Source: Pedobacter sp. BS3 (lineage in GTDB: Bacteria; Bacteroidota; Bacteroidia; Sphingobacteriales; Sphingobacteriaceae). From it: 64,000 nucleotides of DNA. The DNA lies in assembly GCF_008274585.1 (NCBI RefSeq), contig NZ_VTRT01000001.1:992001-1056000 (forward strand), in the 5' to 3' direction. This document shows positions 1 to 64,000 of this stretch, one piece after another. A model generated the notes under the pieces. That model did no database searches, had not been told where the DNA came from, and saw nothing but the letters and a program-made list of their open reading frames with translations. Position 1 is the first letter of the stretch. Each line of letters begins with the position of its first letter. Both the position numbers and the translations under genes were made by a program.

Positions 1-2100
1 AGCGGCGGCAGGACCAGCCTCCGTAATATCGTATACCGAGAATTTATTTAGTGCTGCTGAATTCGCAGTAATTTTTAAAGCCGCATCTGATGTCCCTAAA
101 TTCAATAGCTCATAACCTCCATTGCCGGTAGAGCCCTGTGCTACCCGGGCCGAACCTGACGGGGGTGAAGGCAGGAAACCAACACTGCTTCCCGATGAAA
201 CAGAATTGGAGGCAGATGTGCTATGGTAAGTTGTTCCCAGTGAACCGCCGGAACTTAAGTCATAACTCCATGTAGTAACGGGGTAGTTCCATACACCGGC
301 GCTGTCCAGTTCTGTAGTTAACTGCAAGTTGGTGTAGGTAGTGAAGCCCAAAAAGGTATTATCACTTTTTACTCCGTAGGGGCTTTGCTTATTCCGGAAC
401 GAGGCCAGCGAATCGGTCTGGTAATAACGGTAGGCCGTTTCTATGGCAGGCTGGATAACGTTGTTTGCCGTTGAGCAATCGCGGCAGCCAATCTGTCCTG
501 CAAAGGCTTTGGCAATCCAGTTCCACCCCTTTCTCAGCCGTTGTGCATTGGCCTCGTATAAGGAACTATCCGTCTGTATCCTGGCCATTTCTGCGGCATA
601 GGTGAACCCACACATGGAGTACTGCGGATGCGTACAATCTCTGGAACAAAGCTCAAATACCTCACCTGTGCTTCCATCAATAATCTCAGGCAATAAGCGT
701 TGTATGATTCTTTTCCCTTCGGCATATTCAACAGCATTATCCTGGAATATGCCAATAGCCATTTTCGCATAACCGGCAGATACCCCCTGGTTATTCAGTC
801 GTAAAGGTTCATTAGCGTCAACAGCTTCTACCATCTTGCTGATGTAGGTAGTATCCAGCCTGGTTAAAAAAGCAGAGCAGGCAGTAATAGCTGTAGATTG
901 CCATCCGGAGCCGTTGCTGTTTACGGTGTAATTTTTTAATATCTCGGCAGCAGCGGCAAATGAGGGTGCCACCCACGATGCCTCCAGCCATTTTTGTGCT
1001 TCGGAAGTGCCGGAAACTACCTCATATCGATCAAAATTGCTTGCCCAGCCATTTAAAATATAGATCGCCGAATCAGCATCGGCAGTTAAGCCGGTACGGG
1101 CCCAACGCAATGCCCAGGCATAGGCTAAAATAGCATCTGTTCTGATCTGGTCTTCTGTTGGTGTACCGCCTGCTCCTTTTGCATATACTACTGAAGGGAA
1201 AGATGTCGGTACAGGGTTTGCAGCGATAAACTCTTCTACTTTCTGATATCCGGCCAGGCGGTATCTGTTGCCGGCATTGGCCTGCATAGCTATTTCGTCC
1301 AATTGCTCTTTACTCACACTGATACCGGGATGCGTAAAATTGGCAAGCGAAACTACCATCAGGTTATCCATATCATAGGTGGGTGTTCCTCCTGTCGCAA
1401 TGAATTTGAAATTGGATAAGCTTATCGTAGCCGTTGTAGCGTTGCGATCGGTTGAGAATTGTTTTACATCGTCTACCCAGATATTCCATTTGCCGTTTGC
1501 CAGGGTATATTTATTCCCATCCGGACCGGTATATTGGCAATCGGCTCCCGAAGCATTTATAAACCAGGTAACCAGATGCTCGCCTGAATAGTTATAGGTA
1601 CTGTTAGTGCCAGTTGATACATCCCTTAACGCATAATGGTAATCACCTGCCGATCCCACTAAACTTATTCCAAATTTGGAATTTATGTTTGTATTATCTT
1701 CCTGAGTACCGTCGGCAGAAAAGCCACTGCCGAAGAAGAACTGCGCCTGGCTGCTGCCAGTACTGGAAATGTTACTTACAGACAGTTTAAATCGTACAGC
1801 TATACACTGTGAAGCTGGATTAAGATTGCTTGTCCTTGCGAAAAATCCTGTGCCATTGGCTGCACCACTAATGGTTCTTTCAACATGCAGGGCATTATTG
1901 ACCACCGTAACCGTTACTCCATCCGAACCGCTACTCCCGGTCATGACCCCTGCAGCATTAAACTGACCAGCCGAGGGATTTGCCGGGTTTATGTAGTCCG
2001 CAAGTAACGATGAAGTGCTGAAGTCCTGGCTGAACATAACCTGGGCCTTACTCTGACCTATAGACCACAAAGCAAACAGAAAGAACAGGTGTTTTTTCAT
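1..2100 (-). CDS. Secreted alginate-lyase-like polysaccharide lyase (partial)
   Basis: Open frame of 700 codons from the ATG at 2098-2100 to the left edge without a stop, so the C-terminus is missing. It starts with a signal peptide ending around SKAQ. Residues about 20-250 match the N-terminal half of the next gene upstream (2169-3461), for example LSNFKFIATG followed by TYD(M/I)D(N/D). Residues about 255-650 look like the alpha-toroid fold of the alginate lyase family (PF05426): a helical repeat, an NNQG motif near residue 436 in the place of the family's NNHG/NNHS, and a His/Tyr-bearing HPQYSMCGF segment near 487. Inferred role: exo- or periplasmic cleavage of a uronic-acid or similar polysaccharide imported by the SusCD pair. 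It is the last visible gene of the PUL1 operon. Substrate cannot be read, and a glycoside hydrolase with the same toroid fold is possible. Confidence 0.72.
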   Translation of the reverse strand, partial: MKKHLFFLFALWSIGQSKAQVMFSQDFSTSSLLADYINPANPSAGQFNAAGVMTGSSGSDGVTVTVVNNALHVERTISGAANGTGFFARTSNLNPASQCIAVRFKLSVSNISSTGSSQAQFFFGSGFSADGTQEDNTNINSKFGISLVGSAGDYHYALRDVSTGTNSTYNYSGEHLVTWFINASGADCQYTGPDGNKYTLANGKWNIWVDDVKQFSTDRNATTATISLSNFKFIATGGTPTYDMDNLMVVSLANFTHPGISVSKEQLDEIAMQANAGNRYRLAGYQKVEEFIAANPVPTSFPSVVYAKGAGGTPTEDQIRTDAILAYAWALRWARTGLTADADSAIYILNGWASNFDRYEVVSGTSEAQKWLEASWVAPSFAAAAEILKNYTVNSNGSGWQSTAITACSAFLTRLDTTYISKMVEAVDANEPLRLNNQGVSAGYAKMAIGIFQDNAVEYAEGKRIIQRLLPEIIDGSTGEVFELCSRDCTHPQYSMCGFTYAAEMARIQTDSSLYEANAQRLRKGWNWIAKAFAGQIGCRDCSTANNVIQPAIETAYRYYQTDSLASFRNKQSPYGVKSDNTFLGFTTYTNLQLTTELDSAGVWNYPVTTWSYDLSSGGSLGTTYHSTSASNSVSSGSSVGFLPSPPSGSARVAQGSTGNGGYELLNLGTSDAALKITANSAALNKFSVYDITEAGPAAA

Positions 2101-2168
2101 CTTTATTTTAACTAAACGGTTTTAAAAAGATAGTCTGGAACAGGATTTCTGAACAATACTTCTGCGGT

Positions 2169-3461
2169 TTATTTATTAAACTTAATACGATACACGCTGT
2201 TATTTTCAATAACACTGGCGATGTAAGTTCCTGATTTGGAAAGATTTAAAGGAACAAACAGCTCATTATATCCCTGGTTTAACTGTAATTGATCCTGCAT
2301 TAAAGAATGCCCCGATATGTCAGCTACACGCAGTCTTATGGATCCGGCTGTGGCTGCGTTAATACGCACACATAACCGGTCATCGGACGCCACAAATGCT
2401 TGAACGTTACCGGAATTTAATGTTGCTTTTAATGCAATGGTACCTAGGATCCTGCTCTGGCCGTCAAAATCTACCTGTTTTAACTGGTAATAGCTTATAC
2501 TGGGTAACGGTTGCCGATCAATATAGCTGTACCGGTTAATCTCTTGTGAAGTTCCATTACCGGTCACTTGTCCGAGGTAATTAAATTGCTGGCCATCAGC
2601 AGAACGGGATACTTCAAACCGGGCATTATTTTGTTCTGAAGCGGTGACCCAGTTGAGTTCGGCCTGGCCGGTCCTGATATGTCCTGTAAAAGATGTTAAT
2701 GATACGGGCAGCGTACCGTCAAGCGCAGTCATTACAATATCATCGATATCGTACGTTGCTGGATTTCCTGTTGCAATAAATTTAAAATTTGAAAGCGTTG
2801 CACCTGCGTTTATTCTGGATATATCGTTTGTAAATTGTTTCTGTGTACCTACCCAGACATTCCACTTTCCGCTGGCAATAATATATTCGTTATTATCCGG
2901 CGCCGTATACTTACGGCTGTCAGGGGTAGCATTTAAGATCAATGTAATAGTTTGCTCGCCTGTAAAAGTTCCTGCACCATTACCGTTCCCTCCCGAAACA
3001 TCTCTCATTTGAAATGCACCTCCGGTCGCATAGTTTATTCCTAACCTTGCAAAATTAGAAGCTGTTTCTTGTGTCTCATTAACAGCATAATTGTTTCCGA
3101 AAAAGAATTGGGCCTGGCTGTTGCCTGTGGCAGAAAAATTGCTTATGCTGAGCTTAAATGATACTGAAACAAATTGAGTAGCAATGTTCATATCCGTGGT
3201 ACGGACGAAATACGCCGTGCCGTTAGCAGATCCAGCCAAAGTTTTAACAATATGGAATTTACTGTTGTCTATAGCCGCTGTTACACCTAAGCCACTACTG
3301 CCTGCCGCAACACCAATGGCATCAAACTGGTTGGCAGATGGTGTGGTACTTGCGTAATCTGTAAGAATCGTGGACGAGCTAAAGTCCTGGTTGAAAAAAA
3401 CCTGGGCCTGGCTTCCTGTTATTATACACAGGAGCACAATAAAGAGTACATTCTTTTTCAT
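2169..3461 (-). CDS. Secreted protein with type IX secretion C-terminal tail, paralogous to the neighbouring lyase N-domain
   Basis: 430 residues. Signal peptide (MKKNVLFIVLLC..., cleavage near GSQAQ), then a beta-rich domain at about 20-250 shared with the N-terminus of the lyase downstream. A short Fn3-like segment follows (about 255-350, with the NWVTASEQNNARFEVSRSAD signature common before sorting tails). The last 80 residues resemble a type IX secretion sorting domain, ending GTYIASV...YRIKFNK. No catalytic motif was recognised. The shared domain is probably a carbohydrate-binding or jelly-roll module, so this may be a surface glycan-binding partner of the lyase. It lies 68 bp upstream of the lyase and 22 bp downstream of the lipoprotein gene, in the same operon. 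Confidence 0.75.
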   Translation of the reverse strand: MKKNVLFIVLLCIITGSQAQVFFNQDFSSSTILTDYASTTPSANQFDAIGVAAGSSGLGVTAAIDNSKFHIVKTLAGSANGTAYFVRTTDMNIATQFVSVSFKLSISNFSATGNSQAQFFFGNNYAVNETQETASNFARLGINYATGGAFQMRDVSGGNGNGAGTFTGEQTITLILNATPDSRKYTAPDNNEYIIASGKWNVWVGTQKQFTNDISRINAGATLSNFKFIATGNPATYDIDDIVMTALDGTLPVSLTSFTGHIRTGQAELNWVTASEQNNARFEVSRSADGQQFNYLGQVTGNGTSQEINRYSYIDRQPLPSISYYQLKQVDFDGQSRILGTIALKATLNSGNVQAFVASDDRLCVRINAATAGSIRLRVADISGHSLMQDQLQLNQGYNELFVPLNLSKSGTYIASVIENNSVYRIKFNK

Positions 3462-3483
3462 AACTGTTGATTTTATTTAATGA

Positions 3484-4428
3484 TTAGTTTGCGTCTACGT
3501 TAACTGTCCGTATAACCGATTTTTCGTGTTTCAGCGTGCTGTTTTGCGCCACAAATACCACAGTATAATTTCCCGGTTTTGTATAGTTGTAGGTATAGCT
3601 GTTCAATACCGGGTCCGTATAACTTTTTATGGCGATAGACCGGTCAGGGCCTAGGTTTGCTTTGCTGGTACTGATAGATTTACTAATGGCCCACGTCTCG
3701 GTGTACACGTTAATGTTCACGTTGTTACCCCGAAGGTTAACTACATTACCTGATTCTATTTGGGCTCTGCCCGGATCAATGATTTCACCATCATTAACCA
3801 GCAGCCATCCTGCGCTTACCTGGTCAGATAAGGTAATAGGGCCGATATTAGACTGACCGGTAAGTAAAAAATTTCTGATCTTCCATGTGTTTTGAGTACC
3901 GGCTGTTGATTGTGGCAAAGTCACATACTTAAACCCTATGTAAAGCGGTTTGCCTTCGACTTTCAGATCAGAGATATCCTGTGTCCCTGAAGAGGCTGGT
4001 GTTGATGATCCTACCGTTGCAGCCAAGGTAAACCGGTTTGTAATATTGGTCCAGTTAGCAGCATGAATATGTTCGGGCGTATAGGTGCCATCGAAATCTG
4101 TTGATGCCCATACTGATAATTGATTAGGTTGGGTACCATATTGTACTGTAGTGGAGAATGACATGAGCAGGGCATCATAATCCAATTCTCTGCCCTGGGC
4201 ATAGGCATAATCATTACCTATTTCACCGGGATACACTGAAATAAGTTTGGCGTCGCCCTCAAAATTAAAGGTTACCTTCTTTACCGGGTTACCTAAGGTA
4301 TCCACGTCATCAGCTACCGTGTAGCCTTTAACATTAAAGGTAGGCGCATCCAGGTCGAGGCTTTTATCACAGCCTGCCAATACGAGTATGAAAGCTGATA
4401 TGTAAATGACAATATATTTTAGGTTCAT
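3484..4428 (-). CDS. DUF5017-like surface lipoprotein
   Basis: 314 residues with a lipoprotein signal: hydrophobic ISAFILVLAGC, lipobox Cys near residue 19, followed by acidic DKSLDLD, typical of surface-exposed Bacteroidota lipoproteins. The V(T/S)F.FEG...ISVYPGEIGNDY segment around residues 50-75 resembles DUF5017 proteins that accompany SusD in PULs. The C-terminal 90 residues (KSYTDPVLNSYTYNYTKPGNYTVVFVAQN) look like a PKD/Ig-like fold. Position directly after SusD (30 bp) argues for a SusE/SusF-like glycan-binding role at the cell surface. No enzymatic motif is visible. Confidence 0.7.
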   Translation of the reverse strand: MNLKYIVIYISAFILVLAGCDKSLDLDAPTFNVKGYTVADDVDTLGNPVKKVTFNFEGDAKLISVYPGEIGNDYAYAQGRELDYDALLMSFSTTVQYGTQPNQLSVWASTDFDGTYTPEHIHAANWTNITNRFTLAATVGSSTPASSGTQDISDLKVEGKPLYIGFKYVTLPQSTAGTQNTWKIRNFLLTGQSNIGPITLSDQVSAGWLLVNDGEIIDPGRAQIESGNVVNLRGNNVNINVYTETWAISKSISTSKANLGPDRSIAIKSYTDPVLNSYTYNYTKPGNYTVVFVAQNSTLKHEKSVIRTVNVDAN

Positions 4429-4458
4429 AACTGATGAGTTTAATTGTATATACTCTGT

Positions 4459-6276
4459 TTACCATTCCGGGTTCTGTGTCAATGCCCGGTTTAGGGAAAG
4501 CTCATAAGTAGGAATGGGCAGCAACAGGTGCTTATTCCCGATATTTATACCCGCCTGTGCCGCGTACGGAAATGTTGAAGGTACTTCCTGCATGACTTCA
4601 TTAGCTACCTGTTTCATGGTGGATACAAATGTTCCCCATCGTATCAGGTCCATTTTCCTGAGACCCTCAAAACATAGCTCTCGCGACCTTTCTTCCCGGA
4701 TAGCGTCTCTCAGGGTTTCATAATCGGCGGTCTGATCGGGCAGTAGCTCATAATCATTACTCAGCGTAATGATCGCTGACGCGGTGGCCCCGGTGCCGGC
4801 TCCTGAGATTGTTACCGTGGGGTTAGACGTATAAAAGCTTCCCCGGTTGGTAATGGTGATGGACGAGATTTTACCGGATGATACGGTAGCTGTAGCTGTG
4901 GCCCCGCTTCCGCCGCCGCCCGAAATGGTAACCGTAGTGGTAGCGGAAGCATAGCCAGAGCCGCCGGCAAGCACATTGATGGTTCTTACCCGCTCGCCAT
5001 GCACATCCTTACCGAATCCCCGCCGCCTAACCGTATTAATTGCCGCGATGATGGCATCTTTATCGCCGCTCAACTCGTTTTCCGCTTCGGCATACATCAG
5101 CAACACATCAGAATAGCGCAGCAGCGGAAAATTTTCAGGTGTATAATTTTTATTCTTAGGCACAACCACTTCATATTCCCTGCGCCATTTAGCTACATTT
5201 CTGTTGTATAATTGTGTGGCGGTCCAGTTGGTTTTTGTTCCGTCGTTACTGTACTTAAACGGAGCTATGGCCCAGTCCCTCCGGTCATCTAACGCGTCGT
5301 ACCGACGGTATTGTCGCCCTAAAGCGCTTACCTGGCCATAAGAATATCCAATGCCGGTATCATCATTACGCATTTCTATCCCGTTACGGGAACCTACTCT
5401 TCCGCTCGACACATATGAATCCTGCCTGTTTCCCCAGAACTCTACTTCCCAGATACTTTCCTGAGGATCATATTTGTCGGCCGCGTAATTGATAAATACC
5501 TGTTGGTACGATGGATTCAGCTCGTGCCGAAAATCGGGGTCATCCATTACTTTCTTCGCCCAGTTCCTGGCATCGGTATATTTGGAGACATCCTTTAAGG
5601 GTTCTCCTGCCATGTAAAGGCATACTCGTGCCAGTATTCCCCTTACAGCTGATTTGGTTACCCGGCCGCCAAATTTTACATCTTTCATACTCGCTACCAA
5701 ACCTTCTGCCTCTTCCATGTCCTTCAGTATCTGGGCATATACATCCTTGATCGGTGTGCGAGGCATCTGAACGTTTTCCGGTGAGGTAACCGGCTCCAGT
5801 ACTAACGGAACGGCTCCCCAGTTTTGTACTAACAGAAAGTAATAATAGCCCCGCAGAAATAAGGCTTCTCCCCTGATCTGCTTGCGCTTATCGTCACTCA
5901 TTACCGGCTTGTTAATATTGGCCAATAGAAGATTTGCATCACCAATACCCTTATAAAGTGCCTGCCAAAGGCTTCGTATATTAGGGTCAGAAGCGGTATA
6001 TTTATAAGCTACAATATCAGGAAGAGTGCTGCTGGTACTTACCAGCGACCAGAACATCTCGTCCGAAATATCAAAATAGCTCCACAGGTTTGCACCATAC
6101 GTAGCGTCGGGTGTAAGCCGGCTGTATATGGCTGCCAGTGCATAGTTCATGTCGTCTTCTGTATTGTAAGAATTTACAGGCGACAGAAAATCTGAGGGCT
6201 CTGTTTCCAGCAATTTTTTACAGGAACTACCGGATAACAGCAGGGTTATGATGAGGATATATTTTATATTTTTCAT
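4459..6276 (-). CDS. SusD/RagB-family glycan-binding lipoprotein with a glycine-rich insertion
   Basis: 605 residues. Lipobox in [15 protein letters not shown], then typical SusD features: [19 protein letters not shown] near residue 27, [25 protein letters not shown] around 133-160, and the C-terminal [21 protein letters not shown] followed by LLPIPTYEL and a terminal NPEW. It works with the SusC-like gene 30 bp upstream as the lid of the outer-membrane transporter. Oddity: about 75 residues between the [10 protein letters not shown] segment and the [11 protein letters not shown] segment consist of two glycine/threonine-rich repeats ([19 protein letters not shown] and [20 protein letters not shown]). 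These make the protein longer than most SusD proteins. Confidence 0.95.
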
Positions 6277-6306
6277 GTCTCTTCATATTTAAGTATTCCT
6301 GTTTAA

Positions 6307-9300
6307 CTAAAAGGTTGCTTTTACGCCAAATACAATGGTTCTGGCCCGAGGGTAAGCCGAATAGTCAAATCCGGGTGTCAGCGTGGTATTGCGCACAGCA
6401 ACTTCTGGATCCATACCGGAATAATCTGTCCACGTAAACAGGTTTTGTGCTGTTACGTTAAAGGAAAGGTTTTTGGCAGTGATGAGTTTACTGTACCGGG
6501 CCGGCACATCGTAAGAAAGCTGAACGGTCTTTAACCGTAAGTATGAGCCGTCTTCAACTTCGCGTGAAGAATAATAACCGGTTGGGCCTCGTCCTCCTGT
6601 ACGAAACAGGGTGTTACTTGGATTATCAGGTTCCCAACGGTTCACGTAACTGGCGTATTGATTCAGGTTATACCGGTTTAATACATTTCCTTCGAAAATG
6701 ATCCGGTTGGCATTATAGACGTCATTCCCGTATTTCCATTGAAAGAATATGTTCAGGTTAAATCCTTTGTAACTGAAATTATTTGAAAACCCGCCCGAAT
6801 GTATGGGTAATGTCCGGCCTATCAGCGTCTGATCGGCAGTGGTAATCACACCATCGCCATTCAGGTCTTTATATTTGGTGTCTCCTGGCTGGATCAGCCC
6901 CCTGTCTGTGCCATAATAGGCCATATCCTTTTTAAGTACGCCATCTTCAAAATCACTTGTCTGGTACACGCCGTCCCATACATAACCATAGAACATAGCA
7001 GCCGGTCCACCCACCTCGGCAATGTACAGGGGAACGGAATTCCAGGCACTTTCCCAGGTCATGGTAGACAGTTTATTTTGCTGGTTATCTACCAATTCCA
7101 AAATTTTATTATTGTTAAAGCTAATATTGAAATTGCTTTCCCACCTGAAATTTCGATTCCGGATATTTACCGTATTCAATGTAAACTCTAACCCTTGATT
7201 ACGAATTTTACCGATGTTCTGGTATACGCTTGAAAACCCGGTCGCAAAGGGAAGGTCTGCATTTAATAATAGATCATACGTCGTTTTCCGGTATGCATCG
7301 ATTGTTAATTCTACCCGGCTTTTAAAAAGGCTGATATCGTAACCCAGATCGGCCTGCAGGGTACTTTCCCATTTCAGGTTAGCGTTACCCATATTAGTGG
7401 GTGTAATGCCGGGTGTAGGTGTGGCATTGTTGAAGGAGTAATAATAGCTGTATGATTGTCCCAGCGCTGGCAGGGGTGCAAAATCACTCACCCGGTTATT
7501 CCCTGTTAATCCATAACTGAACCGTAATTTAGAATCATAAATGACTCTTGAGCTTTTCAAAAAGGGCTCATTCTTCATGCGCCAGGCAAATGCTGCCGAA
7601 GGGAAATACCCCCAGCGGTTTTGAGGCGGAAACTTTGAAGAGCCGTCAGCCCGGAATGAGGCGGTAAGGAGGTATTTTGATTTATAGCTGTAATTCACCC
7701 GGCCCAGGAACGATACCAGGCCATTGTCTGATATGCTGGCGGTGGAATTATAAGGTGTGCCTGTATCCAGGCCACTCATGCCCAACACCTCGTTAGATAT
7801 AAGTTGAGAATTATAGCCGTAACCTTCGCTATGATTACCCTGCATGGTAAATCCGGCCACAGCATCCAGGCTATGCTGTTTATTGAATGTTTTCTTCCAG
7901 GTCAGCGTATTTTCATTGAGCCAGGTATTGCTTTCCGTATAACCTACGGAACCGTTTACTCCCCTGATATTTCTTGGCAAAAGCGGTGTGCCGTGGGAGG
8001 TTTGTGAGTTATTGAATGAATCGTTGCGGCGCATCCACAAATTGAGTCCGCCTGTTGCTTTGAAGGTGAGCTCGGGGGTGATATTATACGTTACGTATGC
8101 GTTGAAATTTGATGTGCTGCTTCTTCGGCGTCTCAGTTCGTTCTTTGCCGATATGATGGGATTCACCCGGGTATCGGTAGAACCATCAACCACATCATCT
8201 GTTAATTCATCTTCTAAGTTCAGATCCTGGTCATCATCGTCTATTGCCCCGATGGTTATAGGCCGGTAACCCCAAACACTGTACATATAGCTGCTGGAAG
8301 CCGAACCGCCCGAAGACGCGATTTGTCCATGATTGGTAGTGGAACTATAGTTGATATTGATACCCGCTTTCAGGCGTTTGTTAATTACCTGGTCAAGTAC
8401 TGCCCTGCCCTGATAACGTTTTTGCCCGGAGTTAATAATTACGCCCTCCATATTATAAATGGAGCCGGAGACCGAATATTTGGTTTGTGCGTTTCCGCCT
8501 CTTAAAGAAAGGTTGTGAATTTGTGTGGGAGCCGTATGGAAGATCTGATCCTGCCAGTCGTATCCTTTCACATTTTTATATAGCTCCAGATCTGTTCCAT
8601 ACCGTGTTTCGGCCGCTGATGGATTAAGCTCGTGTTGGTATTTTACAAATTCATAAGGACTCATCATGTCCATGGTTTTAGTTACCTTCTGAAACCCGAA
8701 AGACCCGCTGTAATTAATAACCGGTTGCCCCGCTTTACCTTTCTTGGTTTCTATGACAATAACACCGTTAGCGCCACGGGCACCATAAATTGCAGTAGCC
8801 GAAGCATCTTTTAGAACGGTAATGGACTCGATATCATCGGGATTGATCGCCGCATTATCGGGCGATTCCATGGGGAAGCCGTCAACAACATACAGTGGCG
8901 AGTTATCTTGCGTTAATGAATTGCCCCCGCGGATAACAATATTAGTACCTTCCTCGCCGGGTTGTCCTTCATCTGATGAAACGTCAACCCCGGCTATCCG
9001 CCCGGCAAGCGCCTGGTCAAAAGATATTACCGGCGCTTTCTCCATATCCTGGATATTCACCTGGCCTACCGATCCCGTTACATCGCCCTTTTTAACAGTT
9101 CCATAGCCGATAACAACAATTTCATCCAGACTGGTGGATTTCATTTTCAGCACCACATTGATGACCTTACCAACGCCTGCCGACCGCTCTACGGGCTGGA
9201 ACCCCAGGTAAGAAAACACCAGGATAGCATTGGCTGGAACACCGGCAATGTTGTAGTTCCCTTTATTATCGGTAACCGCTGCTATCCGGCCACCTTTTAA

Positions 9301-9495
9301 GGTTACTGAAACGCCGGGAAGCGCCTCGCCCTGTTCATCGGTTACCTGTCCTGAAATACTGTTTTGCTGATTTTGTGCGACAGCAGTTTGTATCCCTGTA
9401 CACAGGCATAGCACAATAAACAGGCAAATGCTTAACCATAGAAAAGTCGGGATACGTAATTTCTGTACGAAATAGTTTACATAAAGGTGTAGCAT
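6307..9495 (-). CDS. SusC/RagA-family TonB-linked outer-membrane transporter (no STN domain)
   Basis: 1062 residues. N-terminal signal anchor, then a carboxypeptidase-D-like beta-barrel extension (ISGQVTDEQGEALPGVSVTLKGG, about residues 47-120), a TonB box-like region, the plug with SLDEIVVIGYGTVKKGDVTG and the SusC signature DPDDIESITVLKDASATAIYG-type motif (here NPDDIESITVLKD), then a 22-strand-type barrel ending in Phe (GVKATF). There is no STN domain, which fits control by the adjacent hybrid two-component system rather than by sigma/FecR. It imports the PUL1 oligosaccharide together with SusD. Confidence 0.96.
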   Translation of the reverse strand: MLHLYVNYFVQKLRIPTFLWLSICLFIVLCLCTGIQTAVAQNQQNSISGQVTDEQGEALPGVSVTLKGGRIAAVTDNKGNYNIAGVPANAILVFSYLGFQPVERSAGVGKVINVVLKMKSTSLDEIVVIGYGTVKKGDVTGSVGQVNIQDMEKAPVISFDQALAGRIAGVDVSSDEGQPGEEGTNIVIRGGNSLTQDNSPLYVVDGFPMESPDNAAINPDDIESITVLKDASATAIYGARGANGVIVIETKKGKAGQPVINYSGSFGFQKVTKTMDMMSPYEFVKYQHELNPSAAETRYGTDLELYKNVKGYDWQDQIFHTAPTQIHNLSLRGGNAQTKYSVSGSIYNMEGVIINSGQKRYQGRAVLDQVINKRLKAGININYSSTTNHGQIASSGGSASSSYMYSVWGYRPITIGAIDDDDQDLNLEDELTDDVVDGSTDTRVNPIISAKNELRRRRSSTSNFNAYVTYNITPELTFKATGGLNLWMRRNDSFNNSQTSHGTPLLPRNIRGVNGSVGYTESNTWLNENTLTWKKTFNKQHSLDAVAGFTMQGNHSEGYGYNSQLISNEVLGMSGLDTGTPYNSTASISDNGLVSFLGRVNYSYKSKYLLTASFRADGSSKFPPQNRWGYFPSAAFAWRMKNEPFLKSSRVIYDSKLRFSYGLTGNNRVSDFAPLPALGQSYSYYYSFNNATPTPGITPTNMGNANLKWESTLQADLGYDISLFKSRVELTIDAYRKTTYDLLLNADLPFATGFSSVYQNIGKIRNQGLEFTLNTVNIRNRNFRWESNFNISFNNNKILELVDNQQNKLSTMTWESAWNSVPLYIAEVGGPAAMFYGYVWDGVYQTSDFEDGVLKKDMAYYGTDRGLIQPGDTKYKDLNGDGVITTADQTLIGRTLPIHSGGFSNNFSYKGFNLNIFFQWKYGNDVYNANRIIFEGNVLNRYNLNQYASYVNRWEPDNPSNTLFRTGGRGPTGYYSSREVEDGSYLRLKTVQLSYDVPARYSKLITAKNLSFNVTAQNLFTWTDYSGMDPEVAVRNTTLTPGFDYSAYPRARTIVFGVKATF

Positions 9496-9875
9496 AATTT
9501 AATTTATAATTGGTTTGAGAGTCCTTTTTCCGAAATATCAATATTGTCTGTCCTTTATCCCCTAGACAATCTATAATATCAGAAAAAGTATATAAAACAT
9601 GAGCAGCACTAATAAAACAGATACAGACACCTGTTTTATGTGATTACTTCTGTCACGTTTCATGGAGCCAAGATAGGAGGTGAGTCTGGAAAGAAAGCAT
9701 GATTGCCGTTCAGAAAACACAGGTCTAACGTATGCGACTGGTTGTTGTGAAATGTGTAAATTGCTGTATATCAGTTAAAAGCGATTTTTTGATTTTATGA
9801 AGGTAAACAAATGGTATCGGTGTATGGCAAATTTTCTTTTTGTTATTACTTGTACTGTTTTTGTTGCAGCAATAC
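9496..9875 (-). promoter_or_regulatory. Upstream region of PUL1 susC with two inverted repeats
   Basis: Intergenic DNA between susC and a repeat pair. It holds two short inverted repeats: ATTGTCT at 9543-9549 with AGACAAT at 9564-9570 (14-nt spacer), and ATAAAACAG at 9612-9620 with CTGTTTTAT at 9631-9639 (10-nt spacer). They lie about 50-145 bp upstream of the susC start, where the AraC-type output domain of the neighbouring sensor would be expected to bind. No clear TAnnTTTG element was found. The operator role is inference. Confidence 0.35.
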
Positions 9876-9876
9876 C

Positions 9877-10120
9877 CATTACCGTCATGCTGGACTTAAT
9901 TCAGCATCCTAATGCAATATACAGTACCGGTTTTCCGCTTTAATCCCGAATACTCGGGATGACTCGCGTCAGGATGACGTGCTTCGGAATGGCCTGCAAC
10001 TTGCATTTCCGTTCCTATTACCGTCATGCCGGGCTTGATCCGGCATCCTAATGCAACATACTACACGATTTTCCGCTTTAATCCCGAATACTCGGGATGA
10101 GCCGCGTCGGGATGATGACA
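9877..10120. repeat. Two tandem copies of a REP-like double-palindrome repeat
   Basis: Two copies, about 9877-9980 and 10017-10120. Each begins ATTACCGTCATGC, has a first palindrome (GCCGGGCTTGATCCGGC in copy 2, degenerate in copy 1), an AATGCAA linker, and a second palindrome TCCCGAATACTCGGGA, then CGCGTC.GGATGA. The second copy has the better preserved first stem. They lie between susC and the sensor gene. The first palindrome resembles the CGTCATGCCGGGCTT...-type dispersed repeats known from many bacterial genomes. Confidence 0.8.
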
Positions 10121-10183
10121 AAGATCTTTCTATGTGAAAGTGAAATTTGCTGTGCACCCGAATAATATGATCAGACCTGGTAT

Positions 10184-13100
10184 TTATTTTGATTGTTTGC
10201 TGTATTCTTTTGGAGTGAAGCCAAACTGTTCTTTAAAACATTTTCTGAAATAATTAATGTCTGAAAAACCTACAATATAGGCAACCTCGCTTATCGTATG
10301 TTTACCTTGTTCAAGCAGCTGAGCAGCTCGCTTTAGCCGGATGGATCGTACAAAATCATTGACAGTTTGCCCGGTAAGCGCTTTAATCTTTTTATATAAT
10401 GTCGCCCTGCCCACAGCAACTTCCCTGCTTAACTCGTCAACCGTGAGATCCGGGTTATCCAGGTGTTGCTCGATATAGCTCATTAAATCCATCAGTAATT
10501 TATCATCGGCCGATGACAGCACAATGTTTTGTGGTTCAAGACGTATTTCCTTTTTATACCGTTCGCGTAATTTCTGCCTGGAATCCAGCAAGTTCCACAC
10601 CCGTGCATTCAGTATGCTAAAGGCAAATGGTTTGGTGATGTAATCATCAGCCCCGGTTTCAAATCCTTCGATCTTAAACACCAGCGAACTTCTGGCGGTT
10701 AGTAAGATAACAGGTATATGACTGGTCCTGATATCAGATTTTAACCTTCCGCATAATGCTATGCCATCCATTACAGGCATCATCACATCGCTGATGATGA
10801 TATCAGGAACCAGATTTGCGGCCTGTTGTATGCCCAGTTCACCGTTTACAGCCGTGTGCACTTCAAACTCATCACTAAATCCTGAAACCATAAAGTCCAG
10901 TACTTCCGGATTATCTTCTACCAGCAACAGCGATGGTTTTTCTTTTTCAAGCCCTGCTAAAATTTCCTGCTTGCGTTGTGAAAATTGTTGCCTGCCTGTT
11001 GAAGAAAGGGGCTGATAATCTTCAACCCGCTCTTCATCGGTAATTGTGCCGCTGAGTTCGTTTGCTGCGAGATGCGCTTTACCCAGCGGTAAGGTCACCG
11101 TAAAAGCGGTATAACCGGGCTTTTCAGAGGTGGCCTGTCTGCTCTCCACTGTAATTTCGCCATGATGCAGCTTCACCAGGCTTTTAGAAAAAGCCAATCC
11201 CACGCCTGAACCTTCTTCGTTCTGACCATTTTCATTATAAAATTTAAACTGCTCAAATATATTTTCTATATGTGAAGCCGAAATGCCGCATCCGTTATCT
11301 TCTACGGTTAATGTCGCACAATCACCGGTTTGCCGGATAGAGAAGGTAATGGAGCCTTCGTAAGGCGTAAACTTAACCGCATTGGAAAGCAGGTTATACA
11401 ACACTTTTTCAAGCTTATCGCCATCAAACCAAACCGGCAACTCCGGCATTTCAGCATGAAAGTTTAAACTGATGCGCTTTTGTTCTGCCAGTCCTTTAAA
11501 CGCTAAAAAAACTTCCTTTGAAAAGCGTACAATATCGCCTTCGGTGGCTTGCAGCGCTTCACTGCCTGAATCAAATCTCCTGAAATCCAGCAACTGGTTG
11601 ATGAGCCGCATTAAACGTTGCCCGTTACGGTGCATCAGTGCTAACTGATGCTGAACCTTATGATCACCATCGCTCATACCCAGCAAGCGCTCTATAGGAG
11701 CAAGGATCATGGTTAACGGTGTTTTAATTTCATGAGAAATATTGGTGAAGAACGTCATTTTACGCTGGGCAAGCTCCTGGTCTTTAACATGACTGAGACT
11801 TTCCAACTCGAGTTGATGCCGTAAACGTTCTGTTTTAACCGAGTAGTAATTAAACAGGTATAACAGGCCGGCAAATAACAGGAAATAACCGATATAGGCC
11901 CATGTTGTTTTCCAGAAAGGAGGCAGTATGGTTATTGCTATACTCCGTCCGGTTTCATTCCAGATACCATCATTATTAGATGCCTTAACCCTGAAAGTAT
12001 AGTTGCCGGCAGGTAAATTGGTATAATTAATGATACGCTGATCGCCGGCGTAATGCCATTCATCGTTTTTATCAAAACCTTCCAGTTTATACGCATATTG
12101 ATTTTTAGATGAATTGATATAGTTCAGTGCTGCTACTTTAAAGGCAATGGAGGCTTGTTGATAATTCAGGGTCAACTTTTTAGTATCGTCTATGGGCAGC
12201 GTTAAAGGGGAGTCTTTGGTTCTGCAGGTTACGGGCTTATTATGAATTAAAAAATCGGTGAAGACAACGTGGGGCTGGTATTCGTTTTTTATAATCTTCT
12301 CGGGGTAAAATGTAGTGAGACCATTTACCCCGCCGAATAATAGCTCGCCCCCAGCGGTTTTAAAAACAGCGCCCGGTAAAAACTGGTTGCTGGATAAACC
12401 GTCATTAGAGGTATAATTATGTATTGAAAACGTGGTACCGGCATGGTTAATTTTTGATATTCCCCGTTGGGTGCTTACCCAGATATGTCCCGAATTATCT
12501 TCTGTAATGCTTTCAATTACATTATTAATTAAACCGTTTTGGTCGTTTATAAGCTGCCTTTTGCCTGTTTCAGGATCAAACAGGTTTAAGCCGGTTTCGG
12601 TACCCACCCAAAGCCGGTTCTCTGAATCTTTAAAAACAGCTAATATCACCTGTTGATCAAATGCCTGATAACGAGTAATGTTGTTGGTTTGACGACTATA
12701 AAAGTTGAGTCCGTTTTGTGTACCGATCCATATTCCTTGCTTGCCATCCCTGTATAATGCATGGATACAGTTGCTGCTTAAGGTATATATATTTTTAGGA
12801 TCGTGCTTAAAAGAAGTTGTAGTGCCGTCTGCACGAATCAGCCAAAGCCCGGTTGTGTGCATACCTGCCCAAACTAGGTCTCCGTCAGCAATTAATGTAT
12901 TCACCCGCCTGTTTACCATTGGGTATTCCTGGTCTATTGGTAAATATCTGACACTGCCGTCTGATGGGGTGAAAATACCCAGACCTTCCAGTGTACCCAC
13001 ATAAAATTTTCCGTGGTTATCCCTAGCCATCACCTTTACAATGTTACTGGAGTGCTGCCTGCTTTTGTCAACCAGGGGAATATAACGCGACTGCTTTGTC

Positions 13101-14266
13101 GCCCGGTTGAGGTAATTAATGCCTCCGCCATCGGTAGCTACCCATAAAGCTCCATTAGGGTCTTCAAGTATAGCATTCACAATAGGCTGGCTAAGACCTA
13201 CGTTATCGCCAACCTTTTCACCGATATTATCAAAATTGTTAAAGCCGGGATAATATACATTCAGTCCACCAGCATAGGTCCCCATCCAGATATTTCCTGA
13301 ACGGTCACGCAAAAAGTTCCATACCGAATTCTGGCTCAGGCTATTCACATCACCACCAATGTGCTGGTAATTGGTAAACGTTAAATTCTCTTTATTGAAA
13401 ACACTCAAGCCCATGCGGGTTCCCAGCCAGATATGTTCTTCATCATATACCAGCAGATCTTTAATCACATCGGAGGGAATACTATTGGCCGTATTGATAC
13501 TGTGACGAAAATTATGACATTGATTAGCTGCTGACTGATACCAGAATAGGCCTTTATCTTCGGAAGCAAACCACAGATCGCCGGCTTTATCTTCATGGAT
13601 AGCGGCAATTTTAGCATTTAAAAGGGTGGCATTGTTTTTCATGGCATCCGGAAGAGTAAGCAGTTTTCCGTTTACCGGGTCAATACACTTCACACCGCTT
13701 TCAAGGCCAACCCATATTTTACCCCTTTTATCCAGAAGCAAAGCCCGGATACGACCACTTTTTAATATATCTTCATTCCCGCTCCAGTTTATTGCCTCAT
13801 TTCTGTTCTTGTTCAGGTTAATTTGTTTTAAACCTCTGTATGATGCGATCCACAGATGCTGCCTCTTATCTTCTAATAGGGCAACCACGGGTTGCTTGTC
13901 TGAAATATCAAGGTAGGTAAACTTTTCTGTAGATGGATTAAACCGGTTCAATCCGTTAGATGTACCGATCCAGAATATACCTTTTGAGTCCTGGTAAATA
14001 GCTCTGACCAGGTTATGACTAAGGCTGTTAGCATCACCTTCCCTGTGTTTGTACGTGATAAACTCATATCCGTCATAACGGGAGAGCCCTTCGCGGTTAC
14101 CTACCCAGATAAAGCCCTTTTTATCTTGGAAAAGTGCGCCAATGGGACTTTGCGATAATCCCTGCTCATAAGAGATATGCTTAAACTTCAACGGATAATG
14201 CTGCGCAGCAGAGACGGCACAGATGCCTGTAAAGCAAATACATAAAAGATATTTAAACCACCTCAT
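10184..14266 (-). CDS. Hybrid two-component sensor/regulator (HTCS) with AraC output domain
   Basis: 1360 residues. Signal peptide (cleavage near AVSAAQ), a long periplasmic region of Reg_prop beta-propeller repeats (I(W/F)(V/I)G...GL..(Y/F) motifs, about 30-690) and a Y_Y_Y domain (LNYINSSKNQYAYKLEGFD, about 700-770). One membrane span follows near 778-798, then HisKA with phospho-acceptor His in NISHEIKTPL near 843, HATPase with NAVKFTP and GSGVGLAFS, a receiver with Asp in IIISDVMMPVMDG near 1158, and an AraC-type double helix-turn-helix at about 1255-1355. This single-protein architecture senses oligosaccharide in the periplasm and activates the adjacent PUL. It is divided from susC by the REP-like repeat pair and is on the same strand. 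Confidence 0.96.
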   Translation of the reverse strand: MRWFKYLLCICFTGICAVSAAQHYPLKFKHISYEQGLSQSPIGALFQDKKGFIWVGNREGLSRYDGYEFITYKHREGDANSLSHNLVRAIYQDSKGIFWIGTSNGLNRFNPSTEKFTYLDISDKQPVVALLEDKRQHLWIASYRGLKQINLNKNRNEAINWSGNEDILKSGRIRALLLDKRGKIWVGLESGVKCIDPVNGKLLTLPDAMKNNATLLNAKIAAIHEDKAGDLWFASEDKGLFWYQSAANQCHNFRHSINTANSIPSDVIKDLLVYDEEHIWLGTRMGLSVFNKENLTFTNYQHIGGDVNSLSQNSVWNFLRDRSGNIWMGTYAGGLNVYYPGFNNFDNIGEKVGDNVGLSQPIVNAILEDPNGALWVATDGGGINYLNRATKQSRYIPLVDKSRQHSSNIVKVMARDNHGKFYVGTLEGLGIFTPSDGSVRYLPIDQEYPMVNRRVNTLIADGDLVWAGMHTTGLWLIRADGTTTSFKHDPKNIYTLSSNCIHALYRDGKQGIWIGTQNGLNFYSRQTNNITRYQAFDQQVILAVFKDSENRLWVGTETGLNLFDPETGKRQLINDQNGLINNVIESITEDNSGHIWVSTQRGISKINHAGTTFSIHNYTSNDGLSSNQFLPGAVFKTAGGELLFGGVNGLTTFYPEKIIKNEYQPHVVFTDFLIHNKPVTCRTKDSPLTLPIDDTKKLTLNYQQASIAFKVAALNYINSSKNQYAYKLEGFDKNDEWHYAGDQRIINYTNLPAGNYTFRVKASNNDGIWNETGRSIAITILPPFWKTTWAYIGYFLLFAGLLYLFNYYSVKTERLRHQLELESLSHVKDQELAQRKMTFFTNISHEIKTPLTMILAPIERLLGMSDGDHKVQHQLALMHRNGQRLMRLINQLLDFRRFDSGSEALQATEGDIVRFSKEVFLAFKGLAEQKRISLNFHAEMPELPVWFDGDKLEKVLYNLLSNAVKFTPYEGSITFSIRQTGDCATLTVEDNGCGISASHIENIFEQFKFYNENGQNEEGSGVGLAFSKSLVKLHHGEITVESRQATSEKPGYTAFTVTLPLGKAHLAANELSGTITDEERVEDYQPLSSTGRQQFSQRKQEILAGLEKEKPSLLLVEDNPEVLDFMVSGFSDEFEVHTAVNGELGIQQAANLVPDIIISDVMMPVMDGIALCGRLKSDIRTSHIPVILLTARSSLVFKIEGFETGADDYITKPFAFSILNARVWNLLDSRQKLRERYKKEIRLEPQNIVLSSADDKLLMDLMSYIEQHLDNPDLTVDELSREVAVGRATLYKKIKALTGQTVNDFVRSIRLKRAAQLLEQGKHTISEVAYIVGFSDINYFRKCFKEQFGFTPKEYSKQSK

Positions 14267-14493
14267 CGCTATAGTTGCAGTTTACAATGCTTTGCTAAAG
14301 ATATACATTATAATTATATGCTATTGCTGGGTCGGCGTTAGTTTGACGTAATACCATAAAATTACATGAAGGTTGTACAGGTGTTTGGAAGAAATTAACT
14401 CGCGTTAACTTAATGACATCGCGAAAAGTCTGCAAAGAGAAGTGATATTCAGACCTGATTTACCTGTCGATTGGATATTCTCGATTCCGGATA

Positions 14494-14528
14494 TACCGGA
14501 GACAACGTTCAAAACGTTGTCTCCGGTA
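14494..14528. terminator. Perfect 16-bp hairpin downstream of the HAD gene
   Basis: Perfect inverted repeat: arms 14494-14509 (TACCGGAGACAACGTT) and 14513-14528 with a 3-nt loop CAA. It is 41 bp past the stop of the HAD gene (minus strand) and about 230 bp upstream of the sensor gene start. No T-run follows on either strand, so it is either a Rho-independent-like barrier with a weak tail or a palindromic repeat. Apart from this hairpin nothing was recognised in 14267-14569. Confidence 0.45.
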
Positions 14529-14569
14529 AAACTCCGAAAGGTTAGGCAGTTACTTATGTGCCTGCTATT

Positions 14570-15424
14570 TTAAGCCTTAGCTTGTTGAATAAATTCCTGT
14601 AATTCGGCCAGATCCCGGACTACAATATCCGGTTTTACGGTTGATTGTTGTACGTCTGCGGCGGTAGCTTCGCCGGATAGCACCAGAACACCTAATGCTC
14701 CGGCATTTTTTGCCATTTGCACATCGGTATAAATTCTATCGCCGGTCATGGCAATTTCGCCCGGCTTTAAGTTGTATTTATGAATAATGCCATCCAGCAT
14801 CTGAGGATCGGGCTTGCCGATTACCGCATCGGGCTTTCTTTTGGTAGCGCCCTCAATGCAGGCGCATATCGAGCCGCAATCCACCAAAATATTAGGCTGG
14901 TCGGTAGGGCAGACCCAGTCGGGATTTGTGGCAATGTATGGCAACTGTTGACTTGCCCAATAGGCTGCCCTGCACAATCTCGAATATACCAGCGTGGTAT
15001 CAAAGCCTACTACCAGCGCATCGGGCTTATCATCGGCGCTATCGGCAGTAGAAATAAATCCGGCATCCTCAAACTCCTTAACCATGCTGGGTGTGCCCAG
15101 AATAAACAGCCTTTTAACCGAAGGATGATGATTTTTGATAAAATTGATGGTTGCTACTGCTGAAGTGTACATTTCTTCCTTAGTTGCCGGAATACCCATT
15201 TTTTCCAAATGTTTAAGATAATCGGCAGTGCTTTTAGACGGGTTGTTGGTTAAAAAAGAATAGCCAATGCCATTAGCCTTTAAATAATTTAAAAAATCGT
15301 TGGTGTATGGAAAAAGTGTACTGCCATTATAAATGGTGCCGTCCATGTCCAACGCGAAATGCTTAATGGCCCCCAAACCCCCAAAGGGGGCTTTTTCTAT
15401 TGTTTCATTGTTAAATTGTTTCAT
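14570..15424 (-). CDS. HAD-IIA family phosphatase (NagD/phosphoglycolate-glycerol-phosphate phosphatase type)
   Basis: 284 residues. Motif I DMDGT with nucleophile Asp26 and Asp28, motif II-like FLTNNPSKS, the cap region, and the C-terminal GDRIYTDVQMAKNAG acidic motif mark a HAD-IIA (C2 cap) hydrolase. The first about 19 codons (MKQFNNETIEKAPFGGLGA) are not family sequence. They are encoded by interspersed repeats (15368-15424), which also supply the start codon. No alternative ATG lies between the repeat and the Asp motif. It is the last gene of a minus-strand cassette with a glycerol-phosphate-type transporter and sn-glycerol-1-phosphate dehydrogenase, so dephosphorylation of a glycerol phosphate is a reasonable guess. 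Substrate not proven. Confidence 0.88.
   Translation of the reverse strand: MKQFNNETIEKAPFGGLGAIKHFALDMDGTIYNGSTLFPYTNDFLNYLKANGIGYSFLTNNPSKSTADYLKHLEKMGIPATKEEMYTSAVATINFIKNHHPSVKRLFILGTPSMVKEFEDAGFISTADSADDKPDALVVGFDTTLVYSRLCRAAYWASQQLPYIATNPDWVCPTDQPNILVDCGSICACIEGATKRKPDAVIGKPDPQMLDGIIHKYNLKPGEIAMTGDRIYTDVQMAKNAGALGVLVLSGEATAADVQQSTVKPDIVVRDLAELQEFIQQAKA
15368..15396. repeat. C-rich palindromic repeat inside the HAD gene start
   Basis: GGCCCCCAAACCCCCAAAGG followed by GGGC. The same 25-nt word, AAGCCCCCTnAnCCCCC then AAAGGGGG, recurs at 15498-15521 over the transporter stop codon and at 51138-51169 inside a fecR-like gene. Here it is translated as part of EKAPFGGLGA at the N-terminus of the HAD protein. 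Confidence 0.8.
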
Positions 15425-15521
15425 TGTTGATGGTTAATAGTTAATAGTTGATAGTTTGGGCGCATACTGTTAACTTGCCAACTGAAAACTGTCAAATTCC
15501 CCCTTTGGGGGCTAGGGGGCT
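15397..15521. repeat. Mosaic of short repeat words between transporter and HAD gene
   Basis: Contains two copies of ATTGTTTCATTGTT, then TTAATAGTTAATAGTTGATAG and a CCCCCTTTGGGGG palindrome that overlaps the transporter's final codons and stop (15512-15514). The words recur at 51855-52201 and 56689-57254. No gene is visible in the spacer itself. Confidence 0.7.
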
Positions 15522-16999
15522 TCATCATATCCATGTGCCTTTGCTTTCCACATTAAGGCAAAAATGAATATACAGAGTATCGCCATACCTATCATCATCA
15601 TGAAAACGTAGTCCCAGGCTTTTTCGGGGTGACTTTTGCTGAGCACATCTACCATATAACCAACGCCAACACCCGAAACCAGGCCACTTGCATAGCCAAA
15701 CAAGCCGGTCAGTCCGTTTGCGGTAGCCGCAGCCCGGTTGGTTGCCTGATTTGCTGCCGCGATACCAATAAGGGCTTGCGGGCCGTAAATAAAAAATCCG
15801 GCCATAGCCAAAACCAATATCATTACCCAGGGAGGGGTGCTTGGCGGCAGGTATAAGAAGATGGTCATAAATATGGCCACACCTACCATGCAATACAAAG
15901 AGGTACGATGCGCTTTTCCGGCCAGGTACTTATCGGTAACCCACCCGGATACCAGCATACCCATGATGCCAAAAATCTCAAAAACGGCTACAGTCCATCC
16001 GGCATTGGTCAATGTCATGCCATGCGCTTCTTTTAAAAATGTAGGGCCCCAGTCTAAAACCGCAAAACGAACCACATAAACGAAGAAATTGGCTATTCCC
16101 AATATCCAGATCCATTTGTTACGATAAACCGATTTACGGATGAAAGCCTTAAACTCGGCAGAGGAGTCCTTACCTTTTTTATGGGTTTTATGTAATTCGG
16201 GCAAGCCTACGGATGAGGGCGTATCCCGCAAGGTGATGAACAACCCGATAGAACCCGCTAACGCGATAGTAGCAGGTATCCAGAAACACCATTTCCAGGC
16301 ACCGTAATGCGAAGCAGATTCAATGACACTTTTCATCTTTTCGGTATCTGCCGGATCTACTTTCAAATTTGCTGCGATGGAGGCGATCACTTCCGGGTTA
16401 GCGCTCATGTTAGTGCCCATTGAGCCCATGATGTAGCCGGCAAGAATAGCCACCAGGGCTGCGCCGATGGAGTGTGAGGTGTTCCAGACCGACATTTTTG
16501 TGGCCAGTTCATTTTGGGGTATCCAATGGGTTAATAAACGGGCTACGGGGGGGAAGCCGCTTCCCTGAATAAGGTTGTTTAAGATCAGGATGATCCCGAA
16601 GATGAGCACCATAGTATTTGTAAACATCGGCCCGCCGGTCTGACCTGTGAACAGGGCGCTGAGATCGGCGCCCCAGCCAAATGCAAAATTGGCTATGGCA
16701 CATAGAAATAAGCCAACAGACATGTGGTAGCGGGCATTTACCCGGTCTGCTATCAGTCCGTTGAGAAAGCGTGATACCCCGTAAACAATGGTAACCAGGG
16801 TCATGATTATGCCAAAGCTTGTTTTCGTGATGCCAAATTCAGCTGTTAGCCCGGGAATGGCAAAGGAGAAATTCTTACGCACAAAATAGAAGATGGCGTA
16901 ACCGATCATGGTGACGATGATGGTTCGGGTTTGCCAGTATTTAAACAATTTTGATGTGGTTTCGTCTTTGACGTTTGTTGTTTCCTGGTTCATATTCAA
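15512..16999 (-). CDS. GlpT/UhpT-family MFS organophosphate transporter
   Basis: 495 residues with 12 predicted hydrophobic segments. The N-terminal YFVRKNFSFAIPGLTAEFGI segment and GYAIFYFVRKN are hallmarks of the organophosphate:phosphate antiporters (GlpT, UhpT), as is the GVSRFLNGLIADR signature. A hydrophilic loop of about 55 residues (near 195-250) separates membrane segments. It lies between sn-glycerol-1-phosphate dehydrogenase (222 bp upstream) and a HAD phosphatase (87 bp downstream) on the same strand, pointing to uptake of a glycerol phosphate. The last codons and stop (D-E-A-P-stop) lie inside the C-rich interspersed repeat, so the C-terminus has probably been trimmed or extended by that element. 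Confidence 0.88.
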   Translation of the reverse strand: MNMNQETTNVKDETTSKLFKYWQTRTIIVTMIGYAIFYFVRKNFSFAIPGLTAEFGITKTSFGIIMTLVTIVYGVSRFLNGLIADRVNARYHMSVGLFLCAIANFAFGWGADLSALFTGQTGGPMFTNTMVLIFGIILILNNLIQGSGFPPVARLLTHWIPQNELATKMSVWNTSHSIGAALVAILAGYIMGSMGTNMSANPEVIASIAANLKVDPADTEKMKSVIESASHYGAWKWCFWIPATIALAGSIGLFITLRDTPSSVGLPELHKTHKKGKDSSAEFKAFIRKSVYRNKWIWILGIANFFVYVVRFAVLDWGPTFLKEAHGMTLTNAGWTVAVFEIFGIMGMLVSGWVTDKYLAGKAHRTSLYCMVGVAIFMTIFLYLPPSTPPWVMILVLAMAGFFIYGPQALIGIAAANQATNRAAATANGLTGLFGYASGLVSGVGVGYMVDVLSKSHPEKAWDYVFMMMIGMAILCIFIFALMWKAKAHGYDEAP

Positions 17000-17221
17000 T
17001 TGGTTAATTCGTTGTCTATTTTTAGTTTTTCAGCCCTCAGCCCTAACTCCGCCAACTGGTGGAAGAAGGGAACCGGACAGTGCAATTTGTTTAGTTTGAG
17101 CCTTCTGCTTTCGGTCTCTTCTGACTTCCTGACTTTCGGACTATCATCTATGAACTATAAGCTATAAGCCTTTTACCTTTCTTGTCTCTATGCTCTTGCT
17201 TCTATTTGATCGCTCACCTTT
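17000..17221. repeat. Mosaic repeat spacer
   Basis: Contains an imperfect CCGCCAACTGGTGG palindrome (17048-17062), ACTTTCGGACTATCATC, ATGAACTATAAGCTATAAGC and CTTGTCTCTATGCTCTTGCTTC words. The same words occur at 51940-52110 and 56930-57250. No coding potential is seen. Confidence 0.65.
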
Positions 17222-18559
17222 TCATTCAACCTCCCAAATGCCGCCTTTGCCAAAAAGCTGATCCAGCCATTGATCCAGGTAGCCGGTTCTTACCGCAAGG
17301 TCAAGTATCGTAAATCTTCTTCTGATATACTGCGCCCTCACAAAAGTTTCTTTCAGTTTTTTTCGGGTAATACCGATATGTTCCGGTTCGGTTGGGGCGC
17401 CAACAGTTGCCAGGCGTGATTTTGCTTCTTCAAAAGGTACAATTTGTCTGGCTAATCTTTCTTTGATAGCGCTCCAATTGTCTTTCAATATCTGCAATTG
17501 TTCTTCCAGGGCTTTATGATCAATGTATTTTGCTGTAGTTTCCTGTAAGCCGATTTCAGGAAAATCGGTATCCTTAAAAATAGCCAGCGATTCTGCTTTC
17601 AATTCGTTCAGTGTTGGCCATTGTTTTAATGCCGCCTGTATATCTAAATTTTCGAAAGGTGTTTTCAGCACCAGACCGTACAGGGCGGTAATGGCCAGCG
17701 TGCCTATGCTCACCTGAAACCCATGTGAAACATGCTCGCCATTGTTAAGGTGGTGTTCCATATTCCATAAATGGCTAAACTGGTGCTCGGCGCCGGAAGC
17801 AGGCCGGCTGGATTTTGACCATTGCATGGCGAAACCGCCCAGCATTAACCCTTCCGTTAACTGTGTTACCGCTTTTGGGTCTCCGTTTTTAGTGCCTTTC
17901 GGATCAGAAAGGGCTTCGTGTAAGCCATCCTGTACAATAGACCAGGCTGTTGGATCTATTGCCTCAACCTGCAGGGCGTCGGCTAAAATCCAGTCTGCAC
18001 CGGCAGTTATCTTGGCAAATAGATCGGCATAGCCCGATGCGGTCATTGCGGCAGGAGCTGCGCTCAAAATATCAATATCGGCTAAGCAGGCCTGCGGCGC
18101 CGGGCAATTAAAGGTTTGCTTGGCACCATTGGCTGTAATAGAAGCTCCAAAAGCGGTGTAACCGTCCATTGAAGCAGCGGTAGCTACGCACATATAGGGC
18201 CTGCCGGTAAGGTGCGAAGCCAGTTTGGTCAAATCGTTAATCGTTCCTGAACCTACGGCAACGGGAATGGCATCATAGTTTTTCAACACCGCAACCAACT
18301 CGTCTACATAGCTGTATTCCGCATAAATTTCCGGATCTGAATAGATGTATGGGTTTTCCTGGTCGATGTCTTCACTTTCAAATTGTTTGCTTACCGTTTC
18401 GCCGGCCACGCCAAAGGTAATGGTATCGGCCACGATGATAGCTTTTTTACCTGGAAATTGTGCTTTAAATAATTGTGCAGCTTGTTTCAATACGCCCCGG
18501 CCTATGATCAGGGCTTTGGTTTCGCTGGCAGCTTTTAGTGCTGTTTCTACTTTAGACAT
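17222..18559 (-). CDS. araM: sn-glycerol-1-phosphate dehydrogenase (AraM/EgsA family)
   Basis: 445 residues, an iron-containing-alcohol-dehydrogenase fold. NAD(P)-binding GSGTIND at 103-109, ATAASMDGYTAFGASI near 126-141, Asp179 in GYADLFAK, and His259 plus His276/279 in the EHQFSH and GEHVSHG motifs supply the expected metal ligands. It converts dihydroxyacetone phosphate and sn-glycerol-1-phosphate. In bacteria of this family G1P feeds unusual glycerophospholipids or is scavenged. It is the first gene of a three-gene minus-strand cassette with a GlpT-like transporter and a HAD phosphatase. The C-terminal about 110 residues extend past the dehydrogenase core, as in the B. subtilis AraM type. 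Confidence 0.88.
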   Translation of the reverse strand: MSKVETALKAASETKALIIGRGVLKQAAQLFKAQFPGKKAIIVADTITFGVAGETVSKQFESEDIDQENPYIYSDPEIYAEYSYVDELVAVLKNYDAIPVAVGSGTINDLTKLASHLTGRPYMCVATAASMDGYTAFGASITANGAKQTFNCPAPQACLADIDILSAAPAAMTASGYADLFAKITAGADWILADALQVEAIDPTAWSIVQDGLHEALSDPKGTKNGDPKAVTQLTEGLMLGGFAMQWSKSSRPASGAEHQFSHLWNMEHHLNNGEHVSHGFQVSIGTLAITALYGLVLKTPFENLDIQAALKQWPTLNELKAESLAIFKDTDFPEIGLQETTAKYIDHKALEEQLQILKDNWSAIKERLARQIVPFEEAKSRLATVGAPTEPEHIGITRKKLKETFVRAQYIRRRFTILDLAVRTGYLDQWLDQLFGKGGIWEVE

Positions 18560-19229
18560 GTTTTAAATATGTGTTAGCTTTTTAGTTAGGAATGGTCAAC
18601 CTGGCAATGTTCTCAAACGACCCCGGAGCTTAATCTATTGAGCAGTCCGTTTCATCTTATTATACAACAAAAACATATAATCCACAAACCTAACAAATAA
18701 ATGAAAAATAAAAATAAATCGAAATAAATATTTTTCATTATGTTTCTTTTTTTTGCTATTTCTTAACAAGAATGCTTTTCTTTTTTTGACTTTTGGGTTA
18801 ATGCGCTTTACGAAGCCGGGCAAATAAAAAAATTAAGCATTGCCGTAAGACATAAATGAATGTCAGGCTCGCTGCAAAAGAGGGCTTTATTCATGTGGCA
18901 GATATTGCCTGAAACCTCAATTTGATTGTTAAACCCGCATACAGGTAGCAATGGAAAAGAAAAAAAATAAGAATAAAAGAAAAGCAACTTATCGGGATGC
19001 TCGTTGCCAGGCTTATAATAACTGAAGGAAATATCACCTCTTATGCAGCGGCTCATTAAAGTGAAGGAGTAGAGGTTATTTTATTGCCAGGTAAAGCGGA
19101 TATTGCTACCGGGAAAAATCCCGGTTAAGCCATTATAGAACACTCTTTTGCAATGGTTTCAATTAACTCGTTATACTGACGAGGAAAGGAAAAAAAATCT
19201 CCTTCATAGCAGCGCTGAAATTAATATTC
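18560..19229. other. Intergenic region without a supported gene
   Basis: 670 bp, AT-rich at 18640-18830. Only short open frames with no recognisable motif. A small hairpin, ACCGGGA/TCCCGGT, lies at about 19109-19127. It may carry the promoter of the araM gene, but no TAnnTTTG element was seen. Confidence 0.5.
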
Positions 19230-20027
19230 TTACGTAGCGGCAGGAATATCCTTCCAGTTTTCACCGCGTTTTATGCGCAATAGCTGGGTTTCGGTAACTT
19301 TAAATTGCTTGGATAACGACCGCAGCGATTTGCCCTGTGCAATTTTCTTCTTGATCAGCATTACCCTTGTAGGCGTTAATTTATATACTTTTGAGTTTTC
19401 CGGCCGGCGCCCGGGGCGGTTCTTTTTATCGGCTATTACAGCAGGGCTGTTTTGCTGATGGGCCGAACTTTCTGCCTGTGTAACCCATTGCAGGTTGTCT
19501 ACATGATTATTCAGCTTATTAAAATCGTGGTGAATAACCAGGTTATGCTCGGGCGAAGGCTTTTCTAAAAAATATTCTGCCACCAGGCGATGTACCAGCA
19601 AACCTACATTAATGGTTCGCTTGCGCTCATCTGCTTTATAGGCTTTGTAATATTTTTTGGTTGCAGTTTCCAACTGCTTTTTATCGGCTTCCAGTTGTTT
19701 GGTAAGCTTATCAGTTGGCGTTTTTTGCTTTGAAACAGCTTTTTCTGTTAAAGCCAGTTGCTTTTTCTGTTTAGCAATTTCAGCTTTTAACCCGGCCAGG
19801 TATTCCTGGGTTTCTGCATCGCGGGCCCTGAACAGTTTAAGACGTATAATTTTATAGCCTCCTTGTCTTGAGCCTTCTAAAAGTCGCTCCTTGGCTATTT
19901 TTGTAGAACTTTTAACCCGCCCATAATTTGAAATTTCAATATTCTTCTCATTAGTGCAGTCTAAATCAAACTTAACCGGTTTCCATATCTCACCGGCAAA
20001 CTGTTGTATTCCTGTTCCGTTTTTCAT
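19230..20027 (-). CDS. NUMOD4-HNH endonuclease-like protein with coiled-coil insert and C-terminal helix-turn-helix
   Basis: 265 residues. NUMOD4-type DNA-binding motif at about 12-50 (EIWKPV...IEISNYGRVKS), a Lys/Glu-rich coiled coil at about 72-130, an HNH_3-type nuclease core at about 140-185 (VHRLVAEYF...VIHHDFNKLNNHVDNLQWVT), and a helix-turn-helix at about 220-258 (SLRSLSKQFKVTETQLLRIKRG). This is the domain set of free-standing homing-type nucleases. The coiled coil between NUMOD4 and HNH is unusual. It stands alone on the minus strand with no intron or phage gene beside it. Candidate roles: selfish endonuclease, or a domesticated DNA-binding nuclease. Confidence 0.8.
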   Translation of the reverse strand: MKNGTGIQQFAGEIWKPVKFDLDCTNEKNIEISNYGRVKSSTKIAKERLLEGSRQGGYKIIRLKLFRARDAETQEYLAGLKAEIAKQKKQLALTEKAVSKQKTPTDKLTKQLEADKKQLETATKKYYKAYKADERKRTINVGLLVHRLVAEYFLEKPSPEHNLVIHHDFNKLNNHVDNLQWVTQAESSAHQQNSPAVIADKKNRPGRRPENSKVYKLTPTRVMLIKKKIAQGKSLRSLSKQFKVTETQLLRIKRGENWKDIPAAT

Positions 20028-20149
20028 TTTACAATCCAGAATATGCGCTATTCTGCTGCGCTTATAAGTTGATATATTCTTACATTTAAAGGTAGTATCA
20101 GCTTTTAACGAATAAAGATAAAGGATAGTACAATATAATCGCCAAAAAA

Positions 20150-22624
20150 TTAATTCACAATTTTATTTTTATTTTTTTTGCTTCCCTGGTAAGCGGCAAA
20201 GCCCAAACCTGCTATTAACAGGATGGATGCGGCCAGTGAAATGTTCTCACCGGCGTAATAAGATGCCGGTTCAAACTTAAATTCCAGCTTGTGATTTCCT
20301 CCCGGTAATACAGCTGCCCGCAGGATATAGTTGGCCCGCAGGTGCGGAATTTTTTCGCCGTCCACATAAGCGTTCCAGCCTTTATCATACCATATTTCGG
20401 CAAAAACAGCCAGCGCATCATGCCCTGAAGAGTATTCATACGTTAAATGGTCGGGGCGATAATCTGTCAGCGTTATCTTATCGCTGGGAGAGAAAGCCAG
20501 TTTGTGGGCATCAATAATAGATTTAAAGCTTTTGTCCACAATAGCTTCTTTTTTAGGGTTAAAGCTGTTGATGCCTGCCATCTCTTCGTCGGCATTATTT
20601 ACATAATTAATATTTTCAACAAACCATGCGTTGCCGCACGTTGTGCTGCGGTTTTCGATACGCTGCGATTGCCCGTTTTTATCACTGGTAATAACGTATT
20701 TGGTGTTCAGCATATCCAGTACATCTTCGTTAATGGAATTATTGAATTGCTTATCAATAACTTCCTGGAAGCGTTTTAGCTTGGCTGCATGATATCCGCC
20801 AACGGTTTTGTGGAAATAAGAAGCTGTTGCGCTTGAAAATGTAGGTATGGTGAGATCCAGTACACGGTAATCCAAACTTTGGTCGCGTAAAATCAACTGG
20901 TCAACCTCGCGGGGCTGAAACTGCCGGTTTAGTTCCGATGAATCAACAAAGTTGTTATTATTCAGATACCGACGGTCAACAGTCCACATATCCACCAGGA
21001 TTAATGCTCCGATAACCAGGAATGCCGTTTGCAGCTTCAGCTTTTGTTTCATGAACGCCCAGAGGCAGGCAGCTCCTAATGCTATAAATATCAGTGACCG
21101 GAAGGCGTCCATACGGGCCATGCTGATCCTGTCCTGAACCAATGCGTTTGAAATGGCGTCGGCAAAGCCACGGTCGCCGCCTGTGGCCTGCATTAGCTGT
21201 TGTACAAACTGCTCGTTTCCGGCTGGTTTAAAGCTGAAAAACAGTGAAGGTAATAACAGTATAATGAGTGCAATACCACCGGTAATATAAAATGAGTACT
21301 GCAACTGCTTTTGTAGTTTTTTGGGTTCCGGTTTGTTGAAAGCTATTTCAGAAACAGCCATTACAGCCAATACCGGCACCAGGAAGTCGGCAATAACCAG
21401 GGCGGATTCTACGGCCCTGAATTTATTGTATAGCGGGAAGTAATTGAAGAACAGATCTGAAATGAGCGGGAAATTCTTACCGAACGAAAGGAACAAGCTT
21501 AATAGCGAGGCGGCAAGTATCCACCATTTTATCCGGCTTTTAACCACAAATAAACCCAGCACAAATAAGAAACATACAATGGCACCGAAATAATAAGGGC
21601 CGGAGGTAAATGGTTTATCGCCCCAATAGGTCGGCATTTGTTTAGCGAATCCGGCCGCTTGTTCTGCGGTAGCGCCTTTGGTTTGTAAAAGCTTAGCAAC
21701 GGCCGAATTTTCATCTAAAGCTTGCGACGATGATGAGCCACCATAAGCGTTGGGAACTAAAAACGTGATGCTTTCGCCTACGCCCTGACTCCAGGCATAA
21801 GCATATTCTTTATCTAAACCGTTTTTAGGCTCTGATTTATCAACCGTAAGGTTTGATTTGCCGCGAATGGAATGCTGGCCGTATTCGTAAGTGGTCCACA
21901 ATAACCCGGCATTTACACCAACAGCAACCATAACGGCAATGGCCAGGCTTCCTACAGATTTCAGAAAATCGGCTGTAACCTTCGCTTTAATGGCATGATA
22001 TAATTCTATCCCGATAAGGATAAGCAGGGCAATAAACAGGTAATACGTCATCTGAATATGGTTCGCCCTGATTTCCAATGCCAGGAACAACGCTGTTAAA
22101 GCGGCACCGGTAAGGCGTTTACCTTGCAACGTGAGCAGAATGCCAGCCAGCAGTGGTGCAAAAAAGGCAATGGCCATGGCTTTATTGCTGTGTCCGGCTT
22201 CAATAATAATAAAGTTATAGGATGAAAAAGCTACGGCAATGGCTCCTGCGGCAGCAAGCCATGGATTGATGCGCAATACGCAAAATAACAGGTAAGCACC
22301 TAACAGGTATATCAGGACAGTATCAACCGGAGTTGGAAAAACGGTCTTAAAGAATGAAATAATATATGTGGTAACGTTTTTAGGGAATTGTACCCAGATC
22401 TGGTAAGCAGGCATTCCACCAAACATGGCGTTTGTCCACAGGGGCCCTTTTCCGTCTTTAGCCTTAAAATCCATAATCTCCTTTTGCATAGCCTGAGCCT
22501 GCAATACATCATTCTGGTATAAGGATTTCCCCTGTAAAGCCGGGCTGAAATATACAAAGCAAAGTGCTATGAAAATGCCGGTAATAATGAGGTGAACGCC
22601 ATTCCGCTGAAACCAGTTATTCAT
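20150..22624 (-). CDS. YfhO-family multi-spanning membrane protein
   Basis: 824 residues, about 14 hydrophobic segments over residues 10-560 and a last one near 795-815, with a soluble C-terminal domain between (about 570-790). N-terminal GKSLYQNDVLQAQAMQKEI and the GGMPAYQIW region match YfhO-family proteins, which share a fold with GT-C glycosyltransferases and are linked to cell-surface glycosylation or teichoic-acid modification in Gram-positives. The C-terminal FAEIWYDKGWNAYVDGEKIPHLRANYILRA motif is also family-typical. A TAnnTTTG promoter element lies 22 bp upstream of the ATG. Transcribed alone. Confidence 0.88.
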   Translation of the reverse strand: MNNWFQRNGVHLIITGIFIALCFVYFSPALQGKSLYQNDVLQAQAMQKEIMDFKAKDGKGPLWTNAMFGGMPAYQIWVQFPKNVTTYIISFFKTVFPTPVDTVLIYLLGAYLLFCVLRINPWLAAAGAIAVAFSSYNFIIIEAGHSNKAMAIAFFAPLLAGILLTLQGKRLTGAALTALFLALEIRANHIQMTYYLFIALLILIGIELYHAIKAKVTADFLKSVGSLAIAVMVAVGVNAGLLWTTYEYGQHSIRGKSNLTVDKSEPKNGLDKEYAYAWSQGVGESITFLVPNAYGGSSSSQALDENSAVAKLLQTKGATAEQAAGFAKQMPTYWGDKPFTSGPYYFGAIVCFLFVLGLFVVKSRIKWWILAASLLSLFLSFGKNFPLISDLFFNYFPLYNKFRAVESALVIADFLVPVLAVMAVSEIAFNKPEPKKLQKQLQYSFYITGGIALIILLLPSLFFSFKPAGNEQFVQQLMQATGGDRGFADAISNALVQDRISMARMDAFRSLIFIALGAACLWAFMKQKLKLQTAFLVIGALILVDMWTVDRRYLNNNNFVDSSELNRQFQPREVDQLILRDQSLDYRVLDLTIPTFSSATASYFHKTVGGYHAAKLKRFQEVIDKQFNNSINEDVLDMLNTKYVITSDKNGQSQRIENRSTTCGNAWFVENINYVNNADEEMAGINSFNPKKEAIVDKSFKSIIDAHKLAFSPSDKITLTDYRPDHLTYEYSSGHDALAVFAEIWYDKGWNAYVDGEKIPHLRANYILRAAVLPGGNHKLEFKFEPASYYAGENISLAASILLIAGLGFAAYQGSKKNKNKIVN

Positions 22625-22980
22625 TGATTAATAGTTTAATGTGGCCAAAAATAGAAAAATTGAAGTGTAATGATACTATATTTATTCTTATCTTTAGCTA
22701 TAGCAATAAAAATGTTATAACTGCTAAAAGCCTTTTAGTAGCAATTTCTGAAATGCTGCAAAAGCAGGACAGTCAGCTGCAATACTTGAAGTATACCGTA
22801 AAGCGCTTATGAATATTAGCAATCGGCTGGAAAATTCGAATAACCGATTGGAGAAAATTGAAAGGGAGGATGGAAAAAATCAATGATACCCTGAAAGATT
22901 TTGTGGATATTTCGGTAAAACAGCTCGAAGATCAGCAAAAGCTTAATAAAGCTTTCTTTTCAGGAGCTAAAATATGTAAA
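22624..22980 (+). pseudogene. Decayed small coiled-coil protein gene
   Basis: On the plus strand, three fragments in two frames form one continuous-looking coiled coil. The first ends LQYLKYTVKRL-stop at 22812. The second (from ATG 22809, other frame) reads MNISNRLENSNNRLEKIER. The third (from ATG 22870, first frame again) reads MEKINDTLKDFVDISVKQL and ends GAKICK-stop at 22981. Heptad patterning is kept across the frame changes, which suggests frameshift decay. No family was recognised. Sequence from 22982 to 23100 holds nothing supported. Confidence 0.4.
22646..22653 (-). promoter_or_regulatory. -7 element of the YfhO gene
   Basis: TATTTTTG on the minus strand, a match to the Bacteroidota TAnnTTTG element, 22 bp upstream of the ATG. 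No good -33 TTTG was found. Confidence 0.5.
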
Positions 22981-23100
22981 TAGGTGGCCTGGATAAGCCT
23001 CATTTACCATAAAAGTACAGTCCAGTGCCGTAGCTATATAATGGCAAACGCCAGAATATAAGCATAAGCGGCACGTTGCGGCCGGTGAGACAATAACAAA

Positions 23101-23129
23101 AAGCAGAATTAATCAAATTAATTCTGCTT
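23101..23129 (-). terminator. Intrinsic terminator of the beta-helix gene
   Basis: Perfect 13-bp stem (AAGCAGAATTAAT, 3-nt loop), followed on the minus strand by TTTTTGTTATTG. It is 66 bp past the beta-helix stop. Confidence 0.8.
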
Positions 23130-23194
23130 GAAAGCGTTCTTACCCCAGCCCTCATTGGATTATTCTAAAAAGAGGACTTTCTGTTTCTGAATCA

Positions 23195-25258
23195 TTACCT
23201 GTTTATTATTACCTTAACCGCTTTTACAGTATTAGCCCGCTGAATTTTCGCAACGTATACACCTGCCGATAACGATGAAACATCCATTGTGGCCATATCT
23301 CCTGCCAGGTTTGTTTTTACAGAAAGGCGCTTGCCTCCGGCATTATATAATGCTACCTTTTGTAATTGTTGAGCCTTTATAGTGTATGTTGCAGCTACCG
23401 GGTTTGGGTAACATACTATTTCATTTTCCAGGGCTAATGGAATGACTTTGATATCCGAGTAACTGGATGCACCATCATAATCTTTCTGGCGTAAGCGGTA
23501 ATAATTGTTACCTGTATTAGGTGCATGGTCTGTATAAGCGTAAGTAAGAGAAACATTACTTGTTCCGTTTATACCTTTTGAAAGTACAAATGTCAGGGTT
23601 CTCCATTGCCGCAGGTCATTGCTGCGTTCAATGTAGAAACCGGCATTATTGCTTTCGCTGGCAGTATGCCAGGCCAGATTTACGGCATTGTCCTGTAGTG
23701 AAGCTGTAAATGTTACTAAACTTACAGGCAAAGGGTCAATTACCAAAGCGCCCATAGTGCTTTTGTCAGAGCGGCTGTTACCGTTCATGTCGGAAGCAAT
23801 CAAATTTTCTAACGGTGGACTAAATGTATTGCCCAGGGCAGTTAAGGAACTGGCGGACATACCGTAGGTAAGCGCCGGATTATCTTCTCCTACCGGTAGA
23901 AGTAAGATGTTTAACATCGTAGCAGCATCAAAAGTTGCACTGGCAATAATGTTGCCATCCGCATCATAAACTTTATCTCCAATTATTGTTGATGAGGTTG
24001 TAGCCACACTACCTTCAATTTGTCCGTGCGAACCGGTATTGCCGGCGACAATGGTATTATACAGGTTCAGGATATTTGTTCCGTTGGTGGTTACATTAAT
24101 ACCACTACCTGCTACGCTGGCAGAACCTACTGCTCCCGAATTATTAACAATAGTAGAGCTGATAACATCCAGTTTAGCCGAACCATACAGTTGAATACCT
24201 CCGCCTGCACCCGTGCCACCTGCCTTATTACCATACACGGTACAGTTAACCATAACACCTTGTGATTGCTCACGCCCATAATATCCCGCCGCGGCACTAT
24301 TGGCTCCAAATATCCCGGTAACGTTATTGGCAATGGTAACATTATACATATAGGTATAAGAAGTACGGGTTGTATTGATGGCATATATGCCGCCACCTAC
24401 ACCACCAATACGGTTTTCGCTGATCGTAGAATTGTACAAGTAGATGGTAGAACCATCATTCCACATACCGCCGCCATTAGAGGATGCTCTTGTTGCACTA
24501 TTCTTACTAATGCTGCTGTTTTTAATGGTTACGATCGCCTGATTGGTTACATACATGCCAGCCGCATGGTTATTGGTAGTGTTTTCAATAATCTGGCAGT
24601 TGTCTATAGAAACCCTTGCGTTACCGATGATCATACCACCACCATGAGCACGGCTAAAAGCAGTTCCATTGATGGTTACCGTACCGGAGCCTCCAGCTTC
24701 GCCTTCGCGTATGGTAAGCCCTTGCAGCGATACCTGTTTCCCTTCTTCCATAACGGCACTCACTGTAACAACATGTCGTGCTTTTGCGGTACCAAGGTTT
24801 CCGTTCAGTATTGTTGGATTTGTTTCAGGATCAGGTTGTGCACCATCCTGAGCATTTGCCGGGTAACCACCAATCAATTGTACGTTAGTGCGAATCTCAA
24901 ATGTATAATCCTTTAATTCGCTTGCCGTACCATTGGTAATAACACTGGCCGGTCTATAAGTGCCCGCGGCAATATGAATAACATCGCCGCTGTTGGCTAT
25001 TTGCAAGGCATTGTCCAGCGTGGTTGCCTGGTCCCATGATGAGCCATCGGCTGTAGCCGATCCATCTTCTTTTACATACAAATGCCGGTCAGGCGAAAGA
25101 TCAAACAATACGCCTGCGGCTTGCGAGACATTTAAAGAAATAATTGCAATAGTACAGGTTAAACAGATTAATGTAAGCCACCTTTTTAAATTATTGAATA
25201 GCGGATATAAAGTGTGACAGCCACTGCTGCCATAACCTTTAGTAGAAAAAGTATACAT
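23195..25258 (-). CDS. Secreted right-handed beta-helix protein with type IX secretion sorting domain
   Basis: 687 residues. Hydrophobic export segment at about 29-48. The ADGSSWDQATTLDNALQIANSGDVIHIAAGTYRP block (residues about 70-105) is the usual opening of pectate-lyase-like parallel beta-helices, and repeats such as IKNSSISKNSA, LYNSTISENRI and MYNVTIANNV continue to about 420. An Fn3-like segment (NLAWHTASESNNAGFYIERS) and a type A sorting domain follow, with YPNPVAATYTIK and the terminal GVYVAKI...VKVIINR. It is likely exported and cleaved or attached by the type IX system. Adhesin or polysaccharide-binding/lyase function cannot be told apart. Monocistronic, with a terminator downstream. 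Confidence 0.85.
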   Translation of the reverse strand: MYTFSTKGYGSSGCHTLYPLFNNLKRWLTLICLTCTIAIISLNVSQAAGVLFDLSPDRHLYVKEDGSATADGSSWDQATTLDNALQIANSGDVIHIAAGTYRPASVITNGTASELKDYTFEIRTNVQLIGGYPANAQDGAQPDPETNPTILNGNLGTAKARHVVTVSAVMEEGKQVSLQGLTIREGEAGGSGTVTINGTAFSRAHGGGMIIGNARVSIDNCQIIENTTNNHAAGMYVTNQAIVTIKNSSISKNSATRASSNGGGMWNDGSTIYLYNSTISENRIGGVGGGIYAINTTRTSYTYMYNVTIANNVTGIFGANSAAAGYYGREQSQGVMVNCTVYGNKAGGTGAGGGIQLYGSAKLDVISSTIVNNSGAVGSASVAGSGINVTTNGTNILNLYNTIVAGNTGSHGQIEGSVATTSSTIIGDKVYDADGNIIASATFDAATMLNILLLPVGEDNPALTYGMSASSLTALGNTFSPPLENLIASDMNGNSRSDKSTMGALVIDPLPVSLVTFTASLQDNAVNLAWHTASESNNAGFYIERSNDLRQWRTLTFVLSKGINGTSNVSLTYAYTDHAPNTGNNYYRLRQKDYDGASSYSDIKVIPLALENEIVCYPNPVAATYTIKAQQLQKVALYNAGGKRLSVKTNLAGDMATMDVSSLSAGVYVAKIQRANTVKAVKVIINR

Positions 25259-25328
25259 TTGTTTTAAGTTTTAATGGTTTATTTATTCGACCAAAGCAAT
25301 GATTAATGAATCATGAGAACGTAATCTG

Positions 25329-25352
25329 TCGGGAGTGCAGCCACACTCCCGA
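25329..25352. terminator. Hairpin between PUL2 and the beta-helix gene
   Basis: TCGGGAGTG (25329-25337), loop CAGCCA, then CACTCCCGA (25344-25352), a perfect 9-bp stem. It lies about 180 bp past the end of the PafA-like gene and 70 bp before the beta-helix start. No strong T-run, so assignment as terminator is weak. Confidence 0.35.
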
Positions 25353-25529
25353 TGATTGTTATATATAGTAGCTATGTCATAGCTCCCCCTTTCTCTTTAA
25401 AAAGTAAATTCTAATTTTGAAGGGACTGCCTCTTAATATTTGTCATCCATAATATATGAGTTAGCCGTTCCCGATAATTGTTAACGTATATAGCCGGCGA
25501 CAATTGAAATGCCTGTTATGTGCTTGTTT

Positions 25530-27197
25530 TTAAAATAATGGTTTAAGCAATTCTTCTATCGGTTCACCGATACATCCGCCGGGAGCCTGGATATGCAGTA
25601 AAGCACTTATAGTTGGAGCAATATCCGTCATATACGTTTGCCGGGTGGTGCTTCCATGTTTTACTCCCCAGCCCATCCACAAACATGGAATATGGGAGTC
25701 GTATGGGTTCCAGCTTCCGTGTGTGGTTCCGGTTTTAGATTGTCCGCTGTACCATCCGGCTTTAAATACCAATTGTATAATTCCGCTTCGTTCCCGGTTA
25801 TAGCCGTTTATAATTCTCTCTTTAACAACAGCAGGGAGGTTTGCTGTTGCTACGCTATCCATATCAATAGCCCAGGCAATCCCTTCTTTTTGCTGAAAGA
25901 AATCAATACAATCTTTGCGTATAGCTTGTTCATCCAGATGCTGTTCTTTGATGAGTGTATTGTTCAAATGAACCTGATTGTTAATCAGGCTTAACACTAT
26001 ACGGGCTGGGCCGTACTTCTTTTGAAGCAAAGCGTTTATCTCGTTTAAAAATAAGGGGCTGTTCCAAAGTCCTCCGGGTAATTTATTATCTGCCAGGAAT
26101 ACCGGATTATGCGACCCGCCGTGGTCGGCTGTCAAGAATACCGTGTAATTTCCCTTGCCTACTTTCTCATCCAGGAAAGTAAAAAAGTCTGCAAAATTCC
26201 TGTCCAAACGTAAATAGGTGTCTTCTACCTCAACCGAGTTGATGCCAAACTGATGGCCGATATAATCTGTAGATGATAAGCTGACCGTTAAAAAGTCGGT
26301 GACTATGTTTTTTCCTAATAGTTCATTTTCAATAGCTGCTTTAGCCATGTTTAGCGTTAAGGTATTGCCGTACGGTGTTGAGCGGATGAGCCCTAACCCG
26401 TTTGCTTTTATTAGTTCCGATGTTTTTACAGGAAAAACGGGTGCCGCCGCTCCTTTAAATTTACCCTCATATTTGCTGTTATCTGTTGTGCTTTGTACAT
26501 ACGTATCAAGCGGATATAACGTATTCCAGTCCTGTTTTAGATAATTTTCTACCAGCTTCTCGGCATTGATCTTAGTTACCCATGATGGTAGCTGCTGCAT
26601 ATACCAGGTGCTGCTTATCCAGTTTCCGGTAGCATCGTCAAGCCAGTAAGCGGCATCGGCGGCATGCCCAGCAGGCAGGATGGCGGCACGATCTTTCAAT
26701 GCGATGCCAATAACCTTTGACCTGAAATTAGTTGCCAGCTTTAATTCATCGGTAATGGTGGAAACCAGCAGGTTTTTAGGCGACATTTTACCAGCCGGCG
26801 ATGAACTACCGACTGTTTGTACGGTACTATCACCGGCACAATACAGGGATTTACCGGTAGCCTCAATAATAAAATCATTGCCGGCCATGCCGTGTATCGC
26901 GGGTACCGAGCCTGTATAGACAGAACTATGTCCAATTGCTGTGTACGTAGGAATATAATTTACGGACGTGTTTTCACATGAGAACCCCTCGTTAAGCATT
27001 CGTTTAAAGCCGCCATCCCGGTAACGGTCATAATACCTGTACAAATAGTCCCAACGCATCTGGTCAACAACAATACCTATCACCAGCTTGGGCCTTTGTA
27101 ATGCCGGTTTGGATAAGGTGTTATGCTGGGCGAATACGGTTATTGAAATGAATAATAAGACTGGAAGTACCAGCCTGTAATATTTTATTTGAAGCAT
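25530..27197 (-). CDS. pafA: PafA-like alkaline phosphatase
   Basis: 555 residues with a Sec signal peptide (mature from about QHNTLSK). Alkaline phosphatase superfamily features of PafA: metal Asp45 in IGIVVDQMRWDY, nucleophile Thr86 in PTYTAIGHSSVYTG, the KDR pair in IALKDRAAILPAGH (phosphate-binding Lys/Arg), LTADHGG, and the zinc-binding His in TTHGSWNPYDSHIP. The Thr nucleophile and the K-x-R pair are as in Chryseobacterium PafA, a periplasmic phosphomonoesterase. It ends the PUL2 operon (11 bp after the glycosidase-NHL gene), so it can remove the phosphate exposed by the phosphodiester glycosidases upstream. No Pho-box-type element was looked for successfully, and regulation by phosphate is unknown. 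Confidence 0.92.
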   Translation of the reverse strand: MLQIKYYRLVLPVLLFISITVFAQHNTLSKPALQRPKLVIGIVVDQMRWDYLYRYYDRYRDGGFKRMLNEGFSCENTSVNYIPTYTAIGHSSVYTGSVPAIHGMAGNDFIIEATGKSLYCAGDSTVQTVGSSSPAGKMSPKNLLVSTITDELKLATNFRSKVIGIALKDRAAILPAGHAADAAYWLDDATGNWISSTWYMQQLPSWVTKINAEKLVENYLKQDWNTLYPLDTYVQSTTDNSKYEGKFKGAAAPVFPVKTSELIKANGLGLIRSTPYGNTLTLNMAKAAIENELLGKNIVTDFLTVSLSSTDYIGHQFGINSVEVEDTYLRLDRNFADFFTFLDEKVGKGNYTVFLTADHGGSHNPVFLADNKLPGGLWNSPLFLNEINALLQKKYGPARIVLSLINNQVHLNNTLIKEQHLDEQAIRKDCIDFFQQKEGIAWAIDMDSVATANLPAVVKERIINGYNRERSGIIQLVFKAGWYSGQSKTGTTHGSWNPYDSHIPCLWMGWGVKHGSTTRQTYMTDIAPTISALLHIQAPGGCIGEPIEELLKPLF

Positions 27198-27208
27198 AAA
27201 ATAGATAG

Positions 27209-29143
27209 TTAGTTAATGATTTTGACCAGACGGATCCTGTTATTAGCGTGATCTGCTACATAAATATTAGACGAGGCATCGATGGTGAGAGCAGTGGGCT
27301 GGTTAAATTTAGCCACCGTACTTGTTCCATTCTGATAGCCTGGAATGCTTCCGGCAAGAGTGCTCACCTGCCCTGAAGCTATTTTGCGTATACGCGAGCT
27401 GACCAAATCTGCTACATACACGTTTCCGGATGCGTCAACGGTAATGCCGTAAGGATCGGAAAATTTAGCTGAGCCTGTAGCCCCATCTGTAGTGCCGGAG
27501 GTTCCGTTACCGGCAAATGAGCTGACAACTCCAGCTGTAGTGATCTTCCTGATCCGCTGATTTAAGCGGTCGGCTACATAAATGTTGCCGGATGCGTCTA
27601 CTGCAACTCCCGAGGGGTTTTTAAATTGTGCGGCAGTGCCTGTGCCATTGGCATATCCTGCCGTACCGTTTCCGGCAATAGTTGTAACCACCCCGGCAGG
27701 TGTTACCTTACGGATACGATGACTGGTATTATCGGCTACAATAATATTCCCTGATGGGTCAATGGCTACATCCAACGGCTGCATAAACTTGGCAGCGCTT
27801 CCGGTTCCGTCTGCATATCCGGCTGTGCTGCCCGCCAGCGTGCTTACTATACCCGCAGGGGTGATCTTTCTGATCTTATAATTATCCCGGTCTGCCACAT
27901 ATACATTACCTGACGCATCTACAGCTACTTTCCACGGATTGTTAAACCTGGCCGAGCTGCCCGGGCCATCCGCGTAACCCGCAACACCAGTTCCGGCAAA
28001 GGTGCTGACTGTGCCTGATGAAGTTATCTTACGTATGACATGATTATTTTTATCTGCAATGTACATGTTACCGGATGCATCAACTGCCACACCTTCCGGA
28101 CTGTCGAAACGGGCGCTTGTATTACTTCCATTGAGTAAACCTGTTGTACCCGTTCCGGCATAGTTGCTGGCGATGACTTTACTGATGTAAACCAGCCAGG
28201 CATTGGCAACTGTACGTGCTGTGCCGTCTGAGGGTCGGTTTCTAACTTCCAGGATGCCTGTTCCCGGATTTCTTGTCATAAAGGTAGACGAGCCGCCGCC
28301 ATCCAGGTTAACGGCATTTTTTACATTAAAGGCCATGAAGATGCTGGATAGTTGCGCATAGTTCATTCCATTGGAATAAGAAGCACTTCTGCCATCTATC
28401 ACCACAAAATAAACGATGCCGTTATCATCATATCCTACCGATGTTCTTGGTTCAATGGCGGTATAAGGCTGCGACACAGCTACATGGTTGTGCACCAGTA
28501 ATACACCGCTGCCGGTGCTATTATATAACTGGGAGCTTAAAGCGGAATAACTGCTTTTGAGGTCGATGTAGGGAACGTAGTCTTCCGAAACGCCGAAAAA
28601 GCTGACTGCCTGTTGCGGTCTTACCGTGTTATCATCAAAGGTGTTTTTAATAACAACGCCATTTTTATGAACAATGCCCCTGGGCTCGCCTGTGCTGATA
28701 TTAAAAAAATCGCCATTAATTCCCGCAATTACTTTATGGGTAGCAGTATCTACTTTGGCTGCCTGATTGGGTACGGTTTGCCTGCTAAAGGCGGGAAGAT
28801 TAAACGGGGTAGCTACCTCCATAAATACCTTAGGCTCGTTCAGATTAACCTGAAGGATAAATAAATGCATGGCTTTGCCGGCTGTATCGGTGTAGCTGAT
28901 GTCTGTTTCTGTAACGCCGGGCGCTATGGTTATTTCATTATCTGAGATCACGCTTCCAATCAGGCTGGTGCTGTCAACTAGCTTTTGGGTTAAGCTGCAA
29001 TAAGACAGTGTTTTTGCAGGAGAGGGATGCCCTTGTGCAGGTCTTATCAGGATTTGCTCAACTGGTTTGGTACAGTAAATATGGACAGAGGCCAGGATTA
29101 ACAATACGGACAGTATTATCCTGCTGGTTTTAGAATATTTCAT
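27209..29143 (-). CDS. Phosphodiester glycosidase (NAGPA family) fused to NHL propeller
   Basis: 644 residues, exported (hydrophobic N-terminus with Cys at 24 in VHIYCTKP, possibly a lipobox-like anchor). Residues about 75-325 are a NAGPA-type domain (PF09992): AGINGDFFN, EPRTSVGYDDNGIVYFVVIDGR and VNLDGGGSSTFM. Residues about 340-644 are six NHL repeats (VAVDASGN(I/V)YVADR..N.(R/K)IRKIT). The NAGPA family removes an alpha-linked sugar from a phosphodiester (the mammalian uncovering enzyme) and is known in bacteria for phosphodiester-linked glycans. The propeller matches the neighbouring gene blade by blade, so this gene looks like a fusion of its two neighbours' domains. Confidence 0.9.
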   Translation of the reverse strand: MKYSKTSRIILSVLLILASVHIYCTKPVEQILIRPAQGHPSPAKTLSYCSLTQKLVDSTSLIGSVISDNEITIAPGVTETDISYTDTAGKAMHLFILQVNLNEPKVFMEVATPFNLPAFSRQTVPNQAAKVDTATHKVIAGINGDFFNISTGEPRGIVHKNGVVIKNTFDDNTVRPQQAVSFFGVSEDYVPYIDLKSSYSALSSQLYNSTGSGVLLVHNHVAVSQPYTAIEPRTSVGYDDNGIVYFVVIDGRSASYSNGMNYAQLSSIFMAFNVKNAVNLDGGGSSTFMTRNPGTGILEVRNRPSDGTARTVANAWLVYISKVIASNYAGTGTTGLLNGSNTSARFDSPEGVAVDASGNMYIADKNNHVIRKITSSGTVSTFAGTGVAGYADGPGSSARFNNPWKVAVDASGNVYVADRDNYKIRKITPAGIVSTLAGSTAGYADGTGSAAKFMQPLDVAIDPSGNIIVADNTSHRIRKVTPAGVVTTIAGNGTAGYANGTGTAAQFKNPSGVAVDASGNIYVADRLNQRIRKITTAGVVSSFAGNGTSGTTDGATGSAKFSDPYGITVDASGNVYVADLVSSRIRKIASGQVSTLAGSIPGYQNGTSTVAKFNQPTALTIDASSNIYVADHANNRIRLVKIIN

Positions 29144-29226
29144 CTGTTTATCTTTTTAATGTTTGTCAGGTAGAAGATGTCTCCTACGTTTAGGATCAAA
29201 CGCAGGAGACTTTCGTAGTGCCAGGT

Positions 29227-30555
29227 TTATTTAATCAACCGGATTTTGCGGATGCGATGATTGGTTACCTCGGCTACATAAATATTCCCTTCTGCATCGG
29301 TATCCAGATCAGTAGGCTGATTGAATTTCGCTGTAGTGCTTAAACCGTCTGCGAAACCTGCTGAACTGCCGGCAAGTGTACTTACTATGCCATTAGGTGT
29401 TATTTTGCGAATACGGGCATTGGTTAATTCCGCTACCAGGATATTGCCGTTGGCATCAACTGCCACACCGTATGGGTCGGCAAATTTTGCTGTTAGCGCA
29501 TCGCCGTCCAGCAAACCGGATGTGCCGCTTCCGGCAACAGTAGAGACTACTCCGGCAGGAGTAATTTTACGTATGCAATGGTTGAGCCGGTCGGCTACCA
29601 GGATGTTACCACTGGCGTCAATGGTCAGACCTGAGGGGTTCTTAAACTTAGCGGCCGTACCTGTTCCGTTAACCAACCCGGCTGTTCCATCTCCGGCGAT
29701 GGTGCTAACCGTTCCGTCAGGAGTTACCTTCCTGATACGATGCCCTGTGTTATCGGCTACGATGACGTTTCCCTGGGCATCAACCGCTACGTCCAGCGGC
29801 TGCATAAACTTAGCGGCTGCTCCGGAACCATCCGCATAACCTGCTGTGCTACCGGCCAGTGTGCTTACTATTCCGTCGGGGCTGATTTTACGGATCTTGA
29901 AGTTATCTCTATCGGCTACAAAAATGTTGCCCTGCGCATCAATGGCCAGTTTCCAGGGTAAATTAAATTTTGCGGTTGCTGCCGGGCCATCGGCATATCC
30001 GGCAGTGCCGTCGCCGGCATAGGTGCTTACCACACCGTCAACGGATATTTTGCGGATAACACTATTTTGCCGGTCGGCTACAAATATGTTCCCATTCGCG
30101 TCAACCGCTACGCCTTCCGGGTTCCTGAACTCGGCCGAAGCAGCAGGGCCATTTACTAACCCGGCAGTGCCGTCGCCGGCATAGGTGCTTACAATATATT
30201 CGGCAACGGGCGCTTCCCGGTAAGTATATACAGGGCCTTCAACGGTTTGGTTATTGGCGATTATGGTTACTTTTCCGGTACCCGCATTTTCGGGAGATAC
30301 AACCTGTAGCTGAGTTGCCGATGCCTCGATAACAACGGCGTTTACCCCGTTAAATTTCACCACATTGCCAGTAACGGTATTGTCGAAATTTTTACCATTA
30401 ATGGTCACTATAATGGAGCCGCTTCCGCTGCTTGGCCACAATGAAGTGATGTGTACATCGGAAGATACGACAGGAGCTTTTGTGTCTTTTTTACAGGCTG
30501 TTATAACTGTTATGAACAGACTTGTATATAATAAGTGAGTGATTAACCTTTTCAT
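29227..30555 (-). CDS. IPT/TIG-NHL propeller surface lipoprotein
   Basis: 442 residues. Lipobox in LYTSLFITVITACKKD (Cys about 21) followed by charged residues. An IPT/TIG Ig-like domain at about 35-115 (ITSLWPSSGSGSIIVTINGKNF), then six NHL repeats at about 125-440. Repeat spacing and linker sequences (DGIVSTLAGSTAGYADGSG, GTAAKFKNPSGLTIDASGN) are nearly the same as in the adjacent glycosidase-NHL protein. Likely a surface glycan-binding protein in the place of SusE. It is in the same operon, 38 bp after the glycosidase. Confidence 0.88.
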   Translation of the reverse strand: MKRLITHLLYTSLFITVITACKKDTKAPVVSSDVHITSLWPSSGSGSIIVTINGKNFDNTVTGNVVKFNGVNAVVIEASATQLQVVSPENAGTGKVTIIANNQTVEGPVYTYREAPVAEYIVSTYAGDGTAGLVNGPAASAEFRNPEGVAVDANGNIFVADRQNSVIRKISVDGVVSTYAGDGTAGYADGPAATAKFNLPWKLAIDAQGNIFVADRDNFKIRKISPDGIVSTLAGSTAGYADGSGAAAKFMQPLDVAVDAQGNVIVADNTGHRIRKVTPDGTVSTIAGDGTAGLVNGTGTAAKFKNPSGLTIDASGNILVADRLNHCIRKITPAGVVSTVAGSGTSGLLDGDALTAKFADPYGVAVDANGNILVAELTNARIRKITPNGIVSTLAGSSAGFADGLSTTAKFNQPTDLDTDAEGNIYVAEVTNHRIRKIRLIK

Positions 30556-30593
30556 TGTTATTTGTTTTTAAAGGTTTACATGATAGTTTTTTA

Positions 30594-31520
30594 TTACGGC
30601 TGAGTTTTAGAAACAACCAGCCAGGAATTGGCTATTGCCCTGGGCGAACCATCGGATGGCATATTTCTAACCTGCCATATATCGGCCAGCGGATGTTTGA
30701 TCATAAACGTAGAGGAGCCGCCTCCATCAACATTAATGGCGGTTTTGGCGTTTAACGCATACATCAGCTTGGCTAACTGTTCGTAATTAATACCGTTTGA
30801 ATAGTAAAAGTTGCGGCCGTCTACTACGATGAAATAAACTACATTGTCGTCTGTTACGCCGATAGCGGTTCTGGGGTCTACCGTTGGAATGGTTTGCTGT
30901 ACTATCCGGTGATCGCGAACAAGAAACACGCCGCCGCCCAACGCTTCTTTCAATTGCGAACGTACGGCAGGGTAGTCGGTGTCTTTATCGCCGATGAAGG
31001 CTGTGCCATCAGATAAAATGCCTAAAAAGCTCAGTCCCTGCTGTGGCTTATCGGTATTATCTGAAAATGCGCTTTTTACTGCTACACCCTTCTTGTATAC
31101 AATGCCCAGGGGCACATAGCTGGATGTATTAAAAAAATCGCCGTTAATACCTGCCATTACCCGGTGGTGAGGGGCATCTACATATTTGGCCATTTCGGTT
31201 ACTGTTTGCGCTCCGTAACTGGGGGAATCGTAAGGAGTTGCCGCTTCCAGGCTGATGTTCGTGTTTTTTAAATCTATTTTCAGGATGAAGGCCCGGGTAG
31301 TTAAGCCCTGCATGTTTAAATAGTGAATATCAGTTTCTTCAACTCCCGGATGCACCTGGAAGGTGGTGTCTGAAAATACGGTAGCTATGATATCGGTTTT
31401 ATCTACAATACTTTGAGTAACCGCTGTATAGTGTTTCTCTGCTACGGGAGCGTTGTCTTTTTTACAACTGCCAAAGGCAATAAAAAAGAGCAGCAGCGGG
31501 TATATTTTTATAGGTGCCAT
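30594..31520 (-). CDS. Phosphodiester glycosidase lipoprotein (NAGPA family)
   Basis: 308 residues. Lipobox LLLFFIAFGSCKKDN. The whole mature chain is one PF09992-type domain: MAGINGDFFN, DPRTAIGVTDDNVVYFIVVDGR, INVDGGGSSTFM. All motifs of the fused protein 27209-29143 are present. Predicted to hydrolyse a sugar-phosphate diester at the cell surface or in the periplasm. It follows SusD by 28 bp. Confidence 0.9.
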   Translation of the reverse strand: MAPIKIYPLLLFFIAFGSCKKDNAPVAEKHYTAVTQSIVDKTDIIATVFSDTTFQVHPGVEETDIHYLNMQGLTTRAFILKIDLKNTNISLEAATPYDSPSYGAQTVTEMAKYVDAPHHRVMAGINGDFFNTSSYVPLGIVYKKGVAVKSAFSDNTDKPQQGLSFLGILSDGTAFIGDKDTDYPAVRSQLKEALGGGVFLVRDHRIVQQTIPTVDPRTAIGVTDDNVVYFIVVDGRNFYYSNGINYEQLAKLMYALNAKTAINVDGGGSSTFMIKHPLADIWQVRNMPSDGSPRAIANSWLVVSKTQP

Positions 31521-31548
31521 AAGTTACAATCAGTTAAAAGGTGATTTA

Positions 31549-32829
31549 TTAATTAACATATCCTGGATTTTGCTCAAGAGCGGTATTTAATACCAGCTCC
31601 TTTTCGGGCAAAGGCATTTTTAGCTGAGCATCGCTAATGCCCAGGTCTTGTTTCGCCCGCTGCAAGCGTACAAGGTCGTACCATCTGAACCCTTCGGCCA
31701 GCAATTCACGACGTCTTTCCAGCAAAACGGCATTGATATAATCAGCATCATTGGCCGGACTGACGGGCGTCAGGCCCCTAAATGATCTCAGCTCATTTAA
31801 CCGGCTAAGACCGTTACTTAACCCTTGTGCCTCGGCACTGATAAGATACATTTCCGCTAACCGGGTAATGATGATCGGGTCGGTTCCTGATTGTCCGCTG
31901 GGATATTTATTGATCACATTATCAGAACCGTAAATGTCAATTGACATGGCCTTGCGTTTGTCGCCGTCTTCGTATAGCTGCATTACATCGGCTGCAGGAG
32001 CATAAGCATAGCTGCCTTTAACCGGGTGTGCGTAGGTATAAAACAGGGTGCTAATGGTGATGCTTGATTCGGCTGTCAGGTTCTTAAAAGCAAAAATCTC
32101 TTCCGTATTTTGCTGGTTCCTGAAAATCTTTTCAAAGCTATCCAGTTTAAATGCCCCTGAGTTAATGAGGCCTTCTGCCAGGGTTGCTGCCTCTGATTTT
32201 TTACCTTCGGCCAGCTTTACACGGGCCATAAGCGCCTGTGCCGCTTGTTTAGACACATAGTAATAATCGTTGTATGCAGGGGCAAGATTAATAGCCTGTG
32301 TCAGTTCTGATTCAATGAATGCCCAAACTTCTGCCTCAGAATTCCGGGGGAGGTTATCCAGCGTATTTTTTTCGATGATTGGTACACCGCCCCAACGGGT
32401 GATCAGGTTATAGTAGATATATCCCCTGAAAAAGTGAACGATGCCTAACACTTCATTTTTACGGGCAGATTCTTCCATAGACTGCGCCGATTCCAGCAAT
32501 ACATTTACCTGGTATAATGCGCCATAATAGCCATTCCAGGCAGCGCTTACCATCGATTGCTCCGGTTTCATAATGCTGTTTATCAGTTGGATAGCCCCGC
32601 CTGTTCCCCGGGCGGTGATGAGGTTTCCGCCAATCAGGTCAAACATGATGTAGGATTCTCTGCCGGGAGCGTTTTGCACTTTGTTGTAAACGCCGTTTAA
32701 AAACAGCTCTACATCTTTTGCCGATAAATTTGCAGAGGATGCGGCTGAGTGCGGGTACAGATCCAACTGCTTCTGGCAGGATGTCAGGGCAGCAAATCCT
32801 GCTATGAGTAATAATATCTTAATTTTCAT
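31549..32829 (-). CDS. SusD/RagB-family lipoprotein
   Basis: 426 residues, short for the family. Lipobox LLIAGFAALTSCQKQ, then VELFLNGVYNKVQNAPG, GIVHFFRGYIYYNLITRWGGVPII (about 126-150), and the C-terminal LLERRRELLAEGFRWYDLVR and LPEKELVLNTALEQNPGY motifs. Pairs with the SusC-like gene 19 bp upstream. Confidence 0.95.
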   Translation of the reverse strand: MKIKILLLIAGFAALTSCQKQLDLYPHSAASSANLSAKDVELFLNGVYNKVQNAPGRESYIMFDLIGGNLITARGTGGAIQLINSIMKPEQSMVSAAWNGYYGALYQVNVLLESAQSMEESARKNEVLGIVHFFRGYIYYNLITRWGGVPIIEKNTLDNLPRNSEAEVWAFIESELTQAINLAPAYNDYYYVSKQAAQALMARVKLAEGKKSEAATLAEGLINSGAFKLDSFEKIFRNQQNTEEIFAFKNLTAESSITISTLFYTYAHPVKGSYAYAPAADVMQLYEDGDKRKAMSIDIYGSDNVINKYPSGQSGTDPIIITRLAEMYLISAEAQGLSNGLSRLNELRSFRGLTPVSPANDADYINAVLLERRRELLAEGFRWYDLVRLQRAKQDLGISDAQLKMPLPEKELVLNTALEQNPGYVN

Positions 32830-32848
32830 CGCTTTAGTTTTTAACGTG

Positions 32849-35800
32849 CTAAAAAGTTAGATTAATACCAAGGTTAAATGAGCGAAGCTGTGGCATAACC
32901 AGGTTATCATCTCCGATAAATTTAGGGTCGAGGTTATCGCTTACTTCAGGGTCTATGCCAGAATACCGGGTAAGCAGGAACAGGTTATCGGCCTGTACAT
33001 ACACACGAAGCCGTTCCAGCTTAAGCCGGGTCAGCATTTTCTTTGGGAGGTTGTACCCGAGGCTTACATAACGCATCCTGAGATATGAACCATCTTCAAG
33101 GTACCGGGTTGAATTATATGTGTTATACGTATTGCCGGATATGGCCCTTGGTATGGTATTGCTTGTACCCGGCCCTGTCCACCGCCCGTTGGCCTCGCTT
33201 TCCAGGAATGGAAAGTATGTGCCGCCCAAACGGGATACATTGATACGCCACGGAGCATAAATTTCGGCTCCGTATGAATAGGTTACCGCAAAGCTGAAAT
33301 CAAAATTACGGTACTGGAAAGTATTGTTCCATCCTCCGAAAAAGTCGGGGTTAGATGATCCTACAACCTGCCTGTCGTTTACGTCAATTGCGCCGTTGTT
33401 ATCCACATCATCGTATTTTACATCGCCGGCCCTGATACCGGTATTATACAGCGATTGCGGAACCTCCGAGTCATACTGGTAAATGCCTAATTGCTTATAG
33501 ATGTAGAAGCTGCCCACTTCTTCGCCTACCTTCAATACACGGTTAGCGCCTATCAGCAAAGGGTCATCTCCGATTAACGATGTGAGCTTGTTCTTTATAA
33601 ATGATATATTGAAATCAGACGCCCATGAAACCGGCCCCAAATTGACGTTGGCGTTTAATCCGAATTCGTATCCCCAGTTTCTCATAGAGCCAACGTTGGT
33701 TGTTACGCTGGTAAAACCGGTTGTTGCCGCTGTGGGTTTCTCATACAGCAGGTTGGTGGTATTTTTTACAAAGTAATCGGCCGTAAGGCGGAATTTACCA
33801 TTATTGATACCCAGGTCAAAACCTCCGTCAAACTGGTGAGCCGACTCCCAGGTAAGATTGGCGTTGCCAACATTGGTGATGGCCAACCCACTGCTATTGT
33901 TGTAATTATATCCTCCTCCGGCTAAAGCCTGGTAGGCGTAGTTGCCAATGCCCTCCTGGTTACCGGTTGAACCGTAGCTTGCACGAAGTTTCAGATCGGT
34001 TTTAGCTGGTTTCCAGAAATCTTCTTTTGAAATATCCCAACCGGCAGAAACTGATGGAAAGTAACCTACCCGTTTTTCGGGTGCAAACCTGGATGAGCCA
34101 TCAGCTCGCATCGATAAAGCAAGCAGGTAGCGGCTGTTATACGAAAAATTAGCCCTGGCAAAATAAGATTCGAGCGCATTTTCAGATAGCCCGGTCGAAG
34201 CATTGCTAATGGTTGCAGCAACTGAATTAACATCAAACGACGATGAAGGGAAGCCATTACCATCTACCAGATTGGTAGAAGTAGCTAATTTTTGATAAGA
34301 GTGCCCGGCCAGCAACTCCATATTGAGCTGATTGAACTGCTTTTTATAAGTCAGGGTATTTTCAACTACCAGGTTGCTGATAAGACGTGTATTGTCTATC
34401 AGGCGACCATTGCCGGTACCATACGGATGATTTTCATTGTAATATACGTAATCATGGGTATAAATAATATCGGTACCCAACGTGGATCTAAACGTCAGGT
34501 TCTTTGAAAAATTAATATCCGCAAAGAAATTACCTAAAAAACGATGATTATCGAGGTATGATTTTTCTTCGTTAAGTATCTGGATGGAATTATTGCGTAA
34601 CATTTCTGAGGTGCCGCCCACATAATAAGAGCCATTAGGTTTATACGGCCTATCAAAGGGGCGTTGCTCAAGGCCTCTTGCCAGCACGGTAGAGCCTAGG
34701 TTTGAGCCGGGTATTCTGTTATTGTGCGAAAAACTGAAATTGGTATTAGCTCCTACCTGCAGCCAGGAAAATACGTTTTGAGACAAGTTGATCTTCCCGG
34801 TATATTTTTTCAGGTTATTGGTTATTATCGCTCCGTCCTGGTTTAAATAGCTCCCGGAAACATAGTATGTTCCTTTATCAGAACCGCCGGAAAAAGAAAC
34901 ATTCGCACTATTTGTTTTGGCGGTACGCAACACCAAATCCAGCCAATTGGTATCGGGCAAACCCGGGTATGGATTAGTAATATAAGGTACAAAATTACCT
35001 ACGCCCGGTTCATAGCCATATTGCAGGTTATAATTATCAATAGCTTCATTGATAACATCTACGTACAATTTTGAATCGGCCATTTTTAATTTACTTAAAT
35101 AGGGAACCTGCTGGATGCCGGTATAAGTATCTACGCTGAGCCTTGATTTGCCTTTTTTTCCTGACTTTGTAGTAATCAGAACTACGCCGTTTGTTGCTCT
35201 TGAACCGTAAATTGCTGCGGATGCGGCATCTTTCAGCACGTCTATGGATTCGATATCGTTAGGATTGAGCTCTGAAAGTGGGTTCATATCCTCACCAAAA
35301 TTGAACAACGCTGCGTTGTGCGACCTTACCGGGATACCATCAATAACATATAGAGGTTCATTGCTGGCACTTAATGAACCTATGCCGCGTATGCTTACCC
35401 GGTTAGCGCTACCGGGATTCCCGGAGCCGGAAGCTACCATCACGCCTGCCATTTTACCCTGGATCATCTGGTCGGGGCCCAGAACCGGTCTTGAATTAAG
35501 CTCGTTGGGTTTAAATGTGCTTATTGCGCTGGTAACGTCACTACGCTTTTGTGTGCCATAGCCCACTACGACTACCTCTTTCAGGTTTTGCAGATCTGCG
35601 GTAAGTGTGATCGTAATCTCAGATTGGTTATCGGCAAGAGCCACCTCGCGTGTAACAAAACCGGTATAGGTGATGATTAATACTGCATTATCGTTAATGC
35701 TTTTAAGGGTAAATTCACCCTTACTGTTTGTAAGCGTAGCTAACGATGACCCTTTTACCCGTACCGAAGCTCCCGGCAACGGCTCTCCTTTGCTATCGGT

Positions 35801-36205
35801 AACTTTACCCCTGATATCATGTTGTTGAAGTGGTAAAGACAACAGATCGCCTGTTTTCTTCCTTACCACGATGATTTTATTATCAATAGAGTAGATAAGG
35901 GGCTGATTTTTAAAAGCCTGTTCCAGTGCCTGTTCTACCGGGACGTTTTGAAGGTTCACAGTAACAGGGTTAGCCTGCTGTAGCTCGTTATATTTATAGA
36001 AAAAATAATATCCGCTTTGCTGCTCAATGGCTGACAACACCTTTTCAAGCGTTACATTTTGACCGGAAAAACTGATGTTTTGAGAATAGCTTTTTGCACT
36101 GAGCTGCAAACAGGCGATTGTTACCAGAAATACCGTTAGTTTCATTATAAGAAACATTTTGGATGGTAAAACCCAATGGATTTTACCACTAAAGTTTAAT
36201 TGCAT
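32849..36205 (-). CDS. SusC/RagA-family TonB-linked transporter with STN domain
   Basis: 1118 residues. Long N-terminal extension before a signal peptide (MKLTVFLVTIACLQLSAKSYS), STN domain at about 45-110 (SAIEQQSGYYFFYKYNELQ), carboxypeptidase-D-like domain (IRGKVTDSKGEPLPGASVRVKG), plug with LKEVVVVGYGTQKRSDVTS and NPNDIESIDVLKDAASAAIYG, then the barrel ending in LGINLTF. The STN domain fits signal transfer to the FecR-like protein encoded 162 bp upstream, giving transport-coupled induction through the ECF sigma factor. First gene of the PUL2 transport operon. Confidence 0.96.
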   Translation of the reverse strand: MQLNFSGKIHWVLPSKMFLIMKLTVFLVTIACLQLSAKSYSQNISFSGQNVTLEKVLSAIEQQSGYYFFYKYNELQQANPVTVNLQNVPVEQALEQAFKNQPLIYSIDNKIIVVRKKTGDLLSLPLQQHDIRGKVTDSKGEPLPGASVRVKGSSLATLTNSKGEFTLKSINDNAVLIITYTGFVTREVALADNQSEITITLTADLQNLKEVVVVGYGTQKRSDVTSAISTFKPNELNSRPVLGPDQMIQGKMAGVMVASGSGNPGSANRVSIRGIGSLSASNEPLYVIDGIPVRSHNAALFNFGEDMNPLSELNPNDIESIDVLKDAASAAIYGSRATNGVVLITTKSGKKGKSRLSVDTYTGIQQVPYLSKLKMADSKLYVDVINEAIDNYNLQYGYEPGVGNFVPYITNPYPGLPDTNWLDLVLRTAKTNSANVSFSGGSDKGTYYVSGSYLNQDGAIITNNLKKYTGKINLSQNVFSWLQVGANTNFSFSHNNRIPGSNLGSTVLARGLEQRPFDRPYKPNGSYYVGGTSEMLRNNSIQILNEEKSYLDNHRFLGNFFADINFSKNLTFRSTLGTDIIYTHDYVYYNENHPYGTGNGRLIDNTRLISNLVVENTLTYKKQFNQLNMELLAGHSYQKLATSTNLVDGNGFPSSSFDVNSVAATISNASTGLSENALESYFARANFSYNSRYLLALSMRADGSSRFAPEKRVGYFPSVSAGWDISKEDFWKPAKTDLKLRASYGSTGNQEGIGNYAYQALAGGGYNYNNSSGLAITNVGNANLTWESAHQFDGGFDLGINNGKFRLTADYFVKNTTNLLYEKPTAATTGFTSVTTNVGSMRNWGYEFGLNANVNLGPVSWASDFNISFIKNKLTSLIGDDPLLIGANRVLKVGEEVGSFYIYKQLGIYQYDSEVPQSLYNTGIRAGDVKYDDVDNNGAIDVNDRQVVGSSNPDFFGGWNNTFQYRNFDFSFAVTYSYGAEIYAPWRINVSRLGGTYFPFLESEANGRWTGPGTSNTIPRAISGNTYNTYNSTRYLEDGSYLRMRYVSLGYNLPKKMLTRLKLERLRVYVQADNLFLLTRYSGIDPEVSDNLDPKFIGDDNLVMPQLRSFNLGINLTF

Positions 36206-36367
36206 ACTTTTGTGATGTTTAGTTAATCAATAAATTCTTTCCAAGAGATGATAAGGTTATGCTAAGCACAGCTGGAAATGTTGGTAGCGTTTCCGGCTAT
36301 TTTTTTGCCAACCTGTAAAGCGTTGTCTTTATGTATCCATACTTTTTCGTTTTTAGAGGTTAATAAA

Positions 36368-37543
36368 TCAGTGTATTATAACTAGTTTTTTCCCTTCTGC
36401 CCGGCAATTGACGTTACTTAATTTAAGTACCCGGATCACCTGTTCAATAGTCGCGTTGCGTGGTATTTTACCTACAAATTCATCGTTGGATACGGTGCCC
36501 TGGTAAGCCACTTCGAAATCGTACCAGCGGCTTAGTTGCCGCATAACGGTTTGAATATGTTCCCGTTTAAACAGGAAATAACCATTTTTCCAGGCTACGG
36601 CATCTTCGGCGTTGACGTTTACCACTCTTATACCGGATTCTTTGTCCAGCCGGGCCTGCTGACCGGGCCGCAAAAGATGTGAGCTGTGAGACGTGAGATT
36701 TGAGACTTTTACACTGCCTTCAAGTAAAGTTGTACGAATGGCTTCTTCATCGGTATAGGCATTGATATTAAAGTGCGTACCCAATACTTCTACCTCCTGC
36801 TCTTTGGTAGTTACTATGAACGGCACCCTTTTGCCTTCAGCCTTACCACCTTCTACCTTTTTAGCTACCTCAAAATATCCCTCGCCGGTTAACGTTACCC
36901 GGCGCTCATTACCGGTAAATGCGGCAGGATAGGTTAAAGAGGATGCGGCGTTTAGCCACACTTTTGTGCCATCGGGTAAAATAACCCGGTACTGACCGCC
37001 ACGCGGAGTTTCAATGGTGTTGAAGGCCTCAGCCCCGCTCCGCCAGTTGGCGGAAGAGGGAGCTGTTTTTGTTACGGTATAGACCAGTTGACCATCGGCT
37101 GCTTTGGCAATCTTTACACCAGCTTGTTCAGCCAGTTGTCCGTTGGCAGCATCAGTTAACGATATCTTTTTACCGTTGGCTAACGTTAAGATGGCTTTAT
37201 TGCCGCCGGGTTGTATCGCGTTATCTGCAATGTCGGCATCCTGTGTTGTCAATCCCGAACGGCTATTGTAGGTATAAATGGCTAACGTTGCAGCAATAAT
37301 AACGATAGCCGCGGCAGCTATTCGTGGCCATCGTACTACTTTTCTGATAGTTACAGGCCGTTCTCGTTTTATGTTGTTCCAAATTTTATTTTTAATAGCC
37401 TGGTAATCCGGTTTTTCCAGGCTGTCATCATCTTCTGCTGAAATTTGGTTCAGGTACCAGCTCTCTACCCATGCTTTTTCTTCGGGAGTGCAACTGCCTG
37501 CATTATATTTTTTTATGAGTTCTTTTACTCGTTTGTCTTCCAT
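36368..37543 (-). CDS. FecR-family anti-sigma factor (PUL2)
   Basis: 391 residues. N-terminal sigma-binding domain (LIKKYNAGSCTPEEKAWVESWY), one transmembrane helix at about 76-95, FecR domain (FNTIETPRGGQYRVILPDG and LTGEGYFEVAKK, about 170-290), and the C-terminal DUF4974 domain (TIEQVIRVLKLSNVNCRAEGKKLVI) that meets the SusC STN domain. Partner of the sigma factor at 39008-39577, from which it is separated by the inserted Fic gene. Two stretches of interspersed repeat are translated within it: 36675-36706 (NLTSHSSHL, replacing ordinary family sequence) and 37032-37061 (SANWRSGAE). Closely related to the FecR of PUL3. Confidence 0.93.
   Translation of the reverse strand: MEDKRVKELIKKYNAGSCTPEEKAWVESWYLNQISAEDDDSLEKPDYQAIKNKIWNNIKRERPVTIRKVVRWPRIAAAAIVIIAATLAIYTYNSRSGLTTQDADIADNAIQPGGNKAILTLANGKKISLTDAANGQLAEQAGVKIAKAADGQLVYTVTKTAPSSANWRSGAEAFNTIETPRGGQYRVILPDGTKVWLNAASSLTYPAAFTGNERRVTLTGEGYFEVAKKVEGGKAEGKRVPFIVTTKEQEVEVLGTHFNINAYTDEEAIRTTLLEGSVKVSNLTSHSSHLLRPGQQARLDKESGIRVVNVNAEDAVAWKNGYFLFKREHIQTVMRQLSRWYDFEVAYQGTVSNDEFVGKIPRNATIEQVIRVLKLSNVNCRAEGKKLVIIH
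36675..36706. repeat. GAGATGTGA-type tandem word inside fecR (PUL2)
   Basis: AGATGTGAGCTGTGAGACGT followed by GAGATTTGAGAC, a degenerate tandem of the intergenic TGAGATG word (compare 56707-56776). It is translated in frame. Confidence 0.75.
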
Positions 37544-37626
37544 AACTGCTTTACCCCTTTAAGGGCTGTTTATGGTTAAGACAGCTTACCGGGATACAGG
37601 TAGTAGAAAAATTTGAAAAAAATAAA

Positions 37627-37778
37627 GCTCAGGAAATGTATGCTTCGGGCTCAAGGTAAGATTAGTTTGAGCTACAAATTGGCTGACGGTGAGCTTTATG
37701 ATGAAATATGGCTCACTTTATTTATGAATACAGCTCAAATTCAATTTGTTTTGAGCTATATTTGGTTTAATGTTGAGC
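37627..37778. promoter_or_regulatory. Symmetric eight-half-site operator array upstream of the Fic gene
   Basis: Eight pentamers: GCTCA at 37627, 37649, 37711 and 37733, and its complement TGAGC at 37668, 37690, 37752 and 37774. Steps are 22, 19, 22, 21, 22, 19, 22 bp. The first four are symmetric about 37660.5 and the last four about 37744.5, so the region is two identical four-site palindromes 84 bp apart (8 helical turns). The inner pair 37732-37757 has 8-bp arms (AGCTCAAA/TTTGAGCT). The last site lies in codons 2-4 of the Fic gene, and a -7 element lies between sites 7 and 8. Most likely the operator of the Fic protein's own winged-helix domain. That is inference. Confidence 0.75.
37757..37764 (+). 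promoter_or_regulatory. -7 element of the Fic gene
   Basis: TATATTTG, an exact TAnnTTTG match, ending 5 nt before the ATG at 37770. It would start transcription at or next to the ATG. It sits between operator half-sites 7 and 8, so occupied operators would block it. Confidence 0.5.
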
Positions 37779-38825
37779 CTAAATAAAGTGACTGAAGTTA
37801 ATAAAGAGATACTGACTTTTATACGGGAACATCCCTTGTATTCGTCTAAAGAGATCTATTCCGGCTTAAAGCAGGAGATAGGTTATGCTACTTTAAAACG
37901 GATATTAGCTCGTCTTGTTGCTGATAATTTGATAGTCAGGCAGGGCAAGGGCAAAGGGACAAAATATGCCATTAGTTCCGCTTACGGTTTACTCCAGCCG
38001 GTTGATGTAGAAAGCTATTTTAAAAAGGAGCAGGATGATCGCCAAATAAATGACAGCTTTAATTTATCGCTGATCAATGAGGTGTTAAGGCAGGCAAAAT
38101 TATTTACAGCAGATGAAGAACGGCGCCTTAACGAGCTTCATGAAAAGTTTAAATATAACGTTTCACAGTTGTCGCCAACAGAATATAGTAAAGAATTAGA
38201 GCGTCTGGCAATTGACCTGAGCTGGAAGTCATCCCAGATTGAGGGTAATACCTACTCATTATTAGAGACAGAACGGCTGCTAAGAGAAAAAGAAACGGCA
38301 GCCGGTAAGCCAAAAGATGATGCTGTTATGCTCCTGAATCATAAGGAGGCGATTAACTTTATAGTTGAGCATCCGGATTATGTAGTACCATTAACTATCA
38401 GGAGCATAGAAGATATTCATAGCCTTTTGGTTAAAGATTTAGATGTTGACCGGAATATCCGTCAAAGAAGGGTTGGTATATCGGGGACGAATTACAAACC
38501 TTTAGATAATGAATATCAGATTCGGGAGGCCCTGAATGATATGTGCGCATTGGTCAATGAAAAAGAGAATGTGTTTGAAAAAGCTTTGCTTGCTTTGGTT
38601 TTACTTTCTTATATACAGGCATTTGCCGATGGTAATAAAAGAACAACTCGTATTGTAAGTAATGCGATATTAATTGCGAATGGCTACTGCCCTGTCTCTT
38701 TTAGAACAGTAGATTCTATTGCATATAAAAAAGCTATGTTGGTATTTTATGAGCAAAATAACATTAGTCCATTTAAGGAAATATTTAAGTCGCAGTTTGA
38801 GTTTGCCGTTATGACTTACTTTTAA
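37770..38825 (+). CDS. Winged-helix Fic-domain protein lacking the canonical catalytic His
   Basis: 351 residues, plus strand amid minus-strand genes. Residues about 7-70 form a winged helix (NKEILTFIREHP, GYATLKRILARLVADNLIVRQ and a GKGKGTKYAIS wing). The Fic core follows with the inhibitory-helix motif SSQIEGN (154-160, class II type with the inhibitor N-terminal) and the active-site loop QAFADGNKRTTR (283-294). In canonical HPFx(D/E)GNGRxxR the first residue is His. Here it is Gln283 (codon CAG at 38616-38618), and the second Gly is Lys290. AMPylation activity is therefore doubtful. The gene interrupts the usual sigma-FecR adjacency and has its own symmetric operator array. Confidence 0.88.
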   Translation: MLSLNKVTEVNKEILTFIREHPLYSSKEIYSGLKQEIGYATLKRILARLVADNLIVRQGKGKGTKYAISSAYGLLQPVDVESYFKKEQDDRQINDSFNLSLINEVLRQAKLFTADEERRLNELHEKFKYNVSQLSPTEYSKELERLAIDLSWKSSQIEGNTYSLLETERLLREKETAAGKPKDDAVMLLNHKEAINFIVEHPDYVVPLTIRSIEDIHSLLVKDLDVDRNIRQRRVGISGTNYKPLDNEYQIREALNDMCALVNEKENVFEKALLALVLLSYIQAFADGNKRTTRIVSNAILIANGYCPVSFRTVDSIAYKKAMLVFYEQNNISPFKEIFKSQFEFAVMTYF

Positions 38826-38863
38826 TTTAGTGAGACAGTCATTGTCAGCAATTACGGAGTTAA

Positions 38864-39002
38864 GAGCCTGTTTAAATTTCAGATAACGGTTTTACAGGTT
38901 TATTAATGGACGGTGAAGACACCGTCCATGGCTTCCTGCCGCTGCTGGTGTCTCCACCAGCAGCTCCGTATAACTTAATTTTTTTATTTTTAAACAGGTT
39001 CT
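38864..39002. mobile_element. Twin-hairpin inverted-repeat element, copy 1
   Basis: About 139 bp with terminal inverted repeats (AGAGCCTGTTTAAATTT left, AGAACCTGTTTAAAAAT on the complement of the right end). Inside are two perfect hairpins, GGACGGTG-AAGA-CACCGTCC and CTGCTGGTG-TCTC-CACCAGCAG, joined by ATGGCTTCCTGCCG. Its inverse with the same core lies at 58447-58581. No ORF, so a non-autonomous (MITE-like) or REP-like element. It abuts the stop of the sigma factor gene. Confidence 0.7.
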
Positions 39003-39007
39003 AATTA

Positions 39008-39577
39008 TCAAAATAAAATCACGGTAAATAAAGCGCCTAATTTTAACCGGAGAATTTTAATGGCGTTGCTCATTTGTTTTTTTACCGTTTTATCAGAGAT
39101 ATCCAGGCTGTCGGCAATTTGTTTGTACGTCATGTTGGCCTTCCGGCTCATTTCAAAAACCTCACGCATTTTTTTGGGAAGTAAGGCAATTTCCTGCTCA
39201 ATTTTGGCGGCGAGCATCCGCTCCCGTAACAAATGATCGGTGATGTTTGCCCCGGCATCTATAAAGTTACCCAATGATGCGATGTAATTAGATTTAACCT
39301 TATCCCGCTCAAGCAAATTCAGTATTTTGTTACGGGTTGTAGCGTATAGGTAAGCGCTTAAAGAAAAGTTAAATTGCAATTCGGTCGCCTTATCCCATAG
39401 CAAGACAAATACATCCTGTACCACGTCTTTTGCCAGTTCATCGTCTTTGGTCATTTTGCGGGCATGCCGGTAAATGATGGCCCAGTACCTGTTGTAAATT
39501 TCAGCGAAAGCTTCTCCATCGCCTGCATGTAACAGCTCAGCAAGTGTATCATCAGTATAAGTACGATATGCTGTCAT
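39008..39577 (-). CDS. ECF RNA polymerase sigma factor (PUL2)
   Basis: 189 residues. Sigma-70 region 2 (AEIYNRYWAIIYRHARKM, DELAKDVVQDVFVLLWDK, about 20-75) and region 4 (LPKKMREVFEMSRKANMTYKQIADSLDISDKTVKKQMSNAIKIL, about 130-175). A Bacteroidota-specific ECF that partners the FecR-like anti-sigma encoded downstream. The Fic gene and an inverted-repeat element separate the two, whereas in PUL3 they are next to each other. Confidence 0.94.
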   Translation of the reverse strand: MTAYRTYTDDTLAELLHAGDGEAFAEIYNRYWAIIYRHARKMTKDDELAKDVVQDVFVLLWDKATELQFNFSLSAYLYATTRNKILNLLERDKVKSNYIASLGNFIDAGANITDHLLRERMLAAKIEQEIALLPKKMREVFEMSRKANMTYKQIADSLDISDKTVKKQMSNAIKILRLKLGALFTVILF

Positions 39578-39638
39578 GATAATTACAACAGATGGCTTGA
39601 AACGTTATGTTTTGAGTGAAATGATAAAATATTACTAT

Positions 39639-39646
39639 CAAAAGTA
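39639..39646 (-). promoter_or_regulatory. -7 element of the PUL2 sigma gene
   Basis: TACTTTTG on the minus strand (CAAAAGTA as written), 61 bp upstream of the ATG. A TTTG at 39671-39674 could serve as -33, with spacing slightly long. Confidence 0.45.
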
Positions 39647-39713
39647 CAAATATTTTATTTTCAGCACTATCAAACAGCCATTAAGTAATTATTAAATGTT
39701 TAAGCAATAAAAA

Positions 39714-39740
39714 AGGCAGGACTATCAATTAATCCTGCCT
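39714..39740 (-). terminator. Intrinsic terminator of the PUL3 operon
   Basis: Stem AGGCAGGA (39714-39721) with TCCTGCCT (39733-39740), followed on the minus strand by a TTTTTTATTGC run. It is 22 bp past the Gfo/Idh/MocA stop. Confidence 0.8.
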
Positions 39741-39762
39741 GAATAAAGGTGTTAAATGCGTT

Positions 39763-41154
39763 TTAACTCATTTTGATATCCATTATTTTTCCGGTTTTCC
39801 TGCTTTCTTCTGCCATAAAGCCCAGGATATGTGCTTCGATAGAATCATCGATAGTTGAGGTTAACAATTTGGGATCCTGTTGTGATACCGCTTGTACAAA
39901 GTCTCGTACCAGCAACCAGTCTCCGCCACCATGACCACTGTTTTTATACGCCTCTACATCTTCAGCGTGTGGCATCAATTTAATTTGTTTATCTGTTCTG
40001 AAATCTGTAACCACCAGCTCTGTCATATCGCCTACCATATCACCCATAGAACCCATAAGCCTGGTGCGGCGACCATGATAAGCGGTAAAGGCTTCCATTG
40101 AGAAACTGGCGGTTACACTGTCTGCAAACTGGATGTTAGTAATGTAATGATCTGGTTGATCATTATCCATCCTGTACACGCATTTGCCATAATTGGTGGT
40201 TTTTAGGTATTGCAAGATGGCATCGTTTTGTTTGGACTTGTCTTCAGGCAAATCAAAAACGTATGTATGCCGGCCTTTCTTCAGATATATCTTCATTGCC
40301 GAATAAGGACAATTTGGTTCAACGGCGCAGCCATCTGTACATCGCATGGTGCTTCCCTGGGGAGCGTTTTCTTTTTTAAACCATTTTAAATCGCCCATAG
40401 CAGAAATACGCTTGCCGGGTTTATTAATTAACCATTTAATAATGTCCAGGTCATGACAGGATTTAGCCAAAATGATAGGGGTGGTTTCTTTTGAATTATG
40501 CCAATTGCCTCTTACGTACGAGTGGGCCATGTGTATGTGTTCTATGGGTTCCAGGTGCTGTACACTTATTAAGGTACCAATGGCATTATTCCGTAGTAAT
40601 TCCCGCATTTTTATGAAATACGGAGCGTAGCGTAATACATGGCAAACCGCTACAATACGGCCTGTTTTTTTGGCCAAAGCCAGAATATCGCGACACTCCT
40701 GCTCAGTTGGAGCAATTGGTTTCTCCAGCAGGATATCGTAACCCATTGACAACGCTTTCATGCAAGGAGCGTAGTGCAGATTATCAGGAGTTGATATAAT
40801 TATCGCATCTGCAAATTTGGGTTGTTTGAACACATCTTCCCAGGTGTTAAATCTGTGTTTGTCGATAATTTTGTGCTTGTCGGCATATTTTTGGTTCCGA
40901 AACGGTATGGGTTCAGCCACACCTACTATTTTCAGTTGTTCGGGATAATTGGCCGCATAATCACCATATACATTTCCCCGGCTTCCGGCACCCAATGTGA
41001 TGGCTGTTACGGGCTTGCTGACTGGCTTATACAAAGGATTGGATGGTAGCTTATATTCATAAACATCTTCTGCTATTTTTGAAAATGCCTCTGTATTGAT
41101 AAAGCTTGCTCCAAAGCCTAATCCTAACGTTCTTATAAGGTTTCTTCTGTTCAT
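39763..41154 (-). CDS. Gfo/Idh/MocA-family oxidoreductase with Tat-like signal
   Basis: 463 residues. Twin-arginine-like N-terminus (MNRRNLIRTLGLGFGAS). Rossmann domain with ITLGAGSRGNVYG (about 50-63), IISTPDNLHY, the EKP motif in DILLEKPIAP (about 148), and the CHVLRYAPYF and KSCHDLDIIKWL catalytic-region motifs. A Cys-bearing insert (CTDGCAVEPNCPYSA, near 280) occurs in related Bacteroidota members. It probably acts on an NAD-bound sugar in the periplasm, possibly by GH109-like oxidation-elimination, though no GH109 assignment can be made from sequence alone. Last gene of PUL3, followed by a terminator. Confidence 0.88.
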   Translation of the reverse strand: MNRRNLIRTLGLGFGASFINTEAFSKIAEDVYEYKLPSNPLYKPVSKPVTAITLGAGSRGNVYGDYAANYPEQLKIVGVAEPIPFRNQKYADKHKIIDKHRFNTWEDVFKQPKFADAIIISTPDNLHYAPCMKALSMGYDILLEKPIAPTEQECRDILALAKKTGRIVAVCHVLRYAPYFIKMRELLRNNAIGTLISVQHLEPIEHIHMAHSYVRGNWHNSKETTPIILAKSCHDLDIIKWLINKPGKRISAMGDLKWFKKENAPQGSTMRCTDGCAVEPNCPYSAMKIYLKKGRHTYVFDLPEDKSKQNDAILQYLKTTNYGKCVYRMDNDQPDHYITNIQFADSVTASFSMEAFTAYHGRRTRLMGSMGDMVGDMTELVVTDFRTDKQIKLMPHAEDVEAYKNSGHGGGDWLLVRDFVQAVSQQDPKLLTSTIDDSIEAHILGFMAEESRKTGKIMDIKMS

Positions 41155-41187
41155 GCTTTTTAGGTTATCAACTATACTTAAACTGAG

Positions 41188-42897
41188 CTATTTAATAAGT
41201 TTAATACTTGTTTTATTATTGCTGAGTACGAGTGTGGCGATATAGATGCCCGGTGGCAGACTGTTAACAACAACTGACTTGTTATTCTTACCATTTTGTA
41301 AGAATATTCTTTCTGAAAGAACCTGTTTGCCGGAGGCATCTGTTAGGTAAAAAGTTGCCTGCTCTTCTTTTGTCGTAGTAACCGACAATTCCAGCATATT
41401 GTCAGGTTTGAAAAATGCCCTGAAGGAGCCGGTTTCGAAGATTGCGTTAATGGCAATTACTGTTGATTTTTCTGATTTGCCATCAAAATCCACCTGGTTG
41501 AGCTGATAATAATTTGTGCCGGGCAAAGGTTTTTCATCAGTAAAAGAATAGTTGTGAATGGTATTTGACGTGCCATTACCCGTCATATTACCGATTGTTG
41601 TAAAGTTATCTTTATCGGCAGATCTTAAAATCTCGAAATATGAGTTGTTTTGTTCTGATGCTGTGCTCCACGTTAAATGGATACTGCCTGAACTGTTTAG
41701 TTTGCCATTAAATGAGCTAAGTTTAACAGGTGTAGCTGAAAGAGGTTCCGGAGCAAGAGCAACACCTCTAAAGCTGGTATTGGCAGGGGCTGTTGCTAAT
41801 TTAGTCATAGTTGTTGAATTGCTCAAGTTGTCATTTAATGCGTTTTCTACCTTGTACAGGGCAGAAGGCGTGTTTCCATCGGTTGTGCCGGCAGTTGTAC
41901 AATAGATGGTGGCTGTTGTTGTTGCTTGGTCGTACTTTACGGCTAACCATCTCATATTATTAGTGATATTATCTTTCCAGATACTTCCTTTGTTTACCCA
42001 ACTGCCGCTTTCGAGCTTATATTTACAAATAGCTCCAACTGTAGAAGAGCCGTTGTCTGTTGCCAGATACATGAGGTCTGGCTGTTGATCGTTATCCGTA
42101 TCAATTAATATAAATTGGAATGGATTAGGTTTGGTACTACTGGTAGAGAAACCTTCAAAAAGAGTACCGGTAGAACTGCTAGTGGGTACTCCTGTACCCA
42201 CTTTGTAAACAGATGCCGTAGTAGAGTAATACAATTGATTATAAAAAATATTAGTATTAAAAAAAGCTCCTCCTCCAACACCTATATAAGTAGGAAGTGA
42301 AAAATTTTCAGGCTCGCTCTTGGCAATGCCTTTATTTAATTCAAAGGGTACAGCAATCATACCTGCAACTGTTCCGTCAACTGTTTTATTTAAGCCTGTA
42401 CCTGCCACCCAAAATGTTGTACCATCCACACTGGTCGCAGCCCTGATAGATGAAATCATGTTAGCGGTTTCACTTAATGTATTTCTGTGTTTAACTGCTG
42501 TGGCCGTATTAATTGTGCCATCAAAAGAAGCCCTGCCAATTACTCTAGGGCCATAATTGGTCGTAGTGGCATTTACATCTATTTCATATCCACAGAAGAT
42601 GATGTACCTGCCATCTGCCGAACGGGTTAAAGTTCCCTCTTGGTGGCCGCTGTTAATTCCTGTTAAGCCCCTATCGCCTGTTGTTGTATTTGTTGTAGCT
42701 GATATAGGAATACTGCGAACAAGTGTGCCATCGGGCTTATATTCATCTAAGAAAACAGCAATATTTTTGGTGTTAGAGGAAGCTGTAAGTGCGCTGTTAT
42801 AGCGGTAAACCACTAGATTACCTGAAGTAAATGCTGTTTGTGCGTAAACAAAAGCAATACAAAAAAGAAGTGTAGTTAGAAGTAATAGCTTTTTCAT
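41188..42897 (-). CDS. Secreted propeller-like protein with type IX secretion sorting domain
   Basis: 569 residues. Signal peptide (cleavage near FVYAQ), a beta-rich domain at about 20-400 with repeated aromatic/Gly motifs suggesting a propeller, including DTDNDQQPDLMYLATD, an FG-GAP/calcium-loop-like motif. Then an Fn3-like linker (LTWSTASEQNNSYFEILRS, as in 2169-3461) and a sorting domain ending PPGIYIATLVLS...IKLIK. Function unknown; position suggests a glycan-related exported partner of the EEP enzymes. The Fn3-plus-tail half is closely similar to that of the PUL1 protein. Confidence 0.8.
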   Translation of the reverse strand: MKKLLLLTTLLFCIAFVYAQTAFTSGNLVVYRYNSALTASSNTKNIAVFLDEYKPDGTLVRSIPISATTNTTTGDRGLTGINSGHQEGTLTRSADGRYIIFCGYEIDVNATTTNYGPRVIGRASFDGTINTATAVKHRNTLSETANMISSIRAATSVDGTTFWVAGTGLNKTVDGTVAGMIAVPFELNKGIAKSEPENFSLPTYIGVGGGAFFNTNIFYNQLYYSTTASVYKVGTGVPTSSSTGTLFEGFSTSSTKPNPFQFILIDTDNDQQPDLMYLATDNGSSTVGAICKYKLESGSWVNKGSIWKDNITNNMRWLAVKYDQATTTATIYCTTAGTTDGNTPSALYKVENALNDNLSNSTTMTKLATAPANTSFRGVALAPEPLSATPVKLSSFNGKLNSSGSIHLTWSTASEQNNSYFEILRSADKDNFTTIGNMTGNGTSNTIHNYSFTDEKPLPGTNYYQLNQVDFDGKSEKSTVIAINAIFETGSFRAFFKPDNMLELSVTTTKEEQATFYLTDASGKQVLSERIFLQNGKNNKSVVVNSLPPGIYIATLVLSNNKTSIKLIK

Positions 42898-42936
42898 AAT
42901 TCATTCAAATTTCAGAGCTCCGTAAAGAGCTCCTGG

Positions 42937-43779
42937 TTAATAATCATTGATTTTAAATTGTGCTACTAAGGGCAGGTGGTCTGATGCATTTTTTTCGAGT
43001 ACAGTATTGTTTTTTATCACTTCTAATGCATTTGCCGGTTTGAAAAAAATCAGATCAATAGCTTTTGTAGGGAATGTGGCTGGGGCTGTATTGTAGCATG
43101 TTTTCGGGCAGGTTCTGGAAAAATATTTATCCAGATAATTAATTGCCTCGCTTCCGGGGCCATCATTAAAGTCTCCACCCAGAATGACAGGATAGGGTTT
43201 ATCTTTAAAAATTTCGCAGATTTTTTCAGCCTGAAGCAGGCGATGCTCCTGGCTGTCAAAATGGGTGGCAGCAAAAATCAGCTTTTTGCCATTCTGTAGT
43301 TGAACGGTTATCCAGGCCACAGTCCGTTGTTCGTATGGAACTCCGGCTTTCATGGGTAAAAGCTGTTGTCCCGATTCCTGGATAAGGTATTTACTCAATA
43401 TAGCCACGCCGTATTCGCCACCTCCATAATCTAAGGCTTTTGCAAAGAAATACTGCCGGCCGGTTAGCCTGGCAAGCTCCTGGGCTTCGTTGAGGTTTGT
43501 GCCAGAGCGGGTTGTATTAACATCAATTTCCTGCAATGCCACAAAGTCCGGATCCTCTGTATTGATAACCCTGGCTATAGCTGCAACGTCAATAACATCG
43601 GCTTTTGCCGGAGGGTTGCAATGATGTACATTATAGGTCATTACTTTTAATCCGGGACGTGTATCGGGTTTATCATTGGATTTACCGGGTTCTGATCCTT
43701 TCTTACCGCATGCCAGGATAATACCCGCCATGATCAATACAGCATAGAAGAAGTTATTTCTTTTTAACAAGGTGCTCAT
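42937..43779 (-). CDS. EEP-family phosphoesterase lipoprotein (copy 1)
   Basis: 280 residues. Lipobox LIMAGIILACGKK. Endonuclease/exonuclease/phosphatase fold with intact active-site set: MTYNVHH, LQEIDVNTTR, AATHFDSQ, GGDFNDGP and SDHLPLVAQF. Such proteins act on phosphodiesters or phosphomonoesters (nucleic acids, sphingomyelin, inositol phosphates). Surface-lipoprotein form and SusCD context argue for a glycan- or lipid-linked phosphoester rather than DNA. Tandem with two paralogues; last of the three in transcription order. Confidence 0.87.
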   Translation of the reverse strand: MSTLLKRNNFFYAVLIMAGIILACGKKGSEPGKSNDKPDTRPGLKVMTYNVHHCNPPAKADVIDVAAIARVINTEDPDFVALQEIDVNTTRSGTNLNEAQELARLTGRQYFFAKALDYGGGEYGVAILSKYLIQESGQQLLPMKAGVPYEQRTVAWITVQLQNGKKLIFAATHFDSQEHRLLQAEKICEIFKDKPYPVILGGDFNDGPGSEAINYLDKYFSRTCPKTCYNTAPATFPTKAIDLIFFKPANALEVIKNNTVLEKNASDHLPLVAQFKINDY

Positions 43780-43788
43780 AATCTGTTT

Positions 43789-44613
43789 TTAATAAGTGTA
43801 AACGCCTAATAGTGGAAGATGATCTGATGCTAATTGCCCGGCAACGGCATTATAGCTTTTGACGGTTAATTTTTTGGCTGCTGCCGGATTGAGCACGATG
43901 TAATCAATTGTTTTTGCCGGTTTATCGGCAGGAAAAGTAAGCGCACAATTGGTTGTACAGCCTAATGAAAACTCTTTTTTTAACAGCGCAATCTCCGGAG
44001 AATCCGGTGTGGTATTGAAATCGCCGGCAACAAGCAATGGGTATTGCGAAGCTTTAGACAGATCGTTTAACTGCCCGATCTGGGCAGTTCTGTTCTCTAA
44101 AACCAGGTCGAGGTGAGCACAGGCGAACCTGATTTTTTCGAAATCAGGAATCTCTACCGTAACAATGGCAACGGTGCGTTGCTCTCCACCCGCAGCCTCG
44201 TTAGAAAGCTCTATCCGTTCTGAAGCAAGTACCGGATATTTGGATAATACGGCTATACCATACTCTCCTCCATCATAATTTATTGATTTCGAGAAGAAAT
44301 AGGACATCCCTAACTGTTCGGCGAGCACTTTAGCCTCGTCCAATCCGGCTCGCTTGGTGTTTTTATCCACTTCCTGCAGCGCAACCAGATCAGGATTCTG
44401 GGCCTTAATTACTTTAGCAATATTATTCAGATCAACAGCTCCTGATGCTGAATTAATAGGTGTACCGTGATGTATGTTATAAGATACAATACGTAATAGC
44501 TTGTTTTTTACAGGCGCAGGCTTATCAACCGCGTTGCTTTTGCCGCAAGATAGCAGTAGAATACCGATTAGTAATAAACTGAGATTTTTTATGGTGCTCA
44601 TGATGTTAATCAT
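43789..44613 (-). CDS. EEP-family phosphoesterase lipoprotein (copy 2)
   Basis: 274 residues. Lipobox LLLIGILLLSCGKS. Active-site motifs intact: VSYNIHHG, LQEVDKNTKR, CAHLDL, AGDFNTTPDS, SDHLPLLGVY. Paralogue of copy 1 (9 bp apart). The middle member of the EEP triplet, 28 bp after copy 3. Same substrate considerations as copy 1. Confidence 0.87.
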   Translation of the reverse strand: MINIMSTIKNLSLLLIGILLLSCGKSNAVDKPAPVKNKLLRIVSYNIHHGTPINSASGAVDLNNIAKVIKAQNPDLVALQEVDKNTKRAGLDEAKVLAEQLGMSYFFSKSINYDGGEYGIAVLSKYPVLASERIELSNEAAGGEQRTVAIVTVEIPDFEKIRFACAHLDLVLENRTAQIGQLNDLSKASQYPLLVAGDFNTTPDSPEIALLKKEFSLGCTTNCALTFPADKPAKTIDYIVLNPAAAKKLTVKSYNAVAGQLASDHLPLLGVYTY

Positions 44614-44641
44614 AAAATTTAAGTAGGGTATAATGAATAGA

Positions 44642-45553
44642 TTATTCTTCGTTAAGCGTTAATTTCAGGTCGGCCATAATGGGTAGAAATCCGCTGGTTG
44701 TTTTGCTGCCTGCACTGTAATTGGTAACACTAAACCGGTCTGACGGCTTATATGCAACAAAATCAAAAATGCCGGTAGGAGCAGCTACAGGAGAGTTTAA
44801 GGCACATCCGCCACCTATGCAACCAAACGTAAACTGATCAATAATATAGTTGTATACCTGTGTGTTGGTAATATTGTTATATCCCTGCCCGGATAAATTG
44901 AAATTAAAGTTGCCGGCTAAAATTACCGGATCGGTAAGATCATGAGTGTAAGTTAGCACAGGTAAGATCTGGCTTATACGTGCACTTTCATCCGTTTTAA
45001 AGGGATCTAACTCTGTTCCGGCAAAAACAATAGTATTCAGATCGTCAATTTTTACAGTAATTGCAGCCAATGAACGTACTTCTGTACCTCCTTGTAACAG
45101 AATGCTTTTTTTGCCAACTATTGGATACTTGGACAACACCGCATTGCCATATCCTCCGGTTTGGTAATCAAATGCTTTGGCGAAGAATACGTTCATCCCT
45201 GTTGCATCAGCAACTTCCTGCGGCCTGTTGATTTTATTTGCCCGGGTGGTTGCGCTATCAACCTGCCGTAACAACAGTAAATCCGGCTGATACTCTTTAA
45301 TATAATCTACTAATGTTGTAAAGTCATTGGCATTGGCCAATTTTGCATTATATGACATTACTTTCAGTGTAATCGTCTTTTTGTCATCAGGGTCATTATT
45401 TCCTGGTCCGGGGTCAACAACGTCATGTGTGAGAATATCCCAATTGCCGGGATCAATAGATTTTTTGCAAGCCGTTACTGATAACAGCATAAACACATAT
45501 ACAAAGTATCCGATGGTCTTTGTTATGGATTTTGAATTGTTTGTAGTTATCAT
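44642..45553 (-). CDS. EEP-fold lipoprotein with lost active site (copy 3)
   Basis: 303 residues. Lipobox VFMLLSVTACKKS. Overall alignment to copies 1 and 2 is clear (MSYNAKLA, NVFFAKAFDYQTGGYGNAVLSKYP). However, the catalytic positions are changed: Glu to Gln97 (LLLLRQVD for LQEVD), the His of THFD to Glu181 (GTELDPF), Asp to Asn215 (AGNFN for GDFN), and SDHLP to SGFLP (287-291). It is intact and full-length in frame, so it is probably a non-catalytic binding protein rather than a pseudogene. First EEP gene after SusD, 6 bp downstream, where PULs often encode a surface glycan-binding protein. Confidence 0.85.
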   Translation of the reverse strand: MITTNNSKSITKTIGYFVYVFMLLSVTACKKSIDPGNWDILTHDVVDPGPGNNDPDDKKTITLKVMSYNAKLANANDFTTLVDYIKEYQPDLLLLRQVDSATTRANKINRPQEVADATGMNVFFAKAFDYQTGGYGNAVLSKYPIVGKKSILLQGGTEVRSLAAITVKIDDLNTIVFAGTELDPFKTDESARISQILPVLTYTHDLTDPVILAGNFNFNLSGQGYNNITNTQVYNYIIDQFTFGCIGGGCALNSPVAAPTGIFDFVAYKPSDRFSVTNYSAGSKTTSGFLPIMADLKLTLNEE

Positions 45554-45559
45554 AATATT

Positions 45560-47155
45560 TTAATATTTAGGATTTTGAGTCATGTTCGGATTGGCGTCAA
45601 TCTCTGTTTGAGGAATTGGCCACAGAAAATCGCGATTTAGATTATACACCCGCGTCTGCACCTTTGCTATTTCGCCGGTTTGCGGATTAGTAGCTCCGTA
45701 TACGTCTCCGTTCATCACATCATTCACTATTCCCCAGCGCCTGATATCAAAGTAGCGTTGGCCTTCAAAAGCAAGTTCAGCCTGGCGTTCTCTTCTGATT
45801 AGTGTTCGCAGCTTATCCTGAGTATTGTATTTAAAAGTCTGTACAGAAGGCATTCTTGCACGGTTGCGAACTTCGTTCAGGTATTTAAGCACATCCGGAT
45901 TTTGCCAGTCACCAAGTTCCACGAGCGCTTCGGTATAGTTAAGCAGCACTTCTGCATACCGGATGATCATAAAATCCAGCGTTCCTTTTTTTGCCGCCTG
46001 ATCTAATGGGTCAATATATTTCTGTACCCAGTAGCCGGTTGCAGTAGATTTTGTTGCACCGATTTTGTCTGTATTGTTATAAAATGGGTCTAAAATATAT
46101 TTGCCCTGGAAGTTTTCGCCGGGATAAAAAACAGAGGCTTCCAGACGGGGATCCCGGTTGTTATGGTAATTAGGATATTTTCTGTAAATAGCCATTGAAT
46201 CGGCACCCAATTCATAGATGGTGTTCCCTTGTTTGGTTTCATAATTATCAACTACGGTGTTGGTCGGCGAAATATAAGTCTCGCCACCAATGCCCACCGG
46301 GGCCAGGGTAGTCCATGCCGAACCACAGCCATTTTCTGAATAAAAAATGCGTTCCTTATTCAATTCGCCGGTGTAACCAAATAGCTCGGCATAGCTGTCG
46401 CCATTGCTTTTAGTGCTTTTATAAAGCTGGTATACGTTTGAATTAATAATTTCCAGGGTGGCTTTCTTAGCCAGCTCATAATCTTTGGAGTATAATGCTA
46501 AGCGGGATAACAAAGCCCAGCAGGCTCCGGATGAAATTCGCCAGGCTTCTGCTGTTACATATTCCGTAGGCAGATTTTGAGCACAGTCTGTTAATTCGCT
46601 TACAATAAAGCTGTATACTTCGCTGCTCGGATTTCGGGATAAGTTGTTGTCGTTAGGTAAAACGGAATGTGTGACAAGAGGGATATCACCAAAAAGCAGC
46701 ATCAGTTCCATGTGGTAATAAGCTCTCAATGCCCTGGCCTCGTATTTCATCCGGGTTTTAACAGCTTCGTCCATGTAAACCTTATCTACATTTTCCAGGA
46801 ACCGGTTTGCCCTTCTGATATCGATATAATCATCAGTCCAGATACTAAGCGCTACGGCCCACCGGGTATCCTGAAGGCTTCGGGTAAATAAGTCGTAAGC
46901 ACCCTTAAAATCACCACGGTCAACAGCTTCATCGCTCATTCCCGAAAAGTACATGACATTTCTGCCGGATGTACCTGCCGGGATACCGGCATAAACCGTT
47001 TTTAACGCGGCTTTTGCGTCTGTCTCTGTGTTCCACCACAGTGCATCGGTCACTCCCTGAGGGTTGTCGTGCGTAATAAATTTCTCGCAGCTTTGCGTGG
47101 TTAGCATCAGTATAAACGTTACTAATGCTATGCTTAGTTGATTAATATTTTTCAT
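45560..47155 (-). CDS. SusD/RagB-family lipoprotein
   Basis: 531 residues. Lipobox LMLTTQSCEKF, NPQGVTDALWWNTETDAKAALK near 33, RYEARALRAYYHMELMLLFGDIPLV-type motif at about 138-160, and the C-terminal RRERQAELAFEGQRYFDIRRWG followed by LWPIPQTEIDANPNMTQNPKY. Pairs with the SusC gene 9 bp upstream. Confidence 0.95.
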   Translation of the reverse strand: MKNINQLSIALVTFILMLTTQSCEKFITHDNPQGVTDALWWNTETDAKAALKTVYAGIPAGTSGRNVMYFSGMSDEAVDRGDFKGAYDLFTRSLQDTRWAVALSIWTDDYIDIRRANRFLENVDKVYMDEAVKTRMKYEARALRAYYHMELMLLFGDIPLVTHSVLPNDNNLSRNPSSEVYSFIVSELTDCAQNLPTEYVTAEAWRISSGACWALLSRLALYSKDYELAKKATLEIINSNVYQLYKSTKSNGDSYAELFGYTGELNKERIFYSENGCGSAWTTLAPVGIGGETYISPTNTVVDNYETKQGNTIYELGADSMAIYRKYPNYHNNRDPRLEASVFYPGENFQGKYILDPFYNNTDKIGATKSTATGYWVQKYIDPLDQAAKKGTLDFMIIRYAEVLLNYTEALVELGDWQNPDVLKYLNEVRNRARMPSVQTFKYNTQDKLRTLIRRERQAELAFEGQRYFDIRRWGIVNDVMNGDVYGATNPQTGEIAKVQTRVYNLNRDFLWPIPQTEIDANPNMTQNPKY

Positions 47156-47164
47156 ATTATATAG

Positions 47165-50100
47165 TTAAATACCAACGTGAACACCGAATGTGTATGTTTT
47201 CATAATACCATAAGTCCAGGAGCCTCCGCCAGATTCGGGGTCGGTTTGTTTTAACGAAGTAAGAACAAACGGATTCTGGGCATTTACATAGAATCGAAGG
47301 GATGTTATACCCAACAGCTTTAACCGTTTACTATCCAGGCGATAACCTAACTGAATGAATTTCATACGGGTATAAGCTCCGTTAAAAAGCCAGAAGTCTG
47401 AGTATAGTGTATTTCTGTTCGGGTTAGCTAATAGCCTGGGAAACAAAGCATCGGTATTGTTGGGCCGCCAGGTATTGGCCGCCCGGTAGTTAGTAGGCAC
47501 TCCTCCACTGTAATCAAAATTCAGTGGGTTCCATAAATAGCCGCTTGACTTTCCTGCAATGTTTGCACTATAGTCATACTTGCCAACTCCCTGTACTAAA
47601 AATTCAAGGTCAAATTTTTTCCAGGAAAACGATACATCGGCAAAGTAGTTCAGTTTGGGAGTAGGATCGCCTATTACCTCGCGGTCGGCATCGGTTATAG
47701 ATCCGTCATGGTTTAAATCCAGGTATTTTACATCTCCGGGGGCTGCATCAGTAACCACTACAGGTATCTTGGGAGTTCCATCTGCGTTAAAATCGCTGGC
47801 CTGCAGTAACCCATTGGTTTTGTATCCAAAATAACTGCCTAAGGCATAACCTTCTCTTTGAATAGTAACGGCATTAATTAAATCACCTCCCGGTAGTGAT
47901 ATGATCTTATTTTTATTATAGGTAACTCCTGGCTTAAATGTTAACGAAAGGTTTTTGCCCAGAGATGGAGTATATGTAAATGTTGCTTCCAAACCGGTAT
48001 TTCTAACGCTGCCGGCATTAAGTGGCGATTTACCTACAGCCCCAACCAATGAGACCACAGGTTTCAGGATAATATCTTTAGTTACCTTGTTATAATAATC
48101 TACCGTAAAGCTTAGTGATTTATCCGGGAACAGGCTTATGTCAGTTCCTACATCAAACATGTTCACTTTTTCCCAGGTGATGTTCGGGTTTCCCCAGGAT
48201 GTTTCAGTGCCGTCGGTAGCGCTGATCAGGTTCTGGTATTGGTATAACCCTATACTTTCATTGCCTAATTGGCCATAAGATGCTCTTAGCTTCAGGTTTT
48301 TAATTAGGGATGAGTTTTTCAGAAAGGTTTCATTATGAAGATTCCATCCTAAGGCAACAGAAGGGAAATATCCGAATTTATTGCCTGGTCCAAATTTGGA
48401 GGAACCGTCAACCCGTATGGAGCCTTCAAGTAAATATTTATCGTCATACGAGTAATTTACTTTGGCAAAGCCCGATAGCAGGGATGATATATCATAATAT
48501 CCGTTATTGTATTGCTCCATGCTATAGCCGCCGATAGCAAATACCTGGTGTTTATTTGCCCGAAGTGTATAATCGGCCGATCCGGCTAAATAATAATAGG
48601 TATCCCTGGTTTGCGAATAGGCATCCCGCTGAACTGCCCAGGTTTGCACTAACTGGTTAGTATAATAATCAAAAAAGTAGTAGTTATCACGTTGTGCTTT
48701 GTATACATCACTGTTTAGCCGGAAGCTGAACTGGCCTTTCAGGTTAAATCCCGGAAAAACCTCCCATTTGGGTTGCAGGTTGATATTGGTTTGGGCAAAT
48801 TCATATTTAATAGATCCGCCACGTTCAGCATAGGCAACAGGGTTAACAATATCGGCATAACGGCCGTACATGGTCGGGTACCCTTCCACGTCGGGGTATT
48901 TGGGTAGTACAGTAGGCGGTAACCGGTACATGTCGTCCAGTATCCGGCTGCCGCCATTGTCTAACGGTCTGTTAGGATATAAGGTATTCCGTTTGATGGT
49001 TAATGCATCCAGGTAAACAAGAAATTTTTTGGATAAGGAAATGGATGTATTTGCCCGTAGTGTATACCGGTTGGCATGGTTTACAGGGATCATACCATCC
49101 TGGTACAGGTAATTCCCGGTTATGGCAAATCTGGCCAGCTCATTTCCGCCGCTAACAGATAGCGAGTGTGATGTTATCGGGGAATATTTGCTGATCACTA
49201 AATCGGCCCAATCTGTATTAGGGTAATTAATAGGGTCCTCACCGCTGAGTGTTTTTTGAATGTCGTCTTCAGAATAAAAAGGCTGTCCCCCGGAATTTAC
49301 CATGGCCACGTTATACATCCTCATATAGGTTGGGGCATCCACAAAATCGGGTATCTGGTTTGGCGATTGTACTCCGGCATACGCATCATAGGTAACCGAA
49401 ACCTTTCCCGGTACTCCTCTTTTAGTGGTTACCAGGATAACGCCATTTGCAGCTCTGGCTCCGTAAATGGCAGCAGCTGCTGCATCTTTCAGCACTGTTA
49501 CACTTTCTATGGTAACAGGGTCGAGATAGTTCATATCCATTGGAACTCCATCTACCAAAACAAGCGCATCTGAATTATTCAGTGTGGTAATACCCCTGAT
49601 CTTAATAGCGGCAGCGTCCCCTCCGGGAAGCCCTGAGCCTTGATTTACGTTGATGCCTGTTACTCCGCCCTGCAAAGCCTGTGATAGTGATGTAATGGGC
49701 TTGCCTTCAATATTGCTTTTAACATTAAGTGTTGCAATGGAGCTGGCAATGTGTTTTACCTGCTGTTCTGACATACCGGTTACTACTACCTGTTCTAATG
49801 CGGCTACATCGTTTTCAAGCGATATCGTCAGACTTTTTTCAGAACGGGTAACGGTATATTCCCGCTTTTTATAGCTTATCATTGAAAATACAAGAACGTC
49901 ACCTTTTTCTGCCTTAATGGTAAAGTAGCCGTCATTATCTGTTGTGGTTCCGGTATTCTTCCCTTTTATGATAATACTTACACCCGGTATAGGTACAGGA
50001 GGTTCGTAAGTGTCAAAAACACGGCCTCTTATAGTTAAAGATTCATCTTTAGCCAGCGTTGAGCCTGGTTTTCTGCTTACAATAATTGTTTTATCCTCAA

Positions 50101-50464
50101 TAGAGTAAGTAAAAGGCAAATTTTGAAACGTTAATTCGAGCGCCTGTTTAAACGGGATATTTTTCAGATTTAAACTAACAGGTGTAGCCTGCTCAATTTC
50201 TTTATATTTATAAAAAAAGAAATATCCGCTTTGCTTTTCTATTGAAGAAAAAACCTTGTCAAGAGGAATATCGGTACCGCTTAAGCTTATGTTTTGTGAA
50301 TAGCCTGTAGCGCTAAGTTGCAAACAAGCCACAGTTAACAATAAGGCTGTCAGTTTCATAACAAGAAACGTTTTGGGAGATAAGGGCCACAAATAACGGC
50401 CTTTACCACATAAGTTAAATTGCATACTTTTGTGAATTGGGTTAATAATTAATGATTCGTTCAA
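47165..50464 (-). CDS. SusC/RagA-family TonB-linked transporter with STN domain
   Basis: 1099 residues. Extended N-terminus, then signal peptide (MKLTALLLTVACLQLSATGYS), STN domain at about 55-120 (SSIEKQSGYFFFYKYKEIEQ), carboxypeptidase-D-like domain (IRGRVFDTYEPPVPIPGVSI), plug (LEQVVVTGMSEQQVKHIAS, VTIESVTVLKDAAAAAIYG) and barrel ending TFGVHVGI. The N-terminus and STN are closely related to the PUL2 transporter, while the barrel is different. Regulated by the FecR/sigma pair upstream. Confidence 0.96.
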   Translation of the reverse strand: MNESLIINPIHKSMQFNLCGKGRYLWPLSPKTFLVMKLTALLLTVACLQLSATGYSQNISLSGTDIPLDKVFSSIEKQSGYFFFYKYKEIEQATPVSLNLKNIPFKQALELTFQNLPFTYSIEDKTIIVSRKPGSTLAKDESLTIRGRVFDTYEPPVPIPGVSIIIKGKNTGTTTDNDGYFTIKAEKGDVLVFSMISYKKREYTVTRSEKSLTISLENDVAALEQVVVTGMSEQQVKHIASSIATLNVKSNIEGKPITSLSQALQGGVTGINVNQGSGLPGGDAAAIKIRGITTLNNSDALVLVDGVPMDMNYLDPVTIESVTVLKDAAAAAIYGARAANGVILVTTKRGVPGKVSVTYDAYAGVQSPNQIPDFVDAPTYMRMYNVAMVNSGGQPFYSEDDIQKTLSGEDPINYPNTDWADLVISKYSPITSHSLSVSGGNELARFAITGNYLYQDGMIPVNHANRYTLRANTSISLSKKFLVYLDALTIKRNTLYPNRPLDNGGSRILDDMYRLPPTVLPKYPDVEGYPTMYGRYADIVNPVAYAERGGSIKYEFAQTNINLQPKWEVFPGFNLKGQFSFRLNSDVYKAQRDNYYFFDYYTNQLVQTWAVQRDAYSQTRDTYYYLAGSADYTLRANKHQVFAIGGYSMEQYNNGYYDISSLLSGFAKVNYSYDDKYLLEGSIRVDGSSKFGPGNKFGYFPSVALGWNLHNETFLKNSSLIKNLKLRASYGQLGNESIGLYQYQNLISATDGTETSWGNPNITWEKVNMFDVGTDISLFPDKSLSFTVDYYNKVTKDIILKPVVSLVGAVGKSPLNAGSVRNTGLEATFTYTPSLGKNLSLTFKPGVTYNKNKIISLPGGDLINAVTIQREGYALGSYFGYKTNGLLQASDFNADGTPKIPVVVTDAAPGDVKYLDLNHDGSITDADREVIGDPTPKLNYFADVSFSWKKFDLEFLVQGVGKYDYSANIAGKSSGYLWNPLNFDYSGGVPTNYRAANTWRPNNTDALFPRLLANPNRNTLYSDFWLFNGAYTRMKFIQLGYRLDSKRLKLLGITSLRFYVNAQNPFVLTSLKQTDPESGGGSWTYGIMKTYTFGVHVGI

Positions 50465-50606
50465 GGAATTTTAAGGTTTACCCATTATTAAACCGGGGAT
50501 GTTAGCTGCATTTCCGGTTTTGTGTTAACGGATAATTGGTTTGTAAGAGTCATGTTTTTTCCATATGCCGTAAGTTTTTAGTTGAGTGATATCTGTTAGC
50601 TTACAA

Positions 50607-51854
50607 TTATTGTGTAATAATTACTTTCCTACCTTCTATCCTGAAATGTACATTGCTTAATTCAAGCATTTTCAGTACCTGCGAGATGGTTACACTACGC
50701 CGGATCACGCCTACAAATTCATAATCCGGTATATTCCCTTCGTAGACAACATCAATATCGTACCAGCGGCTGATTTGCCGCATTACACCTGGCGTGTTAT
50801 CACGGTTGAATTTAAAGTAGCCATTTTTCCATGCTACGGCATCTTCGGTATTGACATTCATTACTTCTATGCCGGATGCTTTGCTAAGCCGGGCTTGCTG
50901 ACCGGGTTTAAGCCTCACCCCATTATTAAGATGTGAGATATGAGATGTGAGATATGAGACTTTTACACTACCTTCAAGTAAAGTTGTACGAATAGCTTCT
51001 TCATCGGTATACGCATTAATGTTAAAGTGGGTCCCCAGTACTTCTACCTCCTGGTTTCCTGCCGTTACTATGAACGGAAGCCTGGCCTCACCCTGCCCCG
51101 TCAGCTGGCGGGAGAGGGAGTTTGTAGTGCCGGATTTCCCCCCTTTGGGGGGATTAAGGGGGGCTTTGGCTACTTCAAAATATCCTTCACCCGTTAGGGT
51201 TACCCGCCGTTCATTACCGGTAAATACCGTTGGATAGGTTAATGATGAAGCCGCATTGAGCCATACCTTTGTTCCGTCTGGCAGGATGACCTGATATTGT
51301 CCGCCACGTGGAGTTTCGATCGTGTTAAAGGCGACTGCACCCTTCCTGGCTTTTAGAGAGGACGTTGTTTTACTAACAGTGTAAACCAACTGTCCATCGG
51401 CTGTCTTGGTGATTTTTACACCGCTTTGCTCGGCCAGTTTACCTTTAGCCGCATCGGTTAAGGAGATTTTTTTGCCGTTGGCCAATATTAAAAAGGCTTT
51501 ATTTCCGCCGGGTTGTATATCACTTGTATATGAATTGTCTTTCTTGATAATATTATTGTCGGGATAATGTCTATAAAAATATAATCCGGTACTTAAAATA
51601 ATAGCTGCTATTGCAGCGGCAGTTCCGAGTTTCCAATACAGGCGGCGATGAATGGGTGCTGCAGCTGTTTGAGCGCCATGTACCGGCAGCGAAGCCCAGA
51701 CTTCTGCCTTCACCCGTTCAATATCTTCGTGCCCGGGAGTCACATCGTCGGCTTTCCATTGCAAATACCAGTTTTCCAGCAGATCAAGCTCCTCTTGGGT
51801 GCAGGTGCCTTCTTTATATTTTTTTAATAAGTTTTCCAGGTCTATTGATTGCAT
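50607..51854 (-). CDS. FecR-family anti-sigma factor (PUL3)
   Basis: 415 residues. Same architecture as the PUL2 FecR: N-terminal LLKKYKEGTCTQEELDLLENWYL, membrane helix at about 76-94, FecR domain (FNTIETPRGGQYQVILPDG) and DUF4974 (SQVLKMLELSNVHFRIEGRKVII). It is longer than its paralogue because interspersed repeats run in frame: 51084-51169 gives APLNPPKGGKSGTTNSLSRQ and the next residues between EVAK and LPFIV, and 50929-50960 gives YLTSHISHL. The next gene downstream is the STN-bearing SusC (142 bp). Confidence 0.93.
   Translation of the reverse strand: MQSIDLENLLKKYKEGTCTQEELDLLENWYLQWKADDVTPGHEDIERVKAEVWASLPVHGAQTAAAPIHRRLYWKLGTAAAIAAIILSTGLYFYRHYPDNNIIKKDNSYTSDIQPGGNKAFLILANGKKISLTDAAKGKLAEQSGVKITKTADGQLVYTVSKTTSSLKARKGAVAFNTIETPRGGQYQVILPDGTKVWLNAASSLTYPTVFTGNERRVTLTGEGYFEVAKAPLNPPKGGKSGTTNSLSRQLTGQGEARLPFIVTAGNQEVEVLGTHFNINAYTDEEAIRTTLLEGSVKVSYLTSHISHLNNGVRLKPGQQARLSKASGIEVMNVNTEDAVAWKNGYFKFNRDNTPGVMRQISRWYDIDVVYEGNIPDYEFVGVIRRSVTISQVLKMLELSNVHFRIEGRKVIITQ
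50929..50960. repeat. GAGATGTGA-type tandem word inside fecR (PUL3)
   Basis: Four degenerate heptamers of the TGAGATG/TGAGATA type, translated in frame (SYLTSHISHL). It lies at the same protein position as 36675-36706 in the paralogue. Confidence 0.75.
51084..51169. repeat. Two C/G-rich palindromic repeat words inside fecR (PUL3)
   Basis: Two adjoining words: GGCCTCACCCTGCCCCGTCA then GCTGGCGGGAGAGGG, and TTCCCCCCTTTGGGGGGATT then AAGGGGGGCTTT. They add about 25 residues to the protein, in frame, where the PUL2 paralogue has only about eight. Confidence 0.75.
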
Positions 51855-52201
51855 AATATGCCAGGCTTTCAGCCCCTTTTAATCTATAGACAGGAAACCC
51901 GGAGGGGAGGGGGGTAGAAAAAGAAAATTTTTATGGCTTATGGGCTTATGGTTCATAGTTCATAGTTCATAGTTCATAACGTATAGTCCGAAAGTCGGAA
52001 AGACCGGAAGCGATGTAGGTTTTAAGTTTTAAGTTATACGTTTTACGTCACAGGTAATCACGCATCACTCACGGCTCATAACAATGAAACAATTCAGCAA
52101 TGCGACAATTTTACTAAGCTGAAAGCACCGGTATAACAAAATAGAACTGCCAAGCTCCCTCTCCTTTGGAGAAGGGTTGGGGAGAGGTCCTCTCAATACC
52201 G
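51855..52201. repeat. Mosaic repeat region downstream of the PUL3 sigma gene
   Basis: Contains repeated TTCATAG words (51945-51978), GTCCGAAAGTCGGAAAGACC, then a block at about 52010-52110 (GCGATGTAGGTTTTAAG through CAATGAAACAATTCAGCAATG). This block matches the complement of 56816-56915 almost throughout. A CTCCCTCTCCTTTGGAGAAG word follows at 52148-52192. No gene. Confidence 0.7.
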
Positions 52202-52795
52202 TTACATATAAATTAACCACATCAGGTATATAACTACGCCTAGTCGTGTACGCAAAATTTTTAAGGCATTTTTTACATGACTACGTACCGATTGCTCAGA
52301 TAGGCCAAGTTCTTCGGCAATTTCTTTATAGGTAAGGTTAGCTTTACGGCTTAACTGAAATACTTCCCGCATACGGGGAGGTAATGCCTGTATCTCCTGT
52401 TCAATGATAGCAGCCAGTTGGCGTTCCCGTAAACGATAGTCTGTAATGCAGTTTTCGGTTGCTATCTGATGAGGAAGTTCTGCAATGTACCTGGAAGCGA
52501 CGTCCTTATGAGCAATGGTATTGATAACGCGGTTGCGAACGGATGTATACAGGTAATTAGAAAGATTGGTTTTAAGAAATAGCTCTGTCCGCTTAGACCA
52601 TAATCCGGCAAAAAGCTCCTGAACCAGGTCTTTAGCCTCATCCTCATCCTTCAGACGCTTGAAAGCGTGTACATAAAGCACACCAAAATACCGGTCGTAA
52701 ATTTCTGCAAAGGCAGCCTGATCGCCATCCTGCAAAGAAGCAACCAACTCCAAATCGCTGAGACCGTTATAAGCTGTCATAGTGAATTCCCGCAA
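52202..52795 (-). CDS. ECF RNA polymerase sigma factor (PUL3)
   Basis: 197 residues. Region 2 (AEIYDRYFGVLYVHAFKRL, DEAKDLVQELFAGLWSKR) and region 4 (LPPRMREVFQLSRKANLTYKEIAEELGLSEQSVRSHVKNALKIL). Partner of the adjacent FecR. The start at 52795 has the alternative ATG at residue 6 (MTAYNGL), which aligns with the PUL2 sigma start (MTAYRTY) and may be the real start. Confidence 0.93.
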   Translation of the reverse strand: MREFTMTAYNGLSDLELVASLQDGDQAAFAEIYDRYFGVLYVHAFKRLKDEDEAKDLVQELFAGLWSKRTELFLKTNLSNYLYTSVRNRVINTIAHKDVASRYIAELPHQIATENCITDYRLRERQLAAIIEQEIQALPPRMREVFQLSRKANLTYKEIAEELGLSEQSVRSHVKNALKILRTRLGVVIYLMWLIYM

Positions 52796-53019
52796 ACGAA
52801 TTTATAAAAATTAAAATAACTTGTAATGGGATAATGAACTTTAGCTCGCTTGCTGTAGCGTTTTAATCCCATAAAGGTACAAGGTTTATTTATTGGGCTG
52901 TTTATTATTTTTTTGTTAAATATATCCTGGAACTACCTGATAGGTTATCCCTTTCAGACCTACCTGAACTCCTGTTTTCTCTAAGTTTTCAACATCCTGC
53001 CATTGCATTAAAATTTTGG

Positions 53020-53027
53020 TAAATTTG
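53020..53027 (+). promoter_or_regulatory. -7 element of dnaE
   Basis: TAAATTTG, an exact TAnnTTTG match, 25 bp before the dnaE ATG, giving a leader of about 20 nt. Confidence 0.5.
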
Positions 53028-53052
53028 GATTGGTTGTAATTCTGATCTGCTG

Positions 53053-56000
53053 ATGCCTGATTTTTCTCATTTACACGTACATACACAATTTTCGCTGCTT
53101 GACGGCGCCGCCGATATTGCAAAACTCTATAAAAAAGCCGCCGCCGATGGCATGAAAGCGCTTGCCATAACCGATCACGGTAATATGTTTGGCGTGTTCA
53201 AGTTTGTGGCCGAAGCCGGCAAGCATGGCGTGAAACCCATTGTGGGCTGCGAGTTTTACGTAGTTGACGACCGGCACAAAAAGCAGTTTACCAAAGAGAA
53301 TAAAGACATCCGTTACCACCAGCTTTTCCTGGCAAAAAATGCACAAGGCTATAAAAATCTCGTTAAGCTATGTTCGCTGGGATATATTGAAGGCCTGTAC
53401 AGCAAGTGGCCGCGTATTGATAAAGAGCTGATACTAAAATACCACGAGGGGCTTATTGCCACCACTTGTTGTATCGGTGCATCGGTGCCGCAAGCCATCC
53501 TGAAAAAAGGTGAGGAGGAAGCCGAAAAAGAATTTAAATGGTGGCTGGATATTTTTGGCGAAGACTATTACATTGAATTGCAACGCCATGATATTGCTGA
53601 GCAGGGCATTATTAACGAGGTGCTGCTGAAATTTGCCAAAAAGTACAACGTTAAGATCATCTGTTCGAACGATTCGCACTATGTGGACCGCGAAGATGCC
53701 AATGCTCACGATATTTTGCTGTGCGTAAATACGGGCGATATGCAAAGAACGCCTATCGCTACTGATGAGGAAGGAGGCAAAGGCTACCGTTTCGGTTTCC
53801 CGAACGACCAGTTCTATTTTAAAACGCAGTCCGAAATGGCGCAATTGTTCCACGATCTGCCGCAGTCGCTGGATAATACCAATGAAATTGTAGACAAGGT
53901 AGAGCATCTGCAACTGAAACGCGATATCCTGCTGCCTAATTTCCCCATTCCCGATGAGTTTAAGATCCATGCTGACGATACGCTGAACCAGTGGGAATAC
54001 CTGCGTCATCTTACCATGGAAGGTGCCCGTAAGCGTTACCAGGATATTACGCCCGAAGTGCAGGAGCGGCTTGACTTTGAGCTGAATACCATTAAGATCA
54101 TGGGCTTCGCCGGGTATTTCCTTATCGTGTCAGACTTTATCAGGGCCGGTCGTGAACTGGGCGTATTCGTGGGGCCGGGCCGTGGCTCGGCTGCGGGCTC
54201 GGTAGTAGCCTATTGTATCGGGATAACCAATATCGATCCCATCAAGTATAACCTGCTGTTTGAGCGTTTTCTCAATCCCGACCGGAAATCAATGCCCGAT
54301 ATTGATACCGACTTTGACGATTCTGGCCGGCAGAAGGTTATTGATTACGTAGTAGATAAATACGGCAAAAACCAGGTGGCACAAATCATTACCTACGGTT
54401 CAATGGCGGCCCGTACCAGCATCCAGGACGTTGCCCGGGTATTGGATGTGCCTTTGCCGGAAGTAAGCAGCCTGAAAAAGCTGGTTCCCGATACCTTGGG
54501 TATCACGTTAGACCGGGTGATGTTCGCTCCGCTTTCGGGGGAGAAATCGCTGGAAGATAAAGAACGTTTAAGCAACGATGCGCTGGAGCGGGTGAAAGAG
54601 CTTCGCGAAATTGCCAAAGGCGAGACCGTGCTCAGCCAGGTATTGTCCGAAGCGGTGAAGCTGGAAGGTTCTATCCGGAATACCGGTATCCATGCAGCCG
54701 GAATTATCATTGCCCCATCAGACCTTACCGAGATCATTCCGGTGGCAACATCCAAGGAATCTGATCTGCTGGTCACCCAGTTTGACGGACGGGTGATCGA
54801 GGATGCCGGCGTTATCAAAATGGACTTCCTGGGCCTCAAAACGCTCACCATTATTAAAGATGCGCTGCGGCTCATTAAGCAGAATCATAATAAGGATATT
54901 GATATAGATAACATCCCGCTCGACGACCAGAAAACGTTTGAGCTTTACCAGCGAGGCGATACCAACGGTACGTTCCAGTTTGAAAGTGACGGGATGCAGA
55001 TGTACCTGCGTGAGCTGAAACCCGATAAGTTCGAGGATCTCATCGCCATGAACGCCCTGTACCGTCCGGGGCCGATAGAGTATATACCCAACTTTATTGC
55101 CCGTAAGCATGGCCGCGAACAGGTAAGCTACGATTTGCCGGATATGGAAGAATACCTGGCCGATACGTATGGTATTACCGTGTACCAGGAGCAGGTGATG
55201 CTGCTGTCGCAGAAGCTGGCCAACTTTACCAAAGGCGATGCCGACGTGCTGCGCAAGGCGATGGGTAAAAAAGACCGTAAAACGCTGGATAAGCTGAAAC
55301 CACAGTTTATTGAAAACGCCAAAGCCTTAGGTCACGATGAGAAAAAGCTGGAGAAGATCTGGACGGACTGGGAAGCCTTCGCATCGTATGCGTTCAATAA
55401 ATCGCATTCAACCTGTTATGCCTTTGTGGCTTACCAAACAGCCTATCTTAAAGCGCATTTCCCGGCAGAATACATGGCCGCGGTTTTAAATAACCAGAGC
55501 AATATCGAAAAGATATCTTTCTTTATGGAAGAAAGCCGCCGCATGGGTATCCCCGTTTTGGGGCCGGATATCAATGAATCTGACCTGAGCTTTGCAGTGA
55601 ATAAAAAAGGGGAGATCCGTTTTGGGATGTCGGGAGTAAAAGGCGTAGGCGAAAAAGCCGTAGAAAGTATTATCGAAGAGCGGGAGGCAAATGGGCCTTA
55701 TACTTCCATTAGCGATTTTGCCCGGCGGGTCAACTCACGTACAGTAAATAAAAAGGTGTACGAAAACCTGGTGTATGGCGGCGCTTTTGATTGTTTCGGA
55801 TATCACCGGGCGCAATATTTTCATAAGCCGGACCCGGCGGCGATGAATGGCATTGAGCGCCTGATAAAATATAACAGCGATTACCAGAATCAGCTTAACT
55901 CATCGCAGGCATCCTTATTCGGGGGTACCAGCGATGCCCATATTCCCGAACCGCAATTGCCCGATTGTCCCGAATGGGGGCTGATAGAAAAGCTTAAAGC

Positions 56001-56688
56001 CGAAAAAGATGTGATTGGTATCTACCTTACCGGTCACCCGCTGGATAATTACAAGTTTGAGCTGGATAATTTCTGTTCGCATAAAGTGCGTGATCTGGCG
56101 CTTATTACCAGGTTTAGAAATGGCGAATTGCAGGAAGATGCGCTTGAAGAGTTTAACAAATTGCGCAACCGCGAACTGGTTGTTGGAGGGTTGGTTTCTA
56201 ATGCCCAGCATCGTACCACCAAAACTGGTAAGCCGTTTGGCTCGATGCTGTTTGAAGATTATTCGGATACGTATGAAATTGTGCTGTTCGGCGAAGATTA
56301 TGTCAAGCTGAAGCAGTTTTTTACCGATGGTTATTTCCTGCAGATCAGGGGTACGGTTTCAGAACGCTTCCGGCAGAAAGATGCCTGGGAATTTAAGGTA
56401 ACCAGTATTGCTTTGCTATCGGATATTCGCGATAAAATGTCCAAATGTCTGACCATCCAATTGCCGCTTCATGAGCTTTCAGGCGGACTGATTGAGCAGC
56501 TTGACGAAATTGTACGCATCAATACCGAACAAAACCAGCAGCGAAACTGCGCTTTAAAGTTCAGTGTATTGGATTTTGAGGAAACCATTGCGGTAGATAT
56601 GCCTGCCAAGAACCTGAAGATCTTCCCAAGCAACGAGTTCCTGGAGCGGCTCAATAAGCTGAATAATATTACGTATAAGCTGAATTAG
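53053..56688 (+). CDS. dnaE: DNA polymerase III subunit alpha
   Basis: 1211 residues, usual for Bacteroidota DnaE. PHP domain at about 1-280 (FSHLHVHTQFSLLDGAADI, ITDHGNMFG, CSNDSHYV). Polymerase palm with FVGPGRGSAAGSVVAY near 375 and catalytic Asp416/Asp418 in PDIDTDFDD. Tail with helix-hairpin-helix (FGMSGVKGVGEKAVESI, about 860) and an OB fold (about 1020-1110, VVGGLVSNAQHRTTKTGKPFG). It is the replicative polymerase catalytic subunit. Divergent from the PUL3 sigma gene and not part of the PUL. Confidence 0.98.
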   Translation: MPDFSHLHVHTQFSLLDGAADIAKLYKKAAADGMKALAITDHGNMFGVFKFVAEAGKHGVKPIVGCEFYVVDDRHKKQFTKENKDIRYHQLFLAKNAQGYKNLVKLCSLGYIEGLYSKWPRIDKELILKYHEGLIATTCCIGASVPQAILKKGEEEAEKEFKWWLDIFGEDYYIELQRHDIAEQGIINEVLLKFAKKYNVKIICSNDSHYVDREDANAHDILLCVNTGDMQRTPIATDEEGGKGYRFGFPNDQFYFKTQSEMAQLFHDLPQSLDNTNEIVDKVEHLQLKRDILLPNFPIPDEFKIHADDTLNQWEYLRHLTMEGARKRYQDITPEVQERLDFELNTIKIMGFAGYFLIVSDFIRAGRELGVFVGPGRGSAAGSVVAYCIGITNIDPIKYNLLFERFLNPDRKSMPDIDTDFDDSGRQKVIDYVVDKYGKNQVAQIITYGSMAARTSIQDVARVLDVPLPEVSSLKKLVPDTLGITLDRVMFAPLSGEKSLEDKERLSNDALERVKELREIAKGETVLSQVLSEAVKLEGSIRNTGIHAAGIIIAPSDLTEIIPVATSKESDLLVTQFDGRVIEDAGVIKMDFLGLKTLTIIKDALRLIKQNHNKDIDIDNIPLDDQKTFELYQRGDTNGTFQFESDGMQMYLRELKPDKFEDLIAMNALYRPGPIEYIPNFIARKHGREQVSYDLPDMEEYLADTYGITVYQEQVMLLSQKLANFTKGDADVLRKAMGKKDRKTLDKLKPQFIENAKALGHDEKKLEKIWTDWEAFASYAFNKSHSTCYAFVAYQTAYLKAHFPAEYMAAVLNNQSNIEKISFFMEESRRMGIPVLGPDINESDLSFAVNKKGEIRFGMSGVKGVGEKAVESIIEEREANGPYTSISDFARRVNSRTVNKKVYENLVYGGAFDCFGYHRAQYFHKPDPAAMNGIERLIKYNSDYQNQLNSSQASLFGGTSDAHIPEPQLPDCPEWGLIEKLKAEKDVIGIYLTGHPLDNYKFELDNFCSHKVRDLALITRFRNGELQEDALEEFNKLRNRELVVGGLVSNAQHRTTKTGKPFGSMLFEDYSDTYEIVLFGEDYVKLKQFFTDGYFLQIRGTVSERFRQKDAWEFKVTSIALLSDIRDKMSKCLTIQLPLHELSGGLIEQLDEIVRINTEQNQQRNCALKFSVLDFEETIAVDMPAKNLKIFPSNEFLERLNKLNNITYKLN

Positions 56689-57254
56689 CGGGTATTTAGA
56701 TTTTAGATTTTAGATGTGAGATATGAGATGTGAGATATGAGATGTGAGATGTGAGATGTGAGATGTGAGATGTGAGATTGTTTTCCCGAAATCCCGGGAT
56801 TGCGCTTCGCTCAGGATTGTTGTATTGCTGAATTGTTTCATTGTTATGAGCCGTGAGTGATGTGTGATTACCCGTGACGTAAAACGTATAACTTAAAACC
56901 TATAACCTACATCGCTTTCCGGACTATCCACCATGAACCATACACACATTGTCCATTATCCATTGTCCATTGTCCACTGTCCATTATCCACTGTCCATTA
57001 TCTATTGTCCATTATCAAATTGTTTACGGGATTTCCGCCAAAAACCTTCTACCTTCCGCCTTTTACCGTACACCGTTCTTGTCTCTTGCTTCTTTGCTCT
57101 TGTTTTTATTAGCTCTCTACCTAAAACGTACTACGTAAAACGTACAACTTAAAACGTTCTTGTCTCTTGTTTCTATATTCTTGTCTCTCTTACTTCCGGT
57201 CTTTTCTTACTTCCGGTCTTTTCTTACTTTCCCGACTTCCGGACTTATCAGCCA
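56689..57254. repeat. Mosaic of tandem word repeats downstream of dnaE
   Basis: Ordered blocks: TGAGATGTGAGATATGAG heptamer tandem (56707-56776), CCCGGGATTGCGCTTCGC palindrome area, a block at 56816-56915 that is the complement of 52010-52110, TCCATTATCCATTGTCC tandem (56950-57014), CTTGTCTCTTGCTTC words, AAAACGTACTACGT words, and an ACTTCCGGTCTTTTCTT tandem (57190-57230). No gene is supported. Confidence 0.75.
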
Positions 57255-58031
57255 TCACTTTTTACCTTTCAGTTTAACACGTGCCAGTAACGGCCGGTGG
57301 TCTGAGGCCTGTTCTTCATCAATAACCTGCTGTTTCCTGTTTATCCAACGGAAGTTCTTCCCCAGGAAAACATGATCTATTTTGGTTCCCGGCTTATCGG
57401 CGGGAAAAGTAAATGTATTATCGCCCGGTATAAGGGGTTCAAATGCTGTGCGGATAATTTGTAAGGTTTCTTCGGTTGGTTCAGCGTTAAAGTCGCCGGC
57501 TAAAACCACAGGAATTGAATCCGGAATGAGCTTGAGCAGGGCCTCGGCCTGTATTTTTCGTTGCGATGCCTTTTTGTAATCCAGGTGCACCGTACAAAAT
57601 TGCAGTTTGGTATCCGGCGTAACCTGTAAGGTAGCAGCAAACAATAACCGGGTAGGCGAATTGGCATCATCGGTATAATAAGGCAGGCGCAACTGGCGTG
57701 TTTCGGTTATTGGAAAACGGGATAAAATGCCGAGCCCGTAAGAGCCGCCGTCGTAGACGAAATTTCTGCCATAGCAGCTATTCATGCCGGTAAGCTTTCC
57801 CAATTCCTCCATCTGGTTTACCTTCCCATTGCGGTTGGTAACACTGTCAACTTCCTGCAAGGCCACCATATCCGGGTGATAGCGGTTAATTACAGCAGCT
57901 ATGCGTTTAATGTCAACCTTGTTATCTATGCCCTCGCCGTGGCGGATGTTATAGGTCATGATAACCAGTTTCTGGCAAAATGCCGTCGAAGCCGTAATAC
58001 AAATTAATACAGATAGAAAAAGGGATTTCAT
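57255..58031 (-). CDS. Secreted EEP-family phosphoesterase
   Basis: 258 residues with a Sec signal (cleavage near STAFCQ) but no lipobox Cys after it. Active-site motifs intact: MTYNIRHGEG, LQEVDSVTNR, CTVHLDYK, AGDFNAEP, SDHRPLLARV. Related to the PUL3 triplet. Adjacent upstream DNA carries SusD debris, so it could be the survivor of an older PUL. A TAnnTTTG element lies 5 nt before the ATG. Confidence 0.88.
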   Translation of the reverse strand: MKSLFLSVLICITASTAFCQKLVIMTYNIRHGEGIDNKVDIKRIAAVINRYHPDMVALQEVDSVTNRNGKVNQMEELGKLTGMNSCYGRNFVYDGGSYGLGILSRFPITETRQLRLPYYTDDANSPTRLLFAATLQVTPDTKLQFCTVHLDYKKASQRKIQAEALLKLIPDSIPVVLAGDFNAEPTEETLQIIRTAFEPLIPGDNTFTFPADKPGTKIDHVFLGKNFRWINRKQQVIDEEQASDHRPLLARVKLKGKK

Positions 58032-58036
58032 GGAAA

Positions 58037-58044
58037 CAAAGATA
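58037..58044 (-). promoter_or_regulatory. -7 element of the EEP gene 57255-58031
   Basis: TATCTTTG on the minus strand (CAAAGATA as written), 5 nt before the ATG, implying a very short or absent leader. Confidence 0.4.
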
Positions 58045-58097
58045 AGAGGATGTTTTAAACTTCCTGTGAAGCTGAAAACATCCTCTTAACACTATAA

Positions 58098-58430
58098 TTA
58101 TTGCACTTTTAGTGCCAGCGTAGCCGATTTACTCAGCGTATTTTTATTAACTACTTGTGCTTCCATCGTAATGGTTGTGCCGCTGGATAATCCAGAGGGA
58201 ACCTGGTAGGTATTGCAGATATCTTCCCTGATTATCATACTTGGGAGTTAAATTGGCAGAACCCCAAAAGGCTTCAGAGTAAGGAAGATCTTCCCACAGA
58301 TCTGTACGTTGCATCAGATTCAGAGCCATTAAAATGTTAGCGATACCTTCATATTGCGGTGCGCCGGCGCTTTCTGCCAGGCTCATTAATTCCTTAAGTG
58401 ATGATATTAGATAAGATTGTAATTTTTATT
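58098..58430 (-). pseudogene. Chimeric remnant: SusD-like fragment joined to the tail of another gene
   Basis: On the minus strand, about 58430-58215 reads SYLISSLKELMSLAESAGAP, then ANILMALNLMQRTDLWEDLP and YSEAF...PKYDNQ. This is the central part of the SusD-like_2 type (TD.W.DIPYSEA...KYD.Q), without an N-terminus or the remaining C-terminal two thirds. Beyond about 58215 a different frame gives TYQVPSGLSSGTTITMEAQ and the end of a different protein (TLSKSATLALKVQ-stop at 58098). A deletion or recombination joining two genes is the simplest reading. The inverted-repeat element lies 16 bp upstream. Confidence 0.6.
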
Positions 58431-58446
58431 TGAATTTGTTTTTTGT

Positions 58447-58581
58447 AAGAACATGTTTAAATTTCATGAAACAATGGTTTTATTGCTGCTGGTGGGGACA
58501 CCAGCAGCGGCAGGAAGCCAGGGACGGTGTCTTCACCGTCCATCCACAATTATCACATCTATGAAATTTAAACATGTTCTT
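58447..58581. mobile_element. Twin-hairpin inverted-repeat element, copy 2
   Basis: 135 bp bounded by perfect 21-bp inverted repeats (58447-58467 and 58561-58581; AAGAACATGTTTAAATTTCA plus one base). Internal hairpins CTGCTGGTG-GGGA-CACCAGCAG and GGACGGTG-TCTT-CACCGTCC are the inverse of copy 1 at 38864-39002. No ORF. It abuts the stop of the S41 peptidase gene. Confidence 0.75.
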
Positions 58582-58584
58582 AAT

Positions 58585-60213
58585 CTAATTACCCTTTTTC
58601 AATACTTCTAATGAACGTGCCAAAACATTATCGTTGGCATTGAGTACGCGATAATAGCCCTCGTCGCCAAAAAAGTAGCGGGCTACCAGCGCTTTAAGCT
58701 CGGTGCTGATTACCTGGCGGCTACGTTTAAGCTCTTCAGGGCCGGCTGTGATTTGATCGGCTTTAGCCAGGGCTATGATCTGCTGCCATTGCTTATCACT
58801 CACCTGGTAGGTTTTCAGGAAGGTATCCAGGTTTTGCGGGTTGATTTTCGGGCAAATATTACTGAAAACAAAATCGTTCAATAAGCCGCGTAACGATATA
58901 TCATAATAAAATCCGGTAAAGCCACTGGTGTCTACAGGCACGTAAACATCGGGCATGATACCGCCGCCGGCATATATTTTACGGCCCGCAGAAGTACGGT
59001 AAATCCTGGTTTTATTGATGAAGCTATCCAGCACGTGCTGCCCGGTCGATGTCATTTCGCCGCTTTTAAAGCGGTTGCCGATTTCCTGGAAATAGGCATC
59101 CCGGCCGTCTTTGTATGAGCGTTGTATCGATCTTCCCGATGGTGTATAATACCGTGCAACGGTAAGGTTAAGCGCTGAGCCATCGCCAAAATCAAACTGC
59201 TCCTGAACCAGTCCTTTTCCAAAAGAACGGCGACCGACAATAGTTCCACGGTCGAGATCCTGTATGGCTCCGGCTACAATTTCGCTGGCCGAAGCTGTAT
59301 TTTCATCAATCAGAATTACCAGGTTGCCTTTTTCAAACTCGCCACGGGCCGTAGCATAATAATCTACCCGCGGTTCATGTTTGCCCATGGTATAAACAAT
59401 TAATTTCCGGTCTGGCAAAAACTGATCGGCCAAAGCGGTGGCCGCATTTAAATAACCACCGCCATTGCCACGCAGATCAAGCACCAGGCTGTTCATGTGT
59501 TGCTTTAGTAATCCCTCCAGCGCTTCAGAAAAATCAGCATCGGTTTGCGAACCAAATTTGCTGATCTTGATATAACCGGTATCGTGGTTAAGCATGTAAG
59601 CCACATCAATGCTGCTTACAATGATCCTGTCGCGGCTTACGCTGATGTCTTTCAGGGCACTGCTTCCCGCACGTTTTACCGAAAGCACTATGGTAGAACC
59701 ACGTGCCCCCCGAACCATATCGGCAATGGCATTAGCGGTAACGCCGGTACCCGCAATATTTTTACCGCCAATGCGGATAATTTTATCGCCTCTTTTTAGC
59801 CCGGCTTTATCGGCAGGGCCATTTGGTTTTACCACGGTTACCAGCAAGGTATCGTTTAACAGGTAATACTCAATACCGATACCATTAAAGTTGCCGTCAA
59901 GATCTTCCTTCATAAGCCGGGCATCGCTTGGCGGCAGGTACGATGAATGCGGGTCAAGTTGTTTTAAAATTCCCTGTATGGCCGTGTTTTGCAGCGTATC
60001 AATCGCTACGGCATCCACATAATTATTGTCTATAATTTGTAACACCTTATCCACTTTCTCAGACCGGCCGGTCAGTGTGGTAAAAGGAAGAAAAGTTCCG
60101 TTTTTTGTGGTGTGATTTTCCTTGGAAAATTTGGGGCCAAAAACCATTCCCACAATAAATACGGCAGTGTAACAGGCAGCGATGATCAGGTTGTTCTTCG
60201 TTTGTGGGCGCAT
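58585..60213 (-). CDS. S41-family C-terminal processing peptidase
   Basis: 542 residues. N-terminal membrane anchor (NLIIAACYTAVFIVGMVFG), PDZ domain at about 120-200 (NGIGIEYYLL, GPADKAGLKRGDKI), S41 catalytic core with VLDLRGNGGGYLNAATALAD, Ser in NTASASEIVAGA near 309 and Lys in SFGKGLVQEQF near 335, and a C-terminal helical part. CtpA-like periplasmic protease. Monocistronic, with a TAnnTTTG element 13 nt before the ATG. Confidence 0.93.
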   Translation of the reverse strand: MRPQTKNNLIIAACYTAVFIVGMVFGPKFSKENHTTKNGTFLPFTTLTGRSEKVDKVLQIIDNNYVDAVAIDTLQNTAIQGILKQLDPHSSYLPPSDARLMKEDLDGNFNGIGIEYYLLNDTLLVTVVKPNGPADKAGLKRGDKIIRIGGKNIAGTGVTANAIADMVRGARGSTIVLSVKRAGSSALKDISVSRDRIIVSSIDVAYMLNHDTGYIKISKFGSQTDADFSEALEGLLKQHMNSLVLDLRGNGGGYLNAATALADQFLPDRKLIVYTMGKHEPRVDYYATARGEFEKGNLVILIDENTASASEIVAGAIQDLDRGTIVGRRSFGKGLVQEQFDFGDGSALNLTVARYYTPSGRSIQRSYKDGRDAYFQEIGNRFKSGEMTSTGQHVLDSFINKTRIYRTSAGRKIYAGGGIMPDVYVPVDTSGFTGFYYDISLRGLLNDFVFSNICPKINPQNLDTFLKTYQVSDKQWQQIIALAKADQITAGPEELKRSRQVISTELKALVARYFFGDEGYYRVLNANDNVLARSLEVLKKGN

Positions 60214-60226
60214 TCTTAATATAGTA

Positions 60227-60234
60227 CAAAAATA
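60227..60234 (-). promoter_or_regulatory. -7 element of the S41 peptidase gene
   Basis: TATTTTTG on the minus strand, 13 nt before the ATG. Confidence 0.45.
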
Positions 60235-60361
60235 GTCAATCCTTTTAATTTTACAGAGCCATTGACAAGGCTAAATACAAATAATTATTTGTGCCTTACA
60301 GAGTCATCAAACATCCTAAATCCAAAATGTATTCCAATATCATTTAACACTGATAATTGAT

Positions 60362-60369
60362 TATTTTTG
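60362..60369 (+). promoter_or_regulatory. -7 element of murQ
   Basis: TATTTTTG ending 4 nt before the murQ ATG, which would put transcription start at the start codon. Confidence 0.4.
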
Positions 60370-60373
60370 TAAG

Positions 60374-61186
60374 ATGAAGCGCATTACAGAGCAGGAGTCG
60401 GCGTACCAGAACCTGGAGCACATGCCGGTGGCAGATTTGCTGAAAAGTATTAATAATGAAGATAAAACTGTTCCGCTGGCTGTTGAAAAAGCTTTACCGG
60501 CAGTAGAAAAGCTGGTTAAGGCCGTGGTTGAAAAAATGAAGGCCGGTGGACGTTTATTTTACATAGGTGCGGGAACAAGCGGCAGGCTGGGAATTGTAGA
60601 TGCATCTGAATGCCCGCCCACGTATGGTGTACCGTTCGACAGGGTTGTGGGTATTATAGCCGGAGGTGATGGCGCTATCCGTAAAGCTGTGGAATTTGCC
60701 GAAGACGATGAAACCCAGGCCTGGAAGGATTTGCAGGAGTACGCTATTAATGATAACGATTTCCTGATCGGTATCGCTGCATCAGGTACTACGCCATACG
60801 TAATCGGCGGATTAAAAACAGCCAACCGGCATGGCATCCTTACCGGATGTATTGTTTGCAACCAGGGATCGCCGGTAGCAGCCGAAGCTAAATTCCCGGT
60901 CGAAGTGATTGTTGGCCCCGAATTTGTGACGGGATCTACCCGCATGAAGGCAGGTACAGCACAAAAGCTGGTACTAAACATGATAAGCACTACTGCCATG
61001 ATACAATTGGGGCATGTAAAAGGCAATAAAATGGTGGATATGCAGCTGACCAATCATAAACTGGTAAAACGGGCAGTGGATATGGTCAGGGAAGCTACCG
61101 GTTTAGACGAGCAGGAAGCACAGCAATTGTTAGACCGGTATGGCAGTGTGCGCAAAGCGATAAGCGAGTATGAACATAAGGATTAA
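60374..61186 (+). CDS. murQ: N-acetylmuramic acid 6-phosphate etherase
   Basis: 270 residues, near the family length. SIS-fold motifs: YIGAGTSGRLGIVDASECPP with the catalytic Glu in DASE, IAASGTTPYVIGGL, GPEFVTGSTRMKAGTAQKLVLN and MVDMQLTNHKLVKRA. Cleaves the lactyl ether of MurNAc-6-phosphate to GlcNAc-6-phosphate in peptidoglycan recycling. The start fits family N-termini (ITEQESAYQNLE). A TAnnTTTG element ends 4 nt before the ATG. Confidence 0.96.
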   Translation: MKRITEQESAYQNLEHMPVADLLKSINNEDKTVPLAVEKALPAVEKLVKAVVEKMKAGGRLFYIGAGTSGRLGIVDASECPPTYGVPFDRVVGIIAGGDGAIRKAVEFAEDDETQAWKDLQEYAINDNDFLIGIAASGTTPYVIGGLKTANRHGILTGCIVCNQGSPVAAEAKFPVEVIVGPEFVTGSTRMKAGTAQKLVLNMISTTAMIQLGHVKGNKMVDMQLTNHKLVKRAVDMVREATGLDEQEAQQLLDRYGSVRKAISEYEHKD

Positions 61187-61237
61187 GTCCGGTTGAAGCA
61201 GACAGGTAATTTTGAATTTTTACTTTTGAATTAGTGA

Positions 61238-61804
61238 ATGCACGAGATTGAGCCATATTACCGGTGGAGAGATGATTATATCGCTTCCGAAGATGAACGT
61301 TCACCGTTTTATGAAACAGAATACAGCGAATTTGAATTCGATAAGCAGATCTATAATTATTACATTCATCCTCAATGGGACACCTTTGGTTCGTTGACGC
61401 TGTACCTGAAGGTGCTTTTTGTAGATTACGATCGTGGCTATGCCATTATTGAATTAATAGGCGAGTGGAATGATGCCATTTACAATGATATTATGCTGCT
61501 GAAGCGTGAGCTGATCGAGCTGATGATCGGTGAGGGGATTAACAAGTTTATCCTGATCGGTGAGAATGTACTGAACTTCCATGCTTCGGATGATTGTTAT
61601 TACGAAGAGTGGTTCCAGGAGATTGACGAGGGCTGGATTGCCGGTGTCAATTTCAGGGAGCATGTGGTTGACGAATTCCGGCAGAATAATATCGATTATT
61701 ATATCAATTTTGGCGGCGAGCTTGACGATATGTCCTGGCGTAACCTGAAACCCATCCAGGTATTTAAAAAGGTAGAAGAACAATTGCAGCGCAGGCTGAT
61801 GTGA
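61238..61804 (+). CDS. Conserved hypothetical acidic protein
   Basis: 188 residues, acidic, no signal peptide or membrane segment. N-terminal IEPYYRWRDDYIASEDERSP, a central mixed alpha/beta region with FILIGENVLNF, and EEWFQEIDEGWIAGVNFREH. Not assigned to a family. 51 bp downstream of murQ on the same strand. Coding bias and length support a real gene. Confidence 0.75.
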   Translation: MHEIEPYYRWRDDYIASEDERSPFYETEYSEFEFDKQIYNYYIHPQWDTFGSLTLYLKVLFVDYDRGYAIIELIGEWNDAIYNDIMLLKRELIELMIGEGINKFILIGENVLNFHASDDCYYEEWFQEIDEGWIAGVNFREHVVDEFRQNNIDYYINFGGELDDMSWRNLKPIQVFKKVEEQLQRRLM

Positions 61805-61806
61805 TG

Positions 61807-61960
61807 CACATTCAAAAATAAAATCCAAAAGCCCAGGTAACCAATTAGCCCTGTATATCGGCATTTTTACTTTTGAATTTTGATTTTTAACTTTTGAATT
61901 TTTACTTTGCGAACGGCTTGTATGCTTGGCCTTTTTAATTTTGATTTTTAACTTTTGACT
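61807..61960. repeat. TTTTGAATTTTTACTTTTG word repeats
   Basis: The word recurs at 61865-61965 in several degenerate copies (TTTTGAATTTTGATTTTTAA, TTTTGAATTTTTACTTT), and once at 61208-61230 upstream of the hypothetical gene. Intergenic, no gene. Confidence 0.6.
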
Positions 61961-61967
61961 TAATATT

Positions 61968-62702
61968 ATGCAAGATCAGAATAACGACTTCACCTACCAA
62001 AACGTTATCCAGTTAGATGATGCCGATGCATCATCACGTAAGTTTATAGCCAACGTGTTTTTATGGATGTTTGCCGCTTTGGGCATATCCGCAGGCTTTG
62101 CGTATTATTTCGCAAACGATGTTACATTAATACAATACTTGGTGGATTTTAACACCGGCAGTACAACGCTGCTGGGTAAAATCGCCATATTTTCACCATT
62201 GGCATTTGTATTACTCATGTCTTTTGGTTTAAACCGGTTATCCTATCCGGTACTAACGGTATTATTTATTGCTTATGCAGCGTTAACAGGTATCAGCCTG
62301 AGTTTTATTCTGCTGGCCTATACAGCTTCCTCTGTTACAGGTGTGTTTATTACTACCGCAGTGTTGTTTGGTGTGATGGCTGTTGCCGGGTATACTACAC
62401 ACCAGGATCTTACCAAATTTGGCTCTATTCTCATTATGCTGCTTATTGGTCTGGTAGTAGCCAGCGTGGTAAATATGTTCCTGGGCAGCGAAAAGCTGGA
62501 TTATATTTTAAGCTATGTTGGGGTGGCCATCTTTGTGGGATTAACCGCGTACGATGTACAAAAGCTGAAACGTATTGGCGCAGGTTTGGAGTACGGCGAT
62601 GCATCGGCCAAAAAAATGGCGGTTATGGGAGCCTTAACCCTGTATCTTGATTTTATTAACCTGTTCTTGTACTTGCTGCGCTTATTTGGCAGAAGAAAAT
62701 AG
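61968..62702 (+). CDS. Bax inhibitor-1/YccA-family membrane protein
   Basis: 244 residues, seven hydrophobic segments from about residue 27 to 240. Family features: FIANVFLWMFAALGISAGFAY, the VTGVFITTAVLFGVMAVAGY segment, TAYDVQKLKRIG and the final LTLYLDFINLFLYLLRLFG. A membrane ion-channel-like protein of unsettled function. A good terminator follows. Confidence 0.93.
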   Translation: MQDQNNDFTYQNVIQLDDADASSRKFIANVFLWMFAALGISAGFAYYFANDVTLIQYLVDFNTGSTTLLGKIAIFSPLAFVLLMSFGLNRLSYPVLTVLFIAYAALTGISLSFILLAYTASSVTGVFITTAVLFGVMAVAGYTTHQDLTKFGSILIMLLIGLVVASVVNMFLGSEKLDYILSYVGVAIFVGLTAYDVQKLKRIGAGLEYGDASAKKMAVMGALTLYLDFINLFLYLLRLFGRRK

Positions 62703-62723
62703 AAGAAATTTCCCGATAACAGG

Positions 62724-62759
62724 AATCCGTATAAGCCTCGTGGTTTATGCGGATTTTTT
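62724..62759 (+). terminator. Intrinsic terminator of the Bax-inhibitor-like gene
   Basis: Stem AATCCGTATAAGCC with GGTTTATGCGGATT (62742-62755, two wobble pairs), loop TCGT, then TTTTG. Confidence 0.85.
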
Positions 62760-62811
62760 GTTTATAGCTATCCACTTGCACATTAGTATTTTATTGCGCA
62801 CCTTTGTACCG

Positions 62812-62909
62812 CTTATTAAGAAAGACGGAGGGATTAGACCCTGCGAAGTCTTAGCAACCTGTGCTAACAAGGTGCTAAATTCTATCCGCCGGTTGGCGGA
62901 AAAGATAAG
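62812..62909 (+). ncRNA. SAM riboswitch (S-box, SAM-I type) upstream of metH
   Basis: P1 CTTAT (62812-62816) with ATAAG (62905-62909). P2 with GACGGAGGGATTAGACCC...GAAGTC (internal GGG/CCC kink-turn). The conserved TTAGCAACCT...AAGGTGCTAAATTC P3 region (62851-62882). P4 CCGCCGGTTGGCGG (62887-62900). Possible expression platform GAAAGTC/GACTTTTC just downstream (62911-62939). Reports S-adenosylmethionine and would repress the downstream metH. The P4 stem is the same GCC/GGC palindrome that occurs elsewhere in the window as an interspersed repeat. Confidence 0.85.
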
Positions 62910-63051
62910 TGAAAGTCAAACCAGCAACCGGACTTTTCGAAGATAAGCCCTACGAGTATTGAGATGTGAGTATTGCGTATTGTGATAATGTGTCGCAGTG
63001 CTAATACGACTGGCAATCATCGCAATACTCATTACGCTATACGCAATACAA

Positions 63052-64000
63052 ATGAGTATCAGACAAGAGTTAAAAAAACGTATTCTGGTAATAGATGGTG
63101 CAATGGGCACCATGATACAGCGATACAGGCTGAGTGAGGAAGATTTTCGTGGTGAACGGTTCAAGGATCATCCCTGTGATGTAAAGGGCAATAATGATTT
63201 GCTGAACATCACCAGGCCGGATATCATTAAAGAAATTCACCTGGAATATCTTAAAGCCGGCGCAGATATTATTGAGACAAATACCTTTAGTACACAGCGT
63301 ATTTCTATGGCCGATTACCAGATGGAAGACCTGTCGTACGAGCTCAGTTATGAAGGAGCATGTATTGCAAAGCAGGCCGTAACAGAATTTATGGCCGCTA
63401 ATCCTGGCAGGGTGTGTTTTGTCGCGGGAGCTATTGGCCCCACCAACCGTACGCTTTCTATCTCACCGGATGTAAATGACCCCGGGTTCCGGGCCATTAC
63501 CTTTGATCAACTGGTTGACGCGTATTACGAGCAGGTACGGGGATTGGTTGATGGTGGTGCCGACGTTTTGCTCATTGAAACCATTTTTGATACACTCAAT
63601 GCCAAGGCAGCCATTTATGCTATTAAACAATATGAAGAAGAATTAAAAGCCCATCCCCGGCCCTTCCCAAAGGGAAGGGAGGTTGCAGGATGCACTCCTC
63701 CCCTTGGGGGAGGTTGGGAGGGGATTGAAATCATGATTTCCGGAACCATTACCGATGCTTCCGGTCGTACCTTATCTGGCCAGACTGCCGAAGCATTTCT
63801 GAATTCGGTAATGCATGCCAAACCCCTGAGCATCGGCTTTAACTGTGCATTGGGCGCTAAAGAAATGCGTCCCTATATCGAAGAGCTGTCTGCAAAGGCA
63901 GGATGCTATATTTCAGCTTACCCGAATGCAGGCCTGCCCAACGAGTTTGGTGCTTATGATGAATTACCGCACGAAACCGCTCATCAGGTCGAAGATTTTA
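63052..64000 (+). CDS. metH: Methionine synthase, cobalamin-dependent (partial)
   Basis: Open frame from ATG 63052 to the right edge, 316 codons, no stop. Homocysteine-binding domain start: [97 protein letters not shown] and [11 protein letters not shown]. All match MetH. Residues about 202-224 are not family sequence but the translation of interspersed repeats (63655-63723). Position after a SAM riboswitch agrees. Confidence 0.95.
63655..63723. repeat. Palindromic repeats inserted in frame in metH
   Basis: Two C/G-rich words: CCCCGGCCCTTCCCAAAGGG then AAGGGAG, and CTCCTCCCCTTGGGGGAGGT then TGGGAGGGG. They encode about 23 residues ([20 protein letters not shown] and on) between helix [12 protein letters not shown] and strand IEIMISGT. 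Relatives of these words lie at 52148-52192. Confidence 0.78.

Follow-up and report, generated by a model that had tools for sequence, protein, structure and literature searches.

A four-site array upstream of a histidine-less winged-helix Fic gene in Pedobacter sp. BS3, a very likely autoregulatory operator with copies in phages

Fic proteins canonically carry the motif HPFx[D/E]GN[G/K]R, which includes a catalytic histidine (PMC2686095). In class II members, an N-terminal inhibitory helix with the consensus [S/T]xxxE[G/N] lies upstream of the Fic core. Some members of the family depart from this scheme or combine it with other functions. CccR of Yersinia pseudotuberculosis is a Fic-HTH fusion that represses its own expression by binding to a palindrome in its promoter (PMC9755527). 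Sofic mediates anti-phage defence by abortive infection (PMC12249575). The degenerate Fic2 of Campylobacter fetus has a core departing from the AMPylation consensus, and its toxicity was abolished by the exchange H184A (PMC5651007). A phage has also escaped the host toxin system ToxIN by imitating the element that restrains the toxin, through pseudo-ToxI RNA mimicry (PMC3475682). The locus described here was found in a 64-kb stretch of the Pedobacter sp. BS3 genome (the window) and encodes a Fic protein with a winged helix-turn-helix domain (wHTH-Fic), preceded by an array of symmetric sites.

The locus and its Fic protein

The array consists of two modules of 68 bp, each following the pattern GCTCA-N17-GCTCA-N14-TGAGC-N17-TGAGC (Table 1). 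A first-pass annotation had described eight GCTCA/TGAGC pentamers in two symmetric groups with a -7 element inside, and all of this held: the eight pentamers are found exactly where it had placed them, both modules are exactly symmetric with steps of 22, 19 and 22 bp, and their centres, at 37660.5 and 37744.5, are 84 bp apart. The element TATATTTG, which we take to be a Bacteroidota-type -7 promoter element, would place the transcription start near 37771, an expectation inferred from sequence alone. The claim that the last site lies at the Fic start codon has to be corrected, as the ATG at 37770 is probably not the true start. The GTG at 37788 (codon 7), located 10 bp downstream of the last half-site, is likely to be the real one, because in several orthologues the protein starts at the position corresponding to codon 7. 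Single pentamers are common, with 133 counted in the window; the four-site pattern is nonetheless unique, since a search allowing up to 3 mismatches in 20 positions returned just these two modules in the 4.8-Mb genome and a reversed control returned none.

The array is flanked by a FecR gene on one side and the Fic ORF on the other, the latter being followed by an ECF-type sigma gene. The Fic cassette thus sits between the sigma and FecR genes in an orientation opposite to both. The FecR search returned many paralogues (21 matches at E<=1e-50 in the genome).

Table 1. Features of the wHTH-Fic locus of Pedobacter sp. BS3 (positions within the window)
Feature	Coordinates	Strand	Remarks
FecR gene	36368-37543	-	
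Distal four-site module	37627-37694	no strand	GCTCA 37627-37631 and 37649-37653; TGAGC 37668-37672 and 37690-37694
Proximal four-site module	37711-37778	no strand	GCTCA 37711-37715 and 37733-37737; TGAGC 37752-37756 and 37774-37778
-7-like element TATATTTG	37757-37764	+	Seen in sequence; between half-sites 7 and 8
wHTH-Fic gene, longest ORF (351 aa)	37770-38825	+	Pfam Fic 7.6e-14, Penicillinase_R 1.2e-4
N-terminal winged helix, residues 7-75	37788-37994	+	Penicillinase_R match at residues 8-67 (1.2e-4)
Recognition helix GYATLKR, residues 38-44	37881-37901	+	Helix assignment inferred; residues 39-44 covary with the half-site
SSQIEGN, residues 154-160	38229-38249	+	S154, S155, Q156, E158, G159 and N160 invariant in 65 aligned sequences
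Fic core QAFADGNKRTTR, residues 283-294	38616-38651	+	Gln replaces the catalytic His; Q283 invariant in 65 aligned sequences
ECF-type sigma gene	39008-39577	-	

Membership of the Fic/DOC family is supported by a domain match at residues 207-301 (Pfam PF02661, 52.8 bits against a cut-off of 24). The family motif reads QxFxDGNKR, so that the test for a catalytic histidine is not met. Near full-length matches were obtained at 120 loci (109 distinct proteins, some genomes having been fetched twice, and including L007 and L077, which are merely 31-32% identical). Of these, 117 show glutamine at the place of the catalytic histidine; the remaining three (L072, L111, L192) gave no motif match. SSQIEGN, which we take to be a class II-type inhibitory motif of Fic proteins, passes the corresponding test, with SSQIEG present in 113 of the 120 loci (regular expression) and its residues invariant in the 65 aligned sequences. 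Invariant in this alignment are S151-Q156, E158-N160, Q283, F285, D287, G288, N289, K290, R291 and R294. Such a Fic pocket, conserved yet lacking the usual base, could serve another chemistry or act as a sensor, both of which are inferences. The best PADLOC match was the Fic defence protein SoFic (3.1e-19, no curated cut-off given), and the NCBIfam equivalog cut-off for SoFic was not met (17.4 of 550 bits). A different arrangement is seen at L016 (1501-2574), whose Fic protein has the motif HPFQDGNGR and, at its C-terminus, a winged helix similar to that at the N-terminus of wHTH-Fic.

Conservation of the array and covariation with the recognition helix

As the first-pass annotation had proposed, upstream regions of homologous genes were compared, here those of 45 orthologues found by protein search (59-100% identity, BS3 gene included, near full-length hits only, the truncated hits L009, L026 and L043-L046 being excluded). 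A strict module, matching 19-20 of 20 positions, precedes 35 of these genes, the best match reaching 20/20 in 26, 19 in nine and less in ten; nine loci harbor two modules at 18/20 or better. Among the ten non-strict loci, four (L036, L041, L071, L073) use other half-site letters, five (L038, L064, L070, L074, L075) differ in spacing or arrangement, and L063 has lost a site.

Gene and array also coincide across genomes. In a class sample of 395 genomes, 40 contained the Fic gene (E<=1e-40) and 36 the array (up to 2 mismatches). Manual cross-reading placed the array in 27 of 40 Fic-positive versus nine of 355 Fic-negative genomes, with a reversed control of 0; in one of the 27 (G357), the array occurs solely on a contig other than that of the Fic gene. 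Named isolates of Pedobacter, Sphingobacterium and Parapedobacter are among the hits. Distribution of the gene is patchy, with 19 of 300 genomes positive in the order (E<=1e-60) and nine of 395 in the phylum (E<=1e-40). No neighbouring gene family recurred in more than four of 118 loci, and Fic gene and array thus seem to travel alone. Just one of 229 matching plasmid records, a Bacteroides finegoldii plasmid, exceeded 60% identity, and none of the 18 named-phage records with a match covered 80% of the query.

The half-site letters change with the recognition helix, which ties the array to the winged helix of the Fic protein itself. These pairings were read by eye from the printed sequence and also cover eight full-length hits of lower identity (45-59%, L330-L337), which were examined separately. 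The usual helix, [SG]YATxKR, is paired with GCTCA. Other pairings are SAKTTKR with GGACA (L073), GSTTLKL with GGTC/GACC, where the inner gap is 2 bp wider (L071), GYSTLKR with GCTCT at three of the four sites (L036), LSTVKR with GGTCA/TGACC (L334), ESTIRK with CTGCT/AGCAG (L335), and PTLNR with TCCTATCA (L333 and L337, three sites in the latter) or a partial CCTATCA (L336). YATVKR retains GCTCA at a spacing of 22-18-22 (L330, L331). The correspondence is not complete: at L041, three of the four sites read GATCA and the change of the helix is less clear, and L332 has a GCTCA-like array (18/20) despite the helix LSTLKR. Variation is greater in the inner gap than in the outer steps of 22 bp and amounts to about one helical turn in L333 and L337.

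The test for symmetric sites that lie over a gene's own promoter and track its own HTH is thus met for wHTH-Fic. On this comparative evidence, the array is very likely an operator through which the adjacent Fic protein represses its own gene by means of its winged helix. Binding or repression data are not available. The first-pass annotation had proposed a cooperative autorepression array for this domain; the proposal is supported, with repression and cooperativity still being inferred.

Arrays without a Fic gene in bacteria and phages

Searching 84,980 species genomes for exact matches to the pattern gave at least 119 stretches, against a random expectation of about 0.2 (equal base use, hand arithmetic). 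Fic sequence adjoins the array in 87 of them and is lacking in 32. L125 and L141 turned out to be palindromic tandem repeats and were removed as artefacts, leaving 117 loci, 30 of them Fic-less. The 87 Fic-adjoining loci comprise 73 with a match of at least 300 residues, six cut by the end of the retrieved sequence and eight with a partial gene. When 29 of the 30 Fic-less genomes were searched, a full-length close relative of Fic was found elsewhere in two (L088, L153) and fragments alone in three (L139, L187, L189); distant Fic proteins (24-38% identity) were left out of these counts, and many of the genomes are incomplete MAGs. At the thirtieth locus, L123, a Fic gene has its own upstream array of 22-18-22 spacing and an intact array (1724-1791) follows just beyond its stop codon.

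Part of the bacterial Fic-less arrays are likely relics, because Fic fragments adjoin several of them: L088, L139, L167, L187 and L189 (5 of 30), and four of the nine arrays from Fic-negative genomes of the class sample, the two samples overlapping (L139 and G554 represent the same fragment). These nine arrays have 0, 1 and 2 mismatches in five, three and one cases, a number too small for a statement on neutrality. Judged from our own ORF calls, about 12 of 29 Fic-less bacterial arrays have a gene start within 200 bp, and five arrays (L088, L104, L117, L144, L158) lie between convergent genes. Inspection by eye revealed no neighbour common to the Fic-less arrays, and a profile search of the retrieved loci no other convincing wHTH ORF beside them. 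Some individual cases may be recorded here. At L338 (1493-1560), the two inner half-sites of a Fic-less array are symmetrically changed to CCTCA/TGAGG. Two Akkermansia-type MAGs carry intact Fic-less arrays (L126:2234-2301, L176:3022-3089) and share about 4.2 kb at 92% identity, the arrays lying outside the shared part. Array contigs binned as Woesearchaeota, Azoarcus, Patescibacteria and Propionibacteriaceae (L098, L127, L159, L163) reflect either transfer or misbinning.

Viral contigs gave 37 matches, of which four adjoin Fic and 33 do not; a 23-19-23 spacing control gave one match and a scrambled half-site none. A chance origin of the array was considered and is ruled out by these controls (1 and 0 versus 37) together with its uniqueness in the BS3 genome. 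The 33 Fic-less viral arrays form 11 flank clusters. With three mismatches allowed, each of 29 Fic-less viral records contained one array, half-overlapping matches aside. A tRNA gene lies 6-12 bp from 20 of the 33, and some arrays are situated between phage tRNA genes. Terminase was detected in 13 of 20 array-bearing viral records, including all three contigs above 300 kb, and in 11 of 18 Fic-less ones (two of the 20 tested records bear Fic). The nearest named relatives of the L220 terminase belong to Parabacteroides/Bacteroides phages. For two other array phages, the terminase relatives (below 30% identity) belong to uncultured huge phages, a Microcystis phage and Flavobacterium phages. Cyanophages are also among the nearest named terminase relatives of the array phages; a further protein, from L225, had no match. 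A wHTH query found no such gene in 22 array phage records (no positive control was available, and some records are fragments), and arrays of two other Fic specificities, GGACA and CCTATCA, were not found in the viral contigs.

As to single viral records, the array of L247 (5408-5475) lies inside a phage ORF of 1042 aa resembling SbcC. L222 is a viral contig with a head maturation protease and an array but no Fic, whose neighbours are like those of L002 and L032; at these two loci, array and Fic lie between neighbours resembling those of L222. L226, L230, L248 and L249 are viral contigs carrying Fic plus arrays.

Fic-linked and Fic-less arrays share an extended half-site, WTnnRGCTCA, whose additional positions lie outside the search pattern and recur in all three groups (Fic-proximal, Fic-less bacterial, viral); all 12 extended positions match in 25 of the 33 viral arrays. 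The groups differ in the promoter element. TAnnTTTG occurs within the array in 60 of 87 Fic-proximal versus seven of 30 Fic-less bacterial and two of 22 distinct viral cases (Fisher p for Fic-proximal vs Fic-less 2.8e-5 and 3.2e-7, respectively). Including 40 bp of flank, the counts are 64/92, 7/30 and 2/22 versus shuffled-spacer values of 15.4, 4.5 and 3.2. Its commonest module offset is 55 (45 matches); the BS3 element is at offset 46 (four matches there). Of the distal modules at Fic loci, one in five has the element, and Fic-less copies could conceivably descend in part from such modules.

Whether Fic-less arrays are maintained was addressed with 50 viral loci found through the HNH protein beside the array of one phage, 32 of which (L280-L311) were examined. 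An array matching 19-20 of 20 positions precedes the HNH gene in 15 of the 32 (10 distinct sequences), L296 has an array of unlike sequence, and the other 16 HNH relatives lack the array there; at L307, its expected place falls outside the retrieved sequence. The HNH identities of these 16 range from 34 to 94%, with L293, L306 and L310 at 85-87%. Pairwise differences among the ten distinct arrays amount to 25/900 in core, 71/540 in extended and 578/1890 in spacer positions, i.e. half-sites diverge by 2.8% versus 31% for the spacers, an 11-fold conservation, and two of 20 core versus 45 of 68 other columns vary. A permutation value of 1e-5 was obtained, which is no strict probability given the kinship of the phages. 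Purifying selection thus acts on the arrays of one phage clade, a clade sampled by a neighbouring protein, and the test for conservation by selection in phages lacking Fic is met for this clade only. The Fic-less bacterial pair L168/L183, with flanks about 86% identical, shows 0/20 changes in core, 4/12 in extended and 20/42 in spacer positions; as both were chosen by the exact pattern, this evidence is weaker.

Proposed mechanism, rival readings and known systems

In the proposed mechanism, four wHTH-Fic subunits would bind one four-site module on one helical face, one per WTnnRGCTCA, the subunit number being inferred. The bound subunits would cover the -7 element and the start site and thereby repress their own gene, which is likewise an inference. 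The histidine-less Fic fold, with glutamine in its place, is probably a toxin or defence effector or a nucleotide sensor, toxicity again being inferred. The mostly promoterless Fic-less arrays of phages and some chromosomes would act as decoys that sequester the Fic protein. The occurrence of the sites elsewhere without a Fic gene had been named by the first-pass annotation as a refutation of its reading, and arrays of this kind do exist in phages and some bacteria. They are read here as an added layer (decoys, relics), since promoter element and helix covariation are still present in the Fic-linked copies, and are not taken to refute the proposal.

The decoy reading is preferred because the array recurs in phages at different places, is mostly promoterless and is conserved where tested. 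Taken as a whole, operator plus decoy use of the Fic-less arrays is favoured by a narrow margin, decoy function itself being inferred. Several points speak against decoys. Titration of a repressor should derepress its gene, so that a phage decoy might even raise Fic synthesis; infection of Fic-bearing hosts by the array phages has not been shown; the array is missing from phage relatives whose HNH proteins are 85-87% identical; and viral arrays of other specificities were not found. The effect of a decoy could be either sequestration of the protein or derepression of its gene. A bolder version, which remains conceivable, holds that wHTH-Fic is harmless on its operator array and active once freed, the antidote being DNA. 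Release might follow, e.g. from destruction of the host chromosome by a phage or from loss of the cassette, and phages and former carrier bacteria might keep the promoterless array as a DNA antitoxin.

The strongest rival, a possible one, is a plain autoregulatory operator, with the Fic-less arrays being local regulatory sites for any wHTH-Fic present and not decoys. Helix covariation and promoter position agree with it, as do the approximately 12 of 29 Fic-less bacterial arrays near a gene start and the 20 of 33 viral arrays abutting tRNA genes, which could be regulated. Against it, the -7 element is not enriched in Fic-less arrays (7 vs 4.5 expected in bacteria, 2 vs 3.2 in viruses), some arrays lie between convergent genes or inside an ORF (L247), a common neighbour is lacking, and a full-length close Fic relative is present in just two of 29 Fic-less-array genomes (many of them incomplete MAGs).

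That the Fic-less arrays are neutral relics in general, left behind when Fic cassettes are gained and lost and the gene is deleted or decays, is unlikely. In favour of relics are the Fic fragments beside five bacterial arrays and four of nine in the class sample, the L222 array between neighbours like those of the array-plus-Fic loci L002/L032, and the rarity of the -7 element in distal modules (1/5), through which a left-over distal module would look promoterless. They are contradicted by phage half-sites that are 11-fold better conserved than the spacers in the sample collected through a protein, by the L168/L183 pair (0/20 core vs 20/42 spacer changes), by fewer -7 elements (7/30 vs 60/87) alongside intact sites, and by the 11 separate phage flank clusters.

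It is very unlikely that an unidentified DNA-binding protein of Fic-less bacteria and phages uses the array and merely shares its specificity with Fic: arrays do persist where no close Fic relative was detected, but no other convincing wHTH ORF was found near Fic-less arrays, none in 22 phage records (without positive control), and helix covariation concerns the Fic protein itself. A transcribed RNA structure formed by the nested inverted repeats, suggested by their symmetry and by the location between phage tRNA genes, is all but excluded, as the BS3 array has no Rfam match, six phage loci gave nothing except tRNA, the commonest -7 element at offset 55 of 68 puts the array upstream of the expected start in Fic loci, and phage half-sites are nearly invariant instead of compensating.

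The main interest of the finding lies in the phage arrays. If the decoy reading is true, phages would counter a host protein with a mere 68-bp array of binding sites, and scans of viral genomes for orphan operators would become a route to host defence proteins. Even without decoys, a four-site geometry that persists to protein identities of about 60%, its half-site letters tracking the helix, makes a clean case of winged-helix specificity. Named isolates moreover offer a defined, testable system, namely a Fic family without the histidine that is strongly conserved all the same and has a likely binding site.

In the open-licence literature searched (titles and abstract openings), neither such an array nor a phage operator decoy against Fic was found. 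One of the closest systems is CccR: like it, wHTH-Fic joins a Fic domain to an HTH DNA-binding domain and has symmetric sites in its own promoter, although binding data are lacking here. CccR has an N-terminal Fic and a C-terminal HTH domain and needs the conserved histidine H192 for toxicity (PMC9755527), whereas wHTH-Fic has the reverse order and glutamine at this place. CccR AMPylates FtsZ, is secreted by a T6SS and binds its palindrome as a dimer (PMC9755527); wHTH-Fic, unlike CccR, has four-site modules of 68 bp and array copies in phages. Sofic works through AMPylation, and the small protein AS1, encoded downstream, counters it (PMC12249575), whereas wHTH-Fic lacks the catalytic histidine. 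Fic2 retains this residue and the wHTH-Fic family has glutamine, both deviating from the AMPylation consensus. If the phage arrays are decoys, they resemble the pseudo-ToxI case in that a phage carries a copy of the element restraining a host toxin; pseudo-ToxI is RNA mimicry, whereas the phage array is a DNA operator and a toxin role of wHTH-Fic has not been shown. By analogy, CccR, Sofic and the escape from ToxIN lend plausibility to the operator/decoy reading.
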